Part shown: positions 1 through 39,846 of the stretch, piece by piece | Layout: each line of letters opens with the position of its first letter | Position numbering within the stretch: the stretch's first letter is position 1 | Source: Porticoccus sp. | Lineage (GTDB): Bacteria; Pseudomonadota; Gammaproteobacteria; Pseudomonadales; Porticoccaceae | Length of the DNA: 39,846 nucleotides | Reading direction: 5' to 3' | Assembly: GCA_018066715.1 (NCBI GenBank) | Contig: JAGPWA010000115.1 | Span: forward strand, 1 to 39,846 | The notes under the pieces: model-generated | Seen by the model: only the letters and a program-made list of their open reading frames with translations | The model's database searches: none | Told to the model about the DNA's origin: nothing | Position numbers and translations under genes: made by a program

Positions 1-1064
1 TGGCCGAGATCAAAGAAGTGCATGTGTCAGATCGTGGTCATATTGGGAATACCCGTCTGCATGCTGCTGAGCAAAATTTACCAGCACTGGGCTACGTGGT
101 GGAAAACCAGTGGTTGGGTTTGGTGCTAATGGAGGCACTCCAGCAGGCACCCGGTGTTGATATTATCGCACCAGCCCAGGTTGCTAGTGTTCGCCCGGCT
201 CGGGGGGGTATGACGCTTTCACTGTCTGGTTCTGAAGTAAGCCCAGAACTAAAGCAAGAACTAAAACAAGAATTAAGCGCAAAGCTTTTGGTGGTGGCCG
301 ATGGAGCCCAGTCTCGTACTCGAGAGATGCTGGGCATTGATGCGACGACCAGGGACTATGGCCAGGTGGCGCTGGTGACGAATATTTCCTTACAACAGGA
401 TCACCAAGGCGTTGCCTACGAACGTTTTACAGATTCAGGCCCTATGGCCATGCTGCCACTACAGCCGGTAGATAATGAGCATCGCTCTGCCCTAGTGTGG
501 ACCCTGCCACCAGAGCGTGCGGCTGAGATGATGGAAGCCTCAGATGAGGTGTTTTTAGCCGAATTACAGGATCGGTTTGGCCATCGGCTGGGGCAATTTC
601 AGCGGGTAGGTACCCGTCACAGTTACCCCATTCGTTTGATCACCAGCAATGAGCAGGTTCGCAGCCATGTCGTGGTGGTGGGCAATGCCGCTCATTCACT
701 GCATCCAGTAGCTGGGCAGGGTTTTAACCTCGCACTGCGGGATGTGGCGGTGCTTGCCAATGAACTGGCCACATCAGTTGGCGATGAGGCTCTAGCTCTA
801 GGTCAGTTGTCAGTGCTACAGAACTACCTCAAACAACAGCAGGCCGACCAGAAGCAAACAATTTTACTGAGTGATTTGTTACCAAAAGTATTTGGTATTG
901 ATTCATCCCCCGTCGCCTTAGCTCGAAACCTCGGTTTGTTGGCGCTGGATACCGTGCCGCTTTTACGCCACCAGTTTGCCAGGTTGGGCATGGGGCTTGA
1001 GACTCGCGGAGCGCCACAGGTAGCAAAAAGAACATCGGCAGTGGGAAGGCAAAATAATGGCTGA
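1..1064 (+). CDS. ubiH: 2-octaprenyl-6-methoxyphenyl hydroxylase (UbiH-like FAD monooxygenase), 5' truncated by window edge
   Basis: Frame is open from nt 3 to the stop at 1064; VHVSDRGHIGNTRL, ALGYVVEN, VVVADGAQSRTRE and GNAAHSLHPVAGQGFNLALRD motifs of the UbiH/UbiF/VisC family. Confidence 0.9.
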   Translation, partial: AEIKEVHVSDRGHIGNTRLHAAEQNLPALGYVVENQWLGLVLMEALQQAPGVDIIAPAQVASVRPARGGMTLSLSGSEVSPELKQELKQELSAKLLVVADGAQSRTREMLGIDATTRDYGQVALVTNISLQQDHQGVAYERFTDSGPMAMLPLQPVDNEHRSALVWTLPPERAAEMMEASDEVFLAELQDRFGHRLGQFQRVGTRHSYPIRLITSNEQVRSHVVVVGNAAHSLHPVAGQGFNLALRDVAVLANELATSVGDEALALGQLSVLQNYLKQQQADQKQTILLSDLLPKVFGIDSSPVALARNLGLLALDTVPLLRHQFARLGMGLETRGAPQVAKRTSAVGRQNNG

Positions 1065-2268
1065 ACATGAATACGATGTGGTGGTGTCTGGTGCTGGGAT
1101 GGTTGGAGCGGCATTTGCCGCCTTACTAGCAACGACTGAGCATGGAAAAAATTTACGGATAGCCGTTCTAGAAGCCCGGCCATTTGTGATGCCTGATTTA
1201 TCAAAAAGCTTTGACCCTCGGGTGGTCGCCCTGACAGCGTTATCTCGGAAATTACTTGAGGATACCGGCGCCTGGGAGCAGATTGCCGCTCGGCGTGTTT
1301 GTCCGTATCAGCGGATGGAAGTGTGGGAGGCCGATGGAACTGGGCATATAGAATTTGATTGTGCTGAAGTACGGCAGCCCAGTTTGGGGCATATTGTCGA
1401 GAATGCGTTGGTTGTCGAGGCCCTGTGGCAGCGGCTTGAAGCACTCGAAAATGTAACACTGCTGTGCCCAGCCACCGTGGTAGATTTGGATCGACAGCCT
1501 GAAGGCGTAGCTATCTCCCTGGCCGATGGCTCCGTCATCAATACTAAACTGTTGGCCGCCGCCGATGGAGCCCAATCAAAAGTTCGAGAACTGTGTGGAT
1601 TGCAGTTGCGTCAGTGGGAGTATGGTCACCATGCCATTGTCACTACCGTCACCACTGAAAAAAATCACGATTTTACGGCTCGGCAGCGATTTTTACCGGA
1701 AGGCCCGTTGGCATTTTTGCCCTTACAAACAGAAACGGGTGATTGTCACCAGTGCTCCATCGTTTGGTCACAACAGGCCGATGTAGCTGAACAGTTAATG
1801 GCACTTGATGATGACGCCTTTTGCGAAACACTGACCCGGGCAGGGGAAAATTGCTTGGGCAATGTGGTCGCCGTGGATAAACGCTACAAAATTCCCCTCA
1901 AGCAACGTCATGCCGTTGATTATGTGGTGCCGGGGGTGGCACTGATGGGCGATGCGGCCCACACCATTCATCCGCTGGCGGGGCAGGGTGTAAACCTTGG
2001 TTTTCAGGATGTGATCGTCTTGGTCGAAGAAGTGGAGAGAGCGGTTAGTCGAGGGCTTTCTCCCGGTGATATGTGGGCATTGGGTCGTTATCAGCGCCGC
2101 CGTAAACCGCATAACCTAGGGACTATGGCCGTGATGGAAGGTTTTAAACGATTGTTTGAAAAGCAGCCCCTACCGGTTCGATTATTACGCAATGACGGGA
2201 TGAATACGGTCAATCGGCTTGGCCCCATAAAGAATTTGATGGTTCGTCAGGCAATGGGGCTTCTTTAG
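1057..2268 (+). CDS. ubiI: UbiH/UbiF/VisC family FAD-dependent ubiquinone hydroxylase (UbiI-like)
   Basis: DVVVSGAGMVGAAFAALLA Rossmann motif, AADGAQSKVRE, GDAAHTIHPLAGQGVNLGFQDV; overlaps the ubiH end by 8 nt. Confidence 0.85.
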   Translation: MAEHEYDVVVSGAGMVGAAFAALLATTEHGKNLRIAVLEARPFVMPDLSKSFDPRVVALTALSRKLLEDTGAWEQIAARRVCPYQRMEVWEADGTGHIEFDCAEVRQPSLGHIVENALVVEALWQRLEALENVTLLCPATVVDLDRQPEGVAISLADGSVINTKLLAAADGAQSKVRELCGLQLRQWEYGHHAIVTTVTTEKNHDFTARQRFLPEGPLAFLPLQTETGDCHQCSIVWSQQADVAEQLMALDDDAFCETLTRAGENCLGNVVAVDKRYKIPLKQRHAVDYVVPGVALMGDAAHTIHPLAGQGVNLGFQDVIVLVEEVERAVSRGLSPGDMWALGRYQRRRKPHNLGTMAVMEGFKRLFEKQPLPVRLLRNDGMNTVNRLGPIKNLMVRQAMGLL

Positions 2269-2403
2269 CCTCCCTACTCGTTAATTCCCTCTTTAGTTTG
2301 AGGTCGATCAGGTTTAGAATTCGCGGCAGTTTAAGTGACACGGCTTTAAGAGCTACAGCTATAAGTAACTAAAGGTTTAACCACCTAGGGTGAGGACACA
2401 ACA

Positions 2404-2793
2404 ATGAGCGCTACCCCCTCCAATTTGAAATATGCCGCCAGCCACGAATGGGCTCGCGATGAAGGTGACGGTACCGTGACCGTGGGTGTTTCTGACCACG
2501 CACAGGATAGTCTAGGCGATGTGGTTTATGTGGAGCTTCCTGAAGTGGGGACTACATTCTCTGCGGGTGATGAAGCCGGTGTCGTTGAATCCGTAAAAGC
2601 CGCCTCAGATATTTATACGCCGATCTCGGGTGAGATTGTGGCGATTAATCCGGCGCTAGAAGATGCACCGGAAACCATCAACGAATCACCTTATGATGCA
2701 GGTTGGTTTTTCAAAATCAAAATGTCTGACCCCTCAGAGCTAGAAAACTTGCTGGATGCTACCGCCTACGAAGCAGCGGCTGAAGAAGAGTAA
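2404..2793 (+). CDS. gcvH: glycine cleavage system protein H
   Basis: [40 protein letters not shown] and [22 protein letters not shown] lipoyl domain signature. Confidence 0.97.
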
Positions 2794-2868
2794 CTGCTTC
2801 AGTATTTCCTTTGGCTACATTAAGTAACGGTAAGTTTTACAAAGGAAAACGGATACACTCTTTAAATT

Positions 2869-2895
2869 AAGGCTGCTCATAGGCAGCCTTTTTTA
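2869..2895 (+). terminator. Rho-independent terminator downstream of gcvH
   Basis: aaggctgc-tcatag-gcagcctt followed by a T-run. Confidence 0.8.
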
Positions 2896-2930
2896 TTTTC
2901 TATTCTCTAAATGGTCAGCCAGGAGAAAGC

Positions 2931-4148
2931 ATGCCCACCACTACCCACATGTCGCTAAGACTTAAAAAAGGTGCTGACCGGCGGTTACGCGCGGGCCATC
3001 TGTGGGTGTACAGCAATGAGGTCGATATTGTCGCCACCCCACTCAAGACCATGCCTGTGGGAAGTGAAGTGGTCGTAGAAGATGCCGGTGGAAAATTTGT
3101 CGCCATGGCCACGGTGAACCCTGCCGGTCTGATTTGTGCGAGGCTTTACTCTAGAGTACAAAGCCCTAGCGAGCAGGGTCGAGGGTTGGATCAGCCTTTG
3201 ATCGTTAGTCGCCTACAGCAAGCATTACAATTTCGTGAAGCCTGTTTTGAAAAACCCTATTATCGCGCTATCTTTGGTGATTCGGATTTATTACCGGGTC
3301 TCGTGGTAGACCGCTTTGGTGATTATCTTTCGGCACAGCTAACCACCGCGGCCATGGATCAACGCCGCGATGTGGTGATCGCCGCACTGGATGAAGTGTT
3401 CTCCCCTAAAGGAATTGTGTTTAGAAACCAAGGGCCATTTCGTCAGATGGAGGGACTGCCTGAAGCTGTCGAAGTGGCCGCAGGTGATGTACCAGAGCTA
3501 GTAGAGCTGGAAGAAAACGGCACACGCTTTCTGGCCCCAGTGATGACCGGCCAAAAAACGGGTTGGTTTTACGATCACCGAATAAATCGCCAACAGTTAC
3601 AGAAATTATCCAAAGACAAAACCGTATTAGATGTTTACAGCTACGTGGGTGGCTGGGGTGTTCAGGCGGCGGTAGCTGGGGCCAAAGCGGTGACCTGTGT
3701 CGATGTTTCCGGTGATGCATTAGACCTGGCACAACAAAATGCCGAATTGAACCAGTACAGCGGCCAATTTTCTTGCTTGCAAGGCAAGGCCAATGACATT
3801 ATGAAAGCCTTAATCGATGCTGGGCAAACTTTTGATGTGGTGGTGCTAGATCCGCCGGCCTTTATTAAACGTAAAAAAGATCAACGTCAGGGTGAAAAGG
3901 CCTATCATCAGGCCAATCAGTTGGCGTTAAGATTATTGGCTCCCGGTGGTATCTTGGTGTCAGCATCTTGCTCCATGCATTTACCCCAACAAACATTGAT
4001 GGACGTGGTGAAAACTGCGGCAGCACATCGCCAACGCCAGTTACAAGTATTCTCCATTGGCGGGCAGGGGCCAGACCACCCCATACATCCGGCCATACCA
4101 GAGACGAATTATTTAAAGGCAATTTTTGCCAGAGATATTCAGAATTAG
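2931..4148 (+). CDS. rlmI: class I SAM-dependent rRNA methyltransferase, RlmI-like (PUA + methyltransferase)
   Basis: RLKKGADRRLRAGHLWVYSNEVD PUA start; GDSDLLPGLVVDRFGDYLSAQ; TGWFYDHRINRQ; VLDPPAFIKRKKD. Confidence 0.88.
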   Translation: MPTTTHMSLRLKKGADRRLRAGHLWVYSNEVDIVATPLKTMPVGSEVVVEDAGGKFVAMATVNPAGLICARLYSRVQSPSEQGRGLDQPLIVSRLQQALQFREACFEKPYYRAIFGDSDLLPGLVVDRFGDYLSAQLTTAAMDQRRDVVIAALDEVFSPKGIVFRNQGPFRQMEGLPEAVEVAAGDVPELVELEENGTRFLAPVMTGQKTGWFYDHRINRQQLQKLSKDKTVLDVYSYVGGWGVQAAVAGAKAVTCVDVSGDALDLAQQNAELNQYSGQFSCLQGKANDIMKALIDAGQTFDVVVLDPPAFIKRKKDQRQGEKAYHQANQLALRLLAPGGILVSASCSMHLPQQTLMDVVKTAAAHRQRQLQVFSIGGQGPDHPIHPAIPETNYLKAIFARDIQN

Positions 4149-4174
4149 CAGAAATACTTTTTAATAGGAAATTT

Positions 4175-4411
4175 ATGATGTACACAAATGAAACACTGGA
4201 AGAAATTAAGCTATTAAATCAATTTGATCTTTCATCGGCTTCAACAGGCATCAAGGTCCATTCTCAAGAAGCCTCAGAAGAAGCCATTGCGGCGGCAAAG
4301 CGGCTTTTTGATAAGGGCTTAACCAACCACGTTGATGGTGGCTATCTTACAGATTTAGGTCTGGAAGCAGCGGGCCATGCACAAAGCCTACTGAGAGTGC
4401 TGTCGGCATAA
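4175..4411 (+). CDS. small conserved protein, TIGR02647-like
   Basis: In-frame ATG at 4175 within the longer ORF 3968..4411; MMYTNETLEEIKLLNQFDLSSASTGIKVHSQEASEEAIAAAKRLFDKGLTNHVDGGYLTDLGLEAAGHAQ. Confidence 0.7.
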   Translation: MMYTNETLEEIKLLNQFDLSSASTGIKVHSQEASEEAIAAAKRLFDKGLTNHVDGGYLTDLGLEAAGHAQSLLRVLSA

Positions 4412-4436
4412 TGGCTCCTTAGCTAAACACCTAGCA

Positions 4437-4475
4437 AAGCAGTCTTGTATAAGCGTTGTTATTACAAGACTGCTT
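4437..4475. terminator. bidirectional terminator between convergent genes
   Basis: 13-bp perfect inverted repeat aagcagtcttgta ... tacaagactgctt. Confidence 0.75.
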
Positions 4476-4767
4476 CCAATAACTCCAGCTTAGGTGGGCC
4501 GGCATAAATGCCCTCAGAGGTTTTTCCCGCCCCAGCATGGGCTTTACGGAAAGCCTCTGAACGAGTCCAATCTTCAAAGACAGCTCGGCTTTCCCAAACA
4601 GAATGTGAAACAAAAGGCGTGATGCCGTCTTCGGTCTTTCCGCGTAACAGGTTGAATGACTTAAAGCCTGGGACCTCATTCAAAAAAGAATCACGGCTGC
4701 GCCATACCTCAATAAAGTCATCTTCTCGCCCTTCATTCACCTGAAAGCGATTCATTGCCAGATACAT
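4462..4767 (-). CDS. antibiotic biosynthesis monooxygenase (ABM) domain protein
   Basis: MYLAMNRFQVNEGREDDFIEVWRSRDSFLNEVPGFKSFNLLRG...FVSHSVWESRAVFEDWTRSEAFRKAH fits the ABM/HmoA-type fold. Confidence 0.8.
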   Translation of the reverse strand: MYLAMNRFQVNEGREDDFIEVWRSRDSFLNEVPGFKSFNLLRGKTEDGITPFVSHSVWESRAVFEDWTRSEAFRKAHAGAGKTSEGIYAGPPKLELLEAVL

Positions 4768-5182
4768 AGTTTCACCTTGTACATAATCGTTGGATAACAG
4801 CCGGTGATTATCGAGTAGTGGCGCGGAATATCAAGATTTGTTTCCAAGCGTATTGAGTGGTTGAAGGAAAAATGAGGCCGGCACAGCCGGGGGCAGAAGA
4901 ATAGAGATCGGTGTAAAAAATGACTCTGGGCTCTCAAGCCGGTGAATTGTCCGCTCATCAACCCCCTGCTTATATTGCCTTTGAGCCTTGACCAACCTTG
5001 TGAAGATTAGGGTTAAAAATTTATAACTAATTGTTTTATAACAATAATATGGTATTTTGTTGGTTCGGAGTGAAAAAAGCAAAGGTTGCTTTTTGTACGC
5101 TTACTATTCAAAATAGCGACCATAAAATAGCACTATTTGTTGCTGTGTCATCCAAAGAAAACACAAAAGATCGAGCCTAACG

Positions 5183-5494
5183 ATGAGTAGAAAAAAGAAG
5201 ATTAAAGACCCTTCCATCCAACCAATGTTCCCTATTGGTTCAGACGCAGGGCGAGAAGACCGGGAGAAACTACGGGCGCGCATTCAAAAAATAGATGAGG
5301 ATGCCTCTCAAAAGATTTTTGTACCGTTCTCCGTCAATATGGAACAACGCAAGGCGGCAATAAAGCTTCGCTCTCAAGGCAAAAATATTGTGAGCGGGTT
5401 TCCTGAACAGGTTCCCCATTTCAGTGAGCTCGGGTGCACGCTTTATTTGGTCGAAGAAGAGGGTGAGTTTGTCGTCAGGCCAGTCCCTGAATAG
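5183..5494 (+). CDS. small protein of unassigned family, copy 1 (S1)
   Basis: 103-aa ORF; paralogous to the protein at 7219..7527 (shared GxDAGRED and SQKIFVPFSVNMEQRKAA...LVEE(E/D)GEFVVR). Confidence 0.7.
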   Translation: MSRKKKIKDPSIQPMFPIGSDAGREDREKLRARIQKIDEDASQKIFVPFSVNMEQRKAAIKLRSQGKNIVSGFPEQVPHFSELGCTLYLVEEEGEFVVRPVPE

Positions 5495-5670
5495 GGCGTG
5501 GTGAAGTCATAGTGCTTATTGGCGTGTAGCGACACGAACAAGCTTTAAGCAAAGGGCACTAAGCAAAGGAACTCAAGAAAGAGGGCAGAGACAATGGAAA
5601 GCCACGTTGCCGCCCTTTTTCGTTTTCAGCCTTCTAGCGGTCAGTGTTTTAATTTCCACTCCGGCCATTT

Positions 5671-6090
5671 TTGTTTCCATTCCCTGAAAACCCATGTGCC
5701 AGTAACGTGAAAGACTGTAACCAGTGCGGCAAATGTTGTGTCAAATACAGTAACGGCGGCTTATCTGTATCAGAAAGCGAAATAGAGCTGTGGGAGCTGT
5801 TTAAGCCCGACATCTACCAATATGTCAGCAATGGAAAAATCTGGGTAGACCCAAAAACCGGCGAACAAATAGAGCGGTGCCCCTGGCTACGAAAAGAACC
5901 CAACCAAGAGAAGTACACCTGCGATATTTATTACGACCGCCCCGATGACTGCAAATTTTATCCAGTCACCATCGAGCAAATGGTCAAGGATGAATGCGAG
6001 ATGTTAGAAGAGCGGGACTTGGATAAGCCAAAACAAGCGCAGGTTGCATTAGATAAACTGATGGTAGATAGCCGACCCTCTGTTAAATAA
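5671..6090 (+). CDS. YkgJ-like cysteine-cluster (CxxCxxCC) protein
   Basis: DCNQCGKCCVKYSNGGLSVSESEIEL...RCPWLRKEPNQEKYTCDIYYDRPDDCKFYPV. Confidence 0.85.
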   Translation: MFPFPENPCASNVKDCNQCGKCCVKYSNGGLSVSESEIELWELFKPDIYQYVSNGKIWVDPKTGEQIERCPWLRKEPNQEKYTCDIYYDRPDDCKFYPVTIEQMVKDECEMLEERDLDKPKQAQVALDKLMVDSRPSVK

Positions 6091-6186
6091 AGAGTTTTTA
6101 CCTCTTAAGCGGGACTCTTAGGTTTAAGTGGCTCTATAGTTTTCAGTAAGTAAGTGCCGGCTTGGGGTGCAGGGAAGAAGGGCTGG

Positions 6187-6813
6187 TTAGGCATGAGTGT
6201 CTAATTGGTGCTCGTCATAGCCGTGAGCTACTTCTTGATAGCTACGGATTGCATTTTGACTTTCTTCGTCACTTGTTTCTGAATTAGGTTTTTGTTGTAA
6301 CAACTCCATGCGTGCCTCTGCTGTCATTCGAGCAGCGCTGGCTGCAACGGCGATGTCTTGTCCCGACGGCTGCGCTGGTGCTAACGCGGCCCGACGGATT
6401 TTCTCTCCTTTGGCTAACGTGGCTTGTGGGTCACCTTGAATTGAAGACATGTCTACCTGTACATCGCCACTAACAGCATAGCTTTGTCCATCAGGCCCTG
6501 TCTGAAAAGAAAAATTAGCGCCACCTCTTGCTAGTGCGCCGGCAGCAGCTAGGTGGGCAGCTTCGTGAGCTCGAACAGCTTTATCGGTCTGTTGTAAGTT
6601 CTGTAAATGGCGCAGTTCTTTTGGGTCAAGTTTTTGGCTTTTATCAAATTGAGTCGTTTCACTGGCCGTTTTATCTTTTTTATCTTCCGGTGATACGGGT
6701 TCTTTGATCTCTTTACTAAGCTCGTCAGAAGCCACCTGACGGTTATTTGCAGGCAGTATCAGAGTCGTGTAACGGTAACTTAATGGACCAATCATAATCC
6801 TAGAGTTTAGCAC
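6187..6813 (-). CDS. SprA-like putative metalloprotease-related protein
   Basis: DKAVRAHEAAHLAAAGALARGGANFSFQTGPDGQSYAVSGDVQVDMSSIQGDPQATLAKGEKIRRAALAPAQPSGQDIAVAASA; HEAAH motif. Confidence 0.8.
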   Translation of the reverse strand: MLNSRIMIGPLSYRYTTLILPANNRQVASDELSKEIKEPVSPEDKKDKTASETTQFDKSQKLDPKELRHLQNLQQTDKAVRAHEAAHLAAAGALARGGANFSFQTGPDGQSYAVSGDVQVDMSSIQGDPQATLAKGEKIRRAALAPAQPSGQDIAVAASAARMTAEARMELLQQKPNSETSDEESQNAIRSYQEVAHGYDEHQLDTHA

Positions 6814-6849
6814 ATGATGGTGATATGACAGGTGCTGCCCACCGGGTAG

Positions 6850-7081
6850 CCGAAAGTGACATAGAAGAGCAACCCAACTGCGATAAGGGGCTAACCAAAA
6901 TAAATAGACCAGTGATACGTATAACGACTGACCTGACGACGGAAAGCTCTACCCAGCCACCATAGAGAAAATGGTCAAGGATGAGTGCGAGATGCTAGGC
7001 GTGCAGGGCCTGGATAAGCGAAAATGAGCGCAGGTTGCATTAGATAAGCTAATGCTGGATAGTCGCCCGCCTTGTGAGTAA
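6850..7081 (+). pseudogene. decayed copy of the YkgJ-like gene at 5671..6090
   Basis: 6893..7081 reads in frame as NQNK*TSDTYND*PDDGKLYPATIEKMVKDECEMLGVQGLDKRK*AQVALDKLMLDSRPPCE against NQEKYTCDIYYDRPDDCKFYPVTIEQMVKDECEMLEERDLDKPKQAQVALDKLMVDSRPSVK. In-frame stops at 6905, 6929 and 7025; a short upstream match (ESDIE vs ESEIE) implies an internal deletion. Confidence 0.85.
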
Positions 7082-7218
7082 AGAGCTTTGATTCCTTTGA
7101 TCAGATCTCTTTGTTACGATAGCGGCAAGAAAGAGTGGTGCCTGAGACGGACAGCTTCAGTTTCCACTTATTTTCACGCCCCAATATTTACAATACAAAC
7201 CCAATGCCGAGTATCGAG

Positions 7219-7527
7219 ATGAGTACACATAGAACCAAAGAACAAGCAGCTACAAACCTACAACTGCCTAAAGGCACTGATGCAGGGCGTGAAGACGTAG
7301 ACAAACACCGGGAGCGTTTACAAGAAAGAGAGGCGCTTGCATCTCAAAAGATTTTTGTACCGTTCTCCGTCAATATGGAACAACGCAAGGCGGCAAGACA
7401 GCTTCGGGAAAAAGGAAAAAACCTAGTCTGTGGAACCCCCGGCCAAGAGCCAAATTTTGCATTGCTCGGCTGTTTTCTCCAGCTGGTTGAAGAAGATGGT
7501 GAGTTTGTTGTTAGGTCTACGATTTAA
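7219..7527 (+). CDS. small protein of unassigned family, copy 2 (S2)
   Basis: Paralogue of 5183..5494; ATG at 7219 aligns with the S1 start (an upstream in-frame ATG exists at 7204). Confidence 0.65.
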   Translation: MSTHRTKEQAATNLQLPKGTDAGREDVDKHRERLQEREALASQKIFVPFSVNMEQRKAARQLREKGKNLVCGTPGQEPNFALLGCFLQLVEEDGEFVVRSTI

Positions 7528-7559
7528 CTCGGGTTAAGTGGCAAGGCTTTAATCAATAC

Positions 7560-7590
7560 AAACGGATAGCAAAACCGTTGCTATCCGTTT
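7560..7590 (+). terminator. terminator-like hairpin after S2
   Basis: aaacggatagc-aaaaccgtt-gctatccgttt followed by tggg; strong stem but weak U-tract. Confidence 0.55.
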
Positions 7591-7620
7591 TGGGTATTCG
7601 CACTATTCTGCCACTCAGTG

Positions 7621-7712
7621 TCTCCGCGGCTACCTTCGCAAAATCCCATCTGCATCCGCACGTTTAAAACCTAACAGTGAATCCATAACCACCTGTTCTC
7701 GGTTGAACGAAC
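7621..7712 (-). pseudogene. remnant of hemB 3' end
   Basis: Aligns with 13699..13800 of intact hemB; minus-strand translation FNREQVVMDSLLGFKRADADGIL against [23 protein letters not shown]; 10-bp deletion between two caaaat repeats causes a frameshift. Confidence 0.88.
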
Positions 7713-8030
7713 CTTTTTTCATATTAGAGGACTCTGATCCTCTTTAACGTCGACTTTCAACTCGTGAATGTAAAAAATTACAAGCCATCAGGCTCAGTAT
7801 CAAAGCAGGGAAACTGCTAACACATTGATTTTTTGAGATTATCGATTATGATCAATGGCCTAATGAATAAATAAAAACATTGCACGGAGGCTTGTTTTGT
7901 CGGTAATTTCACTTCTTTGTAAACCTGTTAACCCCTTGACTTTAACGCCAAATCATCAGATTTTTGGTATTAATCTTCCTCAGATACAGAGCCTTCTAGT
8001 TAATAGGCCACTTGGTTTATTAATTAACAG

Positions 8031-8555
8031 TTAGCTGTACGGGAAACTTTATGAGTGTCGAATATAAAATCAATGAGCCAATAAGCACGGATCAATTTAT
8101 AGAGTTGCTTACAAATTCTACTCTAGGCGATCGCCGTCCAATTCAAGATCGTGAATGTATGGAAGGTATGATTTCAAACTCTAATCTTACTGTTAGCGCT
8201 TGGGATTTAGGAAAACTTGTTGGTTTATCTCGATCAGTTACAGATTTTCATTATGCTTGTTACCTTTCCGATTTGGTTGTCGCCGAAAGTCATCAAAAAA
8301 TGGGTATTGGAAAACAATTACAAATTATTACGCAGAGTGAACTTGGGCCTCGTTGTAAATTAATTCTAATAGCCGCTCCATCTGCTAATGAATATTATGA
8401 GCATATTGGTTTCGCAAATAATGAACGTTGCTGGGTACTTGATCGTGATTCGAGCGTGCACAGCTAACAAGGCACTTAAACGGGACTAAAACAGTGGGTT
8501 ACGTTTCGCTTCGCTACTCATTTTAACCCACTATTTTAGTCCGCTTAGTGCGGCG
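8031..8555 (+). mobile_element. integron gene cassette (GNAT gene + attC), no integrase in window
   Basis: Cassette start g|ttagct (8030/8031) is the exact complement of the R''-like agctaac at 8462-8468; ORF starts 20 nt into the cassette; attC with foldable arms; cassette ends at gcg|tta (8555). Confidence 0.75.
8051..8467 (+). CDS. GNAT family N-acetyltransferase
   Basis: YACYLSDLVVAESHQKMGIGKQLQ...LILIAAPSANEYYEHIGF. Confidence 0.9.
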   Translation: MSVEYKINEPISTDQFIELLTNSTLGDRRPIQDRECMEGMISNSNLTVSAWDLGKLVGLSRSVTDFHYACYLSDLVVAESHQKMGIGKQLQIITQSELGPRCKLILIAAPSANEYYEHIGFANNERCWVLDRDSSVHS

Positions 8556-8561
8556 TTATAA
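8462..8561 (+). repeat. attC site (recombination site of gene cassette)
   Basis: agctaac ... gcacttaaacgg / ccgcttagtgc imperfect arms with extra bases on the 5' arm, ... gcgttataa; inner 19-bp stem ggactaaaacagtgggtta (8483-8501) / taacccactattttagtcc (8524-8542) with one mismatch. Confidence 0.8.
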
Positions 8562-8575
8562 GGCTTGATAGAACG

Positions 8576-8764
8576 GTGAAAAATCCAACATGGCGAGATT
8601 TTCTTTATAGGGTTGGCGGAGCTGCTGTCCTATATATTGTGGTAATTGAGCTGACCAAAATGTACGTACCGCACTATACCGGCTACTCAGTTTTGGTTGT
8701 TACCTTGGCAGTTTTCATCTTTGTCGCCATTAATAGATCAAAATCTCGGAAAGGGTTCAAGTGA
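8576..8764 (+). CDS. small two-helix membrane protein (GTG start), possible second cassette ORF
   Basis: 62 aa with two hydrophobic segments (VGGAAVLYIVVIELTKMYV; YSVLVVTLAVFIFVAI); starts 20 nt after the attC cleavage point. Confidence 0.5.
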   Translation: MKNPTWRDFLYRVGGAAVLYIVVIELTKMYVPHYTGYSVLVVTLAVFIFVAINRSKSRKGFK

Positions 8765-8996
8765 GTAAGAGAATAGAACGAACGATTGGCAAGGTGCCAG
8801 CGGCGTATAGCAAGGTCGGGCACAACCGCGCAACACTGAATTTTTCTCGCCTGTGCCGGCAGCGTTAGATTTTATGAGAATCATAATTTGGATCCAAATA
8901 CTGAAATAGCTCTCGTTAATTATTTTTTGGCTCATCAGGCACTTCACTTTATCCGGCCGGTGACCACATTCAAAATGCATATAGGGGTATTGAGAT

Positions 8997-10379
8997 ATGA
9001 CGATTACAGTTAATCCATTAAATTATCACAAATTAGGTGAAGACCTACCTGAAAGACCCGTTCCTGAAGGGGAGTCTGAGGAGCATGTTCCTTTGGGTTT
9101 AGGGGTTTCAGCAGGAGCGCTTGAAAATGAAAGCTCACTGATTGGAGGGAATGCTGATGATGGAGACGACCCTAGTGATGGGCCTCCGCCTAAAATTTAT
9201 GGTGAAGAGATGGGCTCTTACAGAAAACGTCCATTAATTTTTGTACCTGGTTTTGGCGCATCAGAACTCACTCAATTAAAGAAAGTTTTCTATCGAGGAA
9301 GAAAAGTAATTGACCCTTCTACAGGAGAACAAAAAAGAGAACGAGGCCTAAAAAAATGGCCGCCAGTTTCACGAGATCCAAATAATGGTAATTGGGTAAG
9401 ACAGCATCTTCAAGACCTAAATGATCCAGATATAGTTACTGCTCCCACTGGACTTATTTCTAATTTCTATGAAGAGCTACTTAACTTTTTAAGGGATGAT
9501 TTAAAGTATTCTGAAACAGATACGCCGCAAACACTTTACACATTTCTTTACGATTGGACCGATTCAAATAGAATCAGTGGAAAAAGACTGGCGGGCTTTA
9601 TTGCTAAAGTTGTAAAAGAATTTCCCTGGCCAGATAATACTGCTGAAGAAGATAAGGTGGTAGATGTAATTAATCATTCTAACGGGGGGTTAGTTACACG
9701 ATGGGCAATTATCAAGTATATGTCACCGGTTAACAAAACAGTTTATCTTGCATCTCCTCACTATGGTGCAAGTAAAGCATATTTTGTTCTGCATCCAGAT
9801 GTTCCGATTAATTTATCAGACAATATGATTAAAGATTTAGTTGCTGAAGAGATATGGGATCGTTTCATAAAAGATGCAGATGAGGATAGTATTAAGGATG
9901 AAATTAAACTTACAGCCCAAGGAATGGATTCTGCTTTTGAGCTAATGCCTGATCAATTTGAGTTTGATAAAAGCAAACCCCCGTGTATGACTGAAGATGG
10001 AGTTTTGTTTAACGGTTGGAATAAAACATATACACAAGAATCGGCATCGAAATTCCACGGTGCATCTCAAAGAAAAGCGGTAAAAGCGATGAATTTTAAA
10101 CTGGATTTAGGTGAAACACTGCCTGGGAAAATAAATCTCGTTCTTTTTTCTAATGCAAAACAAACAAAAGATAGAATTAACGTGGACGTCACAGGACCAT
10201 TTTACCATTTTGAAGGCAATCCTTATGATAGTGGAGACAAAGGAGACGGTACCGTTCCTACGACCAGTGCGAGAGGGCCAGGAGCGGCCATAAATATTCC
10301 GGGCGTAGATCATAGTGGGTTGCCCAATGTAAAAACTACACATTATTGGATTGCGCATTTTCTATCCAAAAATGAGTAG
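8997..10379 (+). CDS. LCAT/PGAP1-like alpha/beta hydrolase (putative lipase/acyltransferase)
   Basis: RPLIFVPGFGASEL, LYTFLYDWTDSNRISGKRLAGFI, VDVINHSNGGLVTRWAIIKY, KTVYLASPHYGAS, GDGTVPTTSARG, GVDHSGL. Confidence 0.75.
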   Translation: MTITVNPLNYHKLGEDLPERPVPEGESEEHVPLGLGVSAGALENESSLIGGNADDGDDPSDGPPPKIYGEEMGSYRKRPLIFVPGFGASELTQLKKVFYRGRKVIDPSTGEQKRERGLKKWPPVSRDPNNGNWVRQHLQDLNDPDIVTAPTGLISNFYEELLNFLRDDLKYSETDTPQTLYTFLYDWTDSNRISGKRLAGFIAKVVKEFPWPDNTAEEDKVVDVINHSNGGLVTRWAIIKYMSPVNKTVYLASPHYGASKAYFVLHPDVPINLSDNMIKDLVAEEIWDRFIKDADEDSIKDEIKLTAQGMDSAFELMPDQFEFDKSKPPCMTEDGVLFNGWNKTYTQESASKFHGASQRKAVKAMNFKLDLGETLPGKINLVLFSNAKQTKDRINVDVTGPFYHFEGNPYDSGDKGDGTVPTTSARGPGAAINIPGVDHSGLPNVKTTHYWIAHFLSKNE

Positions 10380-10400
10380 CTTGGGCAGTCTTTTACAGTG

Positions 10401-10430
10401 AAATTAAAGGGCACTGAGCCCTTTAATTTT
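10401..10430 (+). terminator. terminator downstream of LCAT-like gene
   Basis: aaattaaagggc-actga-gccctttaattt perfect 12-bp stem. Confidence 0.8.
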
Positions 10431-10509
10431 ACTATTAAGCAAGTGCTACTCAGATAAGTCTGATTTCCTCTTTACGAGGAATATTTAAAATTGAAGATTG
10501 GAGGGTGAG

Positions 10510-10794
10510 ATGGATAAAGATAAGTTTAATGAGTTCAGTGGGGAATACCCAGAATCTGTTGCTGATTTTTTGAATGAAGGCGATATTTGTGAACTTGAAC
10601 AAGAAATACGACGTGACGGGCCTGGTTGCAGGAGAGGCTTTCGAGAAGGATATAGAGTTGCATGCCAAGGAGGGGATAGGTTATGGATTTGTGCTCACAG
10701 CCTTTCTGCTGCCAGAAAAATAATTGATGATCATAATAAAAGTCATAGGCATGGTGCAGGTATTCTCGGTAGGTGCAACATGGGGCCATGTTAG
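10510..10794 (+). CDS. small Cys-containing hypothetical protein
   Basis: ATG at 10510 preceded by ggagggtgag (Shine-Dalgarno); MDKDKFNEFSGEYPESVADFLNEGDICELEQEIRRDGPGCRRGFREGYRVACQGGDRLWICAHSLSAARKIIDDHNKSHRHGAGILGRCNMGPC. Confidence 0.55.
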   Translation: MDKDKFNEFSGEYPESVADFLNEGDICELEQEIRRDGPGCRRGFREGYRVACQGGDRLWICAHSLSAARKIIDDHNKSHRHGAGILGRCNMGPC

Positions 10795-11018
10795 AGCTGA
10801 ATAAGTAGGGTCTGAATAAGTAGGTTCAGGCTGCCCTCTTTAATTCTGGATTGGTTAAGAAATAACCGTTACGACCCCTTTAATGACTGATTTGTACTTT
10901 GATATTAAATTAGCGTAGGCCCTAGGTGTGGGGGCATGTAAAAAATGCGCTTGAATGTGTGACAAGACAAGGCGTAAGGTAGTATTTCAGTCAAAAATAT
11001 ATAGGGTGAGCACCTAAA

Positions 11019-13631
11019 ATGCTAGGCAGGTCACTACAGTCAATAATAGCTTTCCGCGAAAAAGTTATAAATATATTCATTATCTTATTACCGCTAATCA
11101 CCTTTGCTGGCTTGATTCAGTCCTGGAGCCAAGACGATTTCTGGTTAGCGCTAAGTATATTTTTGCTTTCCCTGTTTCTAGCCTTTCGTTTCAGAAGCGA
11201 GTCGAAACAAAACCGAGAGTCGGTCGACAACTTTCAACAAGCTGAAAAATCCCTTATTGAAAGGGAGGATCGCTATGAGCTTGCCTTGAGAGGTTCCAAT
11301 GATGGGTTGTGGGACTGGGATTATAAAACAGGAGAGGTTTTTTATTCGGAGCGTTGGATGAACATGGTGGGTTACCAGCCTGGAGAGTTGTCGGGCACCG
11401 TACAGGCTTGGTTCAATCTTTGTCACCCAGATGAAATGCCTGTGACGCTTGCGTTGGTTGAAGCCTGTGCCAAGGGCGATGAAGATGGTTATACCGTTGA
11501 ATTTCACATGCACCATAAAGATGGCCATTGGGTGCCTATATTGTCTCGTGTTTACGCCGTGCGGGATCCCGCTACTCAGGAAGTTCTTCGTTTTGTTGGT
11601 ACGCACATTGATCTGACGGAGCAAAAAAAGACTGAAAAAGCGTTGAGGCAAGCTAATTTTTCATCAGAGATGGCCATGAATTTATCCCATATTGGCTCAT
11701 GGTGGATGGATTACTCTGTCAGTCAAGATTGTTTTTATGCAACCTCCGATACATTGGGTCTGATTGGAGAGGTTACCTCTGAAGAGGGTGGTTTTATTAC
11801 CGTCGATCATTGGGCAGAAAATGTTACCCGTACCAATAAAGAGCTGGGCGAAAGGGCTTTGGCTGAGTTTACTTTGGCACTTGAAGACGTCGAGGCAAAA
11901 CTTGATGTTACTTATCAGTACACACGGCCTGTGGATGACCGTGTGATATGGATAAGAGCGATTGGAATAATTATCCGGGATGAAGGTGGAAATGTTACCA
12001 ATGTACATGGTGTGATACAGGATATTACGGAAAAGGAAAATGCGGAGCTTGAACTAAGACGAATCAATATTCTGGCCGAGAATGCGCTCTCAATGACGAA
12101 GTCTGGATTCTGGCATATGGATTCGGCGACACCTGATTATTATTACCCTTCAGAAAAAGCAGTCGATATTTTTGGTGAACGTCCTTCTCCCGATTGCCGA
12201 TACCACGTTACGGATGAATGGTATGCCCGGATAGCGGAAGTTGATGAGAAAATTGCACAAGAGACGCTTGAAGCATTTAAAGCGGCTGCAGACGGTACCA
12301 TTGAAAGGTATGACGTCACTTATCCCTATAAAAGGCCAATAGATGGTGAGGTGGTTTGGATAAGGGCATCCTCAAAGAAAGCGAAGAATGAACGAGGTAA
12401 GACACAGTTATACGGTGTGGCTCAGGATGTGACCGAGAGAAAATTGGCGGAAGAAGCCCTGGCAAACGCAAAAGAATCCGCTGAAGCGGCAAGCCAGGCC
12501 AAGAGCGAATTTCTGGCCAATATGTCGCACGAAATACGCACGCCTATGAATGCCATCATAGGCCTGTCGGAGTTGGCTTTGGATACTGGGCTCAATGACA
12601 GGCAACGGGATTACATTAGCAAGGTACATTATTCTGCAGGGTCGCTACTGAGGGTTCTTAACGATATTTTGGATTTTTCCAAGATTGAGGCAGGTCAGTT
12701 GGACATGGAAATAGTCGACTTTGATTTGGACGATGTGTTTCAAGATCTGACCAATCTTCTGAGCTTGAAGGCCAGCGAGGCCGGTGTGGCGTTAGTGTTC
12801 GAGTGGTCACAAGAACTTCCGACAGCGCTGGTAGGTGATCCGCTTAGGCTGAGACAGATTTTGGTTAACCTTAGTGATAATGCGGTGAAGTTTACCCCGG
12901 AAGGGGAGGTGAGAATCGGTGTACACCTACTTGAGCAAAAGGAAAACCAGGCCAAACTGCACTTTAGTGTCACAGATAGCGGTATCGGCATGACACCTGA
13001 ACAGCAGGCACAGTTATTCCAGGCATTTAGTCAGGCCGATAGTACGACGACACGTGAATATGGTGGCACAGGGCTGGGCTTAACTATTTCGAAGCGTTTG
13101 GTCGAGATGATGGGGGGCGAGATCTGGGTAGAAAGTGCGGCAGGTGTTGGGAGCACCTTCCACTTCACTGTCGACATGGGAGTGCAGGAGGAGACACTCG
13201 TGCCGATTCAACCTAAAGAACCGAAACTTGATGGTGTGGAGCAGGCCATTGAACAGTTGCATGGAGCCAAAATTTTATTGGTGGAGGACAATGAGGTTAA
13301 TCAGTTGTTAGCGTTGCATGTACTGCAGAACAATGGGCTTGTACCGTCACTGGCAAAAAATGGTCAAGAGGCGCTTGAGATGCTAGCGGCTCAACCATTT
13401 GATGGCGTGTTAATGGATTGCCAGATGCCGGTGATGGATGGCTACATAGCCACGGAGGAGATTCGCAAGCAGGAAAAATATCGAGATTTACCGGTATTGG
13501 CCATGACGGCCAATGCCATGTCGGGTGATTTCAAGAAAGCATTGGATGCAGGAATGAATGATCATATTGCCAAACCGTTCACCAAGGATGAATTGTTTAA
13601 TACCATGGCAAAATGGATTAAGCCGAATTAG
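11019..13631 (+). CDS. PAS-domain hybrid sensor histidine kinase with receiver domain
   Basis: N-terminal hydrophobic helices; PAS/PAC repeats; [26 protein letters not shown] (HisKA); [11 protein letters not shown]...[18 protein letters not shown] (HATPase); [15 protein letters not shown]...[15 protein letters not shown] (REC). Confidence 0.95.
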
Positions 13632-13684
13632 AGATTGGCGTTCCTTTAAATGGTAGTGATACCGAAGAGAGGTATAAAGCCAAT

Positions 13685-14710
<1,026 letters not shown>

Positions 14711-14841
14711 TCAAAATTAGTACTGATATTAGTACTTATAAATGCACGGTCTATAACGCTAAGTCGCTAATCATACGGTGAAAAACCGATATTGCCCATG
14801 ATTGGGGTTTGTTGTGGGTCAGGTAAGTATTTTGTTGTCGT

Positions 14842-14863
14842 GGTGTACTATATTTAATACACT
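14842..14863. promoter_or_regulatory. candidate TA operator (inverted repeat) upstream of toxin-antitoxin operon
   Basis: gtgta-ctatatttaa-tacac, 7 nt upstream of the toxin ATG. Confidence 0.45.
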
Positions 14864-14869
14864 TGTTGA

Positions 14870-15229
14870 ATGGATGAGGTTAGAAAGCCAATCAAATGGA
14901 TGGGTGGCAGCAAAGCGGTACTTGCTTCATTCCCAAAAGCAGTGGTTCAAGAAGCCGGTTATCAGCTGGATAGAGTTCAGCTGGGGTTACAGCCTGACGA
15001 CTTTAAACCGATGAGGCAGTTGGGTAAGGGCGTAAGAGGTATTGAGGAAGTCCGTGTTCAGGATGCGGATGGTAGTGGGATTTATCGGGTTATGTATGTG
15101 GCAAGGTTTGAGGATGTGGTTTACGTACTTCATTGCTTTAGCAAGAAAACACAGAAAACCACCCAACGTGATAAGGACATTACGGTTAAGCGTTACAAGT
15201 CCATGGTTGAAGAGAGGTCGCAGAAATGA
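14870..15229 (+). CDS. RelE/HigB-like (phage-derived Gp49-like) toxin
   Basis: IKWMGGSKAVLASFPKAVVQEAGYQLDRVQLG...MRQLGKGVRGIEEVRVQDADGSGIYRVMYVARFEDVVYVLHCFSKKTQKT; 4-nt overlap with the next ORF. Confidence 0.88.
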   Translation: MDEVRKPIKWMGGSKAVLASFPKAVVQEAGYQLDRVQLGLQPDDFKPMRQLGKGVRGIEEVRVQDADGSGIYRVMYVARFEDVVYVLHCFSKKTQKTTQRDKDITVKRYKSMVEERSQK

Positions 15230-15528
15230 GTAATGACAAAACGAGTAGCATGACGTATATAACTAAGGGCTCAATTCTTGATGATCCTGAGTTATTTGAT
15301 GCGGCAGAAAGAGAAGTAGTCAAACTGAAGGTGCAGTTGTTTGATGATATTCGACAATATATTGAAAGCAATAAACTCAATAATACGGAATCGGCAAAGG
15401 TATTTGATGTGCAGCGTCACCGTATTATTGATATTCAGAAAGGTCGAATTAGTGGATTCACTATTGATTATTTGGTGTCTATGCTGGCTCGTGTTGGGCT
15501 ACATACTTTGGAACATAAGGCGGCTTAA
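15226..15528 (+). CDS. XRE/HigA-like antitoxin
   Basis: HTH-like ESNKLNNTESAKVFDVQRHRIIDIQKGRISGFTIDYLVSMLARVG; translationally coupled to the toxin (atga). Confidence 0.88.
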   Translation: MSNDKTSSMTYITKGSILDDPELFDAAEREVVKLKVQLFDDIRQYIESNKLNNTESAKVFDVQRHRIIDIQKGRISGFTIDYLVSMLARVGLHTLEHKAA

Positions 15529-15579
15529 AAAATTTAAATTCAAAGCCGCCTTGCTCGTGGCTTACACCCCTATCATTTC

Positions 15580-16884
15580 CTACAGCGTTTTAAAGACCTG
15601 CTCTGCCGCATCTAATGCAAATTGAATGTCTTCTTCCGTATGCGCCCCTGACATAAAGCCTGCTTCGTAGGCGGCAGGTGCCAGGTAAACGCCCGCATCC
15701 AGCATGCCGTGGAAGAACTTATTAAAGCGTTCGGTATCACAGGCCATGACTTGATGGTAATTGGTGACGGAGGTTTCTTCGGTAAAGAAGATGCCGAACA
15801 TACTGCCCACGTGGTTGGTGGTCATGGGGATATTGGCAGCATCCGCACGTTGCTGTAAGCCTTTAACCAATTGTGTGGTTTTGGCAAACAGCGCATCGTG
15901 AAAACCGGGTTGTGAAAGCAGCTCTAACGTTTTTAGCCCTGCTGTCATAGCGACTGGATTGCCTGAAAGTGTACCTGCTTGGTAGACCGGCCCTAGCGGC
16001 GCGATTTGTTCCATAACTTCTCGTTTGCCACCAAAGGCGCCAACGGGCATGCCTCCACCGATGACTTTGCCTAGGGTGATTAAATCCGCATCAATATTAA
16101 AACGGCCCACGGCACATTGGGGGTGAACTCGAAAACCGGTCATGACTTCGTCGATAACCAGTAGAGCACCACTGTTAGTACACTCTTCCCGAAGGGTTTC
16201 TAGAAAGCCTTCCACGGGTGGTATGCAACTCATGTTGCCGGCTACTGGTTCCAAAATCACACAAGCCACGTCTGAGCCGATGTCGGCAAAGGCCTTTTTA
16301 ACCCCTTCGATATCGTTATAGGTTAGCGTCACGGTGTGGTCTGCTAGCGAGGCGGGAACGCCGGGTGAGCTGGGTACACCCATGGTTAAAGCGCCGGAGC
16401 CTGCTTTTATAAGCAGAGAGTCTGAGTGGCCGTGGTAGCAACCTTCGAATTTAATAATTTTATCGCGGCCGGTGAAACCACGAGCTAACCGAATGGCACT
16501 CATGGTCGCTTCGGTGCCGGAGCTGACCATGCGAACCATATCCATACCGGGGACTAACTCACAGAGTTTGTCGGCCAGTTCAATTTCCAGTTCAGTGGGT
16601 GCGCCAAAGGTCATGCCTTTATCTAATTGTGCTTTGACGGCAGCAATTACTTCCGGGTGGTTATGACCCAAAATCATCGGCCCCCAGGACTGCACGAAAT
16701 CTACATAACGTTTGCCATCGACATCGAATAGATAGGCTTTTTCAGCACGATCAAAAAATACCGGAGTACCGCCAACGGCTTTAAATGCGCGGACGGGAGA
16801 GTTAACACCACCGGGGATGTGTTTTTGGGCGGCTTCAAACAGTTGCTGAGATCGTTGCATGGGATTGGGCGCGGGTTTAGGCAT
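15580..16884 (-). CDS. hemL: glutamate-1-semialdehyde 2,1-aminomutase
   Basis: [72 protein letters not shown]. Confidence 0.98.
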
Positions 16885-17020
16885 AGTTTTAGTCTGGCTT
16901 TATTCTTGGGAATTAGGGGTGCTATTATCCTCGATTGTTGATGTGTGCGCCAATGGATGCAGGACACTTGATGATAGAAAGCATGAGGGATAAGCATTAC
17001 AGGCTAATAAGGATATATGG

Positions 17021-17641
17021 ATGAATGATATGAGTAACGGACAACCCACGTGGCAGCCAATACTGGATTACTGGTTTGGCCAGGCTGTTGATGATGTGGG
17101 TTGTGCCAACCAGAAGGCGAGTTTGTGGTGGGGCAAGTCTCCTGATGTGGATGCCGATATACGCGAGCGTTTCGAGTCAATGTTGCATCTGTTGGTCAAT
17201 GGCGGCAACCGTTACTGGCTTCAGTTTCCGGAGAGCCGTTTATCCGCCATTATTGTGCTTGATCAGTTTTCCCGAAATATCTATAGGGACTCTTCTATCG
17301 CATATTCTTCCGACCTGTTGGCATTGAACTGGTGCTTGTCAGGCATTCACGAAAAATTAGAAAAACAGCTGCGGCCTATTGAGCAAGTATTCTTTTATCT
17401 ACCCCTGGAACATGCTGAAGACCTTTCTTTGCAGCATCTGTGTGTTGAGAGATTTCAGCAACTGGTGGAAGAGGTGCCGTCATCACAGCGGGAGACATTT
17501 GAGGGGTTTCTCGATTATGCGGAGCAACATGCCGCTGTGATTGAACAGTTTGGTCGCTTTCCCCACCGCAATATTGTGTTGGGGCGGGAATCTACACCCG
17601 ATGAGCTGACGTATCTGGCACAACCCGATAGTGGTTTTTAG
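17021..17641 (+). CDS. DUF924 family protein
   Basis: WQPILDYWFGQ...LWWGKSPDVDADIRERF...SAIIVLDQFSRNIYRDSS...FGRFPHRNIVLGRESTPDE. Confidence 0.88.
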   Translation: MNDMSNGQPTWQPILDYWFGQAVDDVGCANQKASLWWGKSPDVDADIRERFESMLHLLVNGGNRYWLQFPESRLSAIIVLDQFSRNIYRDSSIAYSSDLLALNWCLSGIHEKLEKQLRPIEQVFFYLPLEHAEDLSLQHLCVERFQQLVEEVPSSQRETFEGFLDYAEQHAAVIEQFGRFPHRNIVLGRESTPDELTYLAQPDSGF

Positions 17642-17691
17642 GGTGCTGGTTTTAAATAGAGTATTTAAGTAAGTGCTTCAGGCCATAAACC

Positions 17692-18366
17692 TCAGGAGGG
17701 TTTTGGGCGGTTATCTGAATCCAGCTGGTTGATTAACCGGATGACTTCATCATCACAGAGTTGATGAAAATACTGGTAGTAGCTGCCCACAGAGCCCTGA
17801 TAATTTGAATCAATTAACAGGGCGATCACCTCATCTACTTCAGTGGCCAGCATCTTGGCGGTTTCTTCAGGCATTACGGGAATGGCGACAATTATCTTAT
17901 CCGGGTGTCGGGTTTTTACATCACGAATGGCTGCACGCATGGTTAGTCCCGTGGCAATGCCATCATCCACTAGAATGGCCAGTTTTCCGGTAACGACGCT
18001 GGGTTCTCGATCTCCGAGATAACATTCACGCCGACGTTTTGCTTCGATAATTTCTTCTTCTTTTTGTTGTTCAAGCCAGATGGGGTCAACGTCGGCTATC
18101 GTCTGTTCGTTACAGATTATTTCTCCGGTCTCAGTGATTGCGCCAATGGCATATTCGGGATTGGAGGGGTGGCCAATTTTTCGGGGAATGATTAAATCCA
18201 GCGGCATGTTGAGAGCTGAGGCCACCTGATAACCAAGGGGAACCCCGCCGCGTGGAAGGGCATAAATAACGGCATCCATCCCCTGATACTTTGTGGCTAG
18301 AATTTTTGTCAGAGCGCCCGCCAGTAGTTGGCCGGCATGGGTTCGGGTCTTAAAGCGCATGATCAC
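17692..18366 (-). CDS. phosphoribosyltransferase (COG1926-like)
   Basis: FKTRTHAGQLLAGALTK, VIYALPRGGVPLGYQVA, LDLIIPRKIGHPSNPEYAIGAI, AILVDDGIATGLTMRAAI. Confidence 0.9.
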   Translation of the reverse strand: MIMRFKTRTHAGQLLAGALTKILATKYQGMDAVIYALPRGGVPLGYQVASALNMPLDLIIPRKIGHPSNPEYAIGAITETGEIICNEQTIADVDPIWLEQQKEEEIIEAKRRRECYLGDREPSVVTGKLAILVDDGIATGLTMRAAIRDVKTRHPDKIIVAIPVMPEETAKMLATEVDEVIALLIDSNYQGSVGSYYQYFHQLCDDEVIRLINQLDSDNRPKPS

Positions 18367-18534
18367 GTCTCTAAAATAATGAGCTGCTTAAAAAGTCTAG
18401 GAGAGGTTTTCTCAAATAAAGTCGGTAGTTAATCCCCGGTTATTAAGCGTGCCATTGTTTTTAGCAGAAACCATTTCTTGTCGTGATGCTATGTGCATGG
18501 GACAACGCTTCTGAGAGGGTATCAGGGCGATCGG

Positions 18535-19380
18535 TTAGGATTTTTTCTCATTGCGTAGATAGATTACCCAATAGACCACACCCACAAGAATCCCTCCTCC
18601 TACCATGTTACCCAAGGTTACCGGTAATAGATTGTTCACCAGAAAGTCCCATATGTTCAGATTGGATAGATCAGTTCCTTCGGGTATGGCTGCCAGCACC
18701 ACTGGGTCGCCCAGTGCCATCATCCCTGCTGGGATAAAGTACATATTGGCGACAGAATGTTCGAAGCCAAGGGCGACAAAAGCGGTGATCGGGAATACGA
18801 TGGCGAGAATTTTGTCGGTCACACTGTGACCTGCAAAGCACAGCCAGATAGCTAGACAGACCAATACATTGCAGAGAACACCTCGGGCAAAAGCCTCGGC
18901 AAAGCCCAAATTTACTTTACTATTGGCTATGAGCACGGTGACCTCACCAACCCTGCCATCGTTAGCCAGCCAGTAGTTACTGATAGAAATAAGTACTACC
19001 GTTCCCAGCGCCCCGAGTAAATTACCCAGAAATACCAAAGCCCAGTTTCGCAATAATTTTGCCAAGCTGATTCGACGGCTGACACAAGCTATGGTCATCA
19101 GGTTATTGCCAGTAAATAGTTCGGCGCCAGCCACAACAACCAGAATTAAACCCAGACAGAAACCTAGACCACCGGCCAAGCGTGTCAAGCCAAGCCCGAA
19201 AGAGGAGTCGTGAATAATAAACGTGTAAAGCAATGCGCCGAAACTGATAAAGGCGCCAGCCAGTATTGCCAGTAAGAGGGTGCTTAGTGTGTCGAGGTTG
19301 GCCTTGGTGACACCGACGGCTTCCACTCGTTGTGCTATTTGCTTTGGAGAATAGGCTTCCATATCGTTATTTGGGGACAT
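18535..19380 (-). CDS. formate/nitrite transporter (FNT) family protein
   Basis: LAILAGAFISFGALLYTFI, LVVVAGAELFTGNNLMTIACVSRRIS, GVLCNVLVCLAIWLCFAGHSVTDKILAIVFPITAFVALGFEHSVANMYFIPAG, GNMVGGGILVGVVYW. Confidence 0.93.
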   Translation of the reverse strand: MSPNNDMEAYSPKQIAQRVEAVGVTKANLDTLSTLLLAILAGAFISFGALLYTFIIHDSSFGLGLTRLAGGLGFCLGLILVVVAGAELFTGNNLMTIACVSRRISLAKLLRNWALVFLGNLLGALGTVVLISISNYWLANDGRVGEVTVLIANSKVNLGFAEAFARGVLCNVLVCLAIWLCFAGHSVTDKILAIVFPITAFVALGFEHSVANMYFIPAGMMALGDPVVLAAIPEGTDLSNLNIWDFLVNNLLPVTLGNMVGGGILVGVVYWVIYLRNEKKS

Positions 19381-19452
19381 TGTGTACTACTCTCATTATG
19401 TTGTTATTCGGAAAAAACTCTCTGTTTCATACAAAAGTGTCTTTGCTTTCTC

Positions 19453-20337
19453 TTAGTTTTTTTCAGGAGGTTGTAAGTGATCCCAGCGATAGGTGGGGCC
19501 GTCCTTACACACATAGTGATGGGCTAAGTGGTGTTCACTTAGGTAGCAATGACCACAAAGGCCCACGGCACAATGCATGCGTCGTTCTATGGAGAGCCAG
19601 ATTGCCTGTGCCGATAGACCGCGTTGTATAAAGTTCTTTGCAGCAGCGCTCATCATTACTTCGGGGCCGCACAAGAGAAGCGTATCAGGTGTCCAGTCCA
19701 GAGTGCGAAGTACAGAATCCATTGCATCCAGTGGCGTCCCTTCCAGAATGTGGTTTTCTTCAGTCGAGGCCTGCGTACTCCCAGTGTCTTCAAGAACGTC
19801 AAAGAGGGAAAGTTCTTGTTGCCAGCGCAGCCGTTCTGGATTCAACATTTGTAATGCACGATTGCGTGCACCATAAACTAAGGCTAAATGTTTGTGGTGA
19901 TGGCTGGTAATGAGCTGATCAATTAGGCCAGCGAGAGGGGCGAGCCCGCAGCCGCCTGCAACCATGAGAATTTTCTTGTTGGCTAGCGCGTTGACTGGCC
20001 AGCCTTTGCCAAACGGGCCACGAATACCCAATATGTCACCAGGTTGACACTGAAACAGAGCCGTTGTGACCTCTCCCATTTTGCGGACTAAAGCACGAAA
20101 AACCCCTTGGTCGTTGGGTGTGACTGTGAAGGTGAATGGCGCTTCCCCGGCCCCAGGCACACTAAGCATAAAAAATTGGCCAGGCTCGGGTTTATCGATG
20201 GATTGGGGGGAGGGTAAACGAAAGCGAAAATGGCGGGCATCTTCACCGTCATTGATAAAGTCTACTAACTCTATGGCAATGGGGGTCAAGTTGTAAAAAG
20301 CTTGGTTATTAAGTATCGAGTTTTGCATCACTAGCAA
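19453..20337 (-). CDS. FAD/NAD(P)-binding subunit (sulfhydrogenase/anaerobic sulfite reductase gamma-like)
   Basis: PGQFFMLSVPGAGEAPFTFT, GIRGPFGKGWP, ILMVAGGCGLAPLAGLIDQLI, LALVYGARN, SIERRMHCAVGLCGHCYL (2Fe-2S cysteines). Confidence 0.88.
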   Translation of the reverse strand: MLVMQNSILNNQAFYNLTPIAIELVDFINDGEDARHFRFRLPSPQSIDKPEPGQFFMLSVPGAGEAPFTFTVTPNDQGVFRALVRKMGEVTTALFQCQPGDILGIRGPFGKGWPVNALANKKILMVAGGCGLAPLAGLIDQLITSHHHKHLALVYGARNRALQMLNPERLRWQQELSLFDVLEDTGSTQASTEENHILEGTPLDAMDSVLRTLDWTPDTLLLCGPEVMMSAAAKNFIQRGLSAQAIWLSIERRMHCAVGLCGHCYLSEHHLAHHYVCKDGPTYRWDHLQPPEKN

Positions 20338-21289
20338 TCCTTTTCATCACTGAGTGAACGCCAACTACTCCCGGGCAGGTCTGTTCGCACCGACCGCACC
20401 CCACACAGCCATAACGCCCAAATTCCTGAGCAAAATTGTCACCAAATTTATGAGTCCAGAAGCGTTTTACTCGCTCACCGGCTTCCTCGGTGGGATTATG
20501 CTGACTGGCCTCTCGTTGAAAGCTTTCGTAGAGGCAGGAGTCCCAGAACCGCTGTCGGCGGATATCACCATTGCTATCTTGCCGCTCCCATGTTCCGTAG
20601 CAGGAACAGGTGGGGCATAGGTTGGTGCAGCCTGAGCAACTCAAGCACTGAATGCCCAGTTGTTGCCATAATTCTTCAGGAACCTGGTTTTGGTTTATGG
20701 CAGTAATACCTTGCTGCAGATAACTATCATCGTTGAATTGTTCGACACAGGAGGCTATACGGTTATCGCGATCAGTAAATTCGGATTCGTTAGCTGGGTT
20801 CAATAAAAGCCCCTCCAAGGCATTCAGCCCTTTTTTGTTGCAGACTAGCAGTAGCCAGCTAGTTGCAGAGAGCTGATGGAGAATCATGTCAGCCGTTTCA
20901 TTTTTGACGCCGGGGCCAGCATCAACGCTGGGGCAAAAACCTTGCTGACAGGGGCTTAAGCAATCTATGCCGATCAACAGTGCCTGTTGTCGTCGAGCTT
21001 GGTAGTAGGGGTCATTGGCAAAGAACTGGTCTTGGTAGTGGATGGCAGTGAGATCGCAACTTTGCACCCCAAACAGGACAAAGGGTGCCGGCTTGGGCAG
21101 GGTTTCACGAAAGCACTCTCCGTCAAACGTAAAGAGATTTTCATGTTCCGCAAACAGTTGTCCCTTGGGTGAAATTAATGGCGGGGTACTTTTGGCAGAA
21201 TCAGCCTCTGGTGGCTCAATCTGATAAGACTTTGCCAAGTGGTTTCTCAGTGTATTCGGGTGATCCAGATAGTAGCTTTGCGTTTTCAT
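20309..21289 (-). CDS. 4Fe-4S dicluster protein (hydrogenase/sulfite reductase beta-subunit-like)
   Basis: FGVQSCDLTAIHYQDQFFANDPYYQARR, CLSCSGCTNLCPTCSCYGTWE, FGRYGCVGCGRCEQTCPGVV. Confidence 0.87.
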   Translation of the reverse strand: MKTQSYYLDHPNTLRNHLAKSYQIEPPEADSAKSTPPLISPKGQLFAEHENLFTFDGECFRETLPKPAPFVLFGVQSCDLTAIHYQDQFFANDPYYQARRQQALLIGIDCLSPCQQGFCPSVDAGPGVKNETADMILHQLSATSWLLLVCNKKGLNALEGLLLNPANESEFTDRDNRIASCVEQFNDDSYLQQGITAINQNQVPEELWQQLGIQCLSCSGCTNLCPTCSCYGTWERQDSNGDIRRQRFWDSCLYESFQREASQHNPTEEAGERVKRFWTHKFGDNFAQEFGRYGCVGCGRCEQTCPGVVGVHSVMKRIASDAKLDT

Positions 21290-23385
21290 TTAACACCTTC
21301 CACCTTGAGGGCGCTGATCTCATCTATGGGGCGGGGGGACATCCCCGGCTCAAGGGGCTGAACAGATACCGCACATGCTTTCAATTCAGGCATTTTGGTG
21401 AGGGGATCCTGAGCCGTGTTCGTTAACTGATTGGAGGGGGCTTCACGGAAGTGGTATGGCATACAGACCAGCCCCGGTGGAAGATCATCTGTGAGCATAG
21501 CTCGGGTTTCCACGTAGCCTCGTCGTGAACGAATGCCTACGGCTGATCGATGGGTCACTCCTAGGTCATTGGCATCCGCTGGATTAATAAATAGAAGCCC
21601 AGCCGGTGTCTCACGTTCGAGAAGTGGTGATTTTCTGGTCATAGAGCCACAACCATAGTGAAAATGTAGCCGGTTAGTCGTTAGCAGCAGCGGGTATTCA
21701 TTATCAGCGAGCTCGTCAATGTCTATAGGGTGGACAGGGATTAGCCGCGCTTTTCCAATAGGAAAAGTGTCTTTGTGAAGAATCGCTGTTCCCTCAGGTG
21801 TTTCATGGTTACAGGGCCACTGAAGCCCCTGCAACTGATCTATTTTGGTGTAATTCATGGCGCTATAGTTTGGGGTGATCTGGGTGATTTCGCGAAACAC
21901 CGCTTCGCTGTCGTGCCAGTCTAGTTGGTCGCTGCCAAGTTGTTGGGCGATCGCCGCCAGCCACTGCCAATCTGTTCTTGCTTCACCTACTGGAGGCAAT
22001 GCTTGTTGAACATGCTGTACTCGTCGTTCGCAATTGGTGAATGTCCCGCTTTTCTCGGCGAAAGAGGCCGCGGGTAAAACAACATCTGCCATTCGGGCGG
22101 TGTCGGTCATGGTCAGCTCTGCTACGACTAAGAGATCCAGTTTGCTGAATGCTCGTTTTACCAGGTTTTGGTCGGGATCGGTGACGACAGGGTCTTCACC
22201 AAATAGAATCAGTCCTCTAAACTCACCTGCTAAGGTAGCTTTAGTCATACCCATAGATGTGAGCCCTGGATGTTCTGGAACCTCAGTTTTCCAGTACTGA
22301 CTAAATTTAGCTCTTGCCTCTGGATTGTCAACTTTCTGATATCCGGGATAAACGTTGGGCAGGCAGCCCATATCACAGGCTCCCTGAACATTATTTTGCC
22401 CCCTAAGCGGGTTGACTCCCGTGCCTTCGCGACCTATTTGGCCACAGATTAGCGCCAAATTAGAGAGCGCTATTACGTTATTGGTGCCACTGACATATTG
22501 GGTGATTCCCATACCGTAGAGAATCATAGCTCGCTTGGACTGGCTGTATGCTTTGGCTGCAGATTCAATTTCTGGTAGGGATATGCCCGTAGTCTCCTCT
22601 ACCCCCTCTAGAGCATTTGCAACGGAGGCTGTCAGTTGTTCTAGACCTTCGCAGCGTTGATCAAGAAACTTTTTATCCTGCCAGCCATTGTCCAGAATAG
22701 TCTTTACCATGGCATTGAGTAGGGCGATGTTACTACCAAGCTTCAACTGCAGATGTGAGTCTGCCAGCTTGGCAAGTCGAGTACAGCGTGGATCAGCTAC
22801 GATCAGTTTGGTGCCTTCGAGGTGTGCCCGCATAATGTGGCCGCCGAGAATGCTGTGGTTTTCTGTGGGGTCGGCACCAAAGACAAGAATCAGATCGGTC
22901 TCTAAAAGGTCGGCTGCGCTATTGGTCATGGCCCCAGAACCTAGAGTTTGGCTCAAACCGGCTACTGTGGGGCTATGGCAAATACGGGCGCAGTGATCAA
23001 CGTTGTTGGTTTTCAGAACTGCACGGGCTAATTTTTGAGCGGCATAGTTGTCTTCATTGGTGGCGCGGGCGCTGCTGATAATACCGGTGGCCTGAGGGCC
23101 AGACTCTACCAAAATCTGTTTTAATCCATCAGCGATGGTCTCCAGTGCTTCGTCCCAGGAAGCTTGGCGAAACCCCTGAGCGGTGCGAATGAGGGGGTGG
23201 GTGATACGATTTATGGGATCAATGCCGTAGGCACTGTTCCAACCCTTAGTGCAGAGTTGGCCCCGACTAACGGGGTGATCAAGTTGGGGTTCGACACTAA
23301 TGAGCTTGTTATTTTCTGTACGAAGATCTATCCCACAACCCACTCCGCAAAAAGGGCAAATAGTTGGGGTAACCTGAACTGTCAT
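21286..23385 (-). CDS. formate dehydrogenase alpha subunit (molybdopterin, Cys-type)
   Basis: TICPFCGVGCGIDLR, RGQLCTKGWNSAYG, VDHCARICHSPTVAGLSQTLGSGAMTNS, GADPTENHSILG, MILYGMGITQYVSGTNNVIALSNLALICGQIGREGTGVNPLRGQNNVQGACDMG, THRSAVGIRSRRG. Confidence 0.93.
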   Translation of the reverse strand: MTVQVTPTICPFCGVGCGIDLRTENNKLISVEPQLDHPVSRGQLCTKGWNSAYGIDPINRITHPLIRTAQGFRQASWDEALETIADGLKQILVESGPQATGIISSARATNEDNYAAQKLARAVLKTNNVDHCARICHSPTVAGLSQTLGSGAMTNSAADLLETDLILVFGADPTENHSILGGHIMRAHLEGTKLIVADPRCTRLAKLADSHLQLKLGSNIALLNAMVKTILDNGWQDKKFLDQRCEGLEQLTASVANALEGVEETTGISLPEIESAAKAYSQSKRAMILYGMGITQYVSGTNNVIALSNLALICGQIGREGTGVNPLRGQNNVQGACDMGCLPNVYPGYQKVDNPEARAKFSQYWKTEVPEHPGLTSMGMTKATLAGEFRGLILFGEDPVVTDPDQNLVKRAFSKLDLLVVAELTMTDTARMADVVLPAASFAEKSGTFTNCERRVQHVQQALPPVGEARTDWQWLAAIAQQLGSDQLDWHDSEAVFREITQITPNYSAMNYTKIDQLQGLQWPCNHETPEGTAILHKDTFPIGKARLIPVHPIDIDELADNEYPLLLTTNRLHFHYGCGSMTRKSPLLERETPAGLLFINPADANDLGVTHRSAVGIRSRRGYVETRAMLTDDLPPGLVCMPYHFREAPSNQLTNTAQDPLTKMPELKACAVSVQPLEPGMSPRPIDEISALKVEGVK

Positions 23386-23503
23386 AACTGCGCGCCCTCT
23401 ATCCAGCGTTTTTTTTATTACATATATCTTAACAATATAGAAGAAAAGGAGGAAATGCTTACAAGGAGTACGAAAGACGATGCTTTGGTAAGGTGGTTGA
23501 TCC

Positions 23504-23640
23504 TTATTTCATGCCCTTGATGGCCATTTCTCGCATTCGGAATTTTTGTACTTTTCCGGCAACAGTCATAGGCAGCTCATCAACAAATTTAATGTGCTGT
23601 GGAATCTTGAAGTGAGAAGTTTTGTCACGACTACATTTAT
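23504..23640 (-). pseudogene. C-terminal remnant of an AMP-binding acyl-CoA synthetase
   Basis: Minus-strand translation CSRDKTSHFKIPQHIKFVDELPMTVAGKVQKFRMREMAIKGMK* matches the AMP-ligase C-terminal pattern (HFKIPxxIxFVDExPMTxxGKxQKFxMRE); no upstream catalytic domain. Confidence 0.85.
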
Positions 23641-23686
23641 GAGCATCTTTCTCGGTAAGATCATTTTCATGGAGTTTAATCTAGGT

Positions 23687-23739
23687 GGGATTGACGTTGG
23701 TTGTCGCGTCTTCGTTACAGGTTATTTCTCCGGCCTTAG
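23687..23739 (-). pseudogene. short remnant of a phosphoribosyltransferase gene like 17692..18366
   Basis: Ungapped match to 18082..18134 (about 41 of 53 positions by hand count); ttcgttacag(g/a)ttatttctccgg core; translation GEITCNE against GEIICNE. Confidence 0.65.
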
Positions 23740-24009
23740 AGGTGTCTGTTGGTTTTACTTTTTCTCGATGGTCTGGCCATAGGTTTTTTTATTAAGGCAA
23801 TAAATGTCTATGTTTTCTTTTTAATAGTGATATGTGGATAGTCTACATATGGGCAACTCCGATCAATTATCAGTCAGGGAGGACCAAGGATGCCAATTGG
23901 ACGATTATAAAACCGGGCACGACAGCTGCCAGTGGTGAGCTGATCTAGATCTTTTTTGTAAAATGATTTTTAATTAAAGGCCAAATAAACACGGAAGAGG
24001 TGGTTAAGC

Positions 24010-25719
24010 ATGGGTATCAATAAAATATGCACTGTCAGCATACAGGGCATGATGTTGGCTGGCTTTTGGTTTGCCGTGACACCCGTTGTTGCTGAAGAGC
24101 AGCCTAAGCTGGTGTTACAAATCACCATCGATGCTTTGCGTGGCGACTTGCCGGAGCGTTTCTACCATATGCTCGGTGAGGGTGGTTTTCGCTATTTAAT
24201 GGAGGAGGGCGTCTTCTATACCAGCGCCCATTATCAGCACGCCAACACCGAGACCATCGTGGGCCATACGTCTCTGGCTACGGGCACGGTGCCGGCGGCC
24301 CACGGTATGGTTGGCAATGTTTGGTTCGATCGTACACAGGATCGTCTCGCCTACAATATTGAAGATTCACGCTATCATTTGCTCACGGCGGGTGCTGACG
24401 TGGACAAGAAGACCGAGATCGATCCCACGCAGAAGATGGCTAGGTCTGATGGGCGTTCACCGGACAATATTCTGACCTCAACCTTTAGCGACGAACTGGC
24501 GGTGCATTTTGCTGGGCAGTCGAAGATCTTTGCCGTGTCGGTTAAGGACCGCGGCGCGGTGTCGATGGCGGGGCATGCCGGTAAGGCCTTCTGGTTTTCA
24601 AAGCAAAGTGGTGAGTTTGTCACCAGTACCTACTATTACGAGCAGTATCCTGACTGGGTAGATGAATGGAATGCGGGCAAGCCCGCGTTAGGCTATTCGG
24701 GCAAGGCTTGGGAGTTGACGCATCCATTGTCGGCGTATTTGTTCGGCGCGGCTGACGAACGGGACTATGAGGCCGATATAGCAGGCTTTGGGCGCAGCTT
24801 CCCACATCACTATGGTAAAGCGGATAACAAGTACTTCACGACCAAGCTAACACTGAGTCCAGCTGGTGATGAATTGACGCTTAATTTTGCCAAGACTTTG
24901 TTGGACAAGGAGCAGTTGGGTCAGGATGGTGTGCCGGATTATCTAGCTGTCAGTTTTTCATCAACGGATTACGTGGGTCACATCTTTGGAGCATCGAGTC
25001 TGGAAATCGAAGATAACCTAGGGCGTTTGGATCGGACCCTCGCGGATCTTTTAGCCTACGTAGACAAGAAGGTTGGGCTGGATAACACTCTGATCGTATT
25101 GTCAGCAGATCATGGCCAGCCCGAAGTGCCGGGGCATTTACATGAGCGTGGAATCAAGAAGGCGCATTATTTTGACACTGAGAACTTGGACAAGACGCCA
25201 GCCATAGCGGCGCTAAAGAAGCAATTTGGTATTGGCGAGGAGCTGATCGAGGCGTATTTTCATCCCTATATCTATCTCAACCGAGAGTTAATCCAGAGTA
25301 AGGGGTTGGATCGTGCACACGTTGAGAAGGCGGTTGCCGCGGAGTTGTTGAAGTTTGATGGCGTGGCTTATGCGGTATCTAGTTCAGCGCTTAGTACAAA
25401 CAGCCTGCCCGACAACCTGATGACGCGTTCGATTTTGCGCAACTTCCATCCCAAGCGTTCCGGCGACATTTACCTAGTGTTTGAACCCAACGTTTTTATT
25501 AACGATTTCGACGGTTTGATGGTGGCTTCAACCCATGGGTCCCCTTGGCGTTATGACACTTATGTGCCGATGATTTTTGCTGGTGCCGGATTGAAGGCAG
25601 CGAAGGTTGATCGTGAGGTTACGCCCTACGATATTGCTCCGACATTGTCGGCTTGGCTCAAGGTTAAGCCGCCCTCCGGTGCAGTAGGCTCGTTGCTTAC
25701 AGAGGTGTTGAAGAAGTAG
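24010..25719 (+). CDS. alkaline phosphatase superfamily / type I phosphodiesterase, secreted
   Basis: Signal-peptide-like N-terminus; LVLQITIDALRGDLPERF, GHTSLATGTVPAAHGMVGN, SFSSTDYVGHIFG, TLIVLSADHGQPEVPGHLHERG, VASTHGSPWRYDTYVPMIFAG. Confidence 0.9.
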   Translation: MGINKICTVSIQGMMLAGFWFAVTPVVAEEQPKLVLQITIDALRGDLPERFYHMLGEGGFRYLMEEGVFYTSAHYQHANTETIVGHTSLATGTVPAAHGMVGNVWFDRTQDRLAYNIEDSRYHLLTAGADVDKKTEIDPTQKMARSDGRSPDNILTSTFSDELAVHFAGQSKIFAVSVKDRGAVSMAGHAGKAFWFSKQSGEFVTSTYYYEQYPDWVDEWNAGKPALGYSGKAWELTHPLSAYLFGAADERDYEADIAGFGRSFPHHYGKADNKYFTTKLTLSPAGDELTLNFAKTLLDKEQLGQDGVPDYLAVSFSSTDYVGHIFGASSLEIEDNLGRLDRTLADLLAYVDKKVGLDNTLIVLSADHGQPEVPGHLHERGIKKAHYFDTENLDKTPAIAALKKQFGIGEELIEAYFHPYIYLNRELIQSKGLDRAHVEKAVAAELLKFDGVAYAVSSSALSTNSLPDNLMTRSILRNFHPKRSGDIYLVFEPNVFINDFDGLMVASTHGSPWRYDTYVPMIFAGAGLKAAKVDREVTPYDIAPTLSAWLKVKPPSGAVGSLLTEVLKK

Positions 25720-25875
25720 ACTCTGGTTAGCAGCAGCCATCATGGGTATTACTGTAGGTTGGAAAATGGTAAGAAAATAAAATCAATGCACGTGAACCAA
25801 TTCTGGATTTAAAGGCGCGGATAGTGTGATTGATCTATTCAAGCTTCGAGTTTCATCCATTACGGGAGACTTTTA

Positions 25876-27558
25876 ATGGAAGACGTGGATGTATTTACCC
25901 GCCTGATCAGTATGCTCCATACACAACCAGTGCTCACCTTGTTTCTGATCATCGGTATGGGCTATCTAATTGGGGGTATACGGGTTGGAAGTTTTTCGCT
26001 TGGGCCTGTGGCGGGGGTTCTGTTTGCGGGGCTTTTTTTGGGTCATTTTGATTTTCGCATGTCTGCTGGTGCGCAGTCGGTGGGTTTCGCATTATTCATA
26101 TTCTCCGTAGGTTATCAGGCGGGGCCGAGGTTTTTCGATGTACTGAGAACCGATGGGCTTAAGTATTTCCTGCTTGCGGTGGTTATCGCTGTAACGGGGT
26201 TTTCCGTTGCGGTCGTGGCGGCACAGCTGTTATCGCTCGAACCGGGTATGTCTGCCGGGCTGTTGTCCGGTGGTTTGACCAGTTCGCCTACACTGGCCGC
26301 GGCACAGGAAGCTTTGCGAAGCGGGCAGGTTAAACCCCCCGAAGGTATTACAGCTGATGCAATGATTGGTAATGTGGCGACTGGTTACGCCATTACCTAT
26401 ATTTTCGGCTTGGCAGGTCTGATAGCTGTTATTAAGTTTCTGCCAAAGGTACTGGGTATTGATCTGGAGAAGGAGGCGAAAGCGCTGGAAGCTGATGAAG
26501 AATCGAACTCGGCGTCACAACCTGTGAATGTTTCTGCACGAATTTACAAGGTGACTAATGAAGAGATGACAAAAATTCCGTGCAGACAGCTGAAGGAGCA
26601 GTACTGGGACAAAGCTTCGGTCGTCCGGGCCAGAAGAAACGATGAACTCATTCAATTAGGGCTGGACGAATATCTTCAATTGGGCGATGAATTGCACATT
26701 ATTGCGCCGGTAGAATTTTTCACCAAGACCGTATCGCAGTTCGGTGAAGAAATAACACCTGAGGTAAGTACCGCACAGTTCGAGGAAACAGCCCAGATCG
26801 TTGTTATAGACAAAAGTGCGGTTGGTAAAATTTTACAGGATTTGGATATTGCCCGAAAATTTGGGGTATTGCTGACCAAGGTTACACGTATGGGTATGGG
26901 TATGGATATGCCGCAGACAGTGGACTTTAGGCTGCGAAAGGGTGACATTCTACTTGTTTCAGGCCCCTCGGATAATGTTGATCTTCTTGGTAAGGAGCTT
27001 GGGCATGTCGAACGTGATATTGCCGAGACAGATATGGTTACCTTTGCCTTTGGTATTGCCTTTGGTGTGGTCATTGGAATGCTTGCCATCCGTGTGGGTG
27101 AATTATCAATTGGTCTGGGCTCGGCAGGCGGTTTGCTTGCCTCTGGTCTGGCCATTGGCTATCTGCGCAGTATTCATCCAACCTTCGGTCGCATGCCTGA
27201 TGCGGCACGTTGGATATTGATGGAGTTTGGGTTATTGCTGTTCATGGCCGGTGTGGGTTTGCGCGCGGGTGGTGACATTATAGAGACCTTCCTAGCTGCA
27301 GGCCCGATGCTGGTGCTTGCAGGTATCACTGTCACAATAACACCCATCTTAGTCGGTTATTTTTTTGGAAGGAAAGTACTGAAGCTTCATCCAGTTTTAT
27401 TATTTGGTGGAATTACGGGGTCGATGACCAGTGGAGCATCGCTCAGCGTGGTTACGGCGGCGGCAAAGAGCCCCATGCCGTCACTGGGATATACCGGCGC
27501 CTATGCCTTTGCTAATGTCTTGTTGACCATTGCGGGTAGTATCATCTTGTTTTTCTAG
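25876..27558 (+). CDS. AspT/YidE/YbjL-type transporter (aspartate:alanine antiporter-like, with TrkA-C domains)
   Basis: Duplicated membrane domains SGGLTSSPTLAAAQEAL and GGITGSMTSGASLSVVTAAA; central soluble RCK-C-like region. Confidence 0.88.
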   Translation: MEDVDVFTRLISMLHTQPVLTLFLIIGMGYLIGGIRVGSFSLGPVAGVLFAGLFLGHFDFRMSAGAQSVGFALFIFSVGYQAGPRFFDVLRTDGLKYFLLAVVIAVTGFSVAVVAAQLLSLEPGMSAGLLSGGLTSSPTLAAAQEALRSGQVKPPEGITADAMIGNVATGYAITYIFGLAGLIAVIKFLPKVLGIDLEKEAKALEADEESNSASQPVNVSARIYKVTNEEMTKIPCRQLKEQYWDKASVVRARRNDELIQLGLDEYLQLGDELHIIAPVEFFTKTVSQFGEEITPEVSTAQFEETAQIVVIDKSAVGKILQDLDIARKFGVLLTKVTRMGMGMDMPQTVDFRLRKGDILLVSGPSDNVDLLGKELGHVERDIAETDMVTFAFGIAFGVVIGMLAIRVGELSIGLGSAGGLLASGLAIGYLRSIHPTFGRMPDAARWILMEFGLLLFMAGVGLRAGGDIIETFLAAGPMLVLAGITVTITPILVGYFFGRKVLKLHPVLLFGGITGSMTSGASLSVVTAAAKSPMPSLGYTGAYAFANVLLTIAGSIILFF

Positions 27559-27596
27559 CTTGTTTTTTCAAGTTGGATCGTTCTTTGCCCACGGAA

Positions 27597-27633
27597 ACAG
27601 TATCCCTCTGCACTTAGAGCAAAGGGATACTGT
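27597..27633. terminator. bidirectional terminator between convergent transporter and porin genes
   Basis: acagtatccct ... agggatactgt inverted repeat. Confidence 0.7.
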
Positions 27634-28999
27634 AGTTTACGATTAATCGATAATCCCTTATGTCGTTCCAGTTGTTACCGTTACCGTTACCGTCACCGTC
27701 AATGTCGATAAAGGCTGCGCGGGCCCGAATCCCTAGTCCCTTGAAAAGCTCCCCTGGAGGTTTGTAGTCCAAAGTTATGTCGTACTCATTCTGATCGGGC
27801 CGGTCCTCACCAGAGACAGGAGATTTCGCGTCAACCCCACGGGCGATGTTGATGAAGCCGCTGAGTCCTAGCGACGAGAAGAAGCCGGTGTTGTACGAAA
27901 CTCCCAATAAAATGGCTTTCTCATTAGCCCTATGGAAGTCCAGTCTTTGCAGGGATAGGTAGGAAGGGCTTTCGCCCCACGGCACCCGGATATCTGAGTC
28001 ATCACCAGTGACCGAAGCTGCGGTCTTAATGATGACACCATGCCAGTCGAATGAGGCTTGGGCAGCCAGTAGGTTTGTCGAAAAATCACCAACAAGCTCT
28101 TCACCCACGCTTCGCTGGTCTGTAAATTGACCGGACAACTCCATGTCAAGATCGTCCTTTATTGCTTTGCGGTAGGTGGCTTTAGCAAAGAAAGTATTGA
28201 AGGTGTCCCAGCCGTAATAGTTGGTTGCTCCTATCGTAAACTGCTCGTTGACCGGAATCAGTGCGCCGGCCATGGTAAGGCCTTTATCAGACCCTTGGGC
28301 TCCCGCCGCCTCGGACATATGAACAAATTTCTCGCTGTCTCTCTTTTTGATTTTGGTAATGTGACCGGCGATATAGTCCAGAGACGAGTTACTACGCTTA
28401 ATGGTGTAGCCTTCATGAGTGATGGGTAGCATCCGTATGTCATCACCGTTGATATACGGAATATCGAGTGCCTGACGGTAGAGCCTGATTTCAGAACCTT
28501 CCAGAAATGTAGTGGTGAATTGATAACGCAGGTTCGCTTCAGCAATGACAGAAATATTATTTTGTCTGGGTTCTAATAAGCCGGTAGGTCCGCTGTCGCT
28601 TGGCGCGCTGATCTTGCTGGAGTTGTAATAAGCGGCGCTAACACTGAAGTTTTTCCACAAGCCAGATTCATAGCTCAAACGTCCACCTGCAGCCCAAGCC
28701 TCGCGTGTATCTGTGCTGGAGTTGTCTCGATCGAAATTAAAGGAGCGTAAATCGGCGCTGAGTTTCGTGTCGCGCCAGAAGGGTTGCTCACTCTTGAGTC
28801 TCTCCTTCAGGTCTTTCATTAGAAGCCTTTCTGACAGCGGCTTTTTTTGAAAGGTGTGATCAAATGCTCCATCGGGCTTGTTTGCCGATTCTGGGGTGGG
28901 GGCTTCTTGGCTGATGTACTCCGTAGCGCCGGACATCTGGCTGAATGTAAACAACATCAGAATCCAGAGCAGCTTGTGTAAAACAGTATCGCTATACAT
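27614..28999 (-). CDS. OprD-like outer membrane porin
   Basis: Signal peptide; RDTKLSADLRSFNFDRDNSSTDTREAWAAGGRLSYESGLWKNFSVSAAYYNSSKISAP; C-terminal YRLIVNYSIPLL beta-strand. Confidence 0.75.
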   Translation of the reverse strand: MYSDTVLHKLLWILMLFTFSQMSGATEYISQEAPTPESANKPDGAFDHTFQKKPLSERLLMKDLKERLKSEQPFWRDTKLSADLRSFNFDRDNSSTDTREAWAAGGRLSYESGLWKNFSVSAAYYNSSKISAPSDSGPTGLLEPRQNNISVIAEANLRYQFTTTFLEGSEIRLYRQALDIPYINGDDIRMLPITHEGYTIKRSNSSLDYIAGHITKIKKRDSEKFVHMSEAAGAQGSDKGLTMAGALIPVNEQFTIGATNYYGWDTFNTFFAKATYRKAIKDDLDMELSGQFTDQRSVGEELVGDFSTNLLAAQASFDWHGVIIKTAASVTGDDSDIRVPWGESPSYLSLQRLDFHRANEKAILLGVSYNTGFFSSLGLSGFINIARGVDAKSPVSGEDRPDQNEYDITLDYKPPGELFKGLGIRARAAFIDIDGDGNGNGNNWNDIRDYRLIVNYSIPLL

Positions 29000-29158
29000 T
29001 ACGGGGAAAAGAGGTCTCTTTATCGGTAGGCCAGCAGCTCCGCTGTGTGCGTGATTGTTTCCTCATATGAGCATACCCTGCTTTTGTTTGTGACGCACCG
29101 TCCTGAGAATACAATGAATATCAGGAATGTGTTCGTGCATCAGGGGCTCAGTATCCCC

Positions 29159-29626
29159 TTAGAACGGCCTGACCACGACCATGATAATAATACCGATCAG
29201 CATGAGTACCGGTATTTCGTTAAACCAGCGGTAGAACACGTGGCCACGGGTGTTTTTATCATCACGAAATTGTTTCATCAGGTAGAGGCAAGCGTGGTGA
29301 TAAATAATCAGCAAGATGACCAGGCCCATCTTGACGTGAAACCAGCCAGAATTGAGAAAGTAGTTGGGGTAGATACTGAACAGTGCAGTACCCAACAGAA
29401 TGGTGGCAATCATTGAGGGGTTGGCAATACCTCGAAAGAGTTTGCGTTCCATAATCTTGAATCGCTCAATGCTTATCTCGTCTTCAGACATGGCATGGTA
29501 AACAAATAGCCGGGGCAGATAAAACAGTGCAGCAAACCAGCAGACCACCGCCACGATATGAAAGGCGGTTATCCAGCTTTGCCCGCTAATCAGAAGTTCT
29601 TTTATCCAGCCCATATTTGTATCCAA
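29159..29626 (-). CDS. hemJ: protoporphyrinogen oxidase HemJ (UPF0093)
   Basis: AFHIVAVVCWFAALFYLPRLFVYHA, RFKIMERKLFRGIANPSMIATILLGT, WFHVKMGLVILLIIYHHACLYLMKQF, RWFNEIPVLMLIGIIIMVVVRPF. Confidence 0.92.
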   Translation of the reverse strand: MDTNMGWIKELLISGQSWITAFHIVAVVCWFAALFYLPRLFVYHAMSEDEISIERFKIMERKLFRGIANPSMIATILLGTALFSIYPNYFLNSGWFHVKMGLVILLIIYHHACLYLMKQFRDDKNTRGHVFYRWFNEIPVLMLIGIIIMVVVRPF

Positions 29627-29704
29627 CCTATAGCCGCCACTGTTTAGAATCTGTTCTTTTATTGATAATTAGTCATTTACGGACAGTAGTTTACTGGCTG
29701 TCGT

Positions 29705-31462
29705 TTATTGATAGTAGTTGTCGATATCTTGTTTGGTAATAATTCCTGCCACTTCGCTCATCAGTGGTGCAGCAGGCTGGCTGACAAACACCGCCTGGCC
29801 GTTGTTCTGCTGCATGGTGAGCAGGGCTTCCTGTAGCGTTGCTCTCGCATGTATCGGAAATAGTTGCCAGCGATCGCCGGGAATTTCTCGCAGATCAATG
29901 ATGTCGTCACCTGCCAGTTCAAGTAGTTGTTCTTGAAGGTAGAGTGCGAGGTCCGCAGAGCGCAGGATATATTTTAGTTCACCGGCATCCTCAATCACAA
30001 TCCAGGTGGGTTTGTTTTCAAGCAGAGGTGCTGCCATTTGTTGCGGCAAATAGCGTGAGTGGTGGGCAAAGTTTTGCTTCATCAGGCTGGTGACACCTGA
30101 GCGACTCAGCATTTGAAACACCGGGGAATAGTAACCTGTCAGGTCACGGCCTAAGGAAAAGATACCGAGTTGTTTGGTGAGCATGCGACTGGTCATGGAG
30201 GCGATGACAATCACCAGCATACTGGGTAATAAAATATTGGGGTTGTAGGTCAATTCCAGTACAGCAATCAGTGCGGCCAGTGGTGCGTTCAGTACGGCGC
30301 CCATCATCGCACCCATGCAGAGAATTGCGTAAAAGCCAGAGGAGGATGCTTGCTCCGGGCTGAAGTAGCCACCAATGATGCCAAGGCAGCCTCCAATACA
30401 GGCACCGATGACAAAGTTGGGGCCAATTATGCCACCCGGCATTCCTAAGCCAACTGACACGGTAGAAACCAGAATTTTTGCAATCACAATGGCGGCAAGT
30501 AGTACCAGGCCAAGTTCGCCGAGCATGGCTTGCTCTACGGTGTCGTAACCCACCCCCTGAATTTGGGGCAATACAATGGCGATGGTGCCACAGAGTAATC
30601 CCGCAAATAGCATGCGAAGCAGCACTGGACGCTCTTTGAATGTACGCGTGTGGCGGTAGAGCAGTAGCATTGCCGAGGCTGCCAGCCCCACGACCAAGCC
30701 GCAAAGTACCAGAAAGGGCAGTTCCCACAGGCTACCCAGTTCTATCAGTGGAATGGCAAAAGCGGGCTCATTGCCGAATACAATACGGGACATGACCCCG
30801 CCGGTAACGGCAGAGAGAATGACTGGAATAAACCCGGTTATGGTGTATTCCATCAAGATTGCTTCCATCGCAAAAATCACACCGGCCAAGGGGGTGTTGA
30901 ATGAGGCGGCAATGGCGGCAGCGACACCACAGGCAGTGAGTGTTCGCAGACTGTTATTGGGGAGTTTTAATTGTTGCCCTAGAAGACTGGAGCTGACCGC
31001 ACCTAAATGAACAGCGGGGCCTTCTCGGCCTACAGAATTACCGGTTAGTAGGGCAATGGCACCGCCGATAAACTGCAATAGACCATTGGCGGCGGGTAGT
31101 TGTGCTTGGTGGTGGTGCATTCGCTCAAGTACGTGACCAACACCAACGGAATGGTGTTCTGCTTTGATGCGGTGCATGATCAGGCCGATAATCAATGCGC
31201 CAATGACGGGCAGTAGAAACCGGGCTTCAACAGGAAGCTGCTCAAAGGATTCACTATCGCCGGGGAGTAAATATTCTAGCGGTAATTCAAAAGAAAGCCT
31301 GAATGCGATGGCGGTCAGTGCGGTCAGAAAGCCACTGATACAACCCAGAATGGCGAGCTGTGGCAAGGCATCGGCATGAGCAAGGCGGGCACGAAAGGTG
31401 TCCATTTCGCGTTTAAGCCATCCCCGGTGTGGAATTGTTTGATGTTGGTCCTTGTGGGCCAT
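29705..31462 (-). CDS. ClC family chloride channel/transporter with CBS-type C-terminus
   Basis: GNSVGREGPAVHLGA, GVAAAIAASFNTPLAGVIFAMEAIL, GLGMPGGIIGPNFVIGACIGG, GAMMGAVLNAPLAALIAVLELT. Confidence 0.93.
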   Translation of the reverse strand: MAHKDQHQTIPHRGWLKREMDTFRARLAHADALPQLAILGCISGFLTALTAIAFRLSFELPLEYLLPGDSESFEQLPVEARFLLPVIGALIIGLIMHRIKAEHHSVGVGHVLERMHHHQAQLPAANGLLQFIGGAIALLTGNSVGREGPAVHLGAVSSSLLGQQLKLPNNSLRTLTACGVAAAIAASFNTPLAGVIFAMEAILMEYTITGFIPVILSAVTGGVMSRIVFGNEPAFAIPLIELGSLWELPFLVLCGLVVGLAASAMLLLYRHTRTFKERPVLLRMLFAGLLCGTIAIVLPQIQGVGYDTVEQAMLGELGLVLLAAIVIAKILVSTVSVGLGMPGGIIGPNFVIGACIGGCLGIIGGYFSPEQASSSGFYAILCMGAMMGAVLNAPLAALIAVLELTYNPNILLPSMLVIVIASMTSRMLTKQLGIFSLGRDLTGYYSPVFQMLSRSGVTSLMKQNFAHHSRYLPQQMAAPLLENKPTWIVIEDAGELKYILRSADLALYLQEQLLELAGDDIIDLREIPGDRWQLFPIHARATLQEALLTMQQNNGQAVFVSQPAAPLMSEVAGIITKQDIDNYYQ

Positions 31463-31632
31463 ACCAAATTCTCAGGTTTCTTTTTAAGGTCACGTATTAA
31501 GGCCGCTTTTGATGCGTTCTCAACACCTTCTTTAGACTTCTCTCGTCCATGGTGAAGTTGGGCGTGTTTCTTACACGGGTGTTTGCGCTATTATAAGCAG
31601 CTTCACAGGCCCATGACAGGAACATCAGTATT

Positions 31633-32679
31633 GTGATTAAAGTAGGTATTGTTGGCGGTACAGGGTATACCGGCGTTGAATTGTTGAGATTGTTGGCTAC
31701 CCACCCCAATGTAAAAGTGACGACGATCACCTCTCGTGGAGAGGCCGGTCGGCCTGTGTCTGATCTATTTCCAAACCTACGGGGCCATTTTGATCTGTCT
31801 TTTACTGACCCAGCTGATGGTGGCCTGGACCACTGTGATGTGGTGTTTTTTGCCACCCCTCACGGGGTAGCGCAGAGTACGGTGCCTAAATTACTTGAAA
31901 AGGGCATTAAAGTTATCGATCTGTCAGCAGATTTTCGGATACGGGATATTGCTCTGTGGGAAAAATGGTACAACCAGCCCCATGCTTGCCCTGGATTAGT
32001 AGCTGAGGCGGTGTATGGCCTGCCGGAAGTAAACCGGGAAAAAATTAAAGAGGCTCGGCTGATTGCTTGCCCGGGTTGTTACCCCACCAGTGTGCAATTA
32101 GGGTTTTTACCCTTGCTTGAGAAAGGGCTGGTTGATACCAGTGACCTGATTGCTAATGCGGCATCGGGTGCCAGCGGTGCGGGTCGTCAGGCGAGTGTGA
32201 ATAATTTGTTGGCAGAGACCACCGATAGCTTCAAAGCGTATGGGGTGCCAGGTCATCGGCATTTACCGGAAATTGAGCAGGGGCTGATGGATATTGCTGG
32301 TTCACCCGTGGATCTTACCTTTGTGCCACATCTCCTGCCCATTATCCGGGGTATTCATTCGACACTGTATGCAACACTTAAGGGCGCAGCGCTTGACTGC
32401 TCCGAGGCTGAGTTGCAGAAGCTCTACGAAGATTGTTTCAAGGATGAACCCTTTGTGGATGTGATGCCTGCGGGCAGTCACCCGCAAACGCGTTCTGTCA
32501 GAGGATCCAACACCTGCCGGATCAGTGTGTTTCGGCCACAGGGTGGCAATAAAGTTGTTGTGCTTGTGGTTGAGGACAATTTGGTCAAAGGGGCTTCGGG
32601 CCAGGCCATACAGAATATGAACATTATGTTTGGTTTGCCAGAAAGTGCTGGGTTGGAAGCTCCAGCGCTATTGCCCTGA
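31633..32679 (+). CDS. argC: N-acetyl-gamma-glutamyl-phosphate reductase
   Basis: [90 protein letters not shown]. Confidence 0.98.
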
Positions 32680-33395
32680 TGCCAGATCCCAGTCACAAGC
32701 TGGTTGTCCGGCCGCACAAACCGGATAACCGCAAGCGTGAAATAGGCCTGTGGTTATTGTTGGCGGGGACGGTTTTCTTCGTGGGGATTCTGTTGGGCAT
32801 GCAGTTGTTTGATCAGGCCATGGTTGATAAGAGGCAGCAGGCTGACGAACTTGAAGTGCTACAGGTGCAGTTTGGTGAGATCAGTCAAAAGCTGGCTAAT
32901 GCAGAATTGGCTTCTAATGTAGATCGAGTCGCCTTGGAGTACGTCCGTCAACTGGTGACATCACTGCAGTCGGAGATGGCAGTTGATGAAGAAGAGCTTG
33001 GTCTATATCGCAACTTGCTGCAGGAGGGTGGCTCAGAAAGTGGTTTATTGATCGGTGAGCTATTGTTGAAGCAGCATTCCGAGCAGGAGGGCATTACTTA
33101 CCGCTTGGTTGTTCAGCAAAAAGAGAAGAAGCTGAAACGGATTAAGGTGAGTATTAAGATAGATGTGGTGGGTGTGCAGGATGGGAAGGAGGTCACCATT
33201 AGTTTAGAAAACTTTGATGACCAATTAGAGCGGTCACCGATTAAGACAGAGTTTAAGTATTTTCATGTGGTTGAGGGTGTTCTAAAGATACCCTCTGGAT
33301 TTCAACCACGGGTAATAGCGGTCTCTCTCATGAAGGTTGGTGTCAGTAGTAGCCAAGTGGAGCGACAATTTGATTGGCGAGTGAGCGACCTATAG
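32679..33395 (+). CDS. DUF6776-like membrane-anchored protein
   Basis: One N-terminal TM helix then coiled coil; located between argC and bactofilin. Confidence 0.65.
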   Translation: MPDPSHKLVVRPHKPDNRKREIGLWLLLAGTVFFVGILLGMQLFDQAMVDKRQQADELEVLQVQFGEISQKLANAELASNVDRVALEYVRQLVTSLQSEMAVDEEELGLYRNLLQEGGSESGLLIGELLLKQHSEQEGITYRLVVQQKEKKLKRIKVSIKIDVVGVQDGKEVTISLENFDDQLERSPIKTEFKYFHVVEGVLKIPSGFQPRVIAVSLMKVGVSSSQVERQFDWRVSDL

Positions 33396-33406
33396 AGAGG
33401 TGAAAC

Positions 33407-33838
33407 ATGCGTAAGAAAAATAAGTCGGTACCTTTTGCTGCAGGCAATACAACACTGATTGCTGGTGGTACTCATGTGATTGGCGATATTCACTTTTCCG
33501 GTAATCTGGAGGTGGAAGGTCAGATAACGGGTAATGTGGTGGCTGAAGATGGCACTGATGCCCGAGTGCGTATCCTCCCTGATGGGAAGGTAGCTGGTGA
33601 TGTGCGTGTTCCTGTGGTGGTTATCAATGGACACATTGAAGGCAATATCTTTTCCAGTAATCAAGTCGAACTGGCAGATAAAGCGGTGGTCGAAGGTAAT
33701 CTACACTATGTATTAATTGAGATAGAGAAGGGTGCCCAAGTAAATGGCAGCTTTGTTCATCAAACCAAGGAAGAGCCAAGTAACGTGGTGCCATTAGAAA
33801 ATGCGGTAGATTCTAGTCAGGAAGTACCTAGTTCATGA
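33407..33838 (+). CDS. bactofilin (polymer-forming cytoskeletal protein)
   Basis: TLIAGGTHVIGDIHFSGNLEVEGQITGNVVAEDG...VRILPDGKVAGDVRVPVVVINGHIEGNIFSSNQVELADKAVVEGNLHY. Confidence 0.92.
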   Translation: MRKKNKSVPFAAGNTTLIAGGTHVIGDIHFSGNLEVEGQITGNVVAEDGTDARVRILPDGKVAGDVRVPVVVINGHIEGNIFSSNQVELADKAVVEGNLHYVLIEIEKGAQVNGSFVHQTKEEPSNVVPLENAVDSSQEVPSS

Positions 33839-33909
33839 TAGAATACTTGACTGGAATGCTTGGGTATTAACCCTGTTGTGCGTTCTTAATAGTTTTTTCA
33901 GGAGTACTC

Positions 33910-34263
33910 ATGTCAGGTATCGAAACATTTACACCCATGCCCCTGTATATTTCAGAAAATGCAGTGGCAAAGGTAAGTAGTCTGGTTGAAGAAGAAGGTA
34001 ATCCAGATTTAAAGCTGCGGGTATTTGTCACCGGTGGTGGTTGTTCAGGTTTTCAGTACGGCTTTAGTTTTGATGAGTTGGTGGCTGAGGATGACACGAT
34101 TGTTGAGAAAGACGGAGTGTCTGTATTAGCAGACCCGCTGAGTTTTCAGTATTTAAATGGATCAACGGTTGATTATGAAGAAGGGCTTCAAGGTTCTCGT
34201 TTCACTATTACCAACCCCAACGCGACGACTACCTGTGGTTGCGGATCATCCTTTTCGGTGTGA
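33910..34263 (+). CDS. erpA: iron-sulfur cluster insertion protein ErpA
   Basis: [21 protein letters not shown]...[20 protein letters not shown]. Confidence 0.97.
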
Positions 34264-34266
34264 TCT

Positions 34267-34752
34267 TTGAGTCTTCAGCGGACGTTAAACCTACTCGTTC
34301 TTTTGGCAACCTTGGGCTGGGCCTGCTGGGTCACAGCGGGTGGAAACCTACTACCGTTAAATGGGCTAGTTCAGACAGAGGAGCAGCCGCCCGGCTATTT
34401 GGGCCGTATTGAATTGAATAATCCCGACGGGGTGGCTGCTGCGCTGCGTAGGGCTGAAAGTTTTTATCACGGCGAGGGAATGCGTGAGGAAGAAATACCA
34501 CCCTTGGTGTTGGTTATTCATGGTTCAGAAGTGGGGATCTTTTTTAAAGAGAACTATTCACAATACAAGCCTATTGTTGACTTAGCCGCCAAGTTGGCTG
34601 CCTTCCAGGTCATTGACATCAGGGTCTGCGAGGCATCAGCTCAACTTATGGGGCTTGATATCAAAACGCGATTCCCCTTTGTGGGCACAGTACCTTACGG
34701 CCCAGCTGAGATAACCCGGCTGATTGAGGTCGAGAAATACGTTTATTTTTAG
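34267..34752 (+). CDS. DsrE-like exported protein (TTG start)
   Basis: N-terminal signal-like segment; PPLVLVIHGSEVGIFFKENYSQYKPIVDLAAKLAAFQVIDIRVCEASAQLMGLD. Confidence 0.7.
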   Translation: MSLQRTLNLLVLLATLGWACWVTAGGNLLPLNGLVQTEEQPPGYLGRIELNNPDGVAAALRRAESFYHGEGMREEEIPPLVLVIHGSEVGIFFKENYSQYKPIVDLAAKLAAFQVIDIRVCEASAQLMGLDIKTRFPFVGTVPYGPAEITRLIEVEKYVYF

Positions 34753-34845
34753 AAAATAAGGCGCAGAAAAACACCGCCTGTAGCCCGCCTCCTTTCCAGT
34801 CTTTTATTCCTATCACACCTGTTGTCGTTGATGCTCGCTAGAAAT

Positions 34846-35979
34846 CTAAGCAGGATAAATGGCGCCCAATATGGAGGCTTTTGACGCCCCCGTTACTGTC
34901 GGAGCGTTGCCGGGTTTCCCTTCAAGGGTCTGCTTGGCCAGCCAGGCAAAGGCCACAGCTTCGACCCACTCAGGCGCGATGCCCAGCTGTTCAGTGCTGG
35001 CAATCAGTGTTGGGTGCAGTAAGGCTTCCAGCCGTTGTATAAGAGCTGTGTTATAGGTGCCGCCGCCACAGAAAAACACTTCCATTGCTAAGGGTGTGTG
35101 TGATCTCAGTGCTTCTGAGATAGTGTGGGCCGTAAATTCAAGTAATGTGGCCTGAACATCCACAGCGCTAGCTTTCGGTAACTGGTTGAGGTGTTTTGTT
35201 AGCCAGGAGAGATTAAATAGTTCTGGCCCGGTACTTTTGGGTGCAGATTGCGATAGGTACGGTGTTTCCAACATTTGTTGTAGGAGAGAGCCTATCACCT
35301 GACCCTGTGCAGCCCAGTGACCATTGTTATCATAGGGTTGACCAAGGTTTTGATTAATCCAGCTATCCATCAATGCATTGCCTGGCCCTGTGTCATAGCC
35401 TAATAGTGACGAGGGTGAACTATCGCCGGGAAGTAGGGTGATATTGGCCATGCCCCCTATATTGACGATGGCTCTGGGGCACCCGGGTTTCTCGAAAACA
35501 GCTTGATGAAAAGCGGGTACTAATGGCGCGCCGTGGCCACCAAGGGCAATATCTCGACGGCGAAAATCGGCCACTGTGGTAATGCCGGTGAGTTGAGCAA
35601 TGGTGTTGGAATCGCCTACCTGTAAGCTATAGGCGTGCTCATCGTTGGTGCTTGGTGGAAAGTGGCGAATAGTTTGGCCGTGGCTACCGATAGCCGTTAT
35701 GTCTGCTGCAGAAAGTTTTTTCTGGGTAATCAGTTCGTTGGCGGCCTGAGCAAAGCGCAATCCCAATTCGCGATCTAGCTGACCCATCCGGTGTATCTCA
35801 TTCTCACCACAGGAGGCCAATGCGTGGATTTCTGGTTTGAGCGTTCTAATGTCGGCGGAGTGTGTAGCAATTAATTGGGGAGAGCTCGAGGTCAGGTCAA
35901 CCAAGGCGGCATCAATGCTGTCGGCGCTGGTGCCGGACATAAGTCCTATATAAAGTTTTACACCTGACATTGATGGCAT
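34846..35979 (-). CDS. anmK: anhydro-N-acetylmuramic acid kinase
   Basis: LYIGLMSGTSADSIDAALVD, IGSHGQTIRH, VADFRRRDIALGGHGAPLVPAFH, NIGGMANIT, GYDTGPGNALMD. Confidence 0.97.
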   Translation of the reverse strand: MPSMSGVKLYIGLMSGTSADSIDAALVDLTSSSPQLIATHSADIRTLKPEIHALASCGENEIHRMGQLDRELGLRFAQAANELITQKKLSAADITAIGSHGQTIRHFPPSTNDEHAYSLQVGDSNTIAQLTGITTVADFRRRDIALGGHGAPLVPAFHQAVFEKPGCPRAIVNIGGMANITLLPGDSSPSSLLGYDTGPGNALMDSWINQNLGQPYDNNGHWAAQGQVIGSLLQQMLETPYLSQSAPKSTGPELFNLSWLTKHLNQLPKASAVDVQATLLEFTAHTISEALRSHTPLAMEVFFCGGGTYNTALIQRLEALLHPTLIASTEQLGIAPEWVEAVAFAWLAKQTLEGKPGNAPTVTGASKASILGAIYPA

Positions 35980-35982
35980 CTA

Positions 35983-37398
35983 TTAATTAGCGGAGGCCAG
36001 CTTTGATGACTGTTGGTGGCTGGCCAGTTGCATCATTAGTGGTGCTGTATCTTGTTCAAACTTTACGCGTTCTTGTTCGGGGATGGGTTTGGCCTGAGGC
36101 AGCGCCACCGTTCGCGGGTTGCGATGCACACCATTAACCAGAAACTCGTAGTGCAAGTGAGGGCCGGTGGCATAGCCTGTGGATCCGACGGTGCCTATCA
36201 CTTGCCGTTGTTTCACCGAACGTCCTTTTTTTACCTTACGTTTGTTCAGATGAAGGTATTTTGTGGTAAAGCGTTGGCCGTGTTGGATAAACACATAGTT
36301 ACCGTTAGCCTTGCTGTAGCCTGCTGCGGTAACCCTGCCGTCGCCAGCAGCAAAAACAGGTGTACCACGAGGTGCGGCATAATCTACTCCACGGTGAGCG
36401 CGAATACTTTTGTGGATAGGATGCTTGCGGCGGAGGTTGAACCCTGAGCTGATGCGGGCAAAGTCTAGCGGTGCGCGTAGAAAGGCTTTGCGCATGCTAT
36501 ATCCTTCTGGTGTGTAGTAGTTGGCTAGCCCTTTGCTATTTTGGTAGCGAACCGCCCGGAAGGGTTTACCTTGGTTGGTAAACTCTGCACTCAAAATGTT
36601 GCCATTGCCAATTTTTTCACCATTGAGAAACTTCTCCTCATAGAGCAAGGAAAAGCGATCGCCCTTACGTATATCCAAAGCAAAATCGATATCCCACCCA
36701 AAGATGTTGGCCAGCTCCATAATCATCCCGTGGGGTAGTTGCGCGCGGTCACCTGCCAGGAATAGAGAGTCTTCGATCACCGATTCACGGTATGCCGTCA
36801 TTATTTCCGGCTCTAACAGGATGCGTTGACCGGTGAATTGTTGGTCACTGCCTGCTTCTGAGTTCGTGTAGACGTAAGACTCGAGCTTTGACTTGATGTA
36901 TTTAAGCTGCGTTAACTCGCCTGCTTTATTCAGGCCTAGCTGAATTTCCTGGCCGGGGCGGATATCAGCCAACGGTTTAGCCAGGGGGGTGGATGACATT
37001 AGCTGATAGACATCGCCGGCATCTAGAGATGCTCGTTGAAATAGGGTGCTGAGGTTGTCGCCACTACGAACAGTTTGTGTCTTCCAAGTTAAGCTGTCCG
37101 TTGGTTCGGAGGCTTCAGGGGCAGCTGCGGGCTTGGTGTCTGATAGTTGATCAACGGTAATTGGGGTTTGGTTCTCAACAGCAATAACGTGACCATCACT
37201 TTCTTGAAAGCTGAGATCAATGCTGACTTCTTGACGTTTGGCTGCGGCTTCTTTACTGGGGAGTATGGCAAGCAGTCCAATAGCAAACAAAGCAGCGGCT
37301 CCGGCCGTAATAAGATGTGGCTTGGGGAGCTTTTTGGCAGTTAGTCGCTGCCAAAATGAGGGGCCTTTGGGGTCGCGCATGTAGTTAGCTTGGGACAT
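35983..37398 (-). CDS. M23 family peptidoglycan DD-metallopeptidase
   Basis: RSGDNLSTLFQRA (LysM/OapA-like); HRGVDYAAPRGTPVFAAGDGRVTAAGYSKANGNYVFIQHG...YLHLNKRKVKKG...GSTGYATGPHLHYEFLVNG. Confidence 0.95.
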   Translation of the reverse strand: MSQANYMRDPKGPSFWQRLTAKKLPKPHLITAGAAALFAIGLLAILPSKEAAAKRQEVSIDLSFQESDGHVIAVENQTPITVDQLSDTKPAAAPEASEPTDSLTWKTQTVRSGDNLSTLFQRASLDAGDVYQLMSSTPLAKPLADIRPGQEIQLGLNKAGELTQLKYIKSKLESYVYTNSEAGSDQQFTGQRILLEPEIMTAYRESVIEDSLFLAGDRAQLPHGMIMELANIFGWDIDFALDIRKGDRFSLLYEEKFLNGEKIGNGNILSAEFTNQGKPFRAVRYQNSKGLANYYTPEGYSMRKAFLRAPLDFARISSGFNLRRKHPIHKSIRAHRGVDYAAPRGTPVFAAGDGRVTAAGYSKANGNYVFIQHGQRFTTKYLHLNKRKVKKGRSVKQRQVIGTVGSTGYATGPHLHYEFLVNGVHRNPRTVALPQAKPIPEQERVKFEQDTAPLMMQLASHQQSSKLASAN

Positions 37399-37566
37399 AG
37401 CAGCTGTATGGGTACCGTAAGTAGTGCACTTAATAGTGCAATATATAATAGAAAGGGTCTCAATCCCACTGGATGTAGCTTATTTCAAGCAGGGCAATAC
37501 TTGTTTTTGTAACGGGATAAGGTATCGTTTGCGTCCTTTCAGTCGGCAGAAATACGAGATAAAAGC

Positions 37567-38874
37567 ATGTCCACAAGCGGTACAGAGTTGATAGCTGATT
37601 TACAGGCCCGGGGCCTGATTGCCCAGATGACTGGTGACGGTGAGCTGGCTGAGCACCTGTCGAGTGGTTGTCGTACTCTTTATTGTGGCTTTGATCCCAC
37701 TGCAGATAGTTTGCATATTGGCAGCTTGGTGCCGTTATTGGCTTTGCGGCGTATTCAGCAAGCAGGCCATAAGCCCATTGCTTTGGTGGGTGGCGCTACA
37801 GGTTTAATTGGTGACCCCAGCTTCAAGGCTCAAGAGCGAAAACTTAACACTGCCGAGGTGGTGACTAGTTGGGTCGAGCGTATTCGAACACAGGTTTCGC
37901 AGTTTATTGATTTCGATGCCGGAGAGAACTCGGCAGAGGTGGTTAATAATCTGGATTGGATCGGTAAAATAGACCTGTTGAGCTTTTTGCGAGATGTAGG
38001 GAAACATTTCTCCGTCAACAATATGGTGAATAAGGAATCGGTTAAGCAGCGACTTGATCGAGAGGGCGCTGGTATTTCTTATACTGAGTTCACTTATATG
38101 TTGCTGCAGTCTTATGATTTTGCAGAGCTCAATCGTTTACATGGCTGCACACTACAAATAGGTGGCTCAGATCAGTGGGGTAATATAACGGGCGGCATAG
38201 ACCTCACTCGTCGCCTAAATGGTAATCAGGTCTTTGGTATGACCTTGCCGTTGGTGACCAAGTCAGATGGCGCCAAGTTTGGTAAAACAGAAACAGGCAC
38301 CATATGGCTTGATCCAGCCAAGACTTCACCCTACGCCTTCTACCAATTCTGGTTAAATACAGCCGATGCAGATGCTTACAAGTTTCTCCGCTATTTCACT
38401 TTCCTTCCCATTGCGGACATAGAGGCGATTGAGCGAGCTGATGCAGAGGTGCAGGGTAGAAAGTCTGCTCAGGGCATTTTGGCAAGGGAGGTAACAGAAC
38501 TTGTGCATGGCAGGGAGGGGCTAGAAGCCGCCGAACGAATTACTGAGGCGCTATTCTCGGGTGGCTTGGAGGCATTGACAGAAGGTGATCTTGAACAGCT
38601 CAAGCAGGATGGTATGCCCGCCAGCGACCTCAGTATGGCAGGGCTTGCTGGGCAGATGCTCACAGGCCTGTTTACTGATAGTGGCCTAGTGAAGGCGGGG
38701 AGAGAGGCAAAAGATGCACTGGGTAGAAATGCAGTGTTCATTAATGGCGCGACAAAAGGTGCCGACGATAATATGAAAGCGGCAGAGTGTTTTACACCAG
38801 AGCGAGCACTCTATGGCCGCTTCTTTATGGTGAAGCTTGGTAAGAAAAAGCATCATTTGTTTGAGCTAGTCTGA
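37567..38874 (+). CDS. tyrS: tyrosyl-tRNA synthetase
   Basis: [75 protein letters not shown]. Confidence 0.98.
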
Positions 38875-38892
38875 CGGCATTGTCAGAGGAGA

Positions 38893-38922
38893 AAAAGCCC
38901 GGCTTGTAAGTCGGGCTTTTTA
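38893..38922 (+). terminator. terminator downstream of tyrS
   Basis: aaaagcccg-gcttgtaagt-cgggctttttat. Confidence 0.85.
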
Positions 38923-38996
38923 TTGGTCGAAAATCCATCAAGTTGAATGCTAAGCAGGCAGATTTACACCAGTGAAAATAAAAATGAAGAAAGGCG

Positions 38997-39024
38997 TTGA
39001 CGGGGTGAGATTAGTCGATAGAAT
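38997..39024 (+). promoter_or_regulatory. rrn promoter 1
   Basis: ttgacg (38997-39002), 16-bp spacer, tagaat (39019-39024), then gcgc. Confidence 0.75.
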
Positions 39025-39109
39025 GCGCGCCTCGTTTCGGGGATAGTTGCTCGTTTCGAGGCCCGTCAAAGGCACTGTAAAAAAGAAAACATATTTTTAC
39101 AGAAATCCA

Positions 39110-39137
39110 TTGACAGCAGGGCTTAAGACGCTAGAAT
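39110..39137 (+). promoter_or_regulatory. rrn promoter 2
   Basis: ttgaca (39110-39115), 16-bp spacer, tagaat (39132-39137), then gcgc. Confidence 0.8.
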
Positions 39138-39223
39138 GCGCGTCCGCTTCAAGGTACACCGGAAGCGAAAAGTCAGCCACGGCAAGAGCTGAAATTTTTA
39201 TTAAAAAATATCACATTGCTAGG

Positions 39224-39251
39224 TTGACATTAGTACGGCATTCATTAGAAT
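39224..39251 (+). promoter_or_regulatory. rrn promoter 3
   Basis: ttgaca (39224-39229), 16-bp spacer, tagaat (39246-39251), then gcgc; A/T-rich UP-like tract upstream. Confidence 0.85.
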
Positions 39252-39339
39252 GCGCATCCCGCTTCAGGGTAGTTTGGAAGCGGGGAGTTAACACCAGTAA
39301 GTGTTGAGATTTTTAAGTTAAAAATATCACCTTACGCTG

Positions 39340-39367
39340 TTGACATTAAGGCAGCATTCAGTAGAAT
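39340..39367 (+). promoter_or_regulatory. rrn promoter 4
   Basis: ttgaca (39340-39345), 16-bp spacer, tagaat (39362-39367), then gcgc; A/T-rich UP-like tract upstream. Confidence 0.85.
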
Positions 39368-39390
39368 GCGCAGCCCGCTCCTAGAGAGCA

Positions 39391-39404
39391 CCGTTCTTTA
39401 ACAA
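39391..39404 (+). promoter_or_regulatory. boxA-like antitermination element in rrn leader
   Basis: gttctttaacaatt resembles the boxA consensus TGCTCTTTAACA. Confidence 0.6.
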
Positions 39405-39600
39405 TTGATCAGATAATGCGTGTGGGTGCTTGCTGAGACGATTCAAGTGACAACGAATCATCAAACGCAAGTATCTCACCAAAAGAAGTAATTTGGTAAG
39501 CAAAAAGTGTTTGAGCTAAGTTTTTGAGTGGTACCACAAGTTATTGTGAAACTGCTCTCTCTTGTTGGATCTCTTTGAGAAAAGACAGAGGTTAAAGATT

Positions 39601-39846
39601 AAACTGAAGAGTTTGATCATGGCTCAGATTGAACGCTGGCGGCAGGCCTAACACATGCAAGTCGAGCGAGAAAGCACTTCGGTGCGAGTACAGCGGCGGA
39701 CGGGTGAGTAACGCGTAGGAATCTACCTAGTAGTGGGGGACAACATGTGGAAACGCATGCTAATACCGCATACGCCCTAAGGGGGAAAGCAGGGGATCTT
39801 CGGACCTTGCGCTATTGGATGAGCCTGCGTCAGATTAGCTAGTTGG
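39601..39846 (+). rRNA. 16S ribosomal RNA, 5' part (truncated by window end)
   Basis: aaactgaagagtttgatcatggctcagattgaacgctggcggcaggcctaacacatgcaagtcgagcg. Confidence 0.98.

Follow-up and report, generated by a model that had tools for sequence, protein, structure and literature searches.

How does a single gene cassette come to stand in a chromosome with no integron integrase beside it? An integron is described as one attI site beside one integrase gene. This question is raised by the window analyzed here, a stretch of 39,846 nucleotides from the genome of a marine bacterium, a Porticoccus sp., in which an acetyltransferase gene is followed directly by a long imperfect palindrome. The original prediction regarded the two as one cassette inserted at a chromosomal site other than attC.

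The acetyltransferase cassette and its attC site

The segment from 8031 to 8555 (525 nt, forward strand) is a genuine integron gene cassette that carries an acetyltransferase gene and an attC site. Its boundaries were read directly from the sequence. On the left, the crossover G8030^T8031 places a G at 8030 ahead of TTAGCT, and on the right the unit closes at G8555^TT, giving G^TT at both ends. The starting TTAGCT is complementary to the cassette's own R'' (AGCTAAC). The open reading frame (8051 to 8467, forward strand) starts 20 nt inside the cassette and encodes a GNAT-family protein of 138 amino acids, which matched PF13673 (E = 1.2e-9), PF13508, and PF00583 above the Pfam cut-off. Its stop codon, TAA, falls within AGCTAAC at 8462 to 8468. 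A GNAT gene with 73% identity was found in another genus of the same family (G119), in which AGCTAAC and an attC-like stretch again lie behind the gene.

The attC site itself spans 100 nt of the forward strand, from 8462 to 8561, with R'' AGCTAAC at 8462 to 8468 and R' GTTATAA at 8555 to 8561; the hairpin behind the GNAT stop codon terminates in GGCGTTATAA. In this study, attC sites were detected by folding, by homology, and by a home-made score. Folding of the bottom strand of 8461 to 8563 yielded -21 kcal/mol, compared with -9.3 ± 2.1 kcal/mol for shuffled sequences (z = -5.46), and returned the expected hairpin, with R'' and R' paired, the spacer unpaired, and bases left extrahelical. The z score of the top strand was -4.02. 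A simple scan for attC over the whole window gave its top score, 14.9, to the stretch from 8462 to 8561; the best shuffled sequence reached 10.8. The site is also approximately 75% identical to an attC beside an integrase gene in the same genome (G000:C66), which in turn shares 76% identity with the attC directly behind the intact intI of a relative (G026). The cassette and its limits were thus confirmed as predicted by sequence, fold, and attC score.

Directly downstream, a possible second, decayed cassette (8576 to 8764, forward strand) contains a membrane-type open reading frame of 62 amino acids that starts 20 nt past the crossover. No Pfam family was matched above the cut-off and no recognizable attC was found; a candidate at 8760 to 8872 folded no better than shuffled sequences (z = -0.58) and was rejected.

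The attI-Pc module upstream of the cassette

The cassette is preceded by a module of approximately 260 nt (7770 to 8030, forward strand; subfamily A) that has no adjacent intI and ends at the crossover G8030^T8031. Its right end, comprising the core and the crossover (7962 to 8033, forward strand), was the single match in the window to R1, a 73-position sequence-only model of the module right end, with 63.2 bits and an E value of 6.9e-19, the window being among the 12 sequences from which R1 was made. A putative cassette promoter, Pc, lies at 7825 to 7852 of the same strand (TTGATT, 16 nt, TATGAT), overlapped by an imperfect palindrome. By count, a scan for promoter-like hexamers did not exceed chance; the two hexamers are retained in five of six subfamily A copies, L044 being without the first, and in most copies of subfamily B.

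The genome of the window and four relatives contain further copies of the module, 71 to 81% identical; nearly all of these have the same G^TTA end and then a different cassette. A related region (60 to 63% identity over approximately 262 nt) lies directly upstream of an intact, divergently oriented intI in G011. Because of this position, we read the module as the putative attI-Pc region of an integron, minus the integrase. Related regions adjoin intI in G011, G013, and G119. An attI site is expected to lie between intI and the cassettes. The window holds no intI beside its copy; cassettes do begin at the conserved terminal G^TT, and orthologous loci diverge at that very point.

These observations bear on how the cassette arrived. 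The original prediction had proposed a SALIN-type locus, with insertion at a non-attC site of the chromosome. Off-target insertions at attG-like sites are documented according to Loot et al. 2024, as cited in PMC12901181. Here, however, the point of insertion coincides with the right end of a repeated attI-type module of approximately 260 nt, whose copies precede other cassettes at other loci and which occurs in related form upstream of intI, and does not lie outside the classical att sites. Off-target insertion is, in our judgment, scarcely credible for this locus. The accompanying statement that nothing attC-like precedes 8030 holds literally but misses the attI-type site at that position.

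Class 1 integrons carry a leader peptide, ORF-11, in their attI. A frame of 45 codons ending at the crossover is open in five of six module copies. As a leader peptide it was rejected, given that substitutions were spread evenly over the codon positions (126/119/139), with no coding signal. An inverted repeat noticed by eye pairs across the module in some copies only (L031, L042, and L052).

Several features of the surroundings were recorded. Just left of the module, at 7613 to 7719 (reverse strand), lies a 3' remnant of hemB with 67% amino acid identity over 27 residues and 74% nucleotide identity over 97 nt; the full hemB is at 13685 to 14698 (reverse strand), and the whole stretch between the two may have arisen by insertion of an island or by duplication. 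Two paralogous small genes lacking a Pfam match (5183 to 5494 and 7135 to 7527) and a gene of the CxxCxxCC family (5671 to 6090), followed by a broken second copy (approximately 6950 to 7082), are also near the module. At gathering level, the sole Rfam match in the window was the 16S rRNA at its end, where the 5' end of the gene (39601 to 39846) meets the end of the contig.

Copy number, integrase genes, and orthologous loci

The distribution of the module was assessed by running R1 over 112 genomes of the family, the Porticoccaceae. Within the genus, 11 of 17 genomes contained a total of 63 sites, a figure obtained with a model built partly from the sites it finds and including weak matches that are not individually proven. 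G016 carries 15 sites, G006 13, and the genome of the window 10, of which 7 have an intact end; the majority of sites reach the G^TTA end. Of 195 genomes of the order, only 13 besides that of the window gave a match at E ≤ 0.01. By eye, at least four subfamilies (A to D) can be told apart. Most of the genomes compared are metagenome-assembled. G008 is a one-contig genome and carries one site, so dispersal in this case is not an effect of assembly. Plasmid and phage collections contained no match to the module, and viral contigs gave a single pattern match with no attI-like end around it. A related attI-like region was seen behind a phage-type tyrosine recombinase on a contig of a Glaciecola sp. 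metagenome-assembled genome (L086, CAJQOP010000006.1), which is possibly misbinned; this region heads a cassette-like gene that, by eye, resembles AbiH/SIR2-like proteins.

To the left, the module has a defined limit. In 257 non-orthologous pairs, homology never reached more than approximately 290 nt to the left of the crossover and most often ended at 250 to 260 nt. The solo copy L179 and the intI-adjacent copy L172 are 97% identical over 261 nt and unalignable beyond. Since non-orthologous homology stops approximately 250 to 290 nt before the crossover, the module is, as judged from these alignments, a discrete dispersed unit without intI.

The absence of a visible integrase is a feature of the window and not of the whole genome. 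No intI was found in the window or in 108 kb around eleven loci, which were searched with positive controls, and the window locus presents attC without a nearby intI, as a CALIN or SALIN does, rather than the intI, attI, and cassettes of a complete integron. Elsewhere in the same genome, on other contigs, three integrase genes were detected. The one on C81 is intact (407 bits against a cut-off of 265). That on C66 has an internal stop codon and its own first cassette, and that on C86 is broken and shares approximately 76% identity with the IntI of G011 and G027 (L028 and L031). The C66 locus (L016, 4660 to 6393) is a second integron of this genome, with another type of attI and an array of one cassette with attC, followed at the contig end by a gene that looks SelO-like by eye.

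Among the 63 sites of the genus, approximately 4 adjoin an integrase gene, clearly so at G011:C1, G013:C2, and G006:C8 and weakly at G005:C7. Within approximately 500 nt upstream of 56 further sites, other genera included, IntI was clear at L172 and L193, a fragment at L195, and weak at L188, and matches at L163 and L166 were at noise level. No adjacent intI was found for modules of subfamily A. In G016, which has the most sites and whose assembly is 90% complete, no IntI match exceeded the level of Xer. With many sites and no IntI found, some of the arrays in G016 may be frozen, that is, no longer served by IntI.

The scarcity of neighboring integrases could reflect decay, in which an intI originally stood beside the attI of every array and was lost by deletion, leaving attI and cassettes behind. 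This is the usual view of CALINs and the origin proposed for them (PMC9024848), and it agrees with the broken genes on C66 and C86, with intI fragments in several relatives, and with the C-terminal intI fragment that lies just left of the module at L195. Random deletion, however, would leave ragged left ends, whereas non-orthologous copies share an end approximately 260 nt from the crossover, at the same point where L172 and L179 part. Moreover, genomes carry up to 15 copies, most of which have no intI remnant. Because such a common left end is not expected from case-by-case deletion, we consider this explanation unlikely.

A second alternative is that the modules are miniature transposon-like promoter repeats, moved by some transposase, with a right end that by coincidence makes a good target for IntI. 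Their discrete size, their varied flanks, the decayed copies with internal deletions, and a partial inverted repeat (AGGCTCTGTATCA...TGATACAGAGCC) are in its favor. Yet copies also occupy the attI position of integrase genes (L172 and L031), and clear terminal inverted repeats and target duplications were not found. As a full account of the modules we judge it quite unlikely; as a route of dispersal it is compatible with a distributed integron, which we prefer and describe below.

The content of the arrays was then considered. The first open reading frame starts 11 to 52 nt past the crossover in 20 of 27 loci from three genomes. At a score of at least 11, attC-like sites were present downstream in the forward direction at 16 of 45 loci and in reverse at 3 of 45, in a simple scan that leaves many downstream attC sites unrecognized; a strict regular-expression counter returned few sites, 10 forward and 0 reverse.

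Orthologous loci of two species begin different cassettes at the same base. In the clearest pair, G000:C95 and G016:C16, the two sequences are 89% identical through flank and module as far as the crossover. Past it, the former has an HNH-type gene within approximately 1.4 kb and the latter has other cassettes over approximately 1.47 kb; both arrays close with attC and G^TTAAAT, after which a match of 94% resumes. The G008/G007 pair also matches up to the crossover and then contains other cassettes, with a right flank at 65%, and in the G013/G004 pair, again with other cassettes, the match resumes at 85%. At the mvaB locus, a module of subfamily B (G016 and G009) or subfamily C (G006) heads arrays of differing content between conserved flanks; no clean, module-free empty site was obtained there, the other relatives differing on the right side. 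Arrays that differ from the crossover onward fit use of the sites rather than their decay.

The SPOR/TrmH locus also gave no clean empty site, as G006 is rearranged and the module of G009 is truncated. Flanks encoding a SPOR protein and a TrmH-like protein border one array in the genome of the window and in G016 (L226/L227 versus L264/L265). In G006, they are on different contigs, the TrmH-like one beside a module. Because these flanks are split between contigs, modules may be points of rearrangement.

Proposed filling of dispersed sites in trans, and known systems

Taken together, these data make it probable (roughly 0.7) that the locus belongs, as one arm, to a distributed integron, in which dispersed attI-Pc landing sites are filled in trans by IntI. 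The module at 7770 to 8030, with no integrase gene of its own, would be the landing site. An integron integrase encoded elsewhere, for which the intact C81 enzyme is the candidate in this genome, would insert the GNAT cassette at the G^TT of the module, and the putative Pc would transcribe it. With many module copies per genome and genus, most heading a short cassette array of their own, genes could be captured at many sites in parallel instead of at a single one.

The cassette with its attC, the conserved module, its dispersal, the absence of intI beside most copies, and the different cassettes that orthologous loci start at one base are all direct observations. Recombination is deduced from comparative evidence throughout, which weighs against the reading, as does the fact that C86, the integrase of this genome most like those beside related attI regions, is broken.

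An extension of this reading, which we hold to be doubtful, is that the module is itself mobile and possibly moved by IntI. The result would be a self-multiplying, genome-wide integron whose integrase both fills landing sites and spreads them. It is hinted at by module-like sequences that immediately follow a crossover, that of an attI in G006:C15 (L089) and that of an attC in L091, together with a short repeat common to the left and right ends of the module. L099 (G006:C15:42183-42680) contains two modules in succession, one of subfamily B and, some 20 to 25 nt later, one of subfamily A, as if the latter had entered the attI of the former. In addition, two loci show the motif TGATCAG(A/T)GGGAGG(A/G)GC starting just past the crossover of an attI or attC, GTTA(A/G)C, and the motif recurs in a third (L089rc 3234, L091rc 2977, and L168 484); a related sequence lies behind the last attC of L163, at approximately +1510. 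The motif may mark the right end of arrays or belong to a further type of module.

If IntI serves ten or more promoter-bearing attI modules of one lineage in trans, that lineage can take up and express cassettes at many loci of its chromosome, and CALINs, proposed to be remains of integrons, would in part be working branches. Standard software does not search for attI outside class 1 and, ignoring attI, would call these loci CALINs (PMC9024848); for this reason, such systems could be missed elsewhere. Our search, confined to the open literature, turned up neither a dispersed multi-copy attI module nor any account of integrons in Porticoccaceae. An attI-headed array without integrase is already known singly, and for the multi-copy module we found no report.

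Compared with the known integron of intI, attI, Pc, and array, the loci described here have the same attC structure, G^TT crossover, attI-type site with a putative promoter, and short 5' leaders, and wherever the module has an intI, the gene is divergent and bears a LexA-like box. They differ in that most attI-Pc sites lack an adjacent intI and form a repeated unit of approximately 260 nt at many loci. With CALINs and SALINs they share cassettes with attC and no neighboring intI; unlike these, they are headed by a conserved attI-Pc module, and orthologous arrays differ from the crossover onward. Sites of the attG type (Loot et al. 2024) also place cassettes outside the main integron but, as far as their citation in PMC12901181 goes, diverge from classical att sites, whereas the modules are conserved and of attI type. 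The attI-type (delta-attI) cassettes known from mobile integrons (PMC12901181) likewise have attI recombining outside its usual position. There it replaces attC in resistance cassettes, and here it heads chromosomal arrays. Similar to our loci is the Shewanella prophage M16-3, in which attI heads an integrase-less array, a CALIN, with an intact integron elsewhere in the genome (PMC9892861). That is a single case in one prophage with an attI of 28 nt, in contrast to the multi-copy, promoter-bearing chromosomal module that we find in many species.
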